Shown here piece after piece: positions 1 through 64,000 of a stretch of 64,000 nt of DNA. The position numbers were made by a program, and so were the translations under genes. Below the pieces are notes generated by a model. The model saw only the letters and a list, made by a program, of their open reading frames with translations, searched no databases and had not been told where the DNA came from. The stretch covers positions 749,696-813,695 of the forward strand of contig NZ_JAHXRI010000006.1 in the NCBI RefSeq assembly GCF_019923725.1, read 5' to 3'. Each line of letters opens with the position of its first letter. Within the stretch, counting starts at the first letter, position 1. The DNA is from Zwartia hollandica (GTDB lineage: Bacteria; Pseudomonadota; Gammaproteobacteria; Burkholderiales; Burkholderiaceae_B).

Positions 1-638
<638 letters not shown>

Positions 639-675
639 CCCTACTTAGGGTTATTCCGCCTGTCAGATTTGACAG
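639..675. promoter_or_regulatory. Two short inverted repeats upstream of the LuxR-type gene
   Basis: CCCTA-CT-TAGGG (639-650) and CTGTCA-GATT-TGACAG (660-675) follow the panC palindrome and precede the LuxR-type HTH gene by about 60-95 bp. A compact CCCTAnnTAGGG dyad is a plausible site for a NarL/FixJ-class dimer, possibly the adjacent gene product. Binding is inference; only the dyads are seen. Confidence 0.35.
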
Positions 676-733
676 CTATCCCTGCCGGTGTCGCTATGCC
701 AGACTGCTCTTCGTCATGACACGGAGGTGCAGC

Positions 734-1003
734 ATGAAGCATGTTGAGGAAACGAATGCGCTGGGTTGGAAAGCGCTGACAGCGCGTGAGCGCGATGTTA
801 TTCACCCAGTTGCCGAAGGAAAATCAAATAAGCTTATCGCCATCGAGCTCGGTATTTCTATGCGTACTGTCGAGGCACATCGAGCGCGTATTTTTTACAA
901 GATGGGGGTGCGTAATGCAGTGCAACTGGCGCGGCATGTTTGCACACAGCCCGAGCTCAGTTGCGATGTACCAACGTCTCAAGGGCAGTTGGGTGATGAT
1001 TGA
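734..1003 (+). CDS. Stand-alone LuxR/FixJ-type helix-turn-helix protein
   Basis: This 89-residue protein is almost entirely a GerE/LuxR DNA-binding domain (about residues 15-69: LTARERDV, EGKSNKLIAIELGIS, RTVEAHRARIFYKMGV). No receiver or ligand-sensing domain precedes it, so it is either a single-domain regulator or the remnant of a longer FixJ-like response regulator. I chose ATG 734 over the in-frame ATG at 716 because GGAGG (723-727) is spaced six bases before it. Pro25 falls in the first helix, where the family usually has an aliphatic residue, which may weaken the fold. Its last 25 bases overlap the 3' end of the convergent lipoprotein gene. Confidence 0.75.
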   Translation: MKHVEETNALGWKALTARERDVIHPVAEGKSNKLIAIELGISMRTVEAHRARIFYKMGVRNAVQLARHVCTQPELSCDVPTSQGQLGDD

Positions 1004-1695
1004 TTATTGAGCTCCTTGATGGGATCAAGGTCTGGTTGACGGGTGAGGGTATAAGTCAGATTAGGTGAGTCGCCATTGATTGAAATCAGGCGCAGTACAT
1101 TTGTACTTGTCATGGCCAGCTCTGCACGCGCGTTACCCTGGCTGTTTAGCAAAACAATCCGAGGGACCGCTTGTGCTGTTGCGCGCCAGCACCCTTGGTC
1201 CGCAAGCTGAGAGGTCTTGTTGTCTTGCCCTAGGTAGGCTGCGCGGGCACGCCAACGACCATTCGGAGACATCGAAATCGTTACACGTTGCGCGACACAC
1301 TTCATTTCTGGATGGAAACAGGGCAGCGTGCCTGCAAACGTTTGTGGTTCTGGGATGAGCTCTGAACGCAAGGTGTCTGTCGGTGCGGCGGTGGAAGCGT
1401 TGGCAGCAGCGACAGGAGCAGGGGCGGTGGTCGTTTGATTTGCGCCAGCCTGTTGTTGAGCGGGGGCAGATTGATTCAAGCCGAACTGGATTTGACTCGG
1501 TGCACGCACTGCCTGCGTCGCGTACGCACCTTCAGCTTGCGCTAGCGCATCGGTTGCGGAACTGGCTGCTGGCAGGTTGTAGTAACCCGGTTGCTGCATT
1601 TGTGCACAAGCCGACAGAAGCAATGTGCTGACCAAAATGGCCGCGCTGCGTAGTTGGCTAACGTGGATCTGGTTGAGCTTGTCTTGTCCGAACAT
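979..1695 (-). CDS. NlpE-like lipoprotein
   Basis: A 238-residue exported lipoprotein. A hydrophobic signal ends in the lipobox LLLSAC (Cys30), followed by Ala, which suggests outer-membrane sorting. Residues 31-115 are low-complexity Ala/Gln/Pro/Thr, probably a flexible linker. Residues about 121-220 resemble the NlpE N-terminal barrel: GTLPC, a second Cys seven residues on (Cys126, Cys133), a strand with SPNGRW, AAYLGQDNK, a GCW motif (Cys169) and a terminal YTLTRQ strand. NlpE in E. coli is a surface-sensing lipoprotein; whether this one signals is unknown. It is transcribed divergently from the prepilin-peptidase-like gene. Confidence 0.6.
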   Translation of the reverse strand: MFGQDKLNQIHVSQLRSAAILVSTLLLSACAQMQQPGYYNLPAASSATDALAQAEGAYATQAVRAPSQIQFGLNQSAPAQQQAGANQTTTAPAPVAAANASTAAPTDTLRSELIPEPQTFAGTLPCFHPEMKCVAQRVTISMSPNGRWRARAAYLGQDNKTSQLADQGCWRATAQAVPRIVLLNSQGNARAELAMTSTNVLRLISINGDSPNLTYTLTRQPDLDPIKELNNQSSPNCP

Positions 1696-1756
1696 AATTT
1701 ACTTCCTGAGTCGAGTGCATAACTGAATTGATGCCTGCATTCTACGCATTTGCCCG

Positions 1757-1784
1757 AATCCCTGCAGATGAATCTGTAGGGATT
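1757..1784. repeat. 13-bp inverted repeat just before the prepilin-peptidase-like start
   Basis: AATCCCTGCAGAT and ATCTGTAGGGATT are separated by GA and match at 12 of 13 positions; the mismatch would be a G-U pair in RNA. The right arm contains the AGGGA that must serve as ribosome-binding site for the ATG at 1789, so the folded transcript would hide it. The AATCCCT / AGGG half-sites recall the dyad at 639-650. Confidence 0.5.
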
Positions 1785-1788
1785 TCCT

Positions 1789-2502
1789 ATGGTTGAGGAT
1801 ATTTGGGGCTTGTTTGCCGCAGGTGGGGTCGCAGGCTTGTTTGTGGGGATCCTGCTGGTCGGGACGGTGCGCCATGTATTTAGGCACTACTGGTTCTCCT
1901 GGGGGTTGATGGAGGCCTCGGACACACTACCTGTTACGCATGATGCACACACCCGGTGGTTGGACGCCAGTCTGCTGGCATCTTGCGCCCTGTGTGGGGC
2001 AGTAATCACAGCCTCGGTGCCTTGGGCAAATCCTAGTGGTCCCGAGCTACTGTGGTCGCGCTCAGTCTTTTGTGGATTGCTGGTGATGCAGGCTCGTATC
2101 GATGCCCAAACTGGGATGCTCCCTGACCGTTTAACGTTGGGGATGCTCTGGTTGGGGTTGCTCTTTAGCTTGAATGGGGGGTGGGTATCGCTCGAGCACT
2201 CGGTATCGGGGGCGGTCGCGGGCTATATTGTGCTGTGGTTGCTGATAGCGATATTTCGATTTTTCACAGGCCGTGAGGCCATGGGCTCTGGGGACTTTAA
2301 ACTGTCAGCCGCGATTGCTGCGTGGATTGGGCCGTGGTCTCTACCGGGCGTTTGGTTCGTGGCATCAGTTTGGCTTTGTGCCGCTGCAATGTTTGATCAC
2401 TTACTTGGGCGGCAGGACTTTCGAGAGCCCAGACCGTTTGGCCCCGGGTTGGCGCTTGGCGGTATTCTGATGATGTTGTTTGGTCTCACATTAACGGAGT
2501 AA
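1789..2502 (+). CDS. Reduced prepilin peptidase (A24 family)
   Basis: A polytopic membrane protein of 237 residues matching the catalytic half of PilD, the inner-membrane aspartic protease that trims type IV prepilins and type II pseudopilins. Both catalytic aspartates are visible: Asp105 in ARIDAQTGMLPD and Asp169 in the GSGDFK motif. The end PRPFGPGLALGG is also typical. The usual N-terminal cytoplasmic domain with paired Cys (zinc site, N-methylation) is missing; PilD is normally about 280-290 residues. No pilB or pilC lies upstream in this window. The gene keeps the ancestral position directly before coaE (14-base gap). Likely a processing peptidase, but its substrate is unknown. Confidence 0.75.
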   Translation: MVEDIWGLFAAGGVAGLFVGILLVGTVRHVFRHYWFSWGLMEASDTLPVTHDAHTRWLDASLLASCALCGAVITASVPWANPSGPELLWSRSVFCGLLVMQARIDAQTGMLPDRLTLGMLWLGLLFSLNGGWVSLEHSVSGAVAGYIVLWLLIAIFRFFTGREAMGSGDFKLSAAIAAWIGPWSLPGVWFVASVWLCAAAMFDHLLGRQDFREPRPFGPGLALGGILMMLFGLTLTE

Positions 2503-2516
2503 CAAGGAATGGCGGC

Positions 2517-3125
2517 ATGTTTAAGCTTGGTCTGACCGGAGGGATTGGCTCCGGTAAGACTTACGTAGCCAACTTATTGGCGGGGTGGGGTGCCAGCGTG
2601 ATCGATACGGATCTGATCGCACATACGTTGACAGCGCCCGAGGGCCTTGCGATTGCACCCATACGAGAGGCTTTTGGGTCCGAGCTGATCAAACCAGACG
2701 GTGCGCTTGATCGTGCCCGTATGCGTGAGTTGGTATTTTCGGCCCCTGTAATGCGTTCTACGCTAGAAGGGATTCTCCACCCTTTGATTGCTCAGGAAGT
2801 CTTTGTCCAGGCAAAGGCGGCGACTGGGCTTTACGCTGTTTTTGTTGTCCCCTTATTGGTAGAGTCCGGTCGTTGGCGAGATCGGATAGATCGGCTTTGC
2901 GTCGTGGATTGTGAAGAGGAAACTCAAATTGAGCGTGTTCACGCGCGCTCTGGCATCCCTGCGGACACGATACGTCGCATCATGGCTGCGCAGGCGACTA
3001 GAGCAGAAAGATTGGCCGCTGCGGATGACATAATTGTCAATTCGGCAAACACTAGCTTGGCGGAACTCGACAAACAAGTGTTGGTCCTACACGAGGGGTG
3101 GTGTAACCTATCAATATCTGGATAA
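2517..3125 (+). CDS. coaE: Dephospho-CoA kinase
   Basis: CoaE phosphorylates the 3'-hydroxyl of dephospho-CoA, the last step of coenzyme A synthesis. At 202 residues it has family length. The P-loop GGIGSGKT is at residues 8-15, and the DTDLIAH and PLLVESG motifs are present. AAGGA lies a short distance upstream of ATG 2517. It sits between the prepilin peptidase and zapD, the usual order in beta- and gammaproteobacteria. Confidence 0.95.
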   Translation: MFKLGLTGGIGSGKTYVANLLAGWGASVIDTDLIAHTLTAPEGLAIAPIREAFGSELIKPDGALDRARMRELVFSAPVMRSTLEGILHPLIAQEVFVQAKAATGLYAVFVVPLLVESGRWRDRIDRLCVVDCEEETQIERVHARSGIPADTIRRIMAAQATRAERLAAADDIIVNSANTSLAELDKQVLVLHEGWCNLSISG

Positions 3126-3171
3126 ATGCGCGCATTTTTGGTGCATCATCCGCCTTTTGCGACAAATATCT

Positions 3172-3924
3172 GTGATTCTTTTTGAATATCCTTTTAACGA
3201 GCGAATCCGTGCGCTGATGCGTCTGGAGTCCTTGCTTGACCGGATGATATTTTTCGCCAAGCCAGGCGATGCACGACACCATCAGGTTGCCTTGGCGGCC
3301 CTATTTGATCTGCTTGATGCGACTGAGCGCACGGATGTGAAATCCAGTGTCTTGCAGGATTTGGAGCGCCAGCGCAATGTTCTTGCCTCGCTTAAAGATC
3401 ATCCGAGCGTCGATGAAAAAACCTTAGCGACTATGCTTATTGAGCTCGAGAAAGTCGCAGCCAATTTGAATGCAGTGGGCAAAACCGGACAAGAACTTCG
3501 CGCGAACGAGTGGTTAAGCAGTTTGCGTGGCAGACTCGCTGTGCCTGGTGGTGGAACGCAAGTGGATATGCCGTCTTTTCATGCCTGGCAGTACCGCACA
3601 GAGGCTGAGCGTTGCAGTGACCTAGAGCGATGGATGTCAACGCTCATGCCCTTGCATGCCGGCATTTCAATGGTCATGCGACTATTGCGTGAAACTGGTC
3701 AGGCAACAGACGCAGTAGCGCCTAAAGGAGCCTTTCAACAAATGCTAGCAGGTAAAACCTACCAGCTTTTGCGGGTATGGGTTGAAGAATCCCTTGGCGT
3801 GTTTCCTGAAATCAGCGCCAACAAGTACATGGTCTGGATTCGTTACTCTGCGCAGGATGGCGAGCACCGACCCCATGCGGTCACGCATGACGTCAACTTC
3901 AAAATGACTCTTTGTGCCCTTTAG
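3172..3924 (+). CDS. zapD: Cell division protein ZapD
   Basis: ZapD (YacF) bundles FtsZ filaments and stabilises the division ring. I place the start at GTG 3172 because the family begins ILFEYPFNERIR; this gives 250 residues, the usual length. The upstream in-frame extension to 3034 overlaps coaE and has no family resemblance. Helical segments ALMRLESLLDRM and the C-terminal VWIRYSAQDGE region fit the family. The yacG gene that commonly follows zapD is absent; the RND operon begins 17 bases downstream. Confidence 0.92.
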   Translation: MILFEYPFNERIRALMRLESLLDRMIFFAKPGDARHHQVALAALFDLLDATERTDVKSSVLQDLERQRNVLASLKDHPSVDEKTLATMLIELEKVAANLNAVGKTGQELRANEWLSSLRGRLAVPGGGTQVDMPSFHAWQYRTEAERCSDLERWMSTLMPLHAGISMVMRLLRETGQATDAVAPKGAFQQMLAGKTYQLLRVWVEESLGVFPEISANKYMVWIRYSAQDGEHRPHAVTHDVNFKMTLCAL

Positions 3925-3941
3925 GGCCAGTTGGAATCCCT

Positions 3942-5171
3942 ATGTCTGAGCATGTGCCTTCCAGGTCCGCCCGTCGGCTGCCTTGGGTTTGGATCGTTGT
4001 AATCTTGGCAGCACTTACTGGCGGTACGTATTGGTGGTTAAGCGATGGCGGCCAGCAAGTAGCACCCAAGAAGCCACAGGGAGGCATGACTCCGATGGTG
4101 CCTGTCAGGGTGCAGGCGGCCGTCTCTGAAAATCTTGATATTTATTTGCGTGGTCTTGGAACGGTGACCGCTTTCAACACAGTCACTGTGCGTAGTCGTG
4201 TGCAAGGTGAATTAGTCGAGGTTCTTTTTAAAGAGGGTGAGAGCGTAAAAGCGGGCGATATATTGGCCCGCATTGATCCTCGACCGTTTGAGGTTGCACT
4301 CGATCAGGCACTGGGTGCCCAGCAACAAAATCAAGCGCAGTATGAGAATGCAAAACGCGATTTGCAGCGCTATCAGACCTTACGCAAGCAGGATTCAATT
4401 GCTCCCCAGCTGCTCGACACACAAGCTGCCCTCGTACGTAAATTTGAAGGTCTGATTAAAAGTGATCAGGCCACCGTCGATAATGCACGCTTGCAACTAA
4501 GCTACACCACCATCACCGCTCCTATCGCAGGCCGACTTGGGCTGCGTCGTGTGGATGCAGGCAATCTTGTGAACGCGAACGATCCGGCTGGTGTTGTTGT
4601 GATTACGCAAACACAGCCGATCGCCGTGATGTTTACACTGCCAGAAAATGATTTACCTGCCGTGCGCGAACCCATGCTTGGCGGACAAATACTCGCCGTC
4701 GATGCCTATGATCGTGCAGATATGAATCGTTTGGCAGAGGGCAAACTCTCATCGATTGACAATCAAATTGATATCGCAACGGGGACGGTCAAGCTTAAGG
4801 CTGAATTTGCTAATCAGACTGACGCGTTGTTTCCGAACCAGTTCGTTAATATTCGAATGAAGGTACGCACATTACAAAACGCCCTCACGATCCCAGCGGC
4901 TGCCGTACAGCAAGGAAATCGTGGCGCCTTTGTATATGTTGTTGAGGCTGATGACACGGCAGCGGTTAAGCCCATCAAAATAGGCGATCGTAGCGGTGAA
5001 CGAGTCGTCATCCTGGACGGCATCAAGGTGGGCGACCGTGTGGTCCTTGAGGGCACCGATAGGTTGCGCGCCGGTGCCAAAGTTCGCGTTATCGGAGCGC
5101 CGAGCGCTTCTGGTGAACCCAATAATGCGGCTCGACGCCCTGCCGGCGCATCGGGGTCCGCGCGGCCGTGA
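3942..5171 (+). CDS. mdtA: RND efflux periplasmic adaptor (MdtA type)
   Basis: The membrane-fusion protein linking the RND pump to the outer-membrane channel. It has 409 residues: an N-terminal membrane anchor (about 12-33), a lipoyl/barrel-sandwich region ([20 protein letters not shown]), a helical hairpin rich in Gln ([17 protein letters not shown]), the return strand [13 protein letters not shown], and a C-terminal beta region ending near [16 protein letters not shown]. The first ATG with family-like sequence is at 3942; a GTG at 3912 lies inside zapD. It is the first gene of a tightly packed operon with overlapping or touching ends, so the parts are probably co-translated. Substrates are not predictable from sequence. 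Confidence 0.9.
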
Positions 5172-8100
5172 ATCTCTCGCGCCCCTTTATTCTGCGACCA
5201 GTCGCCACAACATTGGCGATGATCGCCTTATTGCTCTCGGGCTTGATCGCGTATCGATGGCTCCCAGTATCGTCCTTACCTGAGGTGGATTATCCAACTA
5301 TCCAGGCGACCACGTTTTACCCTGGTGCAAGCCCAGAGGTGATGGCGGCCTTAGTGACTTCCCCGCTCGAGCGTCAATTCGGGCAAATGCCCGGACTACG
5401 CCAGATGACTTCCAGTAGTTCGGCCGGGGCATCGATCATTACCTTGCAATTCGCGCTCTCACTGCGCTTGGATGTGGCCGAGCAGCAAGTGCAGGCAGCC
5501 ATTAATGCAGCAAGTAACTTGTTGCCTCGAGACCTGCCTGTACCGCCTATCTATAACAAAGTTAATCCAGCAGATGCGCCAGTGATTACGTTGGCGATTA
5601 CTTCGCCCACTGTGCCATTGCCGCAAATTCGTGATTTAGTTGATACACGGATGGCGCAGAAAATATCGCAAGTTGCTGGTGTTGGGTTGGTGAGTGTGGC
5701 GGGAGGGCAGCGACCGGCGATGCGCATCCAGGCAAATCCACAGTCACTTGCAGCATATGGGTTGACGTTGGCAGACGTGCGTACCGCAGTGGTGGGGGCG
5801 AACGTTAACCAACCCAAAGGGACCTTGGATGGCCCGGCTCGCTCGACCACGATAAACGCCAATGACCAATTAAAGAACCCTAGCGACTACATGGATTTAG
5901 TGGTGACTTACCGCAACGATGCACCGTTGCGTGTGTCAGATGTTGCGTCCGTTTTGATGGAGGCCGAGGATTCACGACTCGCAGCCTGGGCAGATACACA
6001 ACCTGCGATTCTTCTTAACGTGCAGCGACAGCCGGGTGCCAATGTCATCGATGTGGTCAATCGCATTCAGTCCTTGCTACCGCAGTTGCGGACCGCGTTG
6101 CCTGCCAACCTCGACGTGACCGTGATGTCGGACCGCACCCAAACGATTCGCGCGTCGGTACGAGACGTGCAGGTCGAAATGTTTATTGCCATTGGTTTGG
6201 TAGTGTTGGTGACTTTTGTGTTCCTGCGCACATTAACAGCCACCTTGATTCCAAGCGTTGTTGTGCCCCTGTCCCTTGTGGGAACTTTTGGGATCATGTA
6301 CTTGGCTGGTTTCAGTATTAACAATCTGACCTTGATGGCCTTGACGATCGCGACGGGCTTTGTAGTGGATGATGCGATTGTCATGATAGAAAATATCGCA
6401 CGCTACTTGGAACGCGGTGATACGCCGATGCAGGCAGCACTCAAGGGTGCGTCACAAATTGGCTTTACCTTGGTGTCGCTCACGTTATCGTTAATTGCGG
6501 TATTGATCCCCTTGCTTTTCATGACCGAGGTGGTGGGGCGTTTGTTTCGAGAGTTTGCTGTCACCCTCGCTGTTGCAATATTGCTTTCTTTGCTTATATC
6601 GCTAACGTTGACACCGATGATGTGCGCGCGTCTGTTGCGCGCCGGGGATCATGATCGTGGAGGCTGGCTTGCTCAATTTGTTCAGAAAAAAATCGATGAA
6701 CTGATCGTGACCTACGGTGTGGCGTTGCGCTGGGTGTTGGCGCGGCAAGGATTAACGTTGGTCGTCGCACTCGGCACCTTCGTACTGACCGCATTGTTTT
6801 ATATAGCGATTCCCAAAGGTTTTTTCCCACTGCAGGATACGGGATTGATACAGATCGTGACCCAAGCGCCGCAGAATTTAGCGTTTGCTGCCATGGCTGA
6901 GCGACAGCAGTCTGCAGTAAAGACAATCCTACAAGATCCCGATGTGAGTGGCGTGTCCTCCTTTATCGGTATTGACGGGGTCAATGAAACCGTCAATACC
7001 GGGCGAATACAAGTTGCCTTGAAGCCACACGGTCAGCGACGTTCAGCTATTTCTGAGGTGATGGGTCGGCTGCAGACGGAGCTCGAGTTCGTGGCTGGTT
7101 TGCAGTTCTATTTGCAGCCGGTACAAGACCTCACAGTCGAGGACCGCGTGAGCCGCACGCAGTATCAGCTAACCCTAGAAAGCGCAGACTCTGAATTGCT
7201 TGCGATATGGGTACCAAAACTTGTGGATGCCCTGCGCGCCAAGCCACAGCTTGCAGATGTCATTGATGACATGCAAGAGGATGGCCTCAACACCTTTATT
7301 GATATTGATCGCGATGCTGCTGCAAGACTAGGAGTGTCTGCTGCTGCGATTGATGATGCTCTATACGACGCTTTTGGCCAACGACAGATCTCGACGGTAT
7401 TTACGCAATCGAATCAGTATCGTGTCGTGATTGAAGTACCCGAGCAGTTTCGCCGCGATCCGGGATCTCTCTCGACGGTCTATGTCAAAAGTACGACAGG
7501 TAAGCCGATTGCTTTGACGAGCGTGGTGAAGGTCACTGAGGGACGCTCGCCTCTTGTGATTAATCGCTTAGACCAATTCCCCTCCGTCACCGTATCGTTC
7601 AATTTGAAGCCAGGGGCCTCATTGTCGAGCGCGGTAGATTCTGTCACCCAAGCAACGAAAGAAATTGGTTTGCCCTTGAGTGTTCAGACCCGCTTTCAGG
7701 GCGCCGCACGCGCCTATGAGGCGTCACTCTCCAGCACCTTGTTATTGATTCTGGCTGCAGTCATCACGATGTATATCGTACTTGGCGTACTGTACGAAAG
7801 TTTCATTCATCCCGTCACGATTCTTTCTACTCTGCCTTCTGCGGCGATTGGCGCCTTACTTGCTTTGCAGTTGTCAGGTCGCGATCTCGATATGATCGGC
7901 ATTATTGGCATCATCCTGCTGATTGGTATCGTCAAGAAGAACGCCATCATGATGATTGATTTCGCACTCGAGGCTGAGCGCAAACTCAAACTGTCAGCGC
8001 GCGAGGCCATCGAGCAGGCAGCGATCCTGCGGTTTCGTCCTATTTTGATGACAACGCTTGCCGCCTTGTTTGGTGCGGTTCCTTTGATGCTGTCGACAGG

Positions 8101-8257
8101 CACGGGGTCTGAATTGCGTCAGCCCCTAGGTTTGGTGATGGTGGGGGGGCTCATCGTGAGCCAGGTTTTGACACTCTTTACAACGCCCGTGATCTATCTT
8201 TTCTTTGATCGTCTGCACGGCCGTAATATGCCCGTTGTTCAAGGAGGGGCCCAGTAA
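5168..8257 (+). CDS. mdtB: RND efflux pump subunit (MdtB type)
   Basis: An inner-membrane proton-driven RND transporter of 1029 residues. The N-terminus [15 protein letters not shown] is characteristic of the MdtB/MdtC clade. The proton-relay aspartate pair of transmembrane helix 4 is present (Asp401-Asp402 in [12 protein letters not shown]), as is the second-half motif [14 protein letters not shown]. It starts with GTG at 5168, overlapping the end of the adaptor gene by four bases. MdtB and MdtC form a mixed trimer in E. coli, which fits the tandem arrangement here. Confidence 0.92.
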
Positions 8258-11200
8258 TGAGTCTGTCCGGGCCATTTATTGTGCGCCCCGTGGCCACAAC
8301 GTTGATCTGGCTTGGGGTGGTACTAGCCGGCTTGCTGGCACATAGTCTGCTACCCATCGCGCCCCTGCCACAAATTGAGTTGCCTTCGATCTCGGTGCGC
8401 GCTGACATGCCTGGGGCAAGTCCTGAGGTGATGGCGGCAACCGTGGCGACTCCGCTTGAGCGCTCCTTGGGGACGATTGCGGGCCTAACCGAAATGACTT
8501 CGCGCAGCACAACGGGCCAGACGCGTATCACCTTGCAGTTCGACTTAAGTCGCGACATCAGCCGCGCTGCGACCGACGTACAGGGAGCGATAAACGCAGC
8601 ACGCGCCATGATGCCAAGTGGGCTGCGTAACAACCCTTCTTATAAAAAAGCGAATCCGTCTGCTGCGCCGATCATGACGCTTGCGCTGACGTCTGCGACT
8701 TTGTCCCAAGGCCAGTTGTATGACATTGCTTCGACGACTGTTCAGCAAAAGTTATCCCAAGTCCAGGGAGTAGGTGAGGTTCAAATTGGTGGCAGCTCAT
8801 TACCTGCAGTCAGAGTCGATCTTGATCCTGAAAAGCTGACGCAGTATGGTGTGTCGTTGGAGGCCGTCCGCATGGCCATCGCGGCAGCAAACTCCACGCG
8901 ACCAAAGGGATTTCTAGAGAACGACACGCTTCGTTGGCAAATAGTTGCCAACGATCAACTCTGGAAGGCATCCGACTATCGCCCTCTGATCGTCGCTTGG
9001 CGAAATGGAGCAGCGGTACGCTTGTCTGATGTTGCGCAGGTCGAGGACTCTGTTGAAGACACCTTTAATCTTGGCTATTTCAATGCGCAACAGGCAATCT
9101 TGGTGCTTGTGCGCAGCGAGGCGAAGGCAAACATCATTGAGACGGTTGATCAGATCCGTGCTGATTTACCTGTCTTGCGGGCTATGTTGCCCGCGGATGT
9201 GACGCTTGATGTCGCGCAGGATCGTACGCCGTCCATCCGGGCCTCCGTGCGCGAGGCAGAGCACACGCTCGTCATTGCTATTGGTCTTGTGATGCTAGTT
9301 GTGTTGCTGTTTTTACGGAACTGGCGCGCAGCCTTGATCCCAACTGTGGCAGTCCCTGTATCGCTGATCGGGACCTTCGGGGTGATGTATTTGGCGGGCT
9401 ATTCGTTGAATACGATGTCCTTGATGGCCTTGATTGTGGCGACGGGGTTTGTTGTTGACGATGCGATCGTTGTGCTTGAGAACATCATGCGGCACATTGA
9501 ACGTGGCGAATCTGTAAAACGCGCCGCGCTGCGTGGCACGCGGGAGGTTGGGTTTACCGTTCTATCGATGAGCATTTCCTTGATCGCTGTTTTTATACCG
9601 ATTCTGTTAATGGGGGGCCTCCCTGGACGTTTGTTCCGTGAATTCGCGGTGACCTTGTCAGCGGCGATCGTTATTTCGATGCTGGTCTCACTGACCCTAA
9701 CGCCCATGATGGCAGCACGCATGCTACGGCGACAAGAAAAGGATGAGGTTGCGTCTCGAACACCTGGTTTTATTGGACGTATGCTTGACGCTGCGCTGAA
9801 TGCCACCGTCAGAGGTTACTCGTTGACGCTCGACTGGGCACTGCGTCATGGTCGGATCATGATGTTGTTGTTGGCCGCGACAATTGGATTGAATTTTTAT
9901 CTTTACGGAGCCGTACCAAAAGGTTTTTTTCCGCAACAAGACACGGGCATGATGCTGGGATTTTTTTCGGCAGATGAGGGTACATCTTTTGAGTCAATGA
10001 AGCCTAAGCTTGATCGATTTCGACAAATCTTAATGCGGGATCCCGCGATTAGCACCGTGACGGCTTATGCCAACGGGCGTGGTGGTAGCAACTTCAGCTT
10101 TTTAGCCGTACAACTAAAACCCTTTGCCGAGCGCAAGGTCTCGGTACGTGAGGTGATCAATCGTTTGCGGCCACAGCTCAGTGGTAATCCAGGAGCACGT
10201 CTATTTTTAGTGCCGCAGCAAGACATTCGGATCGGCGGTCGGCAAAGTAGCTCTCAGTATCAGTACACCTTAATGGCGAGCGAGCTTGGTGATTTAAAAG
10301 AGTGGTTGCCCAAGGTGCAAGAGGCGCTGGCGAAATTGCCAGAACTCGTGGATGTGGATACTGACGTTGAGGATCGAGGAAGGCAGGTCTCTATTCTTGT
10401 AGACCGTGATGCAGCGCAACGCTTGGGGATTTCGATGGCCAGCATCTCGGCCGTTCTGAATAACTCGTTTAGTCAGAGACAGATCTCGGTGATGTATGGC
10501 GCTCGCAATCAATATCGAGTCGTCATGGGAGTCGCTCCACGCTTTGCGCAAGATCCGGACTCTTTGAATGATGTGTATGTGCTGAGCCAGACGGGTCAGC
10601 GCGTACCGTTTTCTGCGTTTGCAAAGTTCGAGGTCAGCAATTCACCGTTGAGTGTCCGACATCAAGGGTTGTTGGCCGCAGATACGATCTCGTTTGATTT
10701 GGCCCCAGATGTTTCACTTGGCCAGGCGAGTAAAGCCATTGAGCAAGCTGTGTCTGAAATTAACTTGCCAAGTGAGCGGATACAGGCGGGCTTTCAGGGT
10801 ACTGCCAAAGCCTTGCAAAGCGCGCTGTCGAATCAGCCGTGGTTGATTTTGGCGGCGTTGGTCACCATGTATATTGTTTTGGGGATGCTGTATGAGAGTA
10901 CGATTCATCCGCTGACGATTTTGTCGACACTGCCCTCGGCGGGTGTAGGTGCCTTACTCGCCTTGTTATTGCTTAAGACCGAGTTCACCCTGATCGCGCT
11001 GATTGGCGTGTTTCTATTGATAGGTATTGTGAAGAAAAACGCCATCATGATGGTGGATTTTGCCTTGGATGCCCAGCGCAGGCTCGGGCTTTCGCCGCGC
11101 GATGCGATCCATCAGGCCTGTTTGACGCGTTTCCGTCCTATTCTAATGACCACCGCGGCAGCTATTTTCGGTGCGATGCCTTTGGTCTTCGCATCGGGCG

Positions 11201-11412
11201 CAGGCGTGGAGTTGCGCAAGCCTCTGGGAATCACCATTCTTGGTGGTTTGCTCGTCAGCCAATTGCTCACGCTTTACACTACTCCTGTGGTTTATCTTTA
11301 TTTGGATCGCTTCCGGTTGTGGATGCTCAGCCGGCCTTGGAGCAAGCAGTCGGGCTCCTCTACTTCGGCTAAACCGGTTACCTCTGCATCCTCTGGGTTG
11401 CCTCACGCATGA
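8257..11412 (+). CDS. mdtC: RND efflux pump subunit (MdtC type)
   Basis: Second RND pump of the operon, 1051 residues, clearly a paralogue of the gene before it: same N-terminal SGPFIVRPVATTL, same aspartate pair (Asp401-Asp402) and same [14 protein letters not shown]. Its ATG overlaps the preceding TAA by one base. The C-terminal tail after the last helix is a short Ser/Thr-rich cytoplasmic extension. Two different RND subunits under one adaptor is the MdtABC arrangement, associated with bile salts, novobiocin and metals in enterobacteria; the substrate here is unknown. Confidence 0.92.
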   Translation: MSLSGPFIVRPVATTLIWLGVVLAGLLAHSLLPIAPLPQIELPSISVRADMPGASPEVMAATVATPLERSLGTIAGLTEMTSRSTTGQTRITLQFDLSRDISRAATDVQGAINAARAMMPSGLRNNPSYKKANPSAAPIMTLALTSATLSQGQLYDIASTTVQQKLSQVQGVGEVQIGGSSLPAVRVDLDPEKLTQYGVSLEAVRMAIAAANSTRPKGFLENDTLRWQIVANDQLWKASDYRPLIVAWRNGAAVRLSDVAQVEDSVEDTFNLGYFNAQQAILVLVRSEAKANIIETVDQIRADLPVLRAMLPADVTLDVAQDRTPSIRASVREAEHTLVIAIGLVMLVVLLFLRNWRAALIPTVAVPVSLIGTFGVMYLAGYSLNTMSLMALIVATGFVVDDAIVVLENIMRHIERGESVKRAALRGTREVGFTVLSMSISLIAVFIPILLMGGLPGRLFREFAVTLSAAIVISMLVSLTLTPMMAARMLRRQEKDEVASRTPGFIGRMLDAALNATVRGYSLTLDWALRHGRIMMLLLAATIGLNFYLYGAVPKGFFPQQDTGMMLGFFSADEGTSFESMKPKLDRFRQILMRDPAISTVTAYANGRGGSNFSFLAVQLKPFAERKVSVREVINRLRPQLSGNPGARLFLVPQQDIRIGGRQSSSQYQYTLMASELGDLKEWLPKVQEALAKLPELVDVDTDVEDRGRQVSILVDRDAAQRLGISMASISAVLNNSFSQRQISVMYGARNQYRVVMGVAPRFAQDPDSLNDVYVLSQTGQRVPFSAFAKFEVSNSPLSVRHQGLLAADTISFDLAPDVSLGQASKAIEQAVSEINLPSERIQAGFQGTAKALQSALSNQPWLILAALVTMYIVLGMLYESTIHPLTILSTLPSAGVGALLALLLLKTEFTLIALIGVFLLIGIVKKNAIMMVDFALDAQRRLGLSPRDAIHQACLTRFRPILMTTAAAIFGAMPLVFASGAGVELRKPLGITILGGLLVSQLLTLYTTPVVYLYLDRFRLWMLSRPWSKQSGSSTSAKPVTSASSGLPHA

Positions 11413-12917
11413 TGAATATTTTTTCCACGTTAACGAACAATGCACAGCGCATGCTGCGTGTCGGAGTGACGTTGCTACCGCTTATTGGGTTGACCGCGTG
11501 CATGGTGGGACCAGACTATGTGCGACCTACGATTGATGTGGGGGTGCAGTTCAAGGAATCGCCCGGCTGGAAGTTGGCACAGCCGGCGTTAGCAAATGCA
11601 CCGCGCGAGCCGTGGTGGTTGATGTATCGTGATTCAACCCTGACACAGCTAATGCAAGAGCTGAATGTGTCGAACCAAAATATTGCGCTGGCCGAAGCAC
11701 GTTTTCGGCAGGCTGTTGCAGTGACTCAGGGTGCGCGCGCGCCATTGCTGCCTTCGGTCACCGCAACGGGGAGCGCCACGCGTGCGGGCGCTGCAGGCTC
11801 TACCTCGGGTTTAAGTGCGAGTGCGACAAACAACTCTTACGGTTTGAGTGCGCAGGCTACCTGGCAGATCGATATTTGGGGTAGTGTGCGCCGAAATATC
11901 GAAGCAACTGATGCGACAGAGCTTGCATTGGCAGCGGACGTTTCGGGCGCACGCTTGACGGCACAGACCGCGTTGGCGCTCGCCTATCTACAAGTGCGTG
12001 TCCTTGATGAGCAGCGCCGCTTGTTGACAGCAACAGTGGATGCCTATCAACGGGCGTTGAAGCTTACCCAGAATCGGTATAACGCAGGAATTTCCGGGCA
12101 AGGGGATGTGTCTGTTGCACGCACACAATTAGAAAGTACTCGGGCGCAACTCATCGATCTTGAGCAGCAACGAGCGATTTTTGAAAACGCGGTGGCGGTC
12201 TTACTAGGCCGTGCACCCTCAACATTCGCGATTAAGGCAGAGAAAGTCCCATTGGTTCCACCTATGGTGCCAGTGGGTTTGCCGTCCGAGTTACTTGAGC
12301 GACGTCCCGATGTTGCCGCAGCCGAGCGACGCACTGCTGCGGCAAACGCACAGATCGGCGTCGCGACGGCCGCCTGGTTTCCGAACCTCACACTGAACGC
12401 CAACGCGGGCTACCGTAGTAACGATTTCACGCAGTGGTTTACTGCGCCCGCTCAGTTTTGGGCGCTTGGCCCACAGCTTGCCGCATTGATTTTCGATGGT
12501 GGAGCGCGTCAGGCTCAGATCAATCAGACGCGTGCCCAGTTTGATGCGCAGGTGGCGATCTATCGGCAAACAGTATTAACTGCGTTGCAGGAAGTCGAGA
12601 ACGCGATGGTGCAAATGCGCGTGTTCGAGCAGGAGGAGGCGGTGCAGCGTTTGGCTGTACAGTCAGCGCAACAGTCGCTGCGTTTAGCCCGCAACCAGTA
12701 TGACCAAGGGTTGATTGATTATTTAAGTGTGGCTGTATTGGAGACGACTGCGCTAAATAACGAACGTACTTACATTACCTTGGTTGGTAATCGATTCGCA
12801 GCGAGCGTGCGCTTGGTTGCATCGTTAGGGGGAGGTTGGTCGGCAGAGGATCTTAAGCGCTTGGATGACTCAGGTAATCCAACGACGCAGCCCAGCAAAG
12901 CCGTGCCCACCAACTGA
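11409..12917 (+). CDS. Outer-membrane efflux channel lipoprotein (NodT/OprM family)
   Basis: The TolC-like outer-membrane factor completing the tripartite pump, 502 residues. A signal peptide ends in LTAC (Cys31), followed by MVGPDYVRP, the usual OprM/NodT beginning. Two OEP repeats are visible, with YDQGLIDYLSVAVLE near the end. The ATG at 11409 overlaps the mdtC stop as ATGA; a second ATG follows at once. The 3' end overlaps the convergent Nudix/ThiE gene by 48 bases, so the two transcripts are complementary there. Confidence 0.92.
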   Translation: MMNIFSTLTNNAQRMLRVGVTLLPLIGLTACMVGPDYVRPTIDVGVQFKESPGWKLAQPALANAPREPWWLMYRDSTLTQLMQELNVSNQNIALAEARFRQAVAVTQGARAPLLPSVTATGSATRAGAAGSTSGLSASATNNSYGLSAQATWQIDIWGSVRRNIEATDATELALAADVSGARLTAQTALALAYLQVRVLDEQRRLLTATVDAYQRALKLTQNRYNAGISGQGDVSVARTQLESTRAQLIDLEQQRAIFENAVAVLLGRAPSTFAIKAEKVPLVPPMVPVGLPSELLERRPDVAAAERRTAAANAQIGVATAAWFPNLTLNANAGYRSNDFTQWFTAPAQFWALGPQLAALIFDGGARQAQINQTRAQFDAQVAIYRQTVLTALQEVENAMVQMRVFEQEEAVQRLAVQSAQQSLRLARNQYDQGLIDYLSVAVLETTALNNERTYITLVGNRFAASVRLVASLGGGWSAEDLKRLDDSGNPTTQPSKAVPTN

Positions 12918-13835
12918 TTTCGCCTGCGCAAGCGTTTCGGCAGATTGCCCGCCGAGCGCATAGACGGGCAGCCCCGCCTGTTGATTGAGACGTGCAAACT
13001 CTTCCCAACCGATCCCGGGGTGGTCCGGATGTGAGGCTGTTGGCAGAACGGGTCCCAGGACCGCGAAGTCGGCTTCGAGTTTGCGGGCATGTTGTAGTTC
13101 AGATAAATCGTGTGTCGAAACACCCACGAGATGCCCTGCAGGTAGTTCTGGACGAACGCTAAAACCTTTGGCATCGGCTGCGCGCAAGTGCATGCCGTCA
13201 CCTTGAGCACACCAGGCTGAAGGGTGAACACTATTGACGACAACACGCGCTCCGGCTGCGTGACACTGCGCGAGAACTGCATCAAAAGCAGTTTTCAAGC
13301 TCGTGCTTGCCGGGCCGTCCGGCCACCCAGGCTCGCGCCATTGCAAGAGTTTGACGCCCTCTTTGAGGCCTTGGGCTAAACGCTGTTGGAACGCAGCCAG
13401 GCCCTGAGGCGACCCCGCACTTGAAATTGCATAGACCTCCGGCAAGTTCATCCAGCGCAGCGGCGGATAGGTTGCAGGTAATAACTTTGGGACATCCAAC
13501 GCCTGTGTAAGTGGCACCCAACGCAGAAGCTGTCCTTCCAGACCTTGTGGCTCCCCATCCCAGCCGGTGACGCGACAGAAGGCCAGTCGCACAGTCGTGG
13601 TTGGGTAGGCGTGCACATAAGTGACCCAGGGCGTGGCGGTGTGGATCTGGATGCCGAGTTCCTCGAGCAGTTCTCGTGCGAGCGCCTGCATCACGGACTC
13701 GCCCGGCTCTAGCTTGCCACCGGGCAGTTCCCACCAGCCTGGCCAAGGTTTGTCTGCAGGGCGATTACCCAACAAAACTGTGCCATCGGGTCGCAGCAAC
13801 ACTCCCACTGCGACATCGATAATTTTTTCAGGCAT
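12870..13835 (-). CDS. Nudix hydrolase fused to a ThiE/TenI-like domain
   Basis: A two-domain protein of 321 residues. Residues 1-125 are a MutT-type Nudix hydrolase that would clear oxidised nucleotides such as 8-oxo-dGTP; the Nudix box runs from Gly40 to Gly61 with Glu46, Arg54, Glu55, Glu58 and Glu59. Residues about 132-320 are a thiamin-phosphate-synthase-like barrel (LLQWREPG, VVVNS, HLVGVSTHD, FAVLGPVLPTASHP, VYALGGQSAETL). This fusion is common in betaproteobacteria; a true thiE is present elsewhere in the window, so the barrel here may have another role. ATG 13835 was chosen because the Nudix domain begins there; it overlaps the ATPase stop by eight bases. Confidence 0.85.
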   Translation of the reverse strand: MPEKIIDVAVGVLLRPDGTVLLGNRPADKPWPGWWELPGGKLEPGESVMQALARELLEELGIQIHTATPWVTYVHAYPTTTVRLAFCRVTGWDGEPQGLEGQLLRWVPLTQALDVPKLLPATYPPLRWMNLPEVYAISSAGSPQGLAAFQQRLAQGLKEGVKLLQWREPGWPDGPASTSLKTAFDAVLAQCHAAGARVVVNSVHPSAWCAQGDGMHLRAADAKGFSVRPELPAGHLVGVSTHDLSELQHARKLEADFAVLGPVLPTASHPDHPGIGWEEFARLNQQAGLPVYALGGQSAETLAQAKSVGGHGFAGLRRWIT

Positions 13836-14712
13836 GCCGAGCAGCCCAGTCCCGAGAGAAATGCCAAGCAACACGACCCGAACGTGAGCCACGCTCAAGC
13901 GCCCATTGCAAGGCTTCGGTGCGCGCTTCGGCGATGCTCTGCTTGGAACAGCCGAGTGTTTCAAGCCAGTGCGCAACGATGTCCAGATAATCGTCTTGCT
14001 TGAAGGGGTAGAAAGACAGCCAAAGCCCAAAGCGCTCCGAGAGCGATATTTTTTCTTCGACTGTTTCACCAGGATGCACCTCACCGTCGGCCTGGTGGCG
14101 CGCAGCAAGATTCTCGCTCATGTATTCGGGCATGAGATGTCGGCGGTTTGAGGTTGCATAAATCAGCACGTTGTTACCGCTCGATGCGGCAGACCCGTCC
14201 AGTACAGACTTTAGCGCCTTGTAACCGGACTCGCCTTCTTCGAAAGAAAGATCATCGCAAAAGACAATAAACTTTTCAGGACGCGAGGCGACTAAGTCAA
14301 CAATGTCAGCGAGGTCGCCGAGATCTGCCTTGTCGACTTCAATCAGTCGCAGACCACGACCACCGTAACTTGCCAACATGGCTTTCACAAGCGAGCTTTT
14401 TCCTGTGCCACGTGCGCCGGTCATCAGCACATTATTGGCGGGCTTACCCTCGACAAAATGGCGCGTATTGCGATCAATGATATCTTTCTGGCGTTCGATG
14501 TGTTGCAGATCTTCGGGATTAATCAATGACACATTGGCGATTGCATCAAGCCATCCATGCGAGGCGCCACGTTTGCGCCACCGATAGGCGTGCGCCTCCC
14601 AATTGATAGGGGGTGGTGCTGGAGGCAGCCACGCCTCGAGTTGCGCCAAGACGCGGGTGGCCCGCGCCATAAGATCGACCATGGGTAAGTTGTTTTCGGT
14701 GTTAGGTTTCAT
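13828..14712 (-). CDS. AAA-type ATPase of the DUF815 family
   Basis: A cytosolic P-loop ATPase of 294 residues. Walker A is GARGTGKSS (99-107) and Walker B is FIVFCDDLSFE (148-158). A sensor-like stretch YATSNRRHLMPEY follows, then an ER-rich C-terminus with SGRVAWHFSRDW. The biochemical role of DUF815 proteins is not established. It lies between argJ (six-base gap) and the Nudix gene in the order usual for Burkholderiales, all on the minus strand. Confidence 0.85.
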   Translation of the reverse strand: MKPNTENNLPMVDLMARATRVLAQLEAWLPPAPPPINWEAHAYRWRKRGASHGWLDAIANVSLINPEDLQHIERQKDIIDRNTRHFVEGKPANNVLMTGARGTGKSSLVKAMLASYGGRGLRLIEVDKADLGDLADIVDLVASRPEKFIVFCDDLSFEEGESGYKALKSVLDGSAASSGNNVLIYATSNRRHLMPEYMSENLAARHQADGEVHPGETVEEKISLSERFGLWLSFYPFKQDDYLDIVAHWLETLGCSKQSIAEARTEALQWALERGSRSGRVAWHFSRDWAARHA

Positions 14713-14718
14713 CTTGAA

Positions 14719-15945
14719 TCAGGAACGGTAATCGGCGTTGATGCTGACGTATTCATGGGAAAAGTCGCAGGTGTATACGGTTTCGGTCGTGTTGCCGCGA
14801 CCCAGCGCGATACGCACCAAAATTTCGGCTTCTTTCATCACCCGTTGACCATCGGTTTCCTGGTAAGACGGATTGCGACCGCCTTGTGTAGCGACCAAGA
14901 CATCGCCGAGCCATAGCTTGACGCCACCGACATCCAGGTCATTGATTCCGGCGTAGCCAATTGCTGCCAAGATACGACCGAGGTTTGGGTCGCTCGCAAA
15001 AAACGCTGTCTTGACCAAGGGTGAATGCGCGACGGCGTAGGCGACTTGTAGCGCCTCGGCCGATGACTTGGCTTCTTCTACCCGGATTGTCATGAATTTT
15101 GTTGCACCCTCGCCATCTCGCACAATTTTTTGTGCGAGATCGGTGGCGGCTGCAGCGAGTGCAGCTTTGAGCTCTGCATATTGGGGGTGCGCAGTGCTGT
15201 CGACCATCAGGCCGCTTTTGCCTGTCGCGATCACGATGAAGGAGTCATTCGTTGAGGTGTCGCCGTCAATCGTGATGCGATTAAATGAGACATCAGCGAT
15301 TTCACGTGCTAACTGATTCAGCAAGGGTTGCGCAATGCCAGCATCGGTAGCCAAGTAGCTCAGCATGGTAGCCATATTCGGGCGAATCATGCCAGCGCCT
15401 TTGCTAATCCCGGTAAGCGTGATTGTCTTGCCACCCATGGAAATTCGCTGTGAGTGAATCTTTGGGAGGGTGTCGGTGGTCATGATGCCGTGTGCAGCGG
15501 AGACCCAGTTGTTTGCACTCAGGTTCTTTAACGCAGCAGGCAAGCCCGCTTTAATTCGGTCAACGGGGAGGGGTTCAAGAATGACCCCGGTTGAGAACGG
15601 CAGGATTTGATTGCTTTGTAAGGCCATGAGCTTAGCCAGCGCCTCACAGGTTTCATTGGCGGCCTTTAGGCCAGGTTCGCCCGTGCCTGCGTTGGCGTTG
15701 CCCGTGTTGATTACCAGAGCTTGAATTGCAGCGCCTGCGCTCAGGTGCTCTTGGCAAACCAGTACGGGTGCCGCGCAGAATCGATTGCGAGTGAACACCC
15801 CAGCAACGGTTGACCCGGGGCTTAACTTAAAGACTGTTAAGTCTCGTCGGTCTGCTTTACGGATTCCAGCTTCGGTTACACCGATTTCGACGCCCGGAAC
15901 GGGATAGACGGCGTCATCTTTTGGGATATGTAGGTTTACGGCCAT
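14719..15945 (-). CDS. argJ: Bifunctional ornithine acetyltransferase / N-acetylglutamate synthase
   Basis: ArgJ moves acetyl from N-acetylornithine to glutamate, closing the cyclic arginine pathway, and may also use acetyl-CoA. At 408 residues it is full length. The precursor cleaves itself between Ala192 and Thr193 in the motif [14 protein letters not shown] (182-195), making Thr193 the nucleophile of the beta chain. [12 protein letters not shown] (78-89) is also conserved. First gene of the minus-strand argJ-ATPase-Nudix run. argC lies 43 kb away in the same window, so arginine genes are scattered. Confidence 0.95.
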
Positions 15946-16136
15946 GGTGAGTCACAGGGTGGAGTGAACAAAACGCAATTATCACCTGTTTTGGGCTCGG
16001 GTATACCACTAGGCGCGCAGCAGGGGATTCTTCGCGTGGGATGGCAAAAGGTGGCTCACCTGCTACTATTTGCGGTGACAAATTTCGCCCGTACCAAGCC
16101 TAATTGCCGGGCCTTAAACATCTAGGAGATCCAGAG

Positions 16137-17303
16137 ATGCGCCTGATTCAAAAACTGTTTGCGGCCGCCGCATTGTTACCTTGCCTAGTCATGGCACAGA
16201 CCCCTATCAAAGTGGGGATCGCAAATGACCTGTCAGGCCCTTTTGCGGCACTAGGTGCCGAGGCCCGTGACGGCTTCAATTTGGCGATCAAGCAGCTGGG
16301 TGGAAAACTCGGTGGACAACCTGCTGAGTTTTTGCAGGCAGACATGGGCGGTAACCCTGACCAAGCCCGTCAGTTGGTTAGCCGTTATATACAACGGGAC
16401 AAAATTGATTTTTTCACGGGTCCGATTGGCTCTAACGTCGCACTCGCCGTGGGACCAGCGCTCTTTGCGGCCAAAATTCCCTACCTATCTAACAATCCTG
16501 GCCCAAGCCAGTTTGCCGGCGCACAATGTAATGACTACTGGTTCGGCGTGTCCTATCAGAACGACGCTTTTCACGAAGCTGCCGGCAAGGTTGCGGCAGA
16601 CCGTGGCTTTAAAAAGATGGTCATCATCGCGCCAGACTATCCAGCTGGCAAAGATGCGTTAACTGGCTTTAAGCGTGGGTACAAGACCGCTGTGAGCCAA
16701 GAGGTTTACACCAAGCTTGGACAAATCGACTACGCTGCCGAGCTTGCCCAGATTCGTGACGCCAAACCTGATGCGATCTATATCTTCTTGCCAGGCGGGA
16801 TGGGCATCAATTTTATTAAGCAGTTTGTTTCGGCGGGTTTGAACAAGAGCGTCAAGCTGGTGGGGCCTGGATTTTCGGCAGATGAGGACGTGATTCGTGC
16901 AGTGGGTGAGCCGATGATTGGTATGTTTAATACTGCACAATGGGCCCACGACTTAGATAATGCTCAAAACAAAGCCTTTGTTGCCGCTTTCCGCAAGGAA
17001 TACAACAATCGCCAGCCGACCGTTTACGCTGCACAAGCGTATGACACCATTATGGCGATGGATGCTGCTGTCAAAGCCGTAGGCGGTAAAGTTGCGGACC
17101 GTGGTGCAGTCATCGCTGCGCTCAAAAAAGCGGACTTCCAATCGGTGCGCGGTCCATTCAAATACGGTGTGAATAACTTCCCGATTCAGCCTTATTACGT
17201 TCGCGTGATCGAAAAGGCAGCAGACGGCAGTATTACCAACAAATTGGTGGGTAAAGTATTTGACTCCTACCAAGATGTTTATGTTGGCGAGTGCAAGAAA
17301 TAA
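16137..17303 (+). CDS. ABC transporter periplasmic binding protein, Leu/Ile/Val type
   Basis: Type I periplasmic binding protein (Peripla_BP_6, LivK-like), 388 residues. The signal peptide MRLIQKLFAAAALLPCLVMA is followed by QTPIKVGIANDLSGPFAALG, the typical ligand-lobe start. ATG 16137 is preceded by AGGAG (16123-16127) and begins the signal; the longer frame from 16104 does not. First gene of a five-gene import operon. Related proteins bind branched-chain amino acids, amides or aromatic acids; the ligand cannot be assigned here. Confidence 0.9.
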   Translation: MRLIQKLFAAAALLPCLVMAQTPIKVGIANDLSGPFAALGAEARDGFNLAIKQLGGKLGGQPAEFLQADMGGNPDQARQLVSRYIQRDKIDFFTGPIGSNVALAVGPALFAAKIPYLSNNPGPSQFAGAQCNDYWFGVSYQNDAFHEAAGKVAADRGFKKMVIIAPDYPAGKDALTGFKRGYKTAVSQEVYTKLGQIDYAAELAQIRDAKPDAIYIFLPGGMGINFIKQFVSAGLNKSVKLVGPGFSADEDVIRAVGEPMIGMFNTAQWAHDLDNAQNKAFVAAFRKEYNNRQPTVYAAQAYDTIMAMDAAVKAVGGKVADRGAVIAALKKADFQSVRGPFKYGVNNFPIQPYYVRVIEKAADGSITNKLVGKVFDSYQDVYVGECKK

Positions 17304-17330
17304 GAAACCTAACCCGACTGTTCGTTTGAT

Positions 17331-18251
17331 ATGAGTGCAACGCTAATCGCCGAGCAATTGCTCAACGGCTTACAGTTCGGACTAATGTTGTTTCTGATTG
17401 CGGCGGGCCTGACGCTGGTGTTCGGGATTCTAGATATCCTGAATGTGGCGCATGGCTCGTTGTACATGGCGGGTGCCTATGTTGCGGCCCAGACCATGCA
17501 GGCCACCCAATCCTTTCTGCTCGCCGTCGTTGTTGCTGCGGTGGTGACTGGGCTGGTGGGCTTGATTATTGAGCTTGTACTGATACGACGCTTGGTCGTG
17601 CGCGACCACTTAGCACAAGTGCTTGGTACCTTCGCCATTATTCTGATCGCCAACGATGTCGTGAAGATGATTTGGGGGCCTGCTCCTGTCATGATGAGTA
17701 TGCCAGCAGCACTTTCCGGCCCCGTGCATATCTTGCCCAATATGTTGTATCCCGCGTATCGGCTTCTGATTATTGCGGTTGGGCTTGCGGCTGCGCTCGG
17801 TCTGTATTTGTTTGTCACGCGCACGCGTGCTGGCGTACTGGTGCGGGCCGGAGCCTCGAATCGACAAATGGCTACTTTGATGGGGGTGCGAGTGCCCCTG
17901 CTATTTTTAGGTGTGTTCGTATTGGGTGCGATGTTAGCCGCCTTGGCGGGCGCAATGCTTGGCCCAGTGACTGCGATTCAAGCCGGCATGGGCGAGCAAA
18001 TTCTGATCTTAGTGCTGGTATGTATTGTGATCGGAGGCATCGGCTCTATACGTGGCGCATTTGTCGGCGCGTTATTAGTAGGATTCGTCGACACGGCGGG
18101 TCGTGCCTTTTTGCCGACGTTGTTGAAGGCATTTTTTTCGCCGGCGGTTGCCTCGAGTGTGGGACCGACACTTGCCGCTATTTCAATCTATATCTTGATG
18201 GCGGTGGTGTTAGTGTTTAGACCCGCTGGTTTATTTCCGGCGCGCGGCTAA
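17331..18251 (+). CDS. livH: Branched-chain amino acid-type ABC permease (LivH family)
   Basis: Inner-membrane permease of 306 residues with about eight hydrophobic segments. Family features are LLNGLQFGLMLFLIAAGLTL at the N-terminus, FGILDILNVAHGSLYMAGAY and the cytoplasmic coupling region near IGGIGSIRGAFVGALLVG. It pairs with the LivM-type gene two bases downstream to form the heterodimeric channel fed by the binding protein upstream. Confidence 0.9.
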   Translation: MSATLIAEQLLNGLQFGLMLFLIAAGLTLVFGILDILNVAHGSLYMAGAYVAAQTMQATQSFLLAVVVAAVVTGLVGLIIELVLIRRLVVRDHLAQVLGTFAIILIANDVVKMIWGPAPVMMSMPAALSGPVHILPNMLYPAYRLLIIAVGLAAALGLYLFVTRTRAGVLVRAGASNRQMATLMGVRVPLLFLGVFVLGAMLAALAGAMLGPVTAIQAGMGEQILILVLVCIVIGGIGSIRGAFVGALLVGFVDTAGRAFLPTLLKAFFSPAVASSVGPTLAAISIYILMAVVLVFRPAGLFPARG

Positions 18252-18253
18252 TC

Positions 18254-19213
18254 ATGCAATCTCTCTCTTCACGCCTTCCTTGGCTGTGTCTGGTTTTGTT
18301 GATTGCCTTCCCGTTGGTTGCGCCAGCGCTCAACCTTGATTTTTACGTGTCCTTTGTTCGACGCGTTCTAATTTTTGCGCTCGCGGCAAGTAGCCTGAAC
18401 TTTATTCTTGGGTACGGCGGAATGGTGGCGCTTGGCCATGCTGCCTTCTTCGGTGCGGGCGCTTATGTCGCTGCCATTTTATCGACGCAGGGTTTGCAGC
18501 AGGCTTGGCTAGGTTGGCCAATCGCGATGTTGGTCTCTGCCGGGCTGGCTTTGATTGTGGGGGTAGTTTCGCTTCGTACGCGAGGAGTCTACTTCATCAT
18601 GATCACACTGGCGTTTGCGCAAATGGTGTTTTACTTGTTCATTTCGTTACGCCAATACGGTGGTGAAGATGGCATTAATTTGCCGGCGCCCCTGCAGTTG
18701 CCAGGGCTGAATCTTGCTAATGATCTGACTTCCTACTATGTCGTGCTTGTGATTGTTGTGGGATGTCTTTGGCTGATGAATCGGGTTGTTCAGGCCCGCT
18801 TCGGCCAAGCGTTACAAGGGATTCGAGAAAACGAGCCCCGGATGGAAGCCCTGGGGTATCCCGTATTCAAGATTAAGTTGCTCGCGTTTGTGCTCGCTGG
18901 CGCCGTTGCGGGTCTCGCTGGCGCCTTGCTGGCTAATCACAACTTGTTTGTATCACCCAGTTTGATGCACTGGACGTCCTCGGCGAGCCTGATCATTATG
19001 GTGATCGTGGGTGGAATCGGTCTGCGTTATGGCGGAGTCGTGGGCGCCGCAGTGATGCTTTGGCTTGAAGAGGTCCTGCGTCTTTACACTGACTACTGGC
19101 ATATGCCGCTCGGGTTTCTGTTGCTGGCGATTGTGTTGTTTGCACCGCGTGGGCTTTCAGGCGCATGGAGTACCTTTGCTAGGCGATTTTCAAAGTCGGG
19201 GCGCGCAGCATGA
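18254..19213 (+). CDS. livM: Branched-chain amino acid-type ABC permease (LivM family)
   Basis: Second inner-membrane permease, 319 residues. LILGYGGMVALGHAAFFGAG, the RTRGVYFIMITLAFAQM segment and the GIRENEPRMEALGY coupling loop are typical of LivM. A later GGIGLRYGGVVGA loop parallels the one in the LivH partner. Its stop overlaps the ATPase gene start as ATGA. Confidence 0.9.
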   Translation: MQSLSSRLPWLCLVLLIAFPLVAPALNLDFYVSFVRRVLIFALAASSLNFILGYGGMVALGHAAFFGAGAYVAAILSTQGLQQAWLGWPIAMLVSAGLALIVGVVSLRTRGVYFIMITLAFAQMVFYLFISLRQYGGEDGINLPAPLQLPGLNLANDLTSYYVVLVIVVGCLWLMNRVVQARFGQALQGIRENEPRMEALGYPVFKIKLLAFVLAGAVAGLAGALLANHNLFVSPSLMHWTSSASLIIMVIVGGIGLRYGGVVGAAVMLWLEEVLRLYTDYWHMPLGFLLLAIVLFAPRGLSGAWSTFARRFSKSGRAA

Positions 19214-19962
19214 CAGTTGCATTGCATGCCCATCAACTGACAAAGCGATACGGCGCACTCGTTGCCTGTGACCAAGTTTCGCTAACGGTCTTGCCCGGTG
19301 AAATACACGCGCTCATTGGCCCTAATGGCGCTGGAAAGTCCACATTGATTCATTTGCTCTCTGGCACGATAGCCGCTGATGCCGGCAATTTGCAGTTGGG
19401 CGATCGCGACGTGACCCGCTTGTCACCGCATGCCCGGGTCGCAGCGGGCTTATCGCGCTCGTATCAAATCACAAATATTTTTAAGCAGCTTTCCGTCTTT
19501 GATAATTTAATGCTCGCTGTACAGGCACACGCTGGTAGCAGTTTTGAGTTTTGGCGACCGCGTGAATCGGATCGTGCGCTGCATGAAGCTGCGGCTACCT
19601 TGGCCGCGCAGTGTGCAATCGACCAGCTTCTGTGGCGGCAACCGGCAGGCGCCTTGCCGCATGGTGAGCAGCGCAAATTGGAATTTGCGTTAGCGCTTGC
19701 GGCGCAGCCCAGTGTATTGTTGCTCGACGAGCCCATGGCAGGGATGGGTCCTGATGAGACCCTTCGCTTGACGGAGTTGATCGGCTCTTTGCGTGGTCGA
19801 GTATCGATGCTTCTCGTTGAGCACGATATGCAGGCGGTATTTCGGCTCGCAGATCGCATCTCTGTGTTGGTTTATGGCAGCGTGATCGCCACCGGTACCC
19901 CAGCTGAGATACGTGCGAACGCAGCTGTGCGGCAAGCCTACCTCGGCGAGGAGACGGCTTGA
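19210..19962 (+). CDS. livG: ABC transporter ATPase (LivG family)
   Basis: Cytosolic ATPase of 250 residues. Walker A GPNGAGKST (37-45), the unusual LivG signature LPHGEQRKLE (149-158), Walker B LLDEP (171-175) and the switch His205 in VEHDM are all present. The loop RSYQITNIFKQLSVFDNLM is characteristic of LivG. It acts with the LivF-type ATPase directly downstream, whose ATG overlaps its stop by one base. Confidence 0.92.
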   Translation: MTVALHAHQLTKRYGALVACDQVSLTVLPGEIHALIGPNGAGKSTLIHLLSGTIAADAGNLQLGDRDVTRLSPHARVAAGLSRSYQITNIFKQLSVFDNLMLAVQAHAGSSFEFWRPRESDRALHEAAATLAAQCAIDQLLWRQPAGALPHGEQRKLEFALALAAQPSVLLLDEPMAGMGPDETLRLTELIGSLRGRVSMLLVEHDMQAVFRLADRISVLVYGSVIATGTPAEIRANAAVRQAYLGEETA

Positions 19963-20666
19963 TGTTGCGCGTGCAAAATATTCAAAGTGGTTACGGTCTG
20001 AGCCAAGTGTTATTCGATGTCTCTCTTGAGATCGGTGTCGGTGAGGTAGTTGCGTTATTGGGACGCAACGGGATGGGTAAGTCCACGCTTGTGCGCACGG
20101 TCTTTGGTCAACTGCCTCTGCAAACGGGGCGACTAAGTTTTGAGGGTCAAGACGTGTCGGGATGGGCTCCTGACCGCATCGCACGTCTTGGTTTGGCCAT
20201 CATACCTGAGGGTCGCCAGTGCTTTCCTAATCTTTCCGTGCGGGAGCACCTGACGGCATTTGCCGCACAGCGTAACGGCAATGCAAGTCAGCGGTGGGAT
20301 CTTGAACGGGTCTTTGACATGTTTCCACGTCTGCGCGAGCGACAGGGCAACATGGGTAACCAACTATCGGGTGGCGAACAACAAATGTTGGCAATTGGTC
20401 GTGCGCTAGTCACCAACCCCAAGCTGCTGATTCTTGATGAGGCCACTGAGGGGCTAGCACCGATCGTTCGGGAAGAGATTTGGCAGTGCCTTGCGCGGCT
20501 ACGCGAGGCTGGTCAAACCATTTTAGTCATCGATAAATATGTCGAACGGCTGATCAAGCTTGCCGATCGACATATTATTCTCGAGCGCGGTCGCGTCGTA
20601 TGGCAGGGTAGCTCCGCCGAACTAGACGCTGATCGCAGTCTTTGGACGCGCTACTTAGGCGTTTAG
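19962..20666 (+). CDS. livF: ABC transporter ATPase (LivF family)
   Basis: Second ATPase of the importer, 234 residues. Walker [10 protein letters not shown] (34-42), [16 protein letters not shown], signature [15 protein letters not shown] and Walker [14 protein letters not shown] are intact. The start is ATG 19962, overlapping the LivG stop as TGATG; a TTG three bases earlier is less likely. At the switch position it reads VIDKYVERL, whereas E. coli LivF has VEQN. The final codons overlap the 3' end of the convergent hemL by 12 bases. Confidence 0.9.
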
Positions 20667-21938
20667 TTTCGCAAACACTTTGTCGGCTGCCGTAATGGTT
20701 GCTGCGATGACGCTGTCATCGTGGGTACTCGAAACAAACCCTGCTTCGTAGGCCGAAGGTGCGAAGTACACACCTTCGTCAAGCATGCCATGGAAAAACA
20801 CCTTAAACATTTCGATGTTGCTTGCAGAAACTTCGGCCAGGGTGGTGGGAACTTTGTCTGAGAAGTACACGCCAAACATCCCCCCAACACAGTCTGCGCT
20901 GAATGGAATCTTGTGCGCGCGTGCGCGCTCCACCAGGCCATCGCACAGGGTGCGGGTACGCTTGCTGAGGTCTTCATAAAAGCCGGGCTTGGCTAAAAGC
21001 TTTAACGTCGTGATCCCTGCTGCTACGGCGACTGGGTTGCCCGAGAGGGTGCCCGCCTGGTAGACACCGCCCAGTGGCGCGATATTGCTCATGATTTTGG
21101 CGCTTGCGCCGAAGGCACCGATGGGCATCCCGCCGCCAATCACTTTTGCGAGCGTGGTGATGTCAGGTTTGATACCGGTCAGGCCTTGCACCCCTTGTGG
21201 CCCGACACGAAAGCCGGTCATCACTTCGTCGAATATCAAGAGCGCACCATGTGCTGTACATTCGCTGCGCAGTGTTTCCAGAAAGCCTGCGATAGGCTTG
21301 ATCATATTCATGTTTCCTGCGATCGGTTCCACGATGATGCAAGCGATGTCTTTACCGTGTTGTGCGAAGGCTGTTTTGACGCCAGCGATGTCGTTGTAGT
21401 CCAGCACAATGGTGTGTGCCACGAATTCGGGTGGCACGCCAGCTGAAGTTGGATTGCCAAAGGTCAACAGGCCTGAACCTGCTTTCACAAGCAGACTGTC
21501 TGCATGGCCGTGATAACAGCCTTCGAATTTGATGATTTTGTTGCGCCCCGTTGCGCCTCGGGCTAGACGAATGGCTGTCATGGTGGCTTCGGTGCCAGAA
21601 CTAACCAGACGCACCTGCTCTATCGAGGGCATGCGTGCGATCAGCATTTCGGCAATTTCAATCTCTGCCTCGGTGGGTGCACCATACGACAGGCCATGGA
21701 CGGCCGCCTCTTGCACGGCGCGCACCACCTCTGGATGCGCGTGCCCCAGAATTGCGGGCCCCCAAGAGCCGATGTAGTCGATATAGCGTTTGTCCTCTGC
21801 ATCCCAAAAATAGGGTCCTTGTGCGCGGGCGACAAAACGAGGTGTGCCACCGACGGAGCGGAAAGCTCGGACAGGTGAATTGACGCCTCCAGGAATACTG
21901 CGACTGGCGCGTGCAAAGAGTTCGGCATTAGTAGGCAT
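20655..21938 (-). CDS. hemL: Glutamate-1-semialdehyde 2,1-aminomutase
   Basis: HemL converts glutamate-1-semialdehyde to 5-aminolevulinate, feeding haem synthesis; a cytosolic PLP enzyme of 427 residues. The PLP lysine is Lys265 in [12 protein letters not shown], and SSGTEATM (113-120) and [10 protein letters not shown] bind the cofactor region. The family start [20 protein letters not shown] sets the start at ATG 21938, with GGAG eight bases upstream. Third in the minus-strand order thiD-thiE-hemL, with 31 bases between thiE and hemL. Confidence 0.95.
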
Positions 21939-21969
21939 AGGAAGTACTCCGGTTGATCGGGAGAAAGTA

Positions 21970-22635
21970 TCAGGTTTTTGAGTGAGCGTCTGGAAACTTC
22001 GCGCTGAAGGTGCGCGCAGTTTCTTCGATGTTGGGTGAGGCAAAGAGTCCGCCCACCACGGCGATTGTGTCAGCGCCTGCTTGGATCACCGAGCCGGCCT
22101 GCGAGACACCGATGCCGCCGATCGCGACCACAGTGGGGCGGGGATGTGGCATTGCCTGGCATAGTGCTTGGCCGTCGGTCAGTACCGACAACGGTGCGGG
22201 TGGGGCGAGCGGTTTGGTTTGTGACGAGAACATGGCGCCGAAGGCAATGTAGTCAACCTCATGCGCTAAGTGCTTCGTGGCAAGAGAGATATCCGCGTAA
22301 CAAGAGACCCCAAGTAATAACTTGGGACCGATTTCACGCCGAACCAACTCTGGTGCATCGTCTTCTCGTCCGACGTGTACACCGTCCGCGCCGACTTCCA
22401 GGGCAAGACGCCAGTCGTCGTTGATCATAAACACGACACCGTACTCTTGGCACGTGTCCCGGAGTCGTCGCGCAAGCGCTTTGCGCCAGGCTGGTGTCGC
22501 TGTTTTGTGGCGCAATTGCAGCCCAGTCATGCCCCCGCGGGCGGCGGCGCGCACCGCTTGGTCGAGCTTGTCTGCATCCGTCCATTCTGGTGTCACACCG
22601 TAAAGGCCGCGCGGAAACCTGAGGTTATTGTTCAT
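21970..22635 (-). CDS. thiE: Thiamin-phosphate synthase
   Basis: ThiE condenses HMP-pyrophosphate with the thiazole phosphate to form thiamin phosphate. The 221-residue barrel shows LQLRHKTA, the Mg/pyrophosphate-binding stretch [41 protein letters not shown] and [11 protein letters not shown] 22635 was chosen because family similarity begins with [10 protein letters not shown] soon after; the ribosome-binding site is weak. It lies 25 bases downstream of thiD. Confidence 0.9.
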
Positions 22636-22660
22636 AGGGACGAAGCTCAGAGGGTTTCGG

Positions 22661-23482
22661 TCAGGGGGTCTTAGGATGGCGGCGCGCGATGCGTCGCCCC
22701 ATTCCTGGTTGAAAAGACTGGGCGAGCGCTTGTTCAGCATGAGCACAGGCCTGTCTTGCGGCCTCTTCAACGCTTAGGCCTTGGGCCAGTAGGGCGGCGA
22801 GTGCGGCAGCGACCAATCCACCAGAGTCACGTAACCGTTCTGGTGGTGCAACCCAGGGCCAGGTGAACGCTTCATTATCTGGTCCAAGCAGGATGTTCAC
22901 CAAGTGGCCGGGGCGCTGCGGGCTTCCTGTGACCAACACCCAGTCGGCACCAATCGCCTGCAGCGCTTGTGGTCCGGCGGTCAATCCAGAAGCTTCAAGC
23001 ACATCTTCAGTGATCCATTGTGTCAGTCGACGCGCTTCGACGACCACAACATGTGCTTGCGGGACGAGCAGCTCGAGGACAGATCCGACGAGATCTTCGA
23101 CCTCCTCTTCCTCTTCTTCCTCAGGTTGTTCCGTAGTGATTTCTGGCGCACCTAAGTGCAGAACCAAAGGAACCTGGCTGTAATCTGCCGCGATTTGCGC
23201 GACCGCGCTGACTGCTTCGGCAGAGTTCAAGGCTCCCACTTTGATTGCCCCAACCGGCACGTCTTCCAGCAGGCAACGGGCTTGATCATCGATTTGTTCG
23301 GCCGGACAGGGAAATACCGACTCGCTCTCGGCTGTGTCTTGAATAGTCACCGCGGTGAGCGTTGAGATCGCATGCCCGCCAAGCGTGGCACACGTTACCG
23401 CGTCCGCAGGCAGTCCGTCTGACCCGGTTGGGTCAAAAGGGCCAAAAATCAGCGTAATCGGTGTTGAAACAGGTTGATTCAT
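22661..23482 (-). CDS. thiD: Divergent hydroxymethylpyrimidine (phosphate) kinase
   Basis: ThiD phosphorylates HMP twice before ThiE uses it; a ribokinase-fold protein of 273 residues. Recognisable parts are GPFDPTGSDGLPADAVTCAT (14-33), LTAVTIQDT (42-50), AIKVGAL and the C-terminal QSFQPGMGRR. Two oddities: the usual GAGIQAD is SDGLPAD, and the GTGC anion-hole motif near the second half is replaced by RDSGGL (218-223). A run of seven Glu (121-127) extends into an acidic stretch to 130. Related divergent ThiD proteins occur in Bordetella, so this may be a lineage form; whether it is fully active is uncertain. Confidence 0.8.
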   Translation of the reverse strand: MNQPVSTPITLIFGPFDPTGSDGLPADAVTCATLGGHAISTLTAVTIQDTAESESVFPCPAEQIDDQARCLLEDVPVGAIKVGALNSAEAVSAVAQIAADYSQVPLVLHLGAPEITTEQPEEEEEEEVEDLVGSVLELLVPQAHVVVVEARRLTQWITEDVLEASGLTAGPQALQAIGADWVLVTGSPQRPGHLVNILLGPDNEAFTWPWVAPPERLRDSGGLVAAALAALLAQGLSVEEAARQACAHAEQALAQSFQPGMGRRIARRHPKTP

Positions 23483-23614
23483 GTCAAAAAGGCAAGCGAT
23501 CGGCAGGCAAAGCCTTGTTGGTTTCGGTAAGATTGACCCCATTGTAAGAGATGAGCCGTTTTATCCGCCTAAAATTCCCGGTGGAGCGGTAAGTCCTGAA
23601 ACGAAGAGAAAAAA

Positions 23615-23779
23615 ATGCGTACTTGGATGTGTTTGATTTGTGGTTGGATTTACGACGAAGAGACTGGCGTGCCCGAAGAGGGTATTGCCCCAGGCACCCG
23701 TTGGGAAGACGTGCCACCGAACTGGGTATGCCCAGAGTGCGGTGCGCGCAAAGAAGACTTTGAATTGATGGAGATCTAA
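23615..23779 (+). CDS. Rubredoxin
   Basis: A complete 54-residue gene. The iron is held by four cysteines in two knuckles: Cys6-x2-Cys9 (MCLICGWIYDE) and Cys39-x2-Cys42 (WVCPECGA). The central GIAPGTRWEDVP is typical. It is a one-electron carrier with a single Fe(Cys)4 site. It is transcribed divergently from thiD with 132 bases between and is followed nine bases later by yqgE. Its redox partner is not encoded nearby. Confidence 0.95.
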   Translation: MRTWMCLICGWIYDEETGVPEEGIAPGTRWEDVPPNWVCPECGARKEDFELMEI

Positions 23780-23788
23780 GCCGGGCCT

Positions 23789-24370
23789 ATGACGCAGCAA
23801 ACCACGCCGGCCGCCGAGCCGATTGACCTGTCGAATCAGTTTCTGATGGCCATGCCTGGCATGGTCGACGGCGAGTTTGCTGGCACGGTGATTTATCTCT
23901 GTGAGCACGGACCCAAAGGCGCGCTCGGCTTGGTGATCAACCGACCGACTGACCTTAGCGTGGCGGGCTTGCTAGAAAAAATAGATCTAAAACTTGAAAT
24001 CGCGTTGCCTCTAAACGCATCGGTGTATTTCGGTGGACCCGTCCACACGGACCGCGGTTTTGTTTTGCATTCGCCAGCTGGTAGCTTCAGCTCTAGTATT
24101 CAGCTTGGGCAGCTCGCCCTGACCACCTCTCGCGATGTGTTGCAGGCTGTTGCAGAAGGCAATGGCCCCGACAAAATGCTGGTAACCCTAGGCTACTCAG
24201 GGTGGGGCGCCGGGCAGCTTGAAAACGAAATCGCACAAAACGCTTGGTTGACTGTTCCGGCCAACCCGGATGTGATTTTTGCGACACCTCCAGAGGACCG
24301 CTACTCGGCCGCACTTAAACTACTTGGGATTGATCCTGTCATGTTGTCTGGTGTGGCGGGGCATGCCTGA
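23789..24370 (+). CDS. yqgE: UPF0301 protein YqgE/AlgH
   Basis: Cytosolic protein of 193 residues of the DUF179 family. It shows FLMAMPGM, GTVIYLCEHGPKGALGLVIN, VYFGGPVHTDRGFVLHS and GYSGWGAGQLENEI, all hallmarks. The molecular function is not settled; in Pseudomonas AlgH affects alginate production. It overlaps ruvX by eight bases, a conserved pairing in proteobacteria. Confidence 0.92.
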   Translation: MTQQTTPAAEPIDLSNQFLMAMPGMVDGEFAGTVIYLCEHGPKGALGLVINRPTDLSVAGLLEKIDLKLEIALPLNASVYFGGPVHTDRGFVLHSPAGSFSSSIQLGQLALTTSRDVLQAVAEGNGPDKMLVTLGYSGWGAGQLENEIAQNAWLTVPANPDVIFATPPEDRYSAALKLLGIDPVMLSGVAGHA

Positions 24371-24755
24371 GGAAACGCTTCTCGCCTTTGATTACGGCGT
24401 CAAAAAATTAGGCGTTGCGCTCGGAAATTCTTTACTTAGACAGGCTAGGCCTCTCGAAATTATCGAGACAGCCACGCGTGACGCGCGCTTTGCCCGTATC
24501 GAAGTCTTGCTTAAGCTCTGGCAGCCAGAGCGCCTGGTGGTCGGGCTTGCCCTCAACACGGACGGTTCAGATCAAGAGGCGACTGCACGCTGCCGACGTT
24601 TTGCACATCAATTAGAAGGTCGCTTCCGCTTACCCGTTGCGTTGATTGACGAGCGAGGTTCGAGTATGGAAGCGCAGAAAATTACCGGCAATGCCCCTGA
24701 TGATGCCGTCGCAGCGGCTATTATTCTCCAACGCTACTTTGATGCGCTGACTTGA
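24363..24755 (+). CDS. ruvX: Putative pre-16S rRNA nuclease RuvX/YqgF
   Basis: RNase H-fold nuclease of 130 residues thought to finish the 5' end of 16S rRNA. LLAFDYGVKKLGVALG carries the first catalytic Asp (Asp10), VVGLALNTDGSDQEAT is the second block and VALIDERGSS the third. The family usually reads DFGxxRIGVA, so KKLGVA is a mild variant. ATG 24363 overlaps the yqgE stop. Confidence 0.9.
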   Translation: MPEETLLAFDYGVKKLGVALGNSLLRQARPLEIIETATRDARFARIEVLLKLWQPERLVVGLALNTDGSDQEATARCRRFAHQLEGRFRLPVALIDERGSSMEAQKITGNAPDDAVAAAIILQRYFDALT

Positions 24756-24765
24756 GGCTCGACGA

Positions 24766-25308
24766 ATGGCCCCCACAACCCCCGCCTACACGCCCGCTAC
24801 CTTGCCTGACGCTGAAACGCTTTACGGCAATCTCTTGTCCGCGGTGCGCCATATCATTCAATCGCTACCCACTGGTCTGGTCCATTTAGTCGGGATTCAT
24901 TCTGGCGGTGCTTGGCTCGCGCAACGACTGCATAAAGACCTCGGACTCACGCAGCCAATGGGTACGCTGGATATCAGTTTTTATCGCGATGATTTCGACA
25001 AAATTGGTTTGCATGCGCAAGTGATGCCGTCAGAGATATCGTTTCCGGTTGCTGATAAGCACTTGATTCTTGTCGACGATGTGCTCTACACCGGCAGGAC
25101 GATTCGTGCGGCAATGAACGAACTGTTTGACTATGGCCGACCGGCTTCGATACGTTTAGCCGTCCTGGTCGATCGTGGTGGAAGAGAGTTGCCGATTGCG
25201 GCCGTCGCAGTAGGCGGCTATGTGGATCCGGCGCCTGCAGCGAGTTTTGTCTTGTCTCAAAAAGAGACAGGTGCGTTTGTTCTTACTATTGAATCTAAGG
25301 AGCATTGA
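24766..25308 (+). CDS. pyrR: Pyrimidine operon protein PyrR / uracil phosphoribosyltransferase
   Basis: Type I phosphoribosyltransferase of 180 residues. The PRPP loop is [13 protein letters not shown] (100-112), preceded by LDISFYRDD. In Bacillus PyrR is an RNA-binding attenuator as well as a UPRTase; in betaproteobacteria the regulatory role is less clear, and I see no attenuator leader before pyrB, which overlaps it by one base. A 20-residue N-terminal extension is poorly conserved. Confidence 0.9.
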
Positions 25309-26261
25309 TGCGTAATCCTCAACTCAATCGACATGGTGAGCTGACGCATCTGATTACAACCGAAGGTCTGCCGCGTGATATCTTGACCCATATCCTTGAC
25401 ACCGCGCAGACGTTTGTGCCGCTCGCTGATCGGGATGTGAAAAAAGTACCTCTTTTGCGTGGCAAGAGTGTTTTTAATCTGTTTTTTGAAAACTCCACGC
25501 GTACGCGGACCACGTTTGAAATCGCAGCAAAGAGATTGTCGGCGGATGTCTTCAATTTAAATATTAATGTCTCATCCGCCGCAAAAGGCGAAACTCTGCT
25601 CGATACGATTGCAAACTTGTCGGCCATGCAGGCCGATCTGTTTGTGGTGCGACACGAGGCAAGTGGAGCCCCCTACTTAATCGCGCAGCATGTTGCACCC
25701 CATGTGCATGTAGTGAATGCGGGCGATGGGCGGCATGCTCATCCGACGCAAGGTCTGCTTGATATGTATACGATCAGACATTTCAAAAAGGACTTTGCCA
25801 ATTTAACGGTGGCAGTGGTAGGCGATATTTTGCACTCGCGCGTGGCGCGCTCGAATATCCACGCCTTGACGACATTGGGTGTGGCAGAGGTGCGTGCGGT
25901 CGGACCGTTAACGTTGCTACCCTCGGGCCTCGACCAAATGGGCGTGCGCGTCTTCACCGATATGAAGGAAGGCATAAAAGGCGCAGATGTCATCATCATG
26001 CTACGACTGCAAAACGAACGAATGGGGGGCGCCTTACTGCCCTCTTCGCACGAATACTTCAAACATTATGGCTTGACCGAAGAAAAACTCGCTCTAGCGA
26101 AGTCAGACTGCATCGTGATGCATCCGGGGCCCATGAATCGCGGAGTGGAAATTGATTCGGCCGTTGCCGATGGCCCGCATTCGGTCATCTTGAATCAAGT
26201 GACGTTCGGGATTGCAGTGCGCATGGCTGTCATGAGTATCGTTGCAGGAGCATCAGCATGA
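25308..26261 (+). CDS. pyrB: Aspartate carbamoyltransferase, catalytic subunit
   Basis: PyrB joins carbamoyl phosphate and aspartate, committing carbon to pyrimidines. 317 residues; the carbamoyl-phosphate motif STRTR is at 63-67 in [13 protein letters not shown], followed by the [12 protein letters not shown] loop, [12 protein letters not shown] and the aspartate-binding [11 protein letters not shown] 25308 overlaps the pyrR stop; a TTG just before is disfavoured. No pyrI follows; instead comes an inactive dihydroorotase, as in Pseudomonas-type assemblies. Confidence 0.95.
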
Positions 26262-27556
26262 AGCTTCAGATTAAAAATGGTCGTGTGATTGATCCGGCAA
26301 ACAAACGTGATCAACAAACGGATCTATTTGTTGCGGACGGACATGTTCTGGCTTTTGGTCAGGCGCCCGCCGGCTTCAAAGCAGAGCGCGTGATCGATGC
26401 TTCAGGCAAGTTAGTTGTCCCTGGGCTTGTCGATTTGGCCGCACGTTTACGCGAGCCAGGGTTTGAGTACCGCGGCACGCTTGAAAGTGAAATGCGCGCT
26501 GCACTGGCCGGAGGCATTACGAGCCTGGTCTTGCCGCCCGATACAGATCCAACGCTCGACGAGCCAGGCTTGGTAGAAATGCTCAAACATCGTGCGAGAC
26601 AATTAGCACAGGTGAATTTGTATCCACTAGGCGCGATGACTGTAGGGTTGAAGGGCGAAACCCTGACAGAGATGGCCGAACTTACCGATGCGGGATGTAT
26701 AGCGTTTTCTCAAGCGGATACGCCTGTACTCGATACAACAGTATTACTGCGCGCAATGCAGTATGCGCGCACATTTGACTTTATGTTGTGGTTGCGTGCG
26801 CAAGACCCTTGGCTAGCCAAGGGTGGCGTGGCTGCCAGCGGCGCCTATGCTTCACGTCTTGGATTGCCAGGTATTCCGCAGCAAGCAGAAACGATTGCTC
26901 TCAACACCTTGTTTGATCTTCAGCGCACCACGGGCGTTCGGCTGCACCTTTGTCGTTTGTCTTCTGCCGCAGGGATTGAACTTGTGCGCGCCGCTAAACA
27001 CGAGGGATTAGCTGTTACGTGTGATGTGTCGGCTAATCATGTGCATTTAACGGATGTCGATATTGGGTATTACGACAGCAACTTCCGACTTGATCCACCG
27101 CTGCGCGGACAGCGTGATCGGGATGCGATTCGCGCAGGACTCGCCGATGGGACGATCGACGTGGTGTGTTCTGATCACACGCCGGTTGATGATGAGGGAA
27201 AGATGCTGCCGTTTGCTGAAGCCGAACCTGGTTCGACAGGCCTTGAACTTCTTTTGTCCTTGACACTGAAGTGGGCGCAAGACGCGAAGGTGCCACTTGT
27301 TGATGCGTTAGCGCGCGTCACGAGTGGGCCGGGCCGCGTGTTGGCAGCCTCCTCCTCGGCCGTCGCTTCGGCGGGCCAGCTTGGCATCGGTGCACCAGCC
27401 GATCTGTGCATCGTAGACCCGAGCGCGTATTGGCAAGTGAGTCGACAGTCCTTGTTAAGTCAAAGCAAGCACACGCCTTTCTTAGGTATCGACTTGCCGG
27501 GTCGCGTGCAAACAACCATCGTGCGCGGGCAGATCGCCTGGGAGTTCGCTGGTTGA
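26258..27556 (+). CDS. Dihydroorotase-like subunit, metal ligands lost (PyrC'/PyrX type)
   Basis: An amidohydrolase-fold protein of 432 residues. Active dihydroorotases begin with DxHxHxR; here the same place reads DLAARLR, so both metal-binding histidines are Ala61 and Arg63. The later histidine of the HVS motif is replaced in HLCRLSS, and the [10 protein letters not shown] loop lacks its second His. Such pseudo-dihydroorotases are known to support aspartate carbamoyltransferase structurally in Pseudomonas and relatives, and the four-base overlap with pyrB fits that role. A catalytic pyrC must lie elsewhere. Confidence 0.88.
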
Positions 27557-28317
27557 GTTTGTTTCGCTTTATTTGCAGACTGAGTGCGCTCACTATTTGG
27601 GTTGTGCTTGGACTGTGCGCAATCATTCTGTTGCACCCGTTCATTGGTCAGGCAGGACGCGGCTGGACCAAGACGCATTGGTCCCGCGTGTTGCTCGTGT
27701 TGTGCGGCATTTTGACGACGCGCAGTGGCTCCCCCTTAGCGAGCGGCCCCGTCCTGTTTGTCTCGAATCACGTGTCCTGGTTAGATATTTTTCTACTAAA
27801 TGCCGCACGCCCCACAGTATTTGTTGCCAAGAGTGAAATTCGTCGCTGGCCGTTACTTGGCTGGTTGGTCGCTGGCGCCGACACAATCTTTATCGAAAGA
27901 GCCTCGCGCCATGCGGTGCATAAGGTCGGTCACGCTATGCAAGAGCGTTTTGCGCGTGAGCAGGCGGTAGGTTTATTTCCTGAAGGGACGACCTCGCCCG
28001 GCTACGATTTACTCCCGTTTTATGCCAATCTCTTTGAGCCAGCACGTAAGGGTGAAGTCTCTATACAGCCTGTTGCACTTGTTTTTTACCATCACGGCAG
28101 ACGCAGTGACTTTGCCGCATTTGTAGGTGAGGAAACGCTTGTACGAAATTTATGGCGAGTACTCGGAGGTACTGGCGTCGCCGTCAAAGCCGTGTTCTTG
28201 GCTCCGATCTGGAGTCCAGACGGGAGCGAGGCTCCGCCTCGCTCCAAGTTGGGTCATTTAGCGCGTCAGGTGATACAGCAGGAGTTGGTGCCTCGCGACA
28301 AGATAGGACCGAGCTAG
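27553..28317 (+). CDS. 1-acyl-sn-glycerol-3-phosphate acyltransferase (PlsC family)
   Basis: Membrane-bound acyltransferase of 254 residues that would make phosphatidic acid from lysophosphatidate. One N-terminal membrane helix (about 12-30), the catalytic NHVSWLD (His73, Asp78) and the FPEGTTS motif (142-148) are present. The likely start is TTG 27553, overlapping the previous TGA in ATGA fashion; an in-frame GTG at 27604 is an alternative that would remove part of the helix. Last gene of the yqgE-to-plsC run. Confidence 0.85.
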   Translation: MSLFRFICRLSALTIWVVLGLCAIILLHPFIGQAGRGWTKTHWSRVLLVLCGILTTRSGSPLASGPVLFVSNHVSWLDIFLLNAARPTVFVAKSEIRRWPLLGWLVAGADTIFIERASRHAVHKVGHAMQERFAREQAVGLFPEGTTSPGYDLLPFYANLFEPARKGEVSIQPVALVFYHHGRRSDFAAFVGEETLVRNLWRVLGGTGVAVKAVFLAPIWSPDGSEAPPRSKLGHLARQVIQQELVPRDKIGPS

Positions 28318-28334
28318 TCCGCATTAACGCTGAG

Positions 28335-29369
28335 TTAACAGCCCTGGCAACGCGGGTGTGCCCTTAGTCGAGGATAGACACCTAGCGCGTTACGCGCAAA
28401 CATTTGTTGCTTCTGCTGGACATCGGCTGACGGAGACGCATCAATGTAGCGCTTCGTGTCGTCGTAGTAGCAATTGGTTAAAGGATCGATGCCTTGTACG
28501 GCCCCAACCGTCTCTGATGCAAACAAAATGTTTTTTGTGGGTAAGACACGCAGCAATAGATCGATGCCTGGCTGATGATAGACGCAGGTGTCAAAAAATA
28601 CGTTGTTCAATACTTTTTCTTCCAGCGGAGGCAAGCCCATGTCTTGGGCCATGCCACGGTAACGTCCCCAATGGTAGGGTGCTGCGCCACCGCCATGCGG
28701 AATGATGAATTTCAGTGTCGGAAAATCTTTAAAAATATCGGAGGTCATGAACTGAACAAAAGCAGTCGTGTCGCCATTGATGTAGTGTGTTGCCACCGCG
28801 TTGAAGTGCGGATTGCAGGAGCCGCTGACGTGAATCATCGCAGGCACATCGAGCTCGACCATTTTCTCGTATAGCGGATACCACCATTTCTTATCCCATA
28901 GTGGTGGATCAGTCCAGCGCCCGCCGGTGGGATCGGGGTTGAGGTTGGCACCAATAAAGCCAAACTCATTGACACAGCGCTCAAGCTCTGCGATGGCGCG
29001 GGCACCGGGCGCAACGCCGCTAGCCTGTGGCAATTGGCACACACCAACAAAATGGTCGGGATAGAGCTTACACACCCGGTGGATGAGCTCGTTATTAAAA
29101 CGCGCCCAAACTACGTTGGTGTCTTCGTTGCCCATGTGGTGGTCCATAGCCACCGCTTTAGGCGAGAAGATGGTCATATCGATGCCGCGCTCTTGCATGA
29201 TGCGTAACTGGTTCTTATCGATGCCCGCACGAATCTCCTCGTCCGATACTGCCGGGAGCGCCATAGTGGTCGCTTTACCCGCGCGCTGGAATTCCGCAAT
29301 TTGGTCGGCGCGGAACTTGGCCACTTGGGCGGGGGCGGTGGTGAAGTGACCGTGACAATCGATAATCAT
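28335..29369 (-). CDS. ligJ: 4-oxalomesaconate hydratase (LigJ-like amidohydrolase)
   Basis: Amidohydrolase of 344 residues. It begins MIIDCHGHFTTAP, with the metal-binding His6 and His8, and contains FSPKAVAMDHHMG, IHVSGSCNPHF and FIIPHGGGAAPYHWGR. These match LigJ, which hydrates 4-oxalomesaconate in the meta-cleavage pathways of protocatechuate and gallate. No ring-cleavage dioxygenase or aldolase of that pathway is in the window, so it is detached from the usual cluster. It is divergent from an alpha/beta hydrolase across 128 bases. A related decarboxylase is the main alternative. Confidence 0.8.
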   Translation of the reverse strand: MIIDCHGHFTTAPAQVAKFRADQIAEFQRAGKATTMALPAVSDEEIRAGIDKNQLRIMQERGIDMTIFSPKAVAMDHHMGNEDTNVVWARFNNELIHRVCKLYPDHFVGVCQLPQASGVAPGARAIAELERCVNEFGFIGANLNPDPTGGRWTDPPLWDKKWWYPLYEKMVELDVPAMIHVSGSCNPHFNAVATHYINGDTTAFVQFMTSDIFKDFPTLKFIIPHGGGAAPYHWGRYRGMAQDMGLPPLEEKVLNNVFFDTCVYHQPGIDLLLRVLPTKNILFASETVGAVQGIDPLTNCYYDDTKRYIDASPSADVQQKQQMFARNALGVYPRLRAHPRCQGC

Positions 29370-29453
29370 GACTGACCTTTGTTAAAACGAAGTGAGATAC
29401 CCAACAATTTACACAATTTCAAAGGTGTTGAGCAGTTGTCCTTGCGATACTAT

Positions 29454-29479
29454 TTGCAAACTGACAATAGCATTGCAAA
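29454..29479. promoter_or_regulatory. Direct repeats of TTGCAAA in the ligJ/hydrolase divergent region
   Basis: TTGCAAA occurs at 29454-29460 and 29473-29479, 19 bases apart start to start, between two divergent genes and just upstream of the hydrolase start. Such a pair could be an operator shared by both promoters, but the motif is short and could be chance. Confidence 0.25.
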
Positions 29480-29497
29480 GTTTGAGGATTTCTTTCG

Positions 29498-30337
29498 ATG
29501 ACAAATCCAGTCAATCAGCTCACCCTCGATTGGATGGCTGAATACGAAAAAAAATGCCAACGCCATCTCATTGATGTCGATGGCCAGCAAGTGATGTGGC
29601 GACAGTTCGGCCAAGGAGAGCCTTTGTTGCTTATCCATGGTGGGCACGGTAGTTGGTTGCATTGGGCACGTAACATCGACGCATTGTCAAAAAAATATAC
29701 GCTTTATATCGCCGACTTAGCCGGGTACGGGGATTCGAGCGCACCTGATTTTGACGACTTTGAGAGTATGGTTCAAGTTACTGCTGCGTCGATACGATCG
29801 CTTTTAGGCCCCACGACGCCCTTTAATCTTGCCGGCTTTTCTTTTGGTGGCCTAGTGTCTGCCAACGTCGCAGCCCAGGGTTTGGCGGTTAAGCGTCTAG
29901 CATTACTCGGTCCCGGTGGGCATGGTGGACCAAGACGTGAGCGCGGCAAACTCGTTAACTGGAAGCGCGCCTTGACGGATGAAGAGTTGCTTCAGGCCAT
30001 GCGCTTCAACTTATGGGCGCACATGATCTATGCCGACGAACAGATCGATCCGTTTGCGATTGGCATCCACACCTATTCCTGCATTAACACTCGGTTCCGC
30101 AGTCGGGGAATTTCGGGCCGAGGGCTGCTTGGTCCAGCTCTTGATGTTTACCCTGGCCCGACCTTAATCGTTTGGGGCGAGCATGACATCACCTGCACAC
30201 CTGATTATTTGATGATGCACATGATTGAAGGGCAACCAAATCGTCGTGGCGTGATTCTGCCAGATGTCGGTCATTGGGTAAATTTCGAGGATGCTGAGCG
30301 TGTTGATCCAATCTTAGTCGACTGGTTTGCAGTTTAA
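29498..30337 (+). CDS. Alpha/beta-fold hydrolase
   Basis: A cytosolic hydrolase of 279 residues without a signal peptide. The oxyanion segment [11 protein letters not shown], nucleophile elbow GFSFGG (Ser115), acid Asp230 in VWGEHD and His259 in DVGHW form a standard triad. It resembles meta-cleavage-product and carboxylester hydrolases; with the neighbouring ligJ it may handle an aromatic or carboxylated ester, but that is inference. Its stop overlaps the 3' end of convergent apaH by four bases. Confidence 0.85.
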
Positions 30338-31170
30338 TCAGCGAGCGGATCGACGCTCTGATCGCAGGCGACCTGCACGACGAATTGGTCTTGTAGTCTA
30401 ACAGCGGTAAGTTGGCCGCCCCAGACACATCCGGTGTCTAGCGAAATCAGGTCTGGCTTGAGGGTTAGACCTAGGGTAGACCAGTGCCCGAAGACGACCG
30501 TAACGTCGTGTGTTGCGCGTTTGGGCATGTTGAACCAAGGCGTCAGCCCTGGCTGTATCACTTCTGGCCCGGTCTTGACCGATAGCATCATGCGGCCTTC
30601 TTTGTTGCACAGACGAATCCTGGTCAACGCATTGATGATCGCACGCATCCTCTCTGGACCTCGAAACGTATCGTCCCAATTGTCCGGCTCGTTACCGTAC
30701 ATGGTTAGCAGGGATTGTTTCCAATCGTTGCTGCGTAATTGAGCATGTACCTCATCGGCTAGTGCCAGGGTTTTTTCTGCAGACCATTGCGGAAGTACAC
30801 CCGCATGAACGAGGAGGTGACCGTATTCAAAGTGTGCGAGAGGGCACTGCCTTAGCCAGTTCAGGATCTCGGGCGCATCGTGGGCCTCGAGCACCTCAGT
30901 TAACGTGTCGCGCTTGCTTGGCCGTCTAGCCCCTGCAGCCATGGCGAGTAAATGTAGGTCATGATTGCCCAGTACGGATAAGGCGCGGTCGCCCATGGCC
31001 ATAATGCGTCTGAGCGTCGCGAGTGAGCGTGGACCACGGTTCACTAAGTCGCCCGCAAACCAGAATCGTGCGTTGGGGTCATCAGCGATTTTTGGCTGCT
31101 CAAGCAAATGATTCAGGCTGTCGCAACAGCCTTGCACATCGCCGATCATCCAGATGCTACCTACGCTCAT
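30334..31170 (-). CDS. apaH: Symmetrical bis(5'-nucleosyl)-tetraphosphatase
   Basis: ApaH splits Ap4A to two ADP and also removes Np4 caps from RNA. 278 residues with metallophosphatase signatures GDVQGC (10-15), GDLVNRGP and GNHDLHLLA, then FGHWSTLG and [10 protein letters not shown] near the end. It overlaps lptG by four bases (ATGA) and is last in the minus-strand mpl-to-apaH run. Confidence 0.95.
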
Positions 31171-32345
31171 ATCGGCGATTTCTTCGAGAAGAAAAATCCA
31201 CCATTACGCTGTGCGATGGCATTTCTGTTTTCCATCAAGAACACGGCAGTCAACGCAAGAGTCATTGCCCCGATGTTTGGTAGCAGCGCGGTCACCACGG
31301 GTGGCCAGTTAAACAATAGACTAACGTTTAGCGCCAGTTGATTAATCATAAAAAAACCAGTGCCAAGCAAAATACCCAAAAACACTTTCGCACCGACACC
31401 TCCACGACGGGTTTGCATAAAACTGATCGGTGCGGCGATAGTGAGCATCACCAATAGCGTAAAGGGATACGCCATTTTTCTCCAGACCGCGACGATCTGT
31501 CGGTCCGCTTGCAATTGATTGCGATTCAGGTAGTCGATATAGTCATGTAGAGCGACAAGGGACATTCTTTCTGGAGTAAGGATGCGAGCGACGAGCCGTT
31601 CGCTGCTTAAGGAAGTGTCCACTGTTTGCAGTGGCAAGTGTTTTACGGTCGCTGCTGGCGTCCCGGTGACCTTAGCATCGGCAAGTACGTTCTTGATATT
31701 TGCATCTAGGTGGGTTTCGACCACCTCCTGCATTTCGAGTTTACCTTTGACAAACTTTCCTGATTTCGCTTGTGTCATGACCGAGAGGGTGAGCCCGTCC
31801 GGGAACTCATAAATAGAGAGATTCTCCACGTTTCCGGAGGCAAGTAGCTTCCCTACGTTAATCAGGCGCGTACCACCATTCGGGGTCGGTTCTTTAAACC
31901 AGTACCCGCTTGCTAAACGCCCCCCTTCGACACGGCCACGCATCAGCAGGTTGACCTCGCTACTTTTAATTTCGGCCAGTGGCGTTAAAAACTCAGATAG
32001 GATGAGGGCGCCAAGGATGATTGGAATTGACACTGTCCAAAGCATGCGCAATAGTCCGAGCCCGCTGACGCCTGAGACGCGCAGAATGACTAGTTCGTTG
32101 CGTTGTGCTAACCCGGAGAGCGCAAGAATGGCACCAATGAGTAGTCCGATCGGCAGTAAGTCGTACAGACGAGTGGGCAACGACAACCCTTGCAGATAGA
32201 ACAAGGCCGACAGTGGAAAGCGAGCGTTCACAGTATCTAGCTCGTCCACAAGCGTAAAGAAGGTGAACAGGCCCAGCAACGCAATCAGTACCACCGAGGT
32301 AGACCGATAAATTTCGCGAGCGAGGTAGCGGCGTGCAGTTTGCAT
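31167..32345 (-). CDS. lptG: LPS export ABC permease LptG
   Basis: Inner-membrane subunit of the LptB2FG complex that lifts lipopolysaccharide out of the membrane. 392 residues: helices near 15-35 and 55-125 ([22 protein letters not shown]), a periplasmic jellyroll domain, and three C-terminal helices including [13 protein letters not shown] and [14 protein letters not shown]. The sequence fits LptG rather than LptF (N-terminus [11 protein letters not shown]). The partner lptF is not adjacent, unlike the common lptF-lptG pair. Confidence 0.9.
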
Positions 32346-32362
32346 AAGTCCTAGTGTAATGC

Positions 32363-33226
32363 CTAGTGGGTACTGTGCAGGGCAGTGCGTAAGCTAGCCA
32401 GTACGGGTGCAATATCTGGTCGTACGCCATGCCAGATGTAAAAGCTTTCGGCTGCTTGCCCGACCAACATACCCAACCCATCGCTCGTCTGTGCCGCGCC
32501 ATCGCGTTGTGCCTGAAGCATGAAGGGTGTCGCCTGGGCGGCGTACATCATGTCGTAGGCCCAGGCATGCTTTGCGTAGAGGCCAAACGCCACGGCTGGC
32601 GCTTCACCACTAAGACTGCTCGAGCTCGAGTTGATCACCAGATCCCAGCTTCCGGGAATACCGACTTCCGTTAATCCACCTGCGGTGAGTTTGTCAGGGG
32701 CAACCGAGGTTGCTTTTTGATGCTGTGCGATGAGTTCATGCGCGCGTGCAGGAGATCGATTAATCACGTGAAGTTTGGCGCACCCTGCATCCAACAACGG
32801 GCCAAGCACTCCGCGTGCAGCACCGCCCGCGCCGATTAACAAAACGCGTGTGTCCGTATTTAGTGCAGCAAGTCGTTGTAAGTCCTGAACCAGTCCGACT
32901 CCATCAGTATTGCAGCCATGTAATACGCCTTGCTCCATCCAAAGTGTATTGACTGCTCGCGCTAACGTTGCACGTTGACTCAAGTGTGTTCGCGCGAGCT
33001 CCCAGGCTTCAAGCTTAAAGGGTACGGTGACGTTCAGCCCCCGGCCCCCAGCGCTAAAGAAGTCGTCTACTGTACGTGCGAAGCCGTCTAAGGGTGAAAG
33101 AATTCGGTCGTAGCGCAGCTTGACCCCAGTTTGTTCAGCGAATTGCTGGTGAATTGTCGGCGAGCGACTATGTTCGATGGGGTTGCCAACGACGGCGCAT
33201 AGCGTGGGGGTCTGAGTGAGTGTCAT
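32363..33226 (-). CDS. aroE: Shikimate dehydrogenase (NADP+)
   Basis: AroE reduces 3-dehydroshikimate in aromatic amino-acid synthesis. 287 residues. Substrate motif GNPIEHSRSP, catalytic Lys in NVTVPFK, CNTDGVG, dinucleotide loop LIGAGGAARGVL and the NADP-binding INRSPARA are present. The usual NATSxGLSG loop is INSSSSSLSG, a serine-rich variant. ATG 33226 overlaps the tonB-like stop (ATGA). aroQ of the same pathway lies at 38.2 kb. Confidence 0.95.
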   Translation of the reverse strand: MTLTQTPTLCAVVGNPIEHSRSPTIHQQFAEQTGVKLRYDRILSPLDGFARTVDDFFSAGGRGLNVTVPFKLEAWELARTHLSQRATLARAVNTLWMEQGVLHGCNTDGVGLVQDLQRLAALNTDTRVLLIGAGGAARGVLGPLLDAGCAKLHVINRSPARAHELIAQHQKATSVAPDKLTAGGLTEVGIPGSWDLVINSSSSSLSGEAPAVAFGLYAKHAWAYDMMYAAQATPFMLQAQRDGAAQTSDGLGMLVGQAAESFYIWHGVRPDIAPVLASLRTALHSTH

Positions 33227-34110
33227 TTCGTGGTGACCGCTCCGTTTACAAAGTGCCAAGTGCGGGTTAAGACAAGCTCATCGAGTTGACCGGCCATCTC
33301 TTGAGGGAAGGCTGCGAAGGGTGCGGCCAATTGGGCTATGCGACGCACAGCTTGATTGAGTAAGGCTTTGTCGGACGGACGATTAATCTGAATGTCTACA
33401 ACTGAGCCATCTGCGCGAATCGTAATGGTCGCTTGCACGCTGCCATAGACTTTGTCGCCAACCCCTTTCGGGTAATGCTGAGTTCCGATTTGTTCTACTC
33501 GACGCCGCCATTGATCAATATAAGGCGCGTACCTGGTTTGGTGTGTTGAGGGGGCATCAAAGTGTTTACGCGGTCGTTCGCTGTATTGTTCAATCTGTTG
33601 GGTGAGCACCGCGATACGGCTATTACGCATAATCGCTTCTTGGTCGTCCTCGTCGGTACCATTCAGATCGGTGTCTTTCAGAAAATGCTCGTTTGGGCGG
33701 CCTTCTTGTGCCGTTTGTTGGGCCTTTAAGAGAGTAAGGAGTTCTTGTTGTTGCGTTTCAAGTTGTAGTCTTTTCTTAACTAGCGCTTCGAGCATCAGAT
33801 CGTCGGGTGAGGTTCCACCATGCGCGAGTTGGCTAGCGCTATAGCCTTTGGGCGCATCGCCGCCGCCATCTAAATTCGATTGCGCAAACAAACGCGCGAG
33901 CGCAGGTGCGCTATCAGTTTGTGCGTTGACCATAATGACTTCAATTTCTGAAGGGAGTGGCGCAGCGGCCGGCTCGGTTGAGAAGTTCCACGCTAGCGCT
34001 GTTAGGTGGGAAAGAATTGACAGAGACACTGCCCAATACAAAAAACGACGTTGACCGACGGACCAGTCGGCTGCTTCGTTGAGGGCCAGGGACGCTGTCT
34101 GGATCGTCAT
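33223..34110 (-). CDS. TonB-family energy transducer
   Basis: 295 residues: a cytoplasmic start, one transmembrane helix (about 22-42, FLYWAVSLSILSHLTALAW), a periplasmic helical/Gln-rich linker (ALVKKRLQLETQQQELLTLL) rather than the classic Pro-Lys arm, and a TonB C-terminal domain (YGSVQATITIRADGSVVDIQI). No exbB or exbD is nearby. The slot between an RNB nuclease and aroE is conserved in Burkholderiales. Overlaps of four bases at both ends point to a single operon. Confidence 0.82.
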   Translation of the reverse strand: MTIQTASLALNEAADWSVGQRRFLYWAVSLSILSHLTALAWNFSTEPAAAPLPSEIEVIMVNAQTDSAPALARLFAQSNLDGGGDAPKGYSASQLAHGGTSPDDLMLEALVKKRLQLETQQQELLTLLKAQQTAQEGRPNEHFLKDTDLNGTDEDDQEAIMRNSRIAVLTQQIEQYSERPRKHFDAPSTHQTRYAPYIDQWRRRVEQIGTQHYPKGVGDKVYGSVQATITIRADGSVVDIQINRPSDKALLNQAVRRIAQLAAPFAAFPQEMAGQLDELVLTRTWHFVNGAVTTK

Positions 34111-35993
34111 GATGTTTGCGTGGAGAGGTAGCGGCAGTCAACCTCGAGGGTCAACTCATCCGTTGATAGGATTTGTAAGGTGACAATATCACCTCGTTCG
34201 CTCTGCGGTAGCCCGCTTAAGCGAAAGACCAAAGGGGCATGGTCTAAGCGAACGAGATCCTCTTTAAGTACGGTCGCCGTGCACTCCGTCATTTGTTGCT
34301 GTTTTAACCAGCGAAGACACCAAAAGCGTTCCAGATTACTCTGGAAGTCATGCCACGCGGTGTACTGCGATTCAAATCCGCCGATGATGGCAAAGAGATC
34401 GGCATCCTTAGGTTTAAATGGCGCCACCAAGGGTGCTGAAACGCCGTGCTCGATCGCAGCAATAATTTGCCACTGGTTGACCAAATCTACATAGCGTCGC
34501 AGCGGGGAGGTGCACCACGCATACTGCGCCACGCCAATTGCTTCATGCGGCAGAGCGTGTGTGCTCATGCGTACACGGCCGCCTTGTTGCGACCGATAGA
34601 TACCCGGCAAGCCGTTGGCTGCCAATAGCCCGCCCCAAGTGCTATTAGCCAAAATCATGTACTCCGCAACAAGTCGGTCGAGTGGTGCGTTGCGCATGCG
34701 GGGCACAATACGGACGGGAGTCTCAGGATTGTCTGGGTCACCGTCTACATAAAAGCTATATTCCACCCTGTTGTTGCTCTCGGTTTTTCCACGCACAACA
34801 TCACGTTGTTTGCTTAGCGAGAGTGCCAGCGTCCAAAGCGGACGCACCCAATCGTTGTACGGTAGGGTGAGCGATGGGTCAGCCAGCGCTTCTTCTGTAA
34901 TTTCTTGGTCAAGCGCGTTATGGCGAAGATTTTCGCGGACAGCAACACGTTCGACCTTGCTTTCATGCGAGAGAATTTCACCAGTCTGTGGGTTGGCAAT
35001 TACATAAAGTGATACCGCTGGTGTGGGACGCCCTGCATCGAGTGAATAGGCCGTAATAACTGAATCGGGTTGCATTGGAATCTTGTCGCCTGGCATGTAG
35101 ACCGTCGACATCCGTGCGCGTGCCAATTTATCGAAGACGCTATCTCGAGTGACCGACAGCCCGGGTGCTGCGATATGAATCCCAACTTTTAGATTGCCAT
35201 CAGGTAGAACCGTAACGGACAAGGCGTCGTCGATTTCGGTTGTGGTGACGTCATCAACTGAGTACGCCACGACATCGGCAAGCGGGAGTTCACGTTCAAC
35301 GGGCGGTAAGGTCTCGTCGGGAAACGCTTTGCCACGCGGGAAATGGGTCGCGATAAAGCGCCCCTTGTGTAGAGCTAGCGCATGCGGCCAAGCCCCGAGC
35401 TCTAGGAGTACACGCTCGGGTGGCTTTTGCAAGCTTGTGGCTGCGGCCTCCAGCGCTTTCCACGCCTGCGAATTTTTGTCGGGCCTTGTCACCAGCATCA
35501 TTGCCGAGTCGGCAATCGCCTGCGGCAAGCGACCTGCAATGATTTCATCGGCCCAGGCGGCCATTTCAGAAGCTTGCCGTAGTTTTTTTTCTTGTGCAGC
35601 GAGCGCGGCGGTAAGGATTTCTGGAGGCGCAGGACGGTAGCGACCTCTGCCTCGGCGATGAAAATAAATTGGAGCGCTGTGTAGGCGCAGCAATAGCGTT
35701 GTTTTTTCAAGTGTGTTGACGGGGTGGCCGAAGTAGTCTGTGCCAAGCGTTTCAACATCGAATTCGTCTTGCGGGGCACACTCCCATAAGAACTGTAGCT
35801 CGATCTCTTCCGATAGCTTTTGCGCTTCTGGCATCAAAACCTCTGGCGCAGGGCTTGCAAAAGTAAACAAACAATTAGCGCGTTTGATTTTGCTGCGTTT
35901 GCCAGACTCGGATTCAACTTGCAGGGCAGCATCTGACTCGGACATGATATGCCCAGTCTTAAATGCGCCTTCTTCTTCAAACAAAACGTACAT
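34107..35993 (-). CDS. RNB-domain exoribonuclease (RNase II/R family)
   Basis: A 3'-to-5' exoribonuclease of 628 residues. The catalytic centre shows YSVDDVTTTEIDDALSV (Asp cluster), HIAAPG, YMPGDKIPM and the substrate region CTSPLRRYVDLVNQ. An S1-like tail is short (TVLKEDLVRLDHAPLVFRL). It is more divergent than E. coli RNase II, hence no symbol. The start ATG 35993 has no strong ribosome-binding site. Downstream tonB, aroE, lptG and apaH follow with almost no gaps. Confidence 0.88.
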   Translation of the reverse strand: MYVLFEEEGAFKTGHIMSESDAALQVESESGKRSKIKRANCLFTFASPAPEVLMPEAQKLSEEIELQFLWECAPQDEFDVETLGTDYFGHPVNTLEKTTLLLRLHSAPIYFHRRGRGRYRPAPPEILTAALAAQEKKLRQASEMAAWADEIIAGRLPQAIADSAMMLVTRPDKNSQAWKALEAAATSLQKPPERVLLELGAWPHALALHKGRFIATHFPRGKAFPDETLPPVERELPLADVVAYSVDDVTTTEIDDALSVTVLPDGNLKVGIHIAAPGLSVTRDSVFDKLARARMSTVYMPGDKIPMQPDSVITAYSLDAGRPTPAVSLYVIANPQTGEILSHESKVERVAVRENLRHNALDQEITEEALADPSLTLPYNDWVRPLWTLALSLSKQRDVVRGKTESNNRVEYSFYVDGDPDNPETPVRIVPRMRNAPLDRLVAEYMILANSTWGGLLAANGLPGIYRSQQGGRVRMSTHALPHEAIGVAQYAWCTSPLRRYVDLVNQWQIIAAIEHGVSAPLVAPFKPKDADLFAIIGGFESQYTAWHDFQSNLERFWCLRWLKQQQMTECTATVLKEDLVRLDHAPLVFRLSGLPQSERGDIVTLQILSTDELTLEVDCRYLSTQTS

Positions 35994-36025
35994 ACGATAT
36001 CCGGTGATTCAGTTTGTTGCCCAGC

Positions 36026-37393
36026 TTAGTGCTTGCGGGACAGTGCTTCGAGTAAGCGGGAGTGCACTCCCGCGAAGCTGCCGTTACTCATAACAAGAAT
36101 GTGGTCATTGGGCTGTGCTGCATCGACGATGGCCTGCACGAGCGAATCGGTTTCGTGATGCGCTTGCATGCGCGCGCCGAGTGAAGCAAGCACGTCGGTT
36201 GGGTCCCAACCCAAGGACTGTTTCCCCTCGCGTTGACCAAAACAAAAAACTAAGTCCGCCGGCTCGAGTGCTTGCGGTAACCGTGCCGCCATTGTGCCAA
36301 GTTTCATTGTGTTCGAGCGTGGTTCTAGAACTGCCAGAATTCGCTGCGGGCCAACTTGTGCACGCAACCCGTCTAGTGTTGTGCGGATCGCCGTTGGATG
36401 ATGCGCGAAATCGTCGTAGACCGTGATGTCGCCGACGATCCCCCGCACCTCCATACGGCGCTTGACGCCCGCAAAGGCTGACAGTGCTGCAATACTTGTG
36501 CGAGGATCTACGCCGACGTGTGAGGCCGCGGCGATCGCTACGAGAGCGTTGTTGCGGTTGTGCGCGCCCGTGAGGGACCATTGCACAACCCCATGCGAAG
36601 TCTTGTCACATCGGACTTCAAAGGACACTGGGCTCAACTCTTTTGTATGCCAGCCCGAGTTCTCGCCTGTGCGGACAAGTTTGGCCCAACAGCCTCGCGC
36701 CAAGACGCGGTCAAGTGCTTGCTCGCCGGTTGATGCGATGACTTGTCCCGAGCGCGCAATGGTGCGCACAAGATGATGAAACTGTGTTTCGATGGCAGCA
36801 AGATCTGGAAAGATATCAGCGTGATCGTACTCAAGATTATTCAAAATGGCCGTCTTAGGCCGGTAGTGCACAAACTTTGAACGCTTATCGAAAAAAGCGG
36901 TGTCGTACTCATCGGCCTCAATGACAAAAAGATGTTGAGCCGGGTCGTATCTGCCCGACACTTCGAGCCCAGGAGCAACCCCTCCAATCAGAAAGTTAGG
37001 TTGTTTGCCGGCAGAGTGCAGGATCCACGCCAGCATGGAGCTTGTCGTTGTCTTGCCATGGGTCCCCGCGACTGCCAGTACATGCTGACCCTGCAAGATG
37101 TGTTCGCCAAGCCACTGGGGACCGGAGGTGTAGGGCAGGCCGGCATCTAGAATGGCCTCCATCAAGGGGTTTCCCCGCGTGACGACGTTGCCGATTACGA
37201 AGAGGTCTGGCTTGAGTGCGAGTTGGTCGGCCTCGAAGCCTTCGATGAGCGCAATGCCTTGCTCTTCGAGTTGAGTGCTCATTGGGGGGTAGACACCTGC
37301 ATCACACCCCGTGACGCGATGGCCAGCGGCTCGGGCGATCAGCGCTAAGCTGCCCATAAATGTGCCGCAAATTCCCAAAATGTGCAGATGCAT
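36026..37393 (-). CDS. mpl: UDP-MurNAc:L-Ala-gamma-D-Glu-meso-DAP ligase
   Basis: Mpl reattaches recycled murein tripeptide to UDP-MurNAc, saving cell-wall material. 455 residues; MHLHILGICGTFMGSLA start, ATP loop GTHGKTTTSSM (110-120), FDKRSKFVHYRP, NNLEYDHADIFPD, the HNRNNALVAIAAA ligase motif and YDDFAHHPTAI. ATG 37393 is preceded by AGGAG. It works with anmK and the M23 peptidase elsewhere in this window in murein turnover. First gene of the minus-strand run to apaH and divergent from the tlpA-like gene. Confidence 0.95.
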   Translation of the reverse strand: MHLHILGICGTFMGSLALIARAAGHRVTGCDAGVYPPMSTQLEEQGIALIEGFEADQLALKPDLFVIGNVVTRGNPLMEAILDAGLPYTSGPQWLGEHILQGQHVLAVAGTHGKTTTSSMLAWILHSAGKQPNFLIGGVAPGLEVSGRYDPAQHLFVIEADEYDTAFFDKRSKFVHYRPKTAILNNLEYDHADIFPDLAAIETQFHHLVRTIARSGQVIASTGEQALDRVLARGCWAKLVRTGENSGWHTKELSPVSFEVRCDKTSHGVVQWSLTGAHNRNNALVAIAAASHVGVDPRTSIAALSAFAGVKRRMEVRGIVGDITVYDDFAHHPTAIRTTLDGLRAQVGPQRILAVLEPRSNTMKLGTMAARLPQALEPADLVFCFGQREGKQSLGWDPTDVLASLGARMQAHHETDSLVQAIVDAAQPNDHILVMSNGSFAGVHSRLLEALSRKH

Positions 37394-37477
37394 GACGAAT
37401 CTCCTGTGCGCATTGTAGAGGGAGAGCGCATTGCGTTTCGAGCGGTTTGTACTAGGGGCTAGTGGCAATCTGAAGCT

Positions 37478-38068
37478 ATGATGTCGCTTATGAAACGAAG
37501 AACAATTCTGTTCGGTGCGGCAGGGCTGCTTGCGATGTTCGGCACAGCGCTGTTTGCCTGGAGATCCTCGTCGAGTAGAGCGCCTGCCGCCAACCGTGCA
37601 ATCGGTGTACGGTCGTCAGGGGAGGCTCCCGCTAAGCCAGATCCCGCAGCCTTTTATGAGGCAAGTCTGCCAGACTTAGACGGTCGTGCGGTTGCCTTAC
37701 GCGATTACCTGGGACGCCCGACGGTCGTGAATTTCTGGGCAACCTGGTGCGCACCTTGCGTTCAAGAGATGCCTTATCTAGACGAAATCGCAAAAAACTC
37801 ACCAGAACTTGGTTTTGTAGGTATCGGCATTGATACTGAAGCTAATATTAAGCAATTTATATCTAAAATACCTGTATCTTACAAACTAGTTGTTGCCGGT
37901 CATTCCGGAATTTCAATGGTGAGAGCACTTGGAAATGCTGCAGGTGGCCTGCCGTTTACAGTTCTTTTAAACGAAGATGGCACCATTTTCGATACAATTT
38001 TAGGCCAGGTTGAGCCCGAAGATTTGCGGCACCGAATTAGCAAACTAATAGTGAAATCGAAGACGTAG
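37478..38068 (+). CDS. TlpA/ResA-like thioredoxin-fold protein
   Basis: Membrane-anchored periplasmic thiol-disulfide protein of 196 residues. N-terminal hydrophobic anchor (about 9-27), a variable linker, then a thioredoxin domain with the active-site WCAPC (90-94) and cis-Pro region GGLPFTVLLNEDG. Three in-frame ATGs (37478, 37481, 37490) could start it. The second half is noticeably more AT-rich than its neighbours. Probable role in keeping cytochrome or other periplasmic cysteines reduced. Confidence 0.85.
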   Translation: MMSLMKRRTILFGAAGLLAMFGTALFAWRSSSSRAPAANRAIGVRSSGEAPAKPDPAAFYEASLPDLDGRAVALRDYLGRPTVVNFWATWCAPCVQEMPYLDEIAKNSPELGFVGIGIDTEANIKQFISKIPVSYKLVVAGHSGISMVRALGNAAGGLPFTVLLNEDGTIFDTILGQVEPEDLRHRISKLIVKSKT

Positions 38069-38081
38069 ATAGACAAATCGC

Positions 38082-38102
38082 CGGATTTAGCCTATAAATC
38101 CG
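38082..38102. terminator. Hairpin after the tlpA-like gene
   Basis: CGGATTTA and TAAATCCG form a perfect eight-base stem with loop GCCTA, 13 bases after the stop. The seven-T run begins 13 bases further on (38116-38122), too far for a classic terminator, so this may be a weak terminator or processing site before aroQ. Confidence 0.4.
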
Positions 38103-38169
38103 TACGTCTTGACTGTTTTTTTGTTACGTTTTGTGGCAAACAAAGCATTCTTGGCTTGGACGACCTCTT

Positions 38170-38616
38170 ATGGCAAAAAATATCCTCGTTTTGAACGGCC
38201 CTAACCTCAACCTGCTTGGGTTGCGCGAGCCTAGCGTGTATGGGCACACCACACTCGCCCAGATTGATGCAAGGCTTGCAGCCTTGGCTAAAGAGAGCGG
38301 TGTTGAGCTGTCTACCTATCAAAGCAATCACGAGGGCGAGCTAGTCGACCGTATTCAAGCAGCCCGCACGGACGGCACCGATTTCATTGTGATCAATGCG
38401 GGCGCTTATACGCACACAAGCGTTGCCATCCGCGATGCGCTAGCTGCAATAAAGATTTCCTTTGTGGAAGTGCACCTTTCAAATGTTTACAAACGTGAAG
38501 AGTTCAGGCATCACTCATATTTGTCGGATCTTGCCGTTGGCGTCGTAGCCGGTCTTGGTCCGGAAGGCTATGAGGCGGCACTGCGTTTTGCCGTCCTTCA
38601 CCAGACGGCAGCTTGA
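38170..38616 (+). CDS. aroQ: 3-dehydroquinate dehydratase, type II
   Basis: AroQ dehydrates 3-dehydroquinate in the shikimate pathway; a dodecameric cytosolic enzyme of 148 residues. [18 protein letters not shown] (7-24) with the catalytic Tyr, [23 protein letters not shown] and [18 protein letters not shown] are all present. ATG 38170 was chosen from the family start. It precedes accB by 59 bases, a conserved neighbourhood. Confidence 0.95.
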
Positions 38617-38675
38617 CGGGCCAACACACCAGATCGACCCTACCATTTTATTTAACAGCACTATACGGAATCACT

Positions 38676-39137
38676 ATGGATCTGCGAAAACTCAAAACCT
38701 TAATCGATCTCGTTGCGGAGTCAGGCATTGCCGAGCTTGAAATCACAGAGGGCGAGGGTAAGGTGCGGATTGTGAAGTTTTCTCAAGCAGTGCAGCCTGT
38801 TGCTTACGCGCCGGCTCCAGCCTATGCGCCAGCGCCCGCTGCCGGCAGTGCTGAGGCTGCTGCGGCGATGCCTGCTGCACCACCTGCCGCACCCGTGCCT
38901 CTGGGGCACACGGTCAAGGCACCGATGGTTGGTACGTTTTATCGCGCGTCTAACCCCAGCGCACCCGTGTTTGTGGAAGTGGGTCAAACAGTAAAAGAAG
39001 GTGAGCCTCTTTGCATCATTGAAGCGATGAAGTTGCTCAACGAGATCGAAGCAGATAAATCTGGGGTCATTAAAGAGATTCTCGTGCAAAACGGTGAGCC
39101 CGTTGAATACGGCCAACCTCTGTTTGTGATTGCCTAA
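38676..39137 (+). CDS. accB: Biotin carboxyl carrier protein of acetyl-CoA carboxylase
   Basis: AccB carries biotin for acetyl-CoA carboxylase, the first step of fatty-acid synthesis. 153 residues: N-terminal helix [13 protein letters not shown], an Ala/Pro-rich linker (about 46-75), and the biotinyl domain with Lys119 in EAMKL as the biotin site. ATG 38676 is the family start. The accC start lies one base after its stop. Confidence 0.95.
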
Positions 39138-39138
39138 T

Positions 39139-40485
39139 ATGTTTGAAAAAATTCTGATCGCGAACCGTGGCGAAATCGCACTGCGCATTCAGCGTGCCTG
39201 CCGCGAGATGGGTATCAAGACGGTTGTCGTACATTCCGAGGCGGATCGTGATGCCAAGTATGTGCGTCTGGCGGACGAGTCCGTATGTATCGGACCACCC
39301 GCTTCGCGCGATAGCTATCTGAATATGCCCGCCATCATCGCCGCCGCTGAAGTGACGGACGCTGAGGCGATCCACCCAGGCTATGGCTTTCTGTCTGAGA
39401 ACGCGGACTTTGCGGACCGCGTCGAGAAAAGTGGTTTTGTATTTATTGGTCCGCGTCCCGAGTCGATTCGTTTGATGGGCGATAAGGTGAGTGCGAAGAA
39501 CGCCATGATCGAAGCAGGCGTGCCGGTAGTGCCTGGGTCTGCCGGAGCGCTACCCGATGATGAGCAAGAAGTTCTGCGCATCGCGCGTGAGGTGGGTTAT
39601 CCCGTCATTATCAAGGCCGCTGGTGGTGGTGGTGGACGCGGCATGCGTGTGGTGCACACGGAAGCGGCTCTGTTAAGTTCTGTCGTGATGACCAAGTCTG
39701 AGGCCGGCGCTGCGTTTAATAATCCCGAGGTCTACTTAGAAAAATTCCTGCAAAATCCTCGTCATATTGAAATTCAAGTGCTTGCAGATGGCGGACGCAG
39801 TGCGGTGTGGCTCGGCGAGCGCGACTGCTCCATGCAGCGTCGTCATCAAAAAGTGATTGAAGAAGCGCCTGCGACTGGCGTTGATCGAAAGTTGATTGAG
39901 CGAATCGGGGAACGTTGTGCAGAGGCATGCCGCAAGATTGAGTATCGTGGCGCGGGTACCTTTGAGTTTTTGTATGAAAACGGCGAGTTTTACTTCATCG
40001 AAATGAACACGCGTATTCAGGTGGAGCACCCCGTTACGGAATTGATCACGGGTATTGACCTCGTTCAGCAGCAAATTCGCGTGGCGGCTGGAGAAAAATT
40101 TAGCTTACGTCAAAAAGATATCGTCTTCAAAGGCCATGCTATCGAGTGCCGTATTAATGCAGAGGACCCCTTTACCTTTATGCCGAGTCCCGGGCGCATC
40201 ACGAACTGGCACACGCCTGGTGGGCCCGGTGTGCGTATCGACTCGCACGCCTTTAACGGCTATTTCGTCCCGCCAAACTACGACTCGATGATTGCCAAGG
40301 TCATCACTTACGGCGATACGCGTGAGCAGGCTGTCGCGCGCATGTCGATAGCGCTTTCTGAAATGGTAGTTGAGGGCATCAAAACAAATATTCCCCTGCA
40401 TCGTGAGTTGATGGTGGATAGTCGTTTTGTTGAGGGCGGCACGAGTATTCATTATCTCGAACATAAGCTTGCAGAACGCGCTTGA
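39139..40485 (+). CDS. accC: Biotin carboxylase subunit of acetyl-CoA carboxylase
   Basis: AccC carboxylates the biotin on AccB using ATP and bicarbonate. 448 residues; [14 protein letters not shown] start, [14 protein letters not shown], the ATP-grasp glycine loop [32 protein letters not shown] and [14 protein letters not shown] are intact. Start ATG 39139. Standard accBC operon; accA and accD are not in the window. Confidence 0.97.
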
Positions 40486-40539
40486 GCGTTCTGGCGAGCG
40501 GTTTGGCCGCGCTGCTTAGCCCGGCTTACGGAAACTGTC

Positions 40540-41442
40540 ATGCGTGAATTGGTATTGTTGTGTCCCGGACCTCTGGCTGAGCCGCTGTCCGATGCACTTC
40601 TTGAAGCTGGCGCATTATCGGTTTCTGTTGAAGATGCTGATCTTGATACTGAGGATGAGCAACCGCTTTTCGGTGAGCCGGGTAGCGAACCGAATACTCA
40701 AGCTTGGGTACGCAATCGCTTGATTGTGTTGCTGGCTGACGGAACGGATCCTGCCCAATTGTTACTCATGGCGCGGCAAGATTTAGACTCTACGACTGAG
40801 TTGCCTTGGCACTTGCGTGATGTGCCTGATGCGGACTGGGTCAGACTAACGCAGTCGCAGTTCGGTCCCATTCAGGTTGGTGCGCACATTTTGATCGTAC
40901 CAAGTTGGCATGCGGATCAAATGCCTGCAAAGACTGAGGCTGGTTGTATCGCGATTCAACTCGATCCGGGATTAGCGTTCGGGACGGGAAGCCATCCCAC
41001 GACACATTTATGTCTGGAGTGGTTGGCGAAGGAACTGCCACGGACGGCGACGGTCTTAGATTATGGTTGTGGTTCGGGAATTTTGGCGATTGCAGCGGCG
41101 ATGTTGGGCTCTGGACCTGTAACAGGGGTGGACATTGATGACCAGGCTGTACAAGCCACACATGACAATGCGCTCGCTAATCGCGTTACGATTCAGGCAA
41201 TGTTGCCAGACGGCTTAGCCGAGGGGCAATTTGATGTAGTGGTTGCAAATATTTTGTCCAATCCGCTCAAAGTGCTCGCACCGATGCTTAGCGGGCGTGT
41301 GTGCTCGGGTGGTAGTTTAGTATTGTCTGGTGTGCTTGAACGACAAGCGCAAGAAGTTGCACAGGCTTACGCACCGTGGTTGCCGCTGACAGTTTGGCAA
41401 GCGCGCGATGGCTGGGTGTGTTTGGCGGGCACGAAGCCCTAG
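40540..41442 (+). CDS. prmA: Ribosomal protein L11 methyltransferase
   Basis: PrmA trimethylates ribosomal protein L11 using S-adenosylmethionine. 300 residues; an N-terminal substrate-recognition domain, then LDPGLAFGTGSHPTTHLCLE, the SAM loop VLDYGCGSGILAIAA, TGVDIDDQAVQAT and VVANILSNPLKVLAP. Follows accC by 54 bases, as in Bordetella and Burkholderia. Confidence 0.95.
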   Translation: MRELVLLCPGPLAEPLSDALLEAGALSVSVEDADLDTEDEQPLFGEPGSEPNTQAWVRNRLIVLLADGTDPAQLLLMARQDLDSTTELPWHLRDVPDADWVRLTQSQFGPIQVGAHILIVPSWHADQMPAKTEAGCIAIQLDPGLAFGTGSHPTTHLCLEWLAKELPRTATVLDYGCGSGILAIAAAMLGSGPVTGVDIDDQAVQATHDNALANRVTIQAMLPDGLAEGQFDVVVANILSNPLKVLAPMLSGRVCSGGSLVLSGVLERQAQEVAQAYAPWLPLTVWQARDGWVCLAGTKP

Positions 41443-41451
41443 GGTAAAACA

Positions 41452-42396
41452 ATGAGTCTTGTCACGCGTTGTCCAAAATGTCAAAGTGACTTTGTTGTGT
41501 CGCTGGAACAGTTGCGTGCCCACGAGGGTTTAGTGCGTTGCGGCCAATGCAAACATATTTTCGACGGTGGGGCTGCGCTCGTCAGTAATTTACCTACTTT
41601 GACAAGCTTGGCTGGTGCAACGAAGGGAGTGGAGTCAACACGCGCGGCGGCCGCTCTGCGCACGGAGCCTACGCCCGACTTGCAGCGGATGGGGCAGCCT
41701 GCCGTGCTGCGTCATCGTGACCGACTGGTCACAACCCCTGCTCAAACCCCACAAGAGCCCGAGACGATAGAGCGCATCGATTTCACTCAGGATTATCGGC
41801 CCGAACCCACGATCAGTGTGCAAGGTGAGGCGCGCTTGCGCACTGAGGGTGTGGTTGCTGGGCGAACTCCCCCTGAGTTTTTAGCTGAAGATGAAGCGAA
41901 CGCGGGCTTAAAAACCGTCATTTGGGGTTTTGCGAGTTTTTTTGCGTTTGTTTTTTTATTGATTCAGTTAGCCTATGTCTACCGTAATGACGTGGCGACA
42001 AGTATTCCCTGGTTGAGACCTGTGCTGAACACAATGTGCGAGTCCTTGAGATGTGAGGTCAGTTTTGTCAGGCACCTAGATCGCATCACGATAGACGGGT
42101 CGTCGCTCGAGCAACCGAGTGAACCGCAAGCTGAAGGACGCCCCGCTTCGATGACTCTGGCCTTTTCAATGCGTAATCGACTATTGCAGCCGCAACCTTG
42201 GCCGCACTTATTGCTAGAGCTTAAAGATGCGTCGAATACGCCGGTAGTCCGAAAAAGACTCGCGCCCAATGACTATTTGCCTACTCAATTTAAAGACAAG
42301 CCATTTCTCCCGAACCAAGAGCTCAATTTGCGCTTACCGATCGAGGTGACTGGTTTACAAATTACTGGTTTTCAAATTACTCGCTATTTTCCCTGA
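41452..42396 (+). CDS. Zinc-ribbon, DUF3426 membrane protein
   Basis: 314 residues. An N-terminal MJ0042-type zinc ribbon has Cys7, Cys10, Cys30 and Cys33 (TRCPKC and VRCGQCKHIF). A variable, probably disordered region runs to about 150, then one transmembrane helix (156-177), then a C-terminal DUF3426 domain. The zinc ribbon would face the cytoplasm and the DUF3426 domain the periplasm. Function is unknown; its place between prmA and a PfkB kinase is conserved in Burkholderiales. Confidence 0.85.
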   Translation: MSLVTRCPKCQSDFVVSLEQLRAHEGLVRCGQCKHIFDGGAALVSNLPTLTSLAGATKGVESTRAAAALRTEPTPDLQRMGQPAVLRHRDRLVTTPAQTPQEPETIERIDFTQDYRPEPTISVQGEARLRTEGVVAGRTPPEFLAEDEANAGLKTVIWGFASFFAFVFLLIQLAYVYRNDVATSIPWLRPVLNTMCESLRCEVSFVRHLDRITIDGSSLEQPSEPQAEGRPASMTLAFSMRNRLLQPQPWPHLLLELKDASNTPVVRKRLAPNDYLPTQFKDKPFLPNQELNLRLPIEVTGLQITGFQITRYFP

Positions 42397-42405
42397 GGCC
42401 TAAGT

Positions 42406-43347
42406 ATGACATCGCCCGTATTGATTTGTGGTTCCGTTGCTTTTGACACGATTGCCGTTTTTGAAGGCCGTTTTAAAGAACATATTCTGCCCGATCGTAT
42501 TCATGCATTAAGCGTATCGTTTCTTGTGCCTAGTATGCGTCGCGAATTTGGTGGCTGTGCTGGCAACATCGCCTATAACCTGAAACTCTTGGGTGGCAAG
42601 CCGGTGCCAGTCGCAACTGTGGGTGAAGATGCCAGCGATTATCTGCATCGCTTTGAGCAGCTCGGGATTGATATCAGTTTGTTGCAATGCCTACCTGGCA
42701 CGCTGACTGCACAGTGTTTTATTACAACCGACCTAGACGATAATCAGATCAGCGCCTTTCACCCCGGTGCGATGGAGCGCTCAGCTGAAAACGACTTAAC
42801 TGGGCGTACCGCAACCTGGGCGATCGTAGCGCCTGATTCGAAGGCTGGAATGGTGGCGCACGCTAAACGTTTGCGTGCACAGGGTACTCCGTTTATTTTT
42901 GACTTAGGCCAGGCGATGCCTCTCTATGATGGCAAAGACATTCTCGAGATGTTGGCGTTGGCACAGGCGATGACCGTGAATGACTACGAGGCTAGTATTG
43001 TGGAGCAACGCACTGGTAAGTCAATCGAGCAACTTGCTCAGGGGCTGAAGGCGGTTGTGGTGACTCGCGGTGCAAATGGTGCAACGCTGTATACGGAAGG
43101 TCATCAGCACCACATTGATCCGGTTACCCCGAGTGGGGTGGTGGATCCAACCGGCTGTGGTGATGCACATCGTGGTGGACTTTTGTATGGACTGACACTC
43201 GGGTGGTCCTGGCAAGATGCCTTTAAACTGGGGAACTTGATGGGTTCGATCAAGATCGCCTCACGTGGGCCGCAAAACCATGCGCCGAGCCGTGCTGAAA
43301 TCGATGCGCAGTTTCATGCGCAGTATGGTTTGCGGTTACCTGCATAA
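42406..43347 (+). CDS. PfkB-family carbohydrate kinase, adenosine-kinase-like
   Basis: 313 residues. CGSVAFDTIAVFEGRFKEHI, GGCAGNIAYNLKLLGG and the C-terminal signature DPTGCGDAHRGGLLYG with the catalytic Asp are present. The signature normally reads GDAFRAG or GDAFxxG, so His is a variant beside the catalytic base. Homologues in betaproteobacteria are annotated adenosine or ribokinase-like; the substrate is not certain. Confidence 0.85.
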   Translation: MTSPVLICGSVAFDTIAVFEGRFKEHILPDRIHALSVSFLVPSMRREFGGCAGNIAYNLKLLGGKPVPVATVGEDASDYLHRFEQLGIDISLLQCLPGTLTAQCFITTDLDDNQISAFHPGAMERSAENDLTGRTATWAIVAPDSKAGMVAHAKRLRAQGTPFIFDLGQAMPLYDGKDILEMLALAQAMTVNDYEASIVEQRTGKSIEQLAQGLKAVVVTRGANGATLYTEGHQHHIDPVTPSGVVDPTGCGDAHRGGLLYGLTLGWSWQDAFKLGNLMGSIKIASRGPQNHAPSRAEIDAQFHAQYGLRLPA

Positions 43348-43370
43348 GTTCGCTCAAAGGAGTCACTCAA

Positions 43371-43874
43371 ATGAAGTTATTTTCTTCTACGCATGCGAGC
43401 CTAGGTCGGCTCGCACTAGTAAGCCTAGCGCTGACTAGCGTTGCGCTGATATCAGGTTGTGCAAAGCCTTCTGCTTCAGCAAATGTTTATACCTATAATC
43501 AAGCGCAGCGAGACCAAGTGATGCGTAACGGCACGGTGGTGAACGTGCGTCCGATTACGATTCAGAAGGAAGGCACTTCTGGTGCTGGTATGGTCGCTGG
43601 CGGCGCGGCGGGTGGCATATTGGGAAGTACGATTGGCGGCGGTACAGGTAGGAGTTTGGCCATTCTTGGTGGGGCTGTGTTAGGTGCACTCGCTGGCGAT
43701 GCACTAGAAGACCAGGTCGGTAAGAAAGATGGCTTAGAAATCACCGTTAAGCTCGATAACGGCGAGACACGTGTGATCGCGCAAGAAGCGGATGTACCAA
43801 TTATGCTGAACCAACGGGTGCAAGTGATTAGCGGAGCTGGCCCCACGCGAGTCGTTCCTGCGGCGCAGAAATAA
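43371..43874 (+). CDS. Glycine-zipper lipoprotein (SlyB/Pcp family)
   Basis: 167 residues. A signal with lipobox LISGC (Cys30) is followed by a short linker and a glycine-zipper 2TM domain: GAGMVAGGAAGGILGSTIGG and GRSLAILGGAVLGALAGDA, then a small beta domain (DGLEITVKLDNGETRVIAQ). Members sit in the outer membrane and can be induced by Mg2+ starvation or envelope stress. AAAGGAG lies just upstream of ATG 43371. Confidence 0.88.
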   Translation: MKLFSSTHASLGRLALVSLALTSVALISGCAKPSASANVYTYNQAQRDQVMRNGTVVNVRPITIQKEGTSGAGMVAGGAAGGILGSTIGGGTGRSLAILGGAVLGALAGDALEDQVGKKDGLEITVKLDNGETRVIAQEADVPIMLNQRVQVISGAGPTRVVPAAQK

Positions 43875-43891
43875 TTAGCTGGACGCGCGAT

Positions 43892-43912
43892 CAGCGCTTT
43901 GTTAAAGCGCTG
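43892..43912. terminator. Hairpin shared by the convergent lipoprotein and MscS genes
   Basis: CAGCGCTTT and AAAGCGCTG form a perfect nine-base stem around GTT. It begins 18 bases past the lipoprotein stop and includes the stop codon of the minus-strand MscS gene (43902-43904). No long T-run follows on either strand. Likely a bidirectional transcript-end structure. Confidence 0.5.
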
Positions 43913-46262
43913 GGGTGCCCGGCGCTTGGATCTGCACTGCGATCGGATTGCTCTGATCAAACATAACCGCGCGTTGTGGGAACGGCAGCTCTATACCTGC
44001 CTCTGCAAAAGCAGCAAGAATACTGATGCGCAGGTCACTGAGTATCTGCCCAGGCATAATGCCTGCTTGCAATTTAATCCAGAACTGTAAATTAAAAACT
44101 AAACCGTTATCGCCAAAGTCTTCAAGCGTAATGACGGGTGCAGGAACTTGCTTGACCTGTGGGTGTTCGGCACTGACTTGTGCAAGAATGCGCTGCACTT
44201 GCTCGACGCTGGACTTATAAGCGACGGTCACGCGAACATCCTTACGTGCATCACGCGTGGAGTAGGTCCAATTCACAAGCTTTTGTTCAACCAAGACGCT
44301 GTTGGGAATTAAGGCATCATTGCCCTGTGCCCCTTGGATCGTTGAAAATCGAATGCCAATCGAGGTAACGGTGCCTAAGATGCCATCGATTTCCACTAAA
44401 TCGCCGATACGAATCGGTTTTTCAATAAGTAACATCACCCCACTGATCAGATTTTTTAGAAGGTTTTGTGTGCCAAAACCTACACCAATCGCTAGTGCGC
44501 CGCCAAAAAATGCGAAGGCGCTAAGGGGGATTTCAACAATATTAAAGGCGGTGATAATCAGGGAGAAGCCCGCCGCCAAGGTCAGCCAACGACCCAATAC
44601 GACAGATTTGCTCGCGCCTAGATTGGCTTTGTCCACTGCCAGAGCGAGTGTTCGGCGAATTAACCCCGATATCAGCATAAAGCCAATAATCAGGATGGCC
44701 ATCGCACCAACGGTCTTACCGACAGTCACACTACGTTTTGTTTTGATTTCCCGCCCATCAACCACGATGTTGTCGTCCACCGCGAAGATCTCGAACTGCC
44801 AAACATCATTCGCAAACTCGCCGAGCGCGGCCTTAAAGCCACTAAAGCGCTGAATGAAGGTCTGGTTTAGTTGGGCGAGTGCGATCTCTGAACCGCTGAT
44901 CTCTAGGTATTGTCGTGCGCGCTCAAAGAGAGCGTAGAGGCCGCGCATACTATCGATTTGCTCGGCGAGCGGCGTGAGCATCTCCGACAAAAAAGCCTTA
45001 TCTGCGCCGGTCGGTGCCTGTCGCAATTGCTCGTTGAGTGCGAGCGTTGATTGGGATTTTTCGGCGATTAGCTGATTTAGGTAATTCAGACCTAAATTCA
45101 ACTGTCGGACTAACTCTTCATGTTTGGACTTCAATACAGCCAGCTGCTGACTGTTATCGACATTCGCGTAAAGATCGCGGCGAATCTCCCACATTTGGAT
45201 CATCAGTAAATCGAGGTCGATCTGTGCGCGATACCGTTCACGCTCGGTGCGTGCAGCCTCAGCGCGACGGTCTGCCAGTAGCCGTGCATTGCGGGCGGCT
45301 GTTCGTGCTTCAGGTGTCGCCGTGGCGTTTTGATCGAGTGCATCAGACTTTGCTTTGGCAGCTGCCGCGAGATCGAGAGTCCGATTGATGCGCAGACTGG
45401 CCTGTTGCTCTTGGGTTCTCAGGCTGCCAATGCGCTTTTGGAGATCCGCTTTGATTTTTTGGAAGTCCTCCTCAGTGAAGGCAAAACGATCATTATAAAA
45501 ATCTTTAGTCAGCTTTAGCGTGGCAAGACTGATTGCACCCGTTGTTTGCTCAATGGTGATCGTATCTTTGTCGATCGCGGCATTGGCTAAATCCAAGTTG
45601 GTACGATCAAGGCGTCTCTGTATCCCTTCGCTAGTGCGTTGCGTCTCTGCCCCTGCGCTTGATTGTCGTAGTTCAATTTCAATTTGACTACGTGACTTAC
45701 GCAGATCCGCAATCAAATCATTGACAATATTTGTGCGTTGTCTGAGGTGCTGCAATTGAAACTGTAGCCTCAGGATGGCTAAATGCAGCTCATCTGCTGA
45801 GGCAAGTGGCCAAGGTGCGGTCCCTGCGGGGGCGTGCCAATTTTGTTTTTCTTTACGTGCAGTTTCAAGATTTGTTGTGACGCGGCGTAGGTTCTTCAGG
45901 TTATCAATAATTTGGCTGTAGGCCTCTTGCATGCCTCGCAAGTGATTCAAGCGATCTTGCGCGGCCAAGCGAGCAGTGGTTTCTACGTTGGTGCCATCAG
46001 TGATTACCGCTTGGGCCTTGACGATATCCGCTTGGGTCACGACGAGCCGCTTTTGCATGTCCTGCAGCTGTGCGTCGATGTCCGCGGGGGTTCGTTCGCT
46101 AGGCTGCGCCGGCGTTTCGCGAGTGCTTGTCGCTTGCCCCGATGCTGCGTTGAGCAGATTGGAGGTGGGTGAGGCACTCTGCGCTAAGGACGATGCTTGC
46201 AACGTAAAGGCGAGCGTGACCGCGTAGAAACCTTGCAATACAGAAATGAAGAGCGTTTTCAT
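43902..46262 (-). CDS. Mechanosensitive ion channel, MscS/MscK-like
   Basis: 786 residues. A signal peptide (about 1-30) is followed by a very long helical periplasmic domain (to about 500) rich in coiled coil (AAQDRLNHLRGMQEAYSQII), then a few membrane helices and the MscS pore: GALAIGVGFGTQNLLKNLIS and GVMLLIEKPIRIGDLVEIDG. The vestibule domain ends the protein. It would open on osmotic downshift. ATG 46262 matches a signal peptide; a GTG at 46295 would add 11 residues. It is 41 bases downstream of yggT. Confidence 0.9.
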   Translation of the reverse strand: MKTLFISVLQGFYAVTLAFTLQASSLAQSASPTSNLLNAASGQATSTRETPAQPSERTPADIDAQLQDMQKRLVVTQADIVKAQAVITDGTNVETTARLAAQDRLNHLRGMQEAYSQIIDNLKNLRRVTTNLETARKEKQNWHAPAGTAPWPLASADELHLAILRLQFQLQHLRQRTNIVNDLIADLRKSRSQIEIELRQSSAGAETQRTSEGIQRRLDRTNLDLANAAIDKDTITIEQTTGAISLATLKLTKDFYNDRFAFTEEDFQKIKADLQKRIGSLRTQEQQASLRINRTLDLAAAAKAKSDALDQNATATPEARTAARNARLLADRRAEAARTERERYRAQIDLDLLMIQMWEIRRDLYANVDNSQQLAVLKSKHEELVRQLNLGLNYLNQLIAEKSQSTLALNEQLRQAPTGADKAFLSEMLTPLAEQIDSMRGLYALFERARQYLEISGSEIALAQLNQTFIQRFSGFKAALGEFANDVWQFEIFAVDDNIVVDGREIKTKRSVTVGKTVGAMAILIIGFMLISGLIRRTLALAVDKANLGASKSVVLGRWLTLAAGFSLIITAFNIVEIPLSAFAFFGGALAIGVGFGTQNLLKNLISGVMLLIEKPIRIGDLVEIDGILGTVTSIGIRFSTIQGAQGNDALIPNSVLVEQKLVNWTYSTRDARKDVRVTVAYKSSVEQVQRILAQVSAEHPQVKQVPAPVITLEDFGDNGLVFNLQFWIKLQAGIMPGQILSDLRISILAAFAEAGIELPFPQRAVMFDQSNPIAVQIQAPGTPAL

Positions 46263-46303
46263 CACGGGAAACAGAGGAGTCGAGCGAAGCGACACTTGAT
46301 ACG

Positions 46304-46879
46304 TTACAAAATGAATAACGGGAACAACGAAAAGCTGATGCGACCGAGCACCATCATCGCGATTTGAGCGAGCACCAACAAAACAAGCGGCGCCAGATCG
46401 AGCGCTCCAAGCTTGGGTGTGATGCGGCGGATCGGAGCAAGCAGAGGATCGGTTAGGGTCGTCAGTACCGGCATGATTGTGGCCATTGGATTAACCCAAG
46501 ACAGCACAGCTTGAATAAGGGTCATCCAAACGATTAGATTCAGTGCCCAACGTCCAAGAGTAACAATACTTGCACCTAAGAGCCCTGGGAGAAGCTTGGC
46601 GGGCAACATGCTTGCCGTGGAAACTAACCACATCAACAGCAAGTACGCTACAGCGGCAAGCAGAGCTCCGAGCAAGCTGGCCCAGTCGAATAGGCCCCCT
46701 TGCGTGGGGACTATTTTGCGTAAGGGCTCCACCAGCCAATTGGTCGTTTGGTGAATCGCTTTAGACATGGGATTAAAGGGGTGCAGCTTGGCCGCATGAA
46801 TCCATGCGCGCGCCAACAGAACAGCCCCGATTAAATTAAAGATGATATCGAGTAAAAAACGAAGGATTTCGCCAATCAT
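46304..46879 (-). CDS. YggT family membrane protein
   Basis: 191 residues with two similar YggT repeats. The first is about 1-85 (IGEILRFLLDIIFNLIGAVLLARAW), the second about 100-185 (LNLIVWMTLIQAVLSWVNP, PLLAPIRRITPKLGALDLAP). Integral inner-membrane protein; the family is linked to osmotic tolerance or divisome placement, but its mechanism is unknown. ATG 46879 begins the family sequence; the longer frame to 46948 does not. Confidence 0.88.
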   Translation of the reverse strand: MIGEILRFLLDIIFNLIGAVLLARAWIHAAKLHPFNPMSKAIHQTTNWLVEPLRKIVPTQGGLFDWASLLGALLAAVAYLLLMWLVSTASMLPAKLLPGLLGASIVTLGRWALNLIVWMTLIQAVLSWVNPMATIMPVLTTLTDPLLAPIRRITPKLGALDLAPLVLLVLAQIAMMVLGRISFSLFPLFIL

Positions 46880-47000
46880 GCGTTTGCCGTTGCCTCGAGT
46901 GAAAAATGGTGAATGGTATTGTCGCACGCAGGTGGGCGCACTGACCATAGCAGTTACAAAGTCTCACGACTGAGCGATAGGTACGTGCGCTGAGCAGCCA

Positions 47001-47029
47001 TAAAAAAACCGTCCGGCGAACCGGACGGT
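47001..47029 (-). terminator. Rho-independent terminator of the histone gene
   Basis: Read on the minus strand: ACCGTCCGG, loop TTCG, CCGGACGGT, then a seven-T run (the A-run at 47002-47008 on plus). A perfect nine-base GC-rich stem. It lies 28 bases after the TGA of the frame-shifted histone reading frame (47058), which supports that longer frame as the real gene end. Confidence 0.92.
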
Positions 47030-47057
47030 CGGATACTGCAAAACCTTAGCTAAGCGC

Positions 47058-47494
47058 TCAGGGACGGCCGCCCGTAGGAAAGGGCCAAGACGCTGCTGGA
47101 TTCAGGGCAGTTTTTGCACCTGGAGCTGCAGCGGTCGAGGGGGCAGCGGCTGCCGGCTTCTTAGCAGCAGGCTTCTTAACTATTTTTTTTTTGCAACAGG
47201 CTTCTTAGCAGCTTTTTTGGCAGCAGGCTTCTTGGCCGCTGCTTTCTTAGCTACTTTCTTAGCTGCTGGCTTCTTAGCAGCTGCCTTTTTTGCTACTTTT
47301 TTAGCGGCTGGCTTCTTAGCTGCAACTTTTTTCGCTGCTGGCTTCTTGGCTGCTGCTTTCTTAACAACTTTCTTCGCTACTTTCTTAGCTGCTGGCTTCT
47401 TAGCAACTACTTTCTTAGCGACTTTCTTAGCTGCAGGTTTCTTAGCTGCGGCTTTCTTTACTGCTTTTTTTGCTGCTTTTTTGGCTGTTGCCAT
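47058..47494 (-). CDS. H1-like histone, frame broken at an A10 run
   Basis: A nucleoid protein like the C-terminal tail of eukaryotic H1 and Bordetella BpH1: nearly pure Lys, Ala, Pro and Val in units such as KKPAAKKVAKK. It would bind DNA by charge. ATG 47494 has a good GGAGT upstream. As sequenced, the frame stops at TAG (47180-47182) after 104 residues, directly after ten A on the coding strand (47183-47192). One extra A would continue as IVKKPAAKKPAAAAPSTA and on to a TNLP-free tail ending WPFPTGGRP and TGA at 47058-47060, 145 residues in all. The extension keeps the same composition and ends before the terminator, so the gene probably includes it. Sequencing error, phase variation or slippage are all possible. 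Confidence 0.85.
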
Positions 47495-47643
47495 GGTAAT
47501 ACTCCTTAGTTCAGGGTCCCAAACATTAAAACCCGTGCTCGACTAGCCCCACCATGAGACGTCGTTTCGCCCGAGTTATTCATCGGCACAAGCCTCTACT
47601 AAACTGCAGTAGCACAGCGGTTTGCGCTAATGAATCCGGCACA

Positions 47644-47691
47644 GCCATTTGAACTGCCTCTCACTAAGAGGCGCGAAGCAATTCAAATGGC
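47644..47691. repeat. Two-tier hairpin between nrdB and the histone gene
   Basis: Outer arms GCCATTTGAA (47644-47653) and TTCAAATGGC (47682-47691) pair over ten bases; inside them GCCTCT and AGAGGC (47656-47661, 47667-47672) form a second stem with loop CACTA. The same fold exists on either strand. It lies 68-116 bases past the nrdB stop and upstream of the histone gene. Confidence 0.6.
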
Positions 47692-47699
47692 ACCAGCAC

Positions 47700-47717
47700 G
47701 GCGGCTTTTTGGCCGCC
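47700..47717. terminator. GC-rich hairpin downstream of nrdB
   Basis: GGCGGC and GCCGCC flank the loop TTTTTG. It is 42 bases past the nrdB stop on the minus strand. No T-run follows, so termination is uncertain; together with the two-tier hairpin next to it, it may protect or end the nrdAB message. Confidence 0.4.
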
Positions 47718-47759
47718 CACTGGCAAGTACTAAAGCGTAACAAGGCTCAAAAAGACGAA

Positions 47760-48944
47760 TTATTCCCAGTTAAGGGCGCCGCCAGTTTGATACTCAATCA
47801 CGCGTGTTTCAAAGAAATTGCGTTCCTTCTTTAAATCAATCATTTCTGCCATCCAAGGAAAGGGATTCTCTTCCTGGGCAAACAGAGGCTCAATTCCAAT
47901 CTGTTGGCATCTGCGGTTTGCAATAAAACGCAGATAAGACTTGAACATTGGCGCGTTCAGACCCAGCACGCCGCGAGGCATGGTGTCTTCAGCGTAAGCG
48001 TATTCCAAGTCAACCGCTTTGGCGAACAGACCGCGGATTTCTTCGCGGAAGGCGGGCGTCCAAAGTTGTGGATTTTCGAGCTTAATCGTGTTGATCAGAT
48101 CAATACCGAAATTGCAGTGCATGGACTCATCGCGCAGGATGTACATGTACTGCTCGGCGGCACCTGTCATCTTGTTTTGGCGACCAAGTGCCAGAATTTG
48201 CGTAAAGCCAACATAGAAGAACAGGCCTTCCATCAGGCAAGCAAACACAATGAGTGACTTCAAAAGTGTTTGATCCGCTTCGAGCGTGCCCGTTTTGAAG
48301 TGGGGATCGGCGATTGCGTCAATAAAGGGGATCAGAAACTGATCTTTCGCGCGAATCGACGGAACTTCGTTATAGGCGTTGAAAATCTCAGATTCGTCCA
48401 AATCCAAGCTTTCAACAATATATTGGTAAGCGTGGGTGTGGATCGCTTCTTCAAAAGCTTGGCGTAACAAAAACTGGCGGCATTCAGGCGCTGTGATGTG
48501 GCGATACGTGCCCAGAACGATATTGTTTGCGGCGAGTGAGTCGGCCGTAACAAAAAAGCCGAGGTTACGCTTAATGATGCGTCGCTCGTCTTCGGTTAAG
48601 CCCGTGGGGTTCTTCCACAAGGCAATATCGCGAGACATATTGATTTCTTGCGGCATCCAGTGGTTGGCGCAAGTTGCGATATATTTTTCCCAAGCCCACT
48701 TGTACTTGAAAGGTACCAGTTGGTTCACGTCTGTCTGGCCGTTGATGATTCGCTTGTCCGCGACATTTACGCGGGTAGCAGAATCAACAGCTTGAGGTTT
48801 TTGCGTTAAACCAGGGGTAGGTAAGGCAGAGTCTCCAAAAACACCAGTGGCGGGGCGTGCCGGCATCGAGGCCGGCATCGGTGCGCCACCGGCGGCAAGT
48901 GGCGCCGCGGTTTGTGGAGAGGGTTCGTCGTTCCAGGTCAGCAT
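47760..48944 (-). CDS. nrdB: Ribonucleotide reductase class Ia, beta subunit
   Basis: NrdB holds the di-iron centre and tyrosyl radical that start ribonucleotide reduction. 394 residues; the iron/radical cluster is seen in [11 protein letters not shown] (Asp), [16 protein letters not shown] (Glu, His, radical Tyr) and [12 protein letters not shown]. The C-terminal tail that binds NrdA is acidic and aromatic (near GGALNWE). The first 50 residues are Pro/Ala-rich and variable. The start is 18 bases after the nrdA stop; both are one operon. Confidence 0.95.
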
Positions 48945-48962
48945 AATTTTTTCCGGTAGCGG

Positions 48963-51878
48963 TTATTGGCAGGCTTCGCACTCTTCGAAACCTGGGTCAC
49001 CAGGCTTCATCGTGCAAACCGCTCCGAGAATTTCAGGTTCCGGCAGAGCCGAGGCTGCTGAAGCAAACGTACCGCTCGTGGAGCCCGCGCCCGACGCGTT
49101 AACCGCGTTGAGCTCCCCACCACGACCTGTTGATTTTTCTGCACTTGTCGCGCCCAATGTACGCAGATAGTAGGTGGTCTTTAAACCACGCAACCAAGCG
49201 AGCTTGTAAGTGTCATCGAGTTTCTTACCCGAAGCACCAGCCATGTAGATGTTGAGTGACTGTGCTTGATCGATCCACTTCTGACGGCGCGCAGCACATT
49301 CGACGATCCAATTGGGTTCGACTTCAAAAGCTGTAGCGTATAGCGTCCGCAATTCGGCCGGAACACGATCGATGCGGGACAGGCTACCGTCGAAGTACTT
49401 GAGGTCAGCGACCATGACTTCGTCCCAGATGCCTAGTTTCTTGAGGTCGCGAACGAGATGTTCGTTGACCACAGTGAACTCGCCGGAGAGGTTCGATTTA
49501 ACGTACAAGTTTTGATAAGTTGGTTCGATGCACGCAGACACACCAATAATATTCGATATTGTTGCAGTTGGGGCAATTGCAATGCAATTTGAGTTACGCA
49601 TGCCTTGTTGTTTGATGCGTGCACGCAACGAATCCCAATCCATCGTGATGGATTCATCGACTTCAACATAGCCACCACGATTCTCACGCAGCAGTGCAAT
49701 CGAGTCATGCGGCAAGATGCCACGCGACCACAACGAACCATCGAAGCTTGCGTAACGACCACGCTCTGCAGCGAGATCACTCGATGCGCTGTAGGCGTAA
49801 TAGCAAACCGCTTCCATTGAACGATCAGCAAACTCGATCGCTGCCTGTGATGCGTAAGGTACACGCATGACATGCAAGCAATCCTGGAAGCCCATGATGC
49901 CCATACCCACAGGACGATGACGCACGTTTGAATTGCGAGCTTTATCGACAGCGTAGTAGTTGATGTCGATCACGTTGTCCAGCATCCGCATCGCGATCTT
50001 GATCGTGCGTTGCAGTTTGTCTTGGTCTAGAGATTGTGAGCCATCGGCGTTCTGCTTGAGATGTGCCAACAAGTTGACTGAGCCCAAGTTGCAAACCGCA
50101 ATTTCAGAGTCGTTGGTGTTGAGTGTGATTTCGGTGCACAGGTTTGAGCTGTGTACGACGCCAACGTGTTGCTGTGGTGAACGGATGTTGCAGGGGTCTT
50201 TGAAGGTAATCCAAGGATGGCCGGTTTCAAACAGCATCGACAGCATCTTGCGCCACATATTGATCGCAGGCATCTTCTTAAACAGTGGCAAATCGCCACG
50301 CGCCGCTTTCTCTTCGTAGCCGACATAGGCTTTTTCGAATTCGGCACCGACCTTTTCGTGGAGGTCTGGGCAATCGGAAGGTGAGAACAGCGTCCAGTCG
50401 CCACCTTCGATGACGCGCTTCATGAATAGGTCTGGAATCCAGTTAGCCGTGTTCATGTCGTGCGTACGGCGACGCTCGTCACCCGTGTTTTTGCGCAGTT
50501 CTAGGAATTCCTCGACATCGAGGTGCCAGGTTTCGAGGTAGCAGCAGACTGCGCCCTTGCGTTTGCCACCTTGGTTGACCGCCACGGCTGTGTCGTTCAC
50601 CACTTTGAGGAAAGGCACAACACCCTGGCTTTCTCCGTTGGTGCCTTTGATATGGCTGCGCATTGCTCGAACTGGTGTCCAGTCGTTGCCCAGGCCGCCA
50701 GCATATTTTGCGAGAAGCGCGTTTTCTTTGATTGCTTCGTAGATACCGTCCAAGTCGTCCGACACTGTTGTTAGGTAGCAAGAGGACAGTTGCGAATGCA
50801 ATGTACCTGCGTTGAACAGTGTTGGTGTCGAGCTCATGAAGTCGAAAGACGACAGAATCTGATAGAACTCGATCGCGCGGGTTTCGCGGTCAATTTCACC
50901 GATTGCCAGGCCCATCGCCACGCGCATGAAGAATACCTGGGGTAGTTCTATGCGTTGACCACGAATGTGCAGGAAGTAGCGGTCGTACAGCGTTTGTAAG
51001 CCAAGGTAGTCAAACTGCAAGTCACGGCTTGCATCGAGCGCAGCGGCCAGTCGGGGCAGGTCGTAGCGTGACAGTTCGGAATTCAAGAGCCCCGCTTCAA
51101 CGCCGCGCTTAATGAACTTTGGGAAGTAAGTGGCATAGCGGGTGTTCATATCCTCTTGCGAGGCTTCTTCGGACAGAACTTCCTTGCGGATCGTATGCAG
51201 CAACAGACGTGCGGTGACTTTGCTATAAGCCGGATCGTTTTCGACCATAGAGCGCGCGGCCAGAATGGCAGACTTGTAGACCTCGTCGATTGGTATACCG
51301 TCGTACAGGTTCTTGAGCGTTTCTTTCTGGATCGCTGCCGTGTCGACGAATTCGCCTAGCCCTTGGCCCGCGGATTCAATTGTTGCTTGCAACTTTGCCA
51401 TGTCTAGCGGTTTGCGTACGCCACTCTCAGTCACATGCAACGTGCTGGCTTCAACGGGCGCTTGTTCACTGTTTGATTTGGCGCGTTCTTGAGCGCGGCG
51501 TTCGCGATACAACACATAGGAGCGGGCAACATCGTGCTCGCCTGAGCGCATCAGTGCTAACTCGACGGCGTCTTGAATGTCTTCTATATGGAACGTGCCG
51601 CCATTTGGGCGGCCCCGAACCAACGCTTGAACAACTTGACGTGTCAGAGAGTCAACAAGTTCGCGAACGCGCGCCGATGCTGCGCCTTGCCCACCATTTA
51701 CGGCTAAGAAAGCCTTTGTCATGGCAATGCCGATCTTGCTCGGCTCAAAATTCACCACAGCGCCATTGCGTCGGATGATGTGATATTGAGTCCAGGTGGC
51801 TTCGGTGGTTGGGGCCGCTGTGGCCGCAAATTGCGGTGCAGACTCTTGTCTTAACACTGCGCCTGTTGTTGTTTGCAT
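48963..51878 (-). CDS. nrdA: Ribonucleotide reductase class Ia, alpha subunit
   Basis: NrdA reduces ribonucleoside diphosphates to deoxy forms. 971 residues. An N-terminal ATP-cone (about 30-125; IIRRNGAVVNFEPSKI) is followed by a second cone-like domain (VTESGVRKPLDMAKL), an arrangement known from Pseudomonas aeruginosa. Catalytic parts are SSCYLTTV, NLCTEITL, CNLGSVNLL, and the C-terminal redox pair in EECEACQ. ATG 51878 is preceded by AGGAG. Two NrdR-like boxes stand just upstream. Confidence 0.95.
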   Translation of the reverse strand: MQTTTGAVLRQESAPQFAATAAPTTEATWTQYHIIRRNGAVVNFEPSKIGIAMTKAFLAVNGGQGAASARVRELVDSLTRQVVQALVRGRPNGGTFHIEDIQDAVELALMRSGEHDVARSYVLYRERRAQERAKSNSEQAPVEASTLHVTESGVRKPLDMAKLQATIESAGQGLGEFVDTAAIQKETLKNLYDGIPIDEVYKSAILAARSMVENDPAYSKVTARLLLHTIRKEVLSEEASQEDMNTRYATYFPKFIKRGVEAGLLNSELSRYDLPRLAAALDASRDLQFDYLGLQTLYDRYFLHIRGQRIELPQVFFMRVAMGLAIGEIDRETRAIEFYQILSSFDFMSSTPTLFNAGTLHSQLSSCYLTTVSDDLDGIYEAIKENALLAKYAGGLGNDWTPVRAMRSHIKGTNGESQGVVPFLKVVNDTAVAVNQGGKRKGAVCCYLETWHLDVEEFLELRKNTGDERRRTHDMNTANWIPDLFMKRVIEGGDWTLFSPSDCPDLHEKVGAEFEKAYVGYEEKAARGDLPLFKKMPAINMWRKMLSMLFETGHPWITFKDPCNIRSPQQHVGVVHSSNLCTEITLNTNDSEIAVCNLGSVNLLAHLKQNADGSQSLDQDKLQRTIKIAMRMLDNVIDINYYAVDKARNSNVRHRPVGMGIMGFQDCLHVMRVPYASQAAIEFADRSMEAVCYYAYSASSDLAAERGRYASFDGSLWSRGILPHDSIALLRENRGGYVEVDESITMDWDSLRARIKQQGMRNSNCIAIAPTATISNIIGVSACIEPTYQNLYVKSNLSGEFTVVNEHLVRDLKKLGIWDEVMVADLKYFDGSLSRIDRVPAELRTLYATAFEVEPNWIVECAARRQKWIDQAQSLNIYMAGASGKKLDDTYKLAWLRGLKTTYYLRTLGATSAEKSTGRGGELNAVNASGAGSTSGTFASAASALPEPEILGAVCTMKPGDPGFEECEACQ

Positions 51879-51932
51879 ATAAAAGCTCCTGCTAGGTGAA
51901 CGTGGCACACGCCCCGTTCGAGAATGGGTTTA

Positions 51933-51948
51933 CCACTACATGTAGTGT
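51933..51948. promoter_or_regulatory. Candidate NrdR box 1 upstream of nrdA
   Basis: CCACTACATGTAGTGT contains the perfect 14-base palindrome CACTACATGTAGTG and fits the NrdR consensus acaCwAtATaTwGtgt at its core positions. It lies 54 bases upstream of the nrdA start. NrdR is a repressor that senses dATP/ATP. Confidence 0.65.
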
Positions 51949-51963
51949 TTTTCTTCGATTTCG

Positions 51964-51979
51964 TTACCAATTCTAGTAG
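51964..51979. promoter_or_regulatory. Candidate NrdR box 2 upstream of nrdA
   Basis: TTACCAATTCTAGTAG is a weaker match, but it starts exactly 31 bases from box 1, close to three helical turns, the spacing typical of paired NrdR boxes. Assigned mainly on spacing. Confidence 0.45.
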
Positions 51980-52284
51980 GTCTAATCAATCAGAGCAATA
52001 GTAAAAAGTTAAATTTATTTTCTAGTGTTAACCCTTGATCTGCAAAGAGTAATATTTTTGTCATGCTGTGCAGTAAGCGCTTCGGCGCTGAGCTTTGTGT
52101 GGCTTGGGTTTCCCGCTTACCCGCGGGAAACGGTACGAAGATAAGTTATTTTTAAGGTGTGTAGGACAACAACAAAGCAAAGCAAAGTTTAATTTTTTTA
52201 ATTGAAAATTCTTAGCTGAATGACTCGTTTTGTTGCAATATGGCGAGTGTGTGATGAATTAACTCGACAAGCGCGGGAGCCGGG

Positions 52285-52800
52285 ATGGGTGATTTGGGTA
52301 TTTCGAAAGTTCGGTCTGTTTTGATGTGTGTTGTGGCGGCGGCCGCTTTAGTCGGTTGCGCCATCCCAAGGCCCGAGGGTTCGACATTGATTCCCGCGCC
52401 TCAAAATCTGACCGAACCCGTCTGTATCGCGCCGCCGGTTGACAATCTGCTTGTTGGTGCTTGGTACATTTTGCGCAAACAGCCTGGTGTGGTGGGTGAG
52501 ATACAAACCTTGCTGACCTTGAGTCCGGATGGAAAAATGACGCAGCAGACGCGCGTCAAGCAGGGGCGCAACATTCGTTCAGAGTTGCGTGAAGCGGGCT
52601 GTTGGGATGCTCCTGCGGGCAAACTCGTCTTGCGCACGCATCGTTCGAATGGCGAGTTAGTAGACTACCGTGACCCTATCTATGTCTCCACCTATCTTAT
52701 TGAGCGCAACGATGCCAAGCGCGCTGTAGTGAGAGAGGACAAGGCAGGGAGCCGTCCGATGACCGCTCAAAAGGTACACGCAAGTTTCAAACTACAGTAG
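52285..52800 (+). CDS. Putative lipoprotein of unknown function
   Basis: 171 residues. A signal with lipobox ALVGC (Cys25) is followed by a small, probably all-beta domain: [54 protein letters not shown]. The combination SPDGK...GCW recalls the NlpE-like lipoprotein at 1.0-1.7 kb and may reflect a shared lipocalin-like fold. No specific family recognised. The last 14 bases overlap the 3' end of convergent gltX. Confidence 0.7.
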
Positions 52801-54193
52801 CGATCCGCGCAAGCACGGTTTGTTTACCCAGTATCTCTAGTACCGCATCAATTGCCGGTGTTTGTGTTGTGCCCGCTACAGCGACACGCAGCGGTATAGC
52901 GAGCTGTGGCATTTTCAAGCCATGGGCTGCAAGTAGAGATTTAATCAGTGCGGCAATCTTGTCGCGGTCCCAGGCAAGCGCTTCTGCTTGCTTGGCGAAG
53001 TCACCCAGGACTTGTCGCGCAGGCTCTGTGAGATGCTGTGCTCGCAAGTCATCGTTTGCTGGTGTGAACGTACCGCAAAACAACATCGCTGCTTCTGCAA
53101 GTTGTTCAAGTGTTTCAGCTCTGTCCTTGAGGAGTTTGACGACGGCCACTAGATCGGTGCGTTGCGGGTCACCCCCGCGCGCGGTCACGCGCGGCGCCAC
53201 AATCTTTGCGAGCATCTGATCATCGTAGTGTTTGATGTAGTGGGCGTTGACCCAATTTAGTTTTTTGGGATCCCATTGTGCCGCGGACTTCGAAAGATGT
53301 TGCGGATCAAACCATGCGACTAACTGCTCGCGGGTAAAGAGTTCATCATCGCCGTGACTCCAGCCCAGACGCGCAAGGTAATTAATCATTCCCTCGGGCA
53401 GGTAACCGTCTCGGTCGTATTCCATGACGCTCACCGCGCCATGGCGCTTGGATAGCTTCTCACCATCGGGTCCAAGAATCATTGGCACGTGGCCGTATTC
53501 AGGGATGGGGGCGCCCAGTGCTCGCAAAATCGTAATCTGGCGTGGCGTGTTGTTGACGTGATCATCGCCGCGCAGCACATGGGTGATACGCATGTCCCAG
53601 TCATCGACTACCACACAGAAGTTATAGGTGGGTGTGCCGTCTGGACGCGCAATCACCAGATCGTCCAGTTCGGTGTTATCAAAGCTAATCGGACCTTTGA
53701 CCATATCCACCCACGCTGTTGCGCCGTCTTGCGGACTTTTGAAACGTACGACCGGTTTGCGATCTGCTGGAATCGGTGGGAGTTTTTTTCCGAGCTCGGG
53801 GCGCCAGGTGCCGTCGTAACGTGGCTTTTGTCCTGCTGCACGTGCACGCTCGCGCATGGCTTCAACTTCATCTGGTGAGCTGTAGCAGTGATAGGCGGTT
53901 CCTGCAGACAACATTTGTGCCACAACTTCACGATAGCGGTCCATATGCTGCATTTGAAAGAATGGACCTTCGTCGGGAGTCAGGCCAAGCCATGTCATGC
54001 CATCCAGAATTGCCTGCACGGCCTCGGGTGTTGAGCGCTCGAGATCAGTGTCCTCGACGCGCAAAATAAACGTGCCGCCATAGTGGCGCGCAAACGCCCA
54101 AGAAAACAGTGCGGTGCGTGCACCGCCCAAATGCAGAAAACCTGTAGGTGAGGGCGCGAAGCGCGTGCGAACAGGTGTTGAAGCTGCGGTCAT
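52787..54193 (-). CDS. gltX: Glutamyl-tRNA synthetase
   Basis: Charges tRNA-Glu, feeding both translation and 5-aminolevulinate synthesis through HemL. 468 residues. The HIGH-type motif is [15 protein letters not shown] and the KMSKS-type motif [27 protein letters not shown] and [18 protein letters not shown] are typical of the class. ATG 54193 was chosen from the family start [11 protein letters not shown]. Confidence 0.97.
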
Positions 54194-54213
54194 CAGAAAA
54201 ACCTTTGAATGAT

Positions 54214-54888
54214 TTAAAGCAAGACGCTTTGCAAAAAACTGGAAATATCGTCGATCTCTTGTGCGCACACAGAGTGAGGCATCGGGTAGGTGTGCCATTG
54301 CACGACATAACCTAGATCAACGAGCTTAGCTCTTGAGGCTTCGGCACGCTCGAGTGTCACCACCGGGTCGTGTGTGCCATGCGCTAAAAAAATTGGTGTG
54401 GTGGCGTTGGCTGAGTGACGTTCTTGTGCAGCCATATCAATTAAAGGAAGGTAACCCGACAAACCCATGAGCCCTGCGAGTTTTTCTCTAAAGCGAATGC
54501 CTGTGTGTAAGGTCATCGCACAACCTTGAGAGAACCCAGCCAGAACGATGCGTGAGCTCGGCACACCGCGGGCGTTTTCACGCGCAATCAGTGCTTGAAC
54601 CGCTTGTTCAGAAACGCGAATGCCAACTTCGTCCTCACGTTTGACTAGGTTGGGTGTGAGGATGTCATACCAGGACCGCATCGCCATGCCGCCGTTGATC
54701 GTGACGGGCTGGATACTTGCGTGCGGAAAAACAAAGCGCACTGCCAGGGATGCCGGTAACCGTAGCTCTGGCACGATCGGCGCAAAGTCGTGGCCATCTG
54801 CACCGAGTCCGTGTAACCAGATCACGCTGTGGGTTGGTTGTTGACCGGTTTCGTGCTCAACACAGTCGAGTAGGGTGGGTGTTGTCAT
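54214..54888 (-). CDS. Phospholipase/carboxylesterase family hydrolase
   Basis: Cytosolic alpha/beta hydrolase of 224 residues. [19 protein letters not shown] start, nucleophile GFSQGCAM (Ser120), Asp174 in HGTHDPVV and His205 in MPHSV make the triad. Similar to EstB and acyl-protein thioesterases that hydrolyse short acyl esters; the natural substrate is unknown. It overlaps darP by four bases (ATGA). Confidence 0.9.
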
Positions 54889-55460
54889 GCTGTGGTGTCC
54901 GAATCTTGTGTTTCCGAGTCCTGTAAAGACTTAAGCGCCTGGAAAAGCGCACGGTAATGTTTGCGCTGTGGCTCCTGGCCGGGACGCAATGCCTGATTTG
55001 CGGTGACTTCTTTGCGCCCTTCACGAATCAGGCTGCGCAAGTGTTGCACGTCGGCCTGAGGATATTTTTCGAGAAGAGTGGTAAGCGCCCCGTCGTCTTT
55101 TAACAATCGATCGCGCAGCGTTTCGAGGCGATGCATGGTCTGCGTCTGCTCACGGGAGCCGTTTTTCCAGGTGTCGAGCTGCGTGCGGATCTCGTCGGAC
55201 TGCGCATCACGCATGAGTTTGCCGACATAATGTACTTGTCGACGTAAACCCTCGCGGCTCGTTGTCCGTTGCGCAAGCCGAATCGCTTCGTAGAGGCGTT
55301 CTGAGAGAGGAAGCTGTTTCAGTCGCTCCGGCGACAGGTCGACGAGCTCTTTGCCAAGGTCGAGCAACGCCAGCATGTCGCGCTTGACTTGCGACTTGCT
55401 GGGGCCGTCGTAAACGTTGTCCGGAAGTTCGTCAGGAGATTGAGGTATTTCGTGTGTCAT
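54885..55460 (-). CDS. darP: Dual-action ribosomal maturation protein DarP (YjgA, DUF615)
   Basis: 191 residues, highly charged. [54 protein letters not shown] and the C-terminal [11 protein letters not shown] match DUF615. In E. coli it helps assemble the 50S peptidyl-transferase centre. ATG 55460 and ATG 55472 are both possible starts. Divergent from pmbA across 36 bases. Confidence 0.9.
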
Positions 55461-55496
55461 AGGGGCTATCATAAAGCTTCACGCTAATGGACCAAT

Positions 55497-56864
55497 ATGG
55501 CTACATCACATTCTTTCTTGCCAATCGCTAAAAATCGTCCGGTTTTTGAAGATTTGGTGACCCGTACACTTGACTATGCACGCAGCCTGGGGGCGAGCGA
55601 TGCCGCGGCTGAGGCCTCCGAAGCACAAGGTTTAGCGGTTTCGGTACGCCGGGGTAAAGTCGAAACCGTTGAACAAACACGCGATCGATCCCTAGATATC
55701 ACTGTATTTGCAGGACAACGCCGCGGTTCAGCCTCAACTTCAGACTTTTCTGACGCAGCGTTGCGTCAGACAGTAGAAGCTGCCTGGCATATCGCCCGCT
55801 ACACCGCTGAAGACCCAGCCGCCGGCTTACCGGACGCCGATTTGTTGGCAGTCGGTGCGCGCAACACCCTGCAACTACACCATCCTTGGGCGGTCAGCGT
55901 CGAGCAAGCCACCGAGATGGCACTGGAAGCCGAGCACGCCGCCTTGGCCACAGACAAGCGCATTACAAATACCGAAGGAGCGTCGATCGACACCCACGAG
56001 GGCCACTTTATTCTAGGGAATACGCGCGGCTTTCTTGATGGTTATGCGTTTTCAAGGCATGGACTCTCTGTGGCACCGATTGCGGGGCGTGGCCGCTCCA
56101 TGCAGCACGACTATTGGTCGACTAGCGACCGGTCGGCAAAAAAATTGGCTAACCCTGCTGCAGTGGGCCGTTACGCCGCTGAGCGGGCCTTGTCCAGGTT
56201 ATCTGCACGACGGATTCCAACCGGCCATTTCCCGGTGCTGTTTGAAGCGCCCCTGGCCCTGGGTTTGTTGGGTGCGTTAACGCAAGCGGTAAATGGTGGC
56301 GCTCTCTACCGGAAAACCAGCTTTTTGCTGGATGCGCTCGGTAGAGAGATATTTCCGTCCCACATTGAGATTGCCGAAGACCCTCACATCAAAGGTGCGA
56401 TGGGTAGTTCCCCCTTTGATGAAGAAGGCGTGCGCACACAAGCCCGCGAACTGGTCCGTGCTGGTGTGTTGCAGGGTTATTTCCTCTCTAGCTACACCGC
56501 TCGTAAGCTGGGGATGACGACGACGGGTAACGCTGGCGGTTCGCATAATTTAGTGATGCGCTCGACGCAAACCCGCAGACAAGATAATTTGGACGCGATG
56601 TTGCGCAAAATGGGTACCGGACTGTTGGTCACCGAGTTGATTGGGCAGGGCGTGAACTATGTGACTGGGGACTATTCCCGGGGTGCGTTTGGTTATTGGG
56701 TTCAGAACGGCAAAATTCAGCATGCGGTGGAAGAAGTCACGATCGCGGGCAATCTTAAAGAGATGTTTGCCCAAATCGTGGCTGTGGGGGCTGATACGAT
56801 TACCCGCGGCAGCAAAACGACCGGTTCGATATTGATCGAACGCATGGCAATCGCCGGGACCTAG
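55497..56864 (+). CDS. pmbA: Metalloprotease PmbA/TldE
   Basis: PmbA (TldE) pairs with TldD to make a protease that degrades unfolded peptides and matures microcin B17 and CcdA in E. coli. TldE itself lacks the zinc motif. 455 residues; VSVRRGKVETVEQTRD, GSASTSDFSDAAL, APLALGLLGAL, and NLVMRSTQTRRQDNLDAM and VTGDYSRGAFGYWVQNG are family blocks. tldD is not in the window. Confidence 0.93.
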   Translation: MATSHSFLPIAKNRPVFEDLVTRTLDYARSLGASDAAAEASEAQGLAVSVRRGKVETVEQTRDRSLDITVFAGQRRGSASTSDFSDAALRQTVEAAWHIARYTAEDPAAGLPDADLLAVGARNTLQLHHPWAVSVEQATEMALEAEHAALATDKRITNTEGASIDTHEGHFILGNTRGFLDGYAFSRHGLSVAPIAGRGRSMQHDYWSTSDRSAKKLANPAAVGRYAAERALSRLSARRIPTGHFPVLFEAPLALGLLGALTQAVNGGALYRKTSFLLDALGREIFPSHIEIAEDPHIKGAMGSSPFDEEGVRTQARELVRAGVLQGYFLSSYTARKLGMTTTGNAGGSHNLVMRSTQTRRQDNLDAMLRKMGTGLLVTELIGQGVNYVTGDYSRGAFGYWVQNGKIQHAVEEVTIAGNLKEMFAQIVAVGADTITRGSKTTGSILIERMAIAGT

Positions 56865-56870
56865 GGAATG

Positions 56871-56886
56871 CCCGAGCTATCTCGGG
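56871..56886 (+). terminator. Hairpin after pmbA
   Basis: CCCGAG and CTCGGG with loop CTAT begin six bases after the pmbA stop. A short T-containing segment (ATTGGAGTATTTTG) follows. A plausible weak terminator. Confidence 0.45.
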
Positions 56887-56975
56887 ATTGGAGTATTTTG
56901 CGCCCTTGAGCGGTGTAATATTGCCGCAATCGGGTGTCTTGATACGCCTGAATAAACTTCCCGAGGAGACCTCGT

Positions 56976-58076
56976 ATGCAACGTCGTTCGTTCTTAAAGA
57001 AAGCTAGTGTCGGCGCAGTCGCCGGCAGCGCGGCAGTGGCCGCACCTGTTTTTGCGCAAGACACCCCCACGCTTAACTGGCGGTTGGCCTCGAGCTTTAC
57101 CCGCGGTTTGGATACGCTGTGGGGTACAGGCGAGTTGTTCTCGCGTTACGTGCGTGAAGGCACGAACGGCAAGTTCAATATCCGTAATTTTCCTGGCGGC
57201 GAAATTGTTCCGCCGCTGCAAGTGTTGGATGCGGTACAAAAGAATACCGTCGAGATGGGTAACTCCAGTGGCTACTATTACCACGGTAAAGATCCTTCGC
57301 TTAGCTTTGATACGGCAGTTCCTTTTGGTCTGAACGTGCGCCAGATGAACGCTTGGATGTGGGAAGCGGATGGCATGAAGCTCATGCGCGAAGTCTATGG
57401 TGACTACAACATCATCAACTTCCCCCTCGGAAACACCGGCACCCAGATGGGCGGCTGGTATCGCAAAGAAATTAAATCCGTTGATGACCTCAAGGGACTC
57501 AAGATGCGGACGGCCGGTTTTGCGGGCGAAGTCCTGTCGTTACTGGGTGTTGTGCCCCAACAGTTGCCCGCGGGTGACATTTACCCTGCGCTCGAAAAAG
57601 GTACGCTTGATGCGGTTGAGTTCGTCGGTCCTTACGATGACGAAAAACTCGGCTTTGCCAAAGTCGCTAAGTTCTACTACTACCCAGGCTGGTGGGAGGG
57701 CGGTGCACAGACGTCGCTCTACATCAACAAGGGCGAGTGGGAAAAGCTGCCTAAGAGCTACCAGTCGATTATTGAAGCAGCCAGCCGTGCGGCCACGGTC
57801 ACCATGACCGCCCGCTACGACAACTTGAACTCGACCGCCCTGCGTCGTTTGCTGTCGCAAGGTACGCAGTTACGCCCCTTCCCCCGTGCAGTAATGGATG
57901 CATGTTGGGATGCGACGCAAAAGGTTTACGAGCAAACCTCGGCTAAAAACGAGCGATTCAAGCGAATCTTAGCGAACTACATGGGCTATCGCGATGAGTT
58001 GGTGCCCTGGTTCCGTATCGCTGAGGCTTCTTACGATCAGTACGTGGGTGCCGCGTTGTCGCGCGCCAAGAAGTAA
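56976..58076 (+). CDS. TRAP transporter substrate-binding protein, Tat-exported
   Basis: DctP-family binding protein of 366 residues. A twin-arginine signal is clear: RRSFLKKA at residues 3-10, then a mild hydrophobic stretch ending VFAQD. Mature motifs are FNIRNFPGGEIVPPLQVLDA, LKGLKMRTAGFAGE and DAVEFVGPYDD. It resembles TakP-type proteins that bind 2-oxo acids. The membrane subunits (DctQ, DctM) are absent here, so it is either an orphan or served by genes elsewhere. AGGAGA precedes ATG 56976. A terminator follows. Confidence 0.9.
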   Translation: MQRRSFLKKASVGAVAGSAAVAAPVFAQDTPTLNWRLASSFTRGLDTLWGTGELFSRYVREGTNGKFNIRNFPGGEIVPPLQVLDAVQKNTVEMGNSSGYYYHGKDPSLSFDTAVPFGLNVRQMNAWMWEADGMKLMREVYGDYNIINFPLGNTGTQMGGWYRKEIKSVDDLKGLKMRTAGFAGEVLSLLGVVPQQLPAGDIYPALEKGTLDAVEFVGPYDDEKLGFAKVAKFYYYPGWWEGGAQTSLYINKGEWEKLPKSYQSIIEAASRAATVTMTARYDNLNSTALRRLLSQGTQLRPFPRAVMDACWDATQKVYEQTSAKNERFKRILANYMGYRDELVPWFRIAEASYDQYVGAALSRAKK

Positions 58077-58119
58077 TCTTTGGTTTGTTCGGGTCACCTA
58101 AGGGTGGCTTGTGCTTAAG

Positions 58120-58152
58120 CGGGTGTAGCCATTTGGCTTGCACCCGTTTTTT
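58120..58152 (+). terminator. Rho-independent terminator of the TRAP binding protein gene
   Basis: CGGGTG pairs with CACCCG, with inner AGCC/GGCT pairing, followed by six T (58147-58152). It separates this gene from rplM. Confidence 0.85.
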
Positions 58153-58282
58153 ATTGTAGAATCAAAGGCTTTCCTCGATCTGTACGATTTTTAGCACGGG
58201 CGGCACATAACGCTTTGGCAAAAATCATTTGACTGAGGGTCTTTCCGGGATGGTCTCGGCGAGAATTTTTTAGGATCCAATC

Positions 58283-58711
58283 ATGAAGACATTTGTGGCT
58301 AAGCCGCATGAAGTCAAGCGTGACTGGTTCGTGATTGACGCGAAGGGCAAAGTCCTCGGTCGTGTGGCCAGCGAAGTCGCACGCCGTTTGCGCGGTAAAC
58401 ACAAGCCAGAGTTCACGCCCCACGTTGATACGGGCGATTACATCGTCATTATCAATGCAGCTGATATCGTCGTAACCGGTAATAAGTCGCAAGACAAAAA
58501 GTATTTCCGTCACACGACTTACCCAGGCGGTATTCGCGAAACGAACTTTGCTAAGTTGCAAGAGCGTTTTCCGGGTCGTGCAATTCAAAAGGCCGTTAAG
58601 GGCATGTTGCCTAAAGGTCCTTTGGGTTACGCGATGATTAAAAAGCTGAAGGTCTATGCCGGTGCCGAGCACCCGCATTCTGCCCAACAGCCACAGACCC
58701 TCGAATTTTAA
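58283..58711 (+). CDS. rplM: 50S ribosomal protein L13
   Basis: Early-assembling large-subunit protein of 142 residues. [46 protein letters not shown] and [21 protein letters not shown] are all conserved. TAGGA precedes the ATG. It is co-transcribed with rpsI nine bases on. The 130 bases before it should hold the promoter; no leader regulatory RNA is recognised. Confidence 0.97.
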
Positions 58712-58720
58712 GGACAGGCC

Positions 58721-59113
58721 ATGATCGGTAATTGGAATTACGGAACCGGCCGCCGCAAGACTTCGGTGGCTCGTGTCTTCATGAAAAAAGGTGCAGGCAA
58801 AATCGTCGTCAATGGCAAACCCGTTGACGAATATTTCGCTCGCGAAACAGGCCGTATGGTTGTGCGTCAGCCGCTTGAGCTGACCGGCCATACTGGTTCA
58901 TTTGATTTTCATATCAACGTACACGGTGGCGGCGAAAGCGGTCAAGCCGGTGCGGTACGTCACGGTATTACCCGTGCGCTGATTGATTACGATGCAACGC
59001 TTAAGCCAGCACTGTCGAAAGCCGGTTTGGTTACGCGTGATGCCCGTGAAGTCGAACGTAAGAAAGTCGGTTTCCACAAGGCGCGTCGTCGCAAGCAGTT
59101 CAGCAAGCGATAA
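58721..59113 (+). CDS. rpsI: 30S ribosomal protein S9
   Basis: Small-subunit head protein of 130 residues. [15 protein letters not shown] near the N-terminus, [20 protein letters not shown] and the basic tail ending KQFSKR, which reaches the P-site tRNA. Follows rplM in the universal pair; a terminator lies 41 bases downstream. Confidence 0.97.
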
Positions 59114-59153
59114 GCAGCACCGCCAGGGACCGCAACAGCGGGCCCTATGCAAA

Positions 59154-59183
59154 CGGGCCGCGCAAGCGGCCTGTTTTTTTTTT
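59154..59183 (+). terminator. Rho-independent terminator of rplM-rpsI
   Basis: GGCCGC and GCGGCC with the stable tetraloop GCAA, followed by a ten-T run (59174-59183). Ends the ribosomal-protein transcript ahead of argC. Confidence 0.93.
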
Positions 59184-59234
59184 CTTACGACAAGTATCAT
59201 TGCAGGTAAGACGGCGAACACTAGGGTAAAAAAC

Positions 59235-60308
59235 ATGGCAAACACGACATCAAGCACCTCCTCGAAACCTGTCAAGGTTGGTATCGTTGGCGGCACCGGA
59301 TATACCGGAGTCGAGCTGCTGCGCATGCTTGCGCAGCACCCAGGGGTTGAATTGACGGCTATCACTTCACGCAAAGAAGATGGCATGCCTGTTGCCGAGA
59401 TGTTCCCCAACCTGCGTGGGCATGTAAAGCTCGCATTTTCAACGCCCGAAAAAGCGCCTTTAACGGGTTGCGATGTTGTATTTTTTGCGACACCGCACGG
59501 TGTGGCAATGAGCCAAGCGAAAGAGTTGCTAGCAGCCGGTGTCCGGCTCATTGATCTTGCCTCAGACTTTCGCTTAAAAGACATTAAGACCTTTGAGCAC
59601 TGGTACAAAATCCCTCATACCTGCCCCGATGTATTGGACGAGGCAGTGTATGGTTTGGTTGAACTCAATCGCCCCGCCTTGGCTAAAGCGCGCGTGGTTG
59701 GAAACCCCGGTTGTTACCCAACCACGATTTTGTTGGGGCTTGCGCCTTTGCTTGGTGGCAAACCGCTGATTGACACGAGCGATATCATTGCAGACTCAAA
59801 GTCTGGCGTGAGCGGAGCAGGGCGTAAGGCGGAAGTCGGTAGCTTGTTCTCCGAGGCCAGTGATAACTTCAAGGCTTATGGGGTCGCGGGCCATCGTCAT
59901 CACCCAGAAATTAAAGCTCAACTCGATCAGTTGGCTGGGCATCCTGTTGGCCTGACGTTTGTGCCACACCTTGTTCCTATGATTCGGGGAATGCTCAGCA
60001 CGATTTACGTGCGCATTTTGCCCGAGGCACGCGATACAGACTTCCAAGCTATGTTTGAGCAGCGTTACGCCAACGAAGCCTTTGTCGATGTTTTGCCGGC
60101 TGGTAGCTTGCCGGACACGCGCTCGGTTCGAGCCTCGAACACCTTGCGTATCGCCTTGCATCGCCCAGGAAATGGTGATCGCTTGATTATTCTGGTCGTG
60201 CAAGACAACTTGGTGAAAGGCGCTGCTGGTCAAGCTATACAGAACATGAATCTGATGTTCGGCTTGCCTGAAAGTATGGGTCTAAATCAAGTCGCCATTC
60301 TTCCTTAG
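59235..60308 (+). CDS. argC: N-acetyl-gamma-glutamyl-phosphate reductase
   Basis: ArgC reduces N-acetylglutamyl phosphate with NADPH in arginine synthesis. 357 residues. Nucleotide loop [16 protein letters not shown], catalytic Cys160 in [10 protein letters not shown], then [13 protein letters not shown] and HRHHPEI. ATG 59235 was chosen; the upstream open frame runs through rpsI and its terminator. The first 12 residues are Ser/Thr-rich and variable. Confidence 0.95.
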
Positions 60309-60311
60309 CGC

Positions 60312-61037
60312 ATGCTAAAGAGCGCGGGTCGAACGTTCGTTTTTTGGAGTGGTGGTGCTTTGCTGCTAATTGCAGCAGGCGCTGCTGCGGGGATTTTCTT
60401 TACACAACGTCCAAGTGCAGAAGACGTTGTTTTGCATTTACGTACCGAGAGGCTGGCTCAAGCAACGATTCGCGGCGAACTCGAAACACAAATCCGAGAA
60501 GCGCAGATTCGCAATGAGCACTTACGTAATGAGCTGACGATTGAGCGATCCGCACGCGCACAGCTCGAAAAAAATCTTGCGCAGCTTCAAGTTGAGTTAG
60601 GCCGCAGTAAAGACCACCTGGCGTTTTACGAGCAGTTGCTGCCTCCCGGGCCACAAGGATCCGTTGCATTGCGTGCAGTTGAGCTAGAGCGCAACGGTGC
60701 AAATCTGAATTATCGCGTGCTGCTGATGCGCAGTGGCAAGCCTGGGGAGCGTGTCAATGCTCGGCTTCAGTTTGTTGCCGCCGGTATGTTAGGTGATAAA
60801 GAGACGGAGATCTCGTTGTTGCCTCGGCAAGCGGTACCTGACCCCAATGCAGTTTCAACAGGAGCCACCCCAGGTGTGACTCCGGAACTTACGGACAGCC
60901 TGAAGCTTAGTTTTGAGCAATTCCAGCGTAGTCAGGGTGTCCTAGCGGTACCGAGTGACATGAAAGTAACGTTTGTGACCGTACAGGTTCTGGATGGGGA
61001 TATTGTCCTTGCATCGCGCAGGGTTGATCTTCAGTAA
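60312..61037 (+). CDS. Single-pass coiled-coil protein (DUF6776-like)
   Basis: 241 residues. One N-terminal transmembrane helix (about 9-30), a coiled coil of about 60 residues (RGELETQIREAQIRNEHLRN and on to VELGRSKDHLAFYEQLLPP), then a beta-rich domain (SVALRAVELERNGANLNYRV). The coiled coil and beta domain should be periplasmic. No biochemical role known to me. Three bases after argC; the argC-this-erpA order is usual in Burkholderiales. Confidence 0.75.
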   Translation: MLKSAGRTFVFWSGGALLLIAAGAAAGIFFTQRPSAEDVVLHLRTERLAQATIRGELETQIREAQIRNEHLRNELTIERSARAQLEKNLAQLQVELGRSKDHLAFYEQLLPPGPQGSVALRAVELERNGANLNYRVLLMRSGKPGERVNARLQFVAAGMLGDKETEISLLPRQAVPDPNAVSTGATPGVTPELTDSLKLSFEQFQRSQGVLAVPSDMKVTFVTVQVLDGDIVLASRRVDLQ

Positions 61038-61126
61038 CACCTTTCGTTTGCGTTATAGTTGACCATCCTAGTCGGGTATCGTTTTAGTATTAGTCAGTCG
61101 CCCAACATTTGGGCAGGAGCTACACC

Positions 61127-61495
61127 ATGAGCACAGTGACACAGACCGTTGATTTGCAAGCACCACCCACTCCAATTCTTTTCACGGATTCGGCGGCAGC
61201 GAAAGTCAAAGACTTGTTGATTGAAGAAGGTAACGCCAACCTTAAGTTGCGTGTTTTTGTTCAAGGTGGTGGTTGCTCGGGCTTTCAATATGGATTTACG
61301 TTTGATGAGGACGTAAACGAAGATGACACGACATTGGAAAAAAATGGTGTGTCGCTACTCGTGGATCCCATGAGCTTTCAGTATTTGGTTGGTGCTGAAA
61401 TCGACTACAAAGAAGACATCGAAGGCTCGCAGTTTGTAATTCGCAACCCGAATGCAACCACAACCTGTGGTTGCGGCTCGTCCTTCTCTGTTTAA
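61127..61495 (+). CDS. erpA: Iron-sulfur cluster insertion protein ErpA
   Basis: A-type carrier that delivers [Fe-S] clusters to target proteins such as IspG. 122 residues; the three ligand cysteines are Cys50 in [11 protein letters not shown] and Cys114, Cys116 in [15 protein letters not shown] precedes ATG 61127. Confidence 0.96.
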
Positions 61496-61504
61496 ACGTT
61501 TAAA

Positions 61505-61531
61505 GCCTGAGCCGCTTACGAGCGGCTAGGC
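61505..61531. terminator. Hairpin between convergent erpA and anmK
   Basis: AGCCGCT and AGCGGCT form a seven-base stem around TACG, extended by GCCT/AGGC beyond a single bulge. It starts ten bases after the erpA stop and reaches into the anmK 3' end (61526). No T-run on the plus side; could end both transcripts. Confidence 0.5.
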
Positions 61532-62650
61532 TGGCCAGCAAGCGCCTAGAATGCGCTTGCCGCGAGCTCCGGTTACGGCGGGGCGACTTACTGCGATGCC
61601 TTGTTGATGCGCCCAGGCGAGCCAAGCGAACGCAAGTGCCTCAACATCTTGTGTGCCAATCCCCACCTTATCTGTCTGCTCGACTGCGCAACCGAGTAAG
61701 TTGCGCAGATCATCCAACAATGCTTTGTTGTGCGCGCCGCCCCCACAAACCAATAAATCTTTTGCGTCTGGTGCGTGGGCACAGACCGCGCGCGCAACGG
61801 TTTCTGCCGTCAAGGATCGCAGCGTTGCTTGTACATCTTGTCTGCGCGCTGGATCGAAGATGGCAATGCCTGCTTGCGTGAGTCGTTGTTCTAACCAAGT
61901 CCGATTAAACAGATCACGCCCAGTAGACTTTGGTGGTGGCAGTGCGAACCAAGGCTCCTCTTCAATAAGGACTTTAAGTAGGCGCTGATCGACTGTTCCA
62001 CCCGCACCCCACTGTCCGTTTGCGTCGTACGGCTTGTCAGTGTGCAATTGGCACCACAGGTCCATCAAGACATTTGCTGGACCCGTATCAAAGCCCTGCG
62101 GTTCAGCCTCTGGTCGCAGGATCGTAATGTTTGCAATGCCCCCAAGGTTAAGTACGACACGCGTATGCGGTGCTGCAAAGACTCCCGCATGAAACATTGG
62201 AACAAGGGGCGCGCCTTGCCCGCCGGCCGCAACGTCGCGACTTCGAAAATCTGCAATTACAGTTATGCCGGTTAGTTCGGCGAGTCTTGCGGGAGCGTTT
62301 AACTGGAGGGTGTAACCATCGTATGGGCAATGTCTGACGGTTTGACCGTGCGCCCCGATAGCAGAGACCTCTTTTACTGAAACAGCCGAGTGAGCGAGCG
62401 CTTGCTCAACTGCCAGTGCATACAGTTCAACGAGCGCATTAGACGCCTTTGCAGCGCGCGCGAGTTCATCGACACCACTCGTATTTAAAGCAAGAAGCTC
62501 ATCTTTTAAGCTCAGCGTCAAAGGGACGCTTGCTCTAGAAAGAATCGTGGGATGTCCGTTTGAATCGAAGCGCGCCAATACGGCATCAATGCCGTCCAGG
62601 CTTGTGCCTGACATCAAACCGATATAGCAGGAGCCCGGGTTGATCGTCAC
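61526..62650 (-). CDS. anmK: Anhydro-N-acetylmuramic acid kinase
   Basis: AnmK opens and phosphorylates 1,6-anhydro-MurNAc from murein turnover, giving MurNAc-6-phosphate. 374 residues; GLMSGTSLDGID (11-22), GAHGQTVRHCP, DFRSRDVAAGGQGAPLVP, LNLGGIANIT and FDTGPANVLMD are conserved. It starts with GTG 62650, eight bases after the M23 peptidase gene. Confidence 0.95.
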   Translation of the reverse strand: MTINPGSCYIGLMSGTSLDGIDAVLARFDSNGHPTILSRASVPLTLSLKDELLALNTSGVDELARAAKASNALVELYALAVEQALAHSAVSVKEVSAIGAHGQTVRHCPYDGYTLQLNAPARLAELTGITVIADFRSRDVAAGGQGAPLVPMFHAGVFAAPHTRVVLNLGGIANITILRPEAEPQGFDTGPANVLMDLWCQLHTDKPYDANGQWGAGGTVDQRLLKVLIEEEPWFALPPPKSTGRDLFNRTWLEQRLTQAGIAIFDPARRQDVQATLRSLTAETVARAVCAHAPDAKDLLVCGGGAHNKALLDDLRNLLGCAVEQTDKVGIGTQDVEALAFAWLAWAHQQGIAVSRPAVTGARGKRILGACWPA

Positions 62651-62658
62651 CGTTACGT

Positions 62659-64000
62659 TTAACGACTAGCGACGTTACTGCTTTCGGGGATCGCTTCTTG
62701 GTACTTAGCCAGTACCTGCAGCTGCTGTTGATATGGAGCGATAACTTTGGCGAACAGCGCGCGGTGTTCTGGCTCAAGTGGCTTCGATACCGGCATATTT
62801 GCGGTAGCCTGCAGGGGATCAATTGGCTTGTCCGCCACGCGGAATTCATAATGCAAATGTGGTCCTGTCGACCAGCCAGTCGAGCCCACATAGCCGATCA
62901 ACTGACCTTGCGAAACTTTGGATCCCGCCTTGATGCCATCGGCGAAGCGACTTTGATGGGCATAGAGCGTGGTGATTTTGCTGTGGTGGCGCAAAATGAT
63001 TGTGTTGCCGTAACCGTCTCTCCAGCCCACAAAGTCTACTGTGCCGTCCGCTGTGGCATGAATTGGCGTACCCATGGGCGCGGCGTAGTCTACGCCGGGG
63101 TGGAAACCAGACCAAGCCTGCACACCGCGAATGGTACGCATTCCAAATGTTGAACTCACACGCGAAAATTTCAGTGAGTTACGTAAAAAAGCACCCCGCA
63201 GGCTCTCGCCCTCAAGGTCGTAGTAGCTACCGGTCTCACCATCAGGGCTAAACCAGACAGCGCTGTAGGGCTTGCCACCATTGACGAACTCGAGCGCTAG
63301 TACGCGACCAGCGCCGGCGATACGGCCACCAATACTACGGGTCTCGTAGACCACTCGGAATTGATCACCCGGACGCAAGCCGCGTAAGAAATCAATCTTG
63401 CTACTTAGGACTTCCGCCATTTGCGACGTGATTCCATCTGGGATCCCGGCAATGTCAGTGGCGGCAAAGAGGGAGGTACGAATGGTGCCAACAGCGACCT
63501 CTGTGTGCGACTCGAGGGGTAGTTCAAGCTCTTCTGCTTTGAATCCGGACTCAGTCGTCGAGATTTGCAGTGTTTTGGCAATGCCCTGGCCGTTGACTTC
63601 ACTATTCGGACTATAGATATAGCGGACCCAGAGCAGGTTGCCATTGTGATCCGATCCCGCTTGCACGGTACGTCCCGCAAATAGCTTGTAGATCGAGCGT
63701 GCTTTGGGTTCTCGGGCTAGAAAATTGAGTAAATCGGAGTTAGACACATCCACTCGTTTCAGTACTGAGGCCAGCGTGTCACCCGCGCGAATCCGCGTCT
63801 CGGTAATGTAGGGTGTTTCAGTGGCTGTATGTTCGACAGGCGTTGGGTCGGCCGGTAGAGGAAAGGGCACGACATTCTGAACCAACCGCTGCTCTGGGAT
63901 TGGTTGCTCGATCAGATCGGTTCGTTCTGTTTGCGGCGGATGCACGACGCCAAGCGCGACTGCAGCCAAGCCGGCGACCAGCGCCAGGCTGATAATTGCG
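62659..64000 (-). CDS. M23 family murein peptidase, N-terminus beyond window
   Basis: A LytM-type endopeptidase. The catalytic zinc site is in FHPGVDYAAPMGTP and GPHLHYEFR. A LysM/OapA-like region lies N-terminal (IRAGDTLASVLKRVDVSNSD). The frame stays open to base 64000 and the last visible codons encode a hydrophobic helix (AIISLALVAGLAAVALGVV), a signal or membrane anchor, so the TTG at 63969 is internal and the true start is outside. It acts in the periplasm on peptide cross-links; with anmK downstream it fits a murein turnover pair. Confidence 0.9.
   Translation of the reverse strand, partial: AIISLALVAGLAAVALGVVHPPQTERTDLIEQPIPEQRLVQNVVPFPLPADPTPVEHTATETPYITETRIRAGDTLASVLKRVDVSNSDLLNFLAREPKARSIYKLFAGRTVQAGSDHNGNLLWVRYIYSPNSEVNGQGIAKTLQISTTESGFKAEELELPLESHTEVAVGTIRTSLFAATDIAGIPDGITSQMAEVLSSKIDFLRGLRPGDQFRVVYETRSIGGRIAGAGRVLALEFVNGGKPYSAVWFSPDGETGSYYDLEGESLRGAFLRNSLKFSRVSSTFGMRTIRGVQAWSGFHPGVDYAAPMGTPIHATADGTVDFVGWRDGYGNTIILRHHSKITTLYAHQSRFADGIKAGSKVSQGQLIGYVGSTGWSTGPHLHYEFRVADKPIDPLQATANMPVSKPLEPEHRALFAKVIAPYQQQLQVLAKYQEAIPESSNVASR

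Follow-up and report, generated by a model that had tools for sequence, protein, structure and literature searches.

An H1-like histone gene split at a conserved A10 tract in a Burkholderiales genome: a candidate case of recoding by polymerase slippage

The window, that is the whole stretch of 64,000 nt from Zwartia hollandica that was analysed, carries on its minus strand a gene for an H1-like protein, which starts at an ATG (47494) and is interrupted by a stop codon directly 3' of a run of A. The locus comprises, in the direction of transcription:

47760..48944, minus strand: nrdB (small subunit of ribonucleotide reductase); conserved gene upstream, from which the species tree was built
47492..47756, minus strand: predicted structured leader RNA in the nrdB-histone spacer; the aligned stretch, ATG included, with no overlapping Rfam match
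47502..47507, minus strand: AAGGAG, resembling a ribosome-binding site, 7 nt 5' of the ATG; invariant in the leader alignment
47180..47494, minus strand: short zero-frame open reading frame of 104 aa; Lys/Ala/Pro-rich H1-like body ending AKKK-stop, with the TAG at 47180-47182
47183..47192, minus strand: candidate A10 slip tract, GCA AAA AAA AAA, including the heptamer A AAA AAA immediately 5' of the TAG
47058..47183, minus strand: tail in the -1 frame (equivalent to one added A); 41 codons from ATA plus TGA, ending SWPFPTGGRP
47007..47030, minus strand: terminator-like hairpin of 10 pairs with a TTCG loop and a T run, 3' of the tail stop

The name nrdB for the upstream neighbour (47760..48944) is a provisional assignment. 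On the coding strand the A run is exactly ten long (47183-47192), as a preliminary description of this DNA had it (GCA and nine more A running into TAG 47180-47182), and the reading lengths of 104 residues (zero frame) and 145 residues (joined) given there agree with the open reading frames. One extra A, or a -1 shift at the tract, leads into IVKKPAAKKPAAAAPSTAAAPGAKTALNPAASWPFPTGGRP, which ends at the TGA at 47058-47060. The frame is thus restored as had been proposed, but the tail adds 41 residues to the 104 and not 40, the earlier count having begun at V. The terminator-like hairpin (47030-47007) begins 27-28 nt past this TGA, where a terminator 28 bases on had been noted. A pattern search of the 3.22-Mb genome returned 18 overlapping A9 matches on both strands, corresponding to 15 runs of at least nine A, three of which are A10. 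One of the three A10 runs is the T10 of a terminator-like site (59174-59183), and a further one (G000:C1:384786-384795) lies within a 96-codon stop-to-stop frame.

The gene is predicted to encode a single DNA-binding protein, histone H1-like and belonging to the NCBIfam family NF038053. The joined 145-aa form scores 87.6 against a cut-off of 80, while the body alone (29.4 bits, model positions 46-156) and the tail alone (43.8 bits, model positions 155-195) both fall below it. Pfam HC2 (PF07382) gives the same picture, with 70.4 for the joined form against a cut-off of 40, and with 32.9 for the body and 27.1 for the tail, neither passing. NF038053 (hist_H1_lk_Burk)/HC2 is the closest known family, and relatives from other genera share the WPFPTG tail and the position downstream of nrdB; the gene differs in that the tail is out of frame in most genomes of the window's genus, whereas outside it, among the matches listed, the open frames are long. 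We take the Bordetella-type H1-like proteins to be members of NF038053/HC2 as well.

To follow the split within the window's genus, nrdB was searched in 60 relatives and the window's own genome and the downstream DNA was read at the 30 loci returned. The tail was searched in 32 genomes of the genus (own included), of which 29 were positive; four of these have contigs that start after the tract, leaving 25 readable genomes. Each species is represented by one genome, and the rows are related species, so that counts and p-values are not independent and p is indicative only. A10 followed by TAG is common to 20 of the 25 readable genomes. In two more (G013 and G016), also split, the run is A9 and GTAG comes next, and the remaining three are in frame with a long tract kept (A10 in G002 and G023, A9 in G026). 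In all 25, a homopolymer of at least nine A (A9 or A10) lies at the frame junction. Short forms are 72 to 128 residues long (18 of the 20 A10 genomes, those with a start found), and the tract is constant throughout. Among the A10-TAG genomes the median nrdB DNA identity is 0.81 and the minimum 0.775 (17 genomes with usable nrdB). Given how few long A runs the genome has, and given the conservation between species, a split at A10 goes beyond chance.

In the nrdB tree (30 rows) the in-frame G023 is sister to G007/G003 and the in-frame G002 is sister to the split G016, both well supported, and the three in-frame relatives are placed among split species, with a weakly supported genus backbone. We read the positions of G023 and G002 as suggesting that the frame flipped more than once while the tract was retained. 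A single G-to-A change in A9-GTAG yields A10-TAG directly and is silent in the short form, which makes it a plausible path between the two split states.

Across the 20 A10 genomes the tail is open to the same stop, with a pN/pS of 0.085. Variation is found in 38 of its 42 codons (stop counted), 12 of them with an amino-acid change, so that the sequence 3' of the stop is under purifying selection and not under the relaxed selection of a pseudogene. Invariant in the same genomes are the ten A's and the first two tail codons (ATA GTT). Of the 38 tail codons compared (3-41, minus Trp), 35 vary at the wobble base, whereas none of the four in the tract does (Fisher p 0.0003, on rows that are not independent). 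This contrast points to constraint at the nucleotide level and does not choose between shifting machines, since three of the four tract wobbles lie within the ribosomal heptamer. An independent start for the tail was considered and rejected: ahead of the tail motif, 19 of the 22 split genomes have no ATG, GTG or TTG in the tail frame, and each of the other three has a single internal GTG. With start codons missing in these 19, a change of frame is the simplest access to the tail. At the level of genome comparison three things are shown: the split is real, selection acts on the tail as a predicted protein read in its frame, and the tract is constrained.

Across the family, which we would guess to be Alcaligenaceae, the tail is present in 198 of 268 genomes. 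Among the family matches listed, short open frames are characteristic of the window's genus. The exceptions in other genera, again among the matches listed, are G124 (80) and G255 (106), both near contig ends, and G128 (118), the frame of G124 running to the end of the available DNA. A run of A9 near the tail was found in 31 of the 268 family genomes. The 25 readable members of the window's genus are among them; the others are three genomes of g51, which are in frame, and three of g64. In g64, a small-genome genus and the third with a split gene, an A tract interrupts the frame of G274 and G279, the stop of G274 coming after a second, A7, run; G277 has an A10 and an intact frame. When genomes of the order were sampled, seven of 399 showed the pattern, these being the window's own and all six sampled members of g73, and a sample of the class gave one match in 274, the window's genome only.

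The second genus, g73, also has small genomes and is presumably Polynucleobacter-like, which is a guess on our part. Of 151 sampled genomes 139 have the tail, and two of the 139 were dropped as they had no match to the tail regular expression. A short tail frame together with a run of at least eight was present in 116 sequences; three failed the criterion of GTAA and phase, so that GTAA follows the run and the gene is split in 113 of the 139 tail-bearing genomes, including single-contig ones (e.g. G297, G600 and G649). The split tracts are A9 in 105, A8 after T in five, A8 in another phase in two (G750 and G777) and A10 in one. Where the start could be traced (107 genomes) the stop lies immediately 3' of the tract in 105 and four bases further on in two. 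Another 21 genomes are in frame or cut. Ten of them retain 9 to 11 consecutive A and the other 11 have no run of eight; each group includes one genome cut at a contig end. The in-frame genomes without a run of eight show that the tract can be lost while the frame stays intact, and imply that the short form is not needed everywhere. For the tail of g73, pN/pS is 0.22 (41 genomes, commonest tail length).

The spacer between nrdB and the histone gene is predicted to form a strongly conserved, structured RNA with covarying pairs, to which the Rfam searches described below gave no match. The alignment covers 265 nt up to the ATG in 26 of the 86 loci with a start found (21 of the genus and five of other genera). 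RNAalifold gave -48.95 kcal/mol, whereas 60 shuffles of the gap-free columns averaged -10.2 (z -15). The consensus has 58 pairs, and 98.3% of the cells pair, the structure being derived from the same rows; 11 pairs are changed on both sides, a number reached in none of 500 shuffles, whose mean is 6.3. A search of 46900-47800 against Rfam at E≤1 returned three matches, none over the leader and each scoring far short of its gathering threshold, and the leader at six loci gave none at E≤0.5. Of 58 loci chosen for a search with a covariance model built from the alignment, 49 gave a match at E≤1 (E-values rough) and nine gave none. Seven matches reach 180-219 bits, five of which (L031, L032, L037, L038 and L040) are in the model and match by construction; the remaining ones score at most 44 bits, many of them partial, and come from Oxalobacteraceae, Burkholderia, Paraburkholderia and g73. 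No description of this leader RNA was found in the open-access literature searched.

Taken as a comparison of genomes, the data make it very probable that conserved recoding of some kind operates at this gene, and for the window's genus we lean towards RNA-polymerase slippage as the main route. The majority of transcripts would then be read to the TAG and give the tail-less 104-residue protein; at A10 the polymerase would slip, leaving some transcripts with one extra A, and these A11 transcripts would be read through the TAG to give the 145-residue protein with its conserved SWPFPTGGRP tail. That the polymerase is the shifting machine, that there is a given ratio of products and that both are used is what we infer. 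The short and long forms may differ in DNA binding, as the preliminary description had guessed. A run of nine A is reported to suffice for efficient slippage by bacterial polymerase in vivo, and slippage has been described at runs of nine A or T (PMC5009743). The polymerase is favoured here by tracts of A9 or A10 in 25 of the 25 readable genomes of the genus, where a ribosomal heptamer needs seven, by the fact that no conserved stimulator was found, and by the three in-frame relatives, which lie among split species and keep the long tract. The run is extended beyond the heptamer by the third base of the codon preceding KKK, and this wobble base is A in all 22 split genes; before the other Lys pairs the codon ends in A in 107 of 387 cases (20 gene bodies; related genes, not independent). 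Other A runs in the body are no longer than seven (20 split genes with the start traced).

The main alternative to polymerase slippage is a programmed -1 shift of the ribosome on A AAA AAA or A AAA AAG abutting the stop, as in E. coli dnaX, where the heptamer acts together with stimulators (a Shine-Dalgarno element and a hairpin). For the window's genus we regard it as unlikely, and it is a serious rival all the same, especially in g73. Heptamer and adjoining stop are present in all 22 split genes of the genus (A AAA AAA in 20, A AAA AAG in two), so the slippery zero-frame heptamer is there, but conserved stimulators were not found in the genus: AGG occurs within 25 nt upstream in three of 20, and structure downstream of the tract in the A10 genomes is not in excess (mean z -0.22 for 16 unique sequences, control region -0.30). 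RNAalifold on the 20 A10 genomes, identical rows merged, likewise gave no signal downstream of the tract (z -0.35); upstream a z of -4.35 corresponds to a mere -0.8 kcal/mol and was disregarded. Individual genomes are exceptions: G013 (L028/L140) has a 12-bp hairpin about 11 nt past the A run of its A9-GTAG tract (z -2.83, the lowest of 25 folded) and G016 an AGG about 10 nt 5' of the tract; the structure of G018 is the second lowest of the 25 (z -2.20, codon-shuffle control). Against a ribosomal shift stand the A run, longer than the heptamer in 25 of 25 readable genomes, and the in-phase A AAA AAA or A AAA AAG found elsewhere in 16 of 20 bodies, where shifts would be unproductive. In g73, five of the 113 split genes have A8 after T only and yet keep A AAA AAG TAA, and these A8 members suggest that the ribosome may do the work there. 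Downstream of the g73 tract the mean z is -1.08 (42 unique sequences, 62% below -1), compared with -0.08 for the control region (codon-resampled controls), although RNAalifold did not find a consensus structure in the ungapped downstream region; the two genes of this genus that are split in a different phase (G750 and G777) were counted against our main explanation. Of the 41 tRNAs found in the genome of the window only one is a tRNA-Lys (anticodon TTT), and in E. coli a single tRNA-Lys likewise makes the site shift-prone (PMC5009743). Ribosome sliding on poly(A) is reported as robust at A11 in an E. coli cell-free system (PMC4363877), which would place A10 at the borderline for sliding. Different orthologues of the gene may take one route or the other, as is noted for dnaX in PMC3711429.

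The preliminary description had named slippage, phase variation and error side by side; of these, genome comparison speaks for slippage and leaves phase variation and error improbable. Replicative phase variation, in which changes in tract length would turn the tail on and off between cells, draws on the single tract base that separates the frame states of some species, but exactly ten A are present in all 20 A10-TAG genomes across deep divergence, where drift would mix lengths, and between species the split tracts are A10 in 20 of 22 and A9 in two; we hold this reading to be very improbable. Less credible still is a sequencing or assembly error or a decaying pseudogene: homopolymers are error-prone and each species has a single assembly, but the split recurs at this site in 20 members of the genus and in 113 g73 genomes, single-contig ones among them, an error shared by 20 genomes of different species is not credible, and the tail is under purifying selection. 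A neutral ratchet concerns function and is compatible with the other explanations. According to it a one-base indel in an in-frame ancestor with a long tract was tolerated since slippage restored some full-length protein; the tract would now be locked in and the short form would have no role. In-frame relatives with A9 or A10 are known in both genera, 11 in-frame g73 genomes (one cut at a contig end) have no run of at least eight near the tail, and the in-frame G002 and split G016 are sisters, all of which suit a ratchet. The three in-frame members of the genus and ten of g73 (one cut at a contig end) that keep 9 to 11 A do not, nor do split sites in three genera, and we consider the ratchet possible, if rather doubtful.

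Polymerase slippage at this tract would resemble that in Thermus thermophilus dnaX (PMC5009743), with a nine-base homopolymer, stops in the other frames and two products per gene; in Thermus the template frame encodes the long form, whereas here it encodes the short one. With E. coli dnaX the gene shares the A-rich lysine heptamer; a single tRNA-Lys and two predicted C-terminal forms are also common to both (PMC5009743). The differences are that no conserved upstream Shine-Dalgarno element or downstream hairpin was found in the A10 genomes and that the shift would here lengthen the protein. Pseudomonas AlgP (PMC9239181) has a similar Lys/Pro/Ala-rich, H1-like DNA-binding C-terminal region, preceded by an additional N-terminal domain, and the word 'frameshift' is absent from the main text of that paper. 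In the searched open-access literature no description of recoding in this gene family was found, and the word 'histone' is absent from the main text of PMC3711429 (GeneTack).

If the polymerase reading is right, the gene would represent a conserved recoding event in a bacterial nucleoid protein that is undescribed within the open-access literature searched. Reading the zero frame alone has the consequence that the gene is called short and its conserved tail missed. As a tentative extension, the slip site may hold tail-less and tailed H1-like protein at a constant ratio in several Burkholderiales lineages, under a structured leader to which the Rfam searches gave no match; the gene would then encode a bacterial chromatin protein with an isoform balance fixed by recoding. 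The slip sites of the two genera differ, being A10-TAG without excess structure in the window's genus and A9-G-TAA with more downstream structure in g73; together with the in-frame members they offer natural contrasts for the replacement of polymerase by ribosome slippage or the reverse, and for the role of the conserved tail.

Two minor features touch the histone repeats. An open frame of 109 aa lies antisense to them (window 47217-47546, plus strand) and is probably a mirror of the Lys/Ala codons. Elsewhere in the genome, G000:C2:728262-728451 and G000:C22:592849-592951 have 74% and 78% DNA identity, respectively, to parts of the same repeats.
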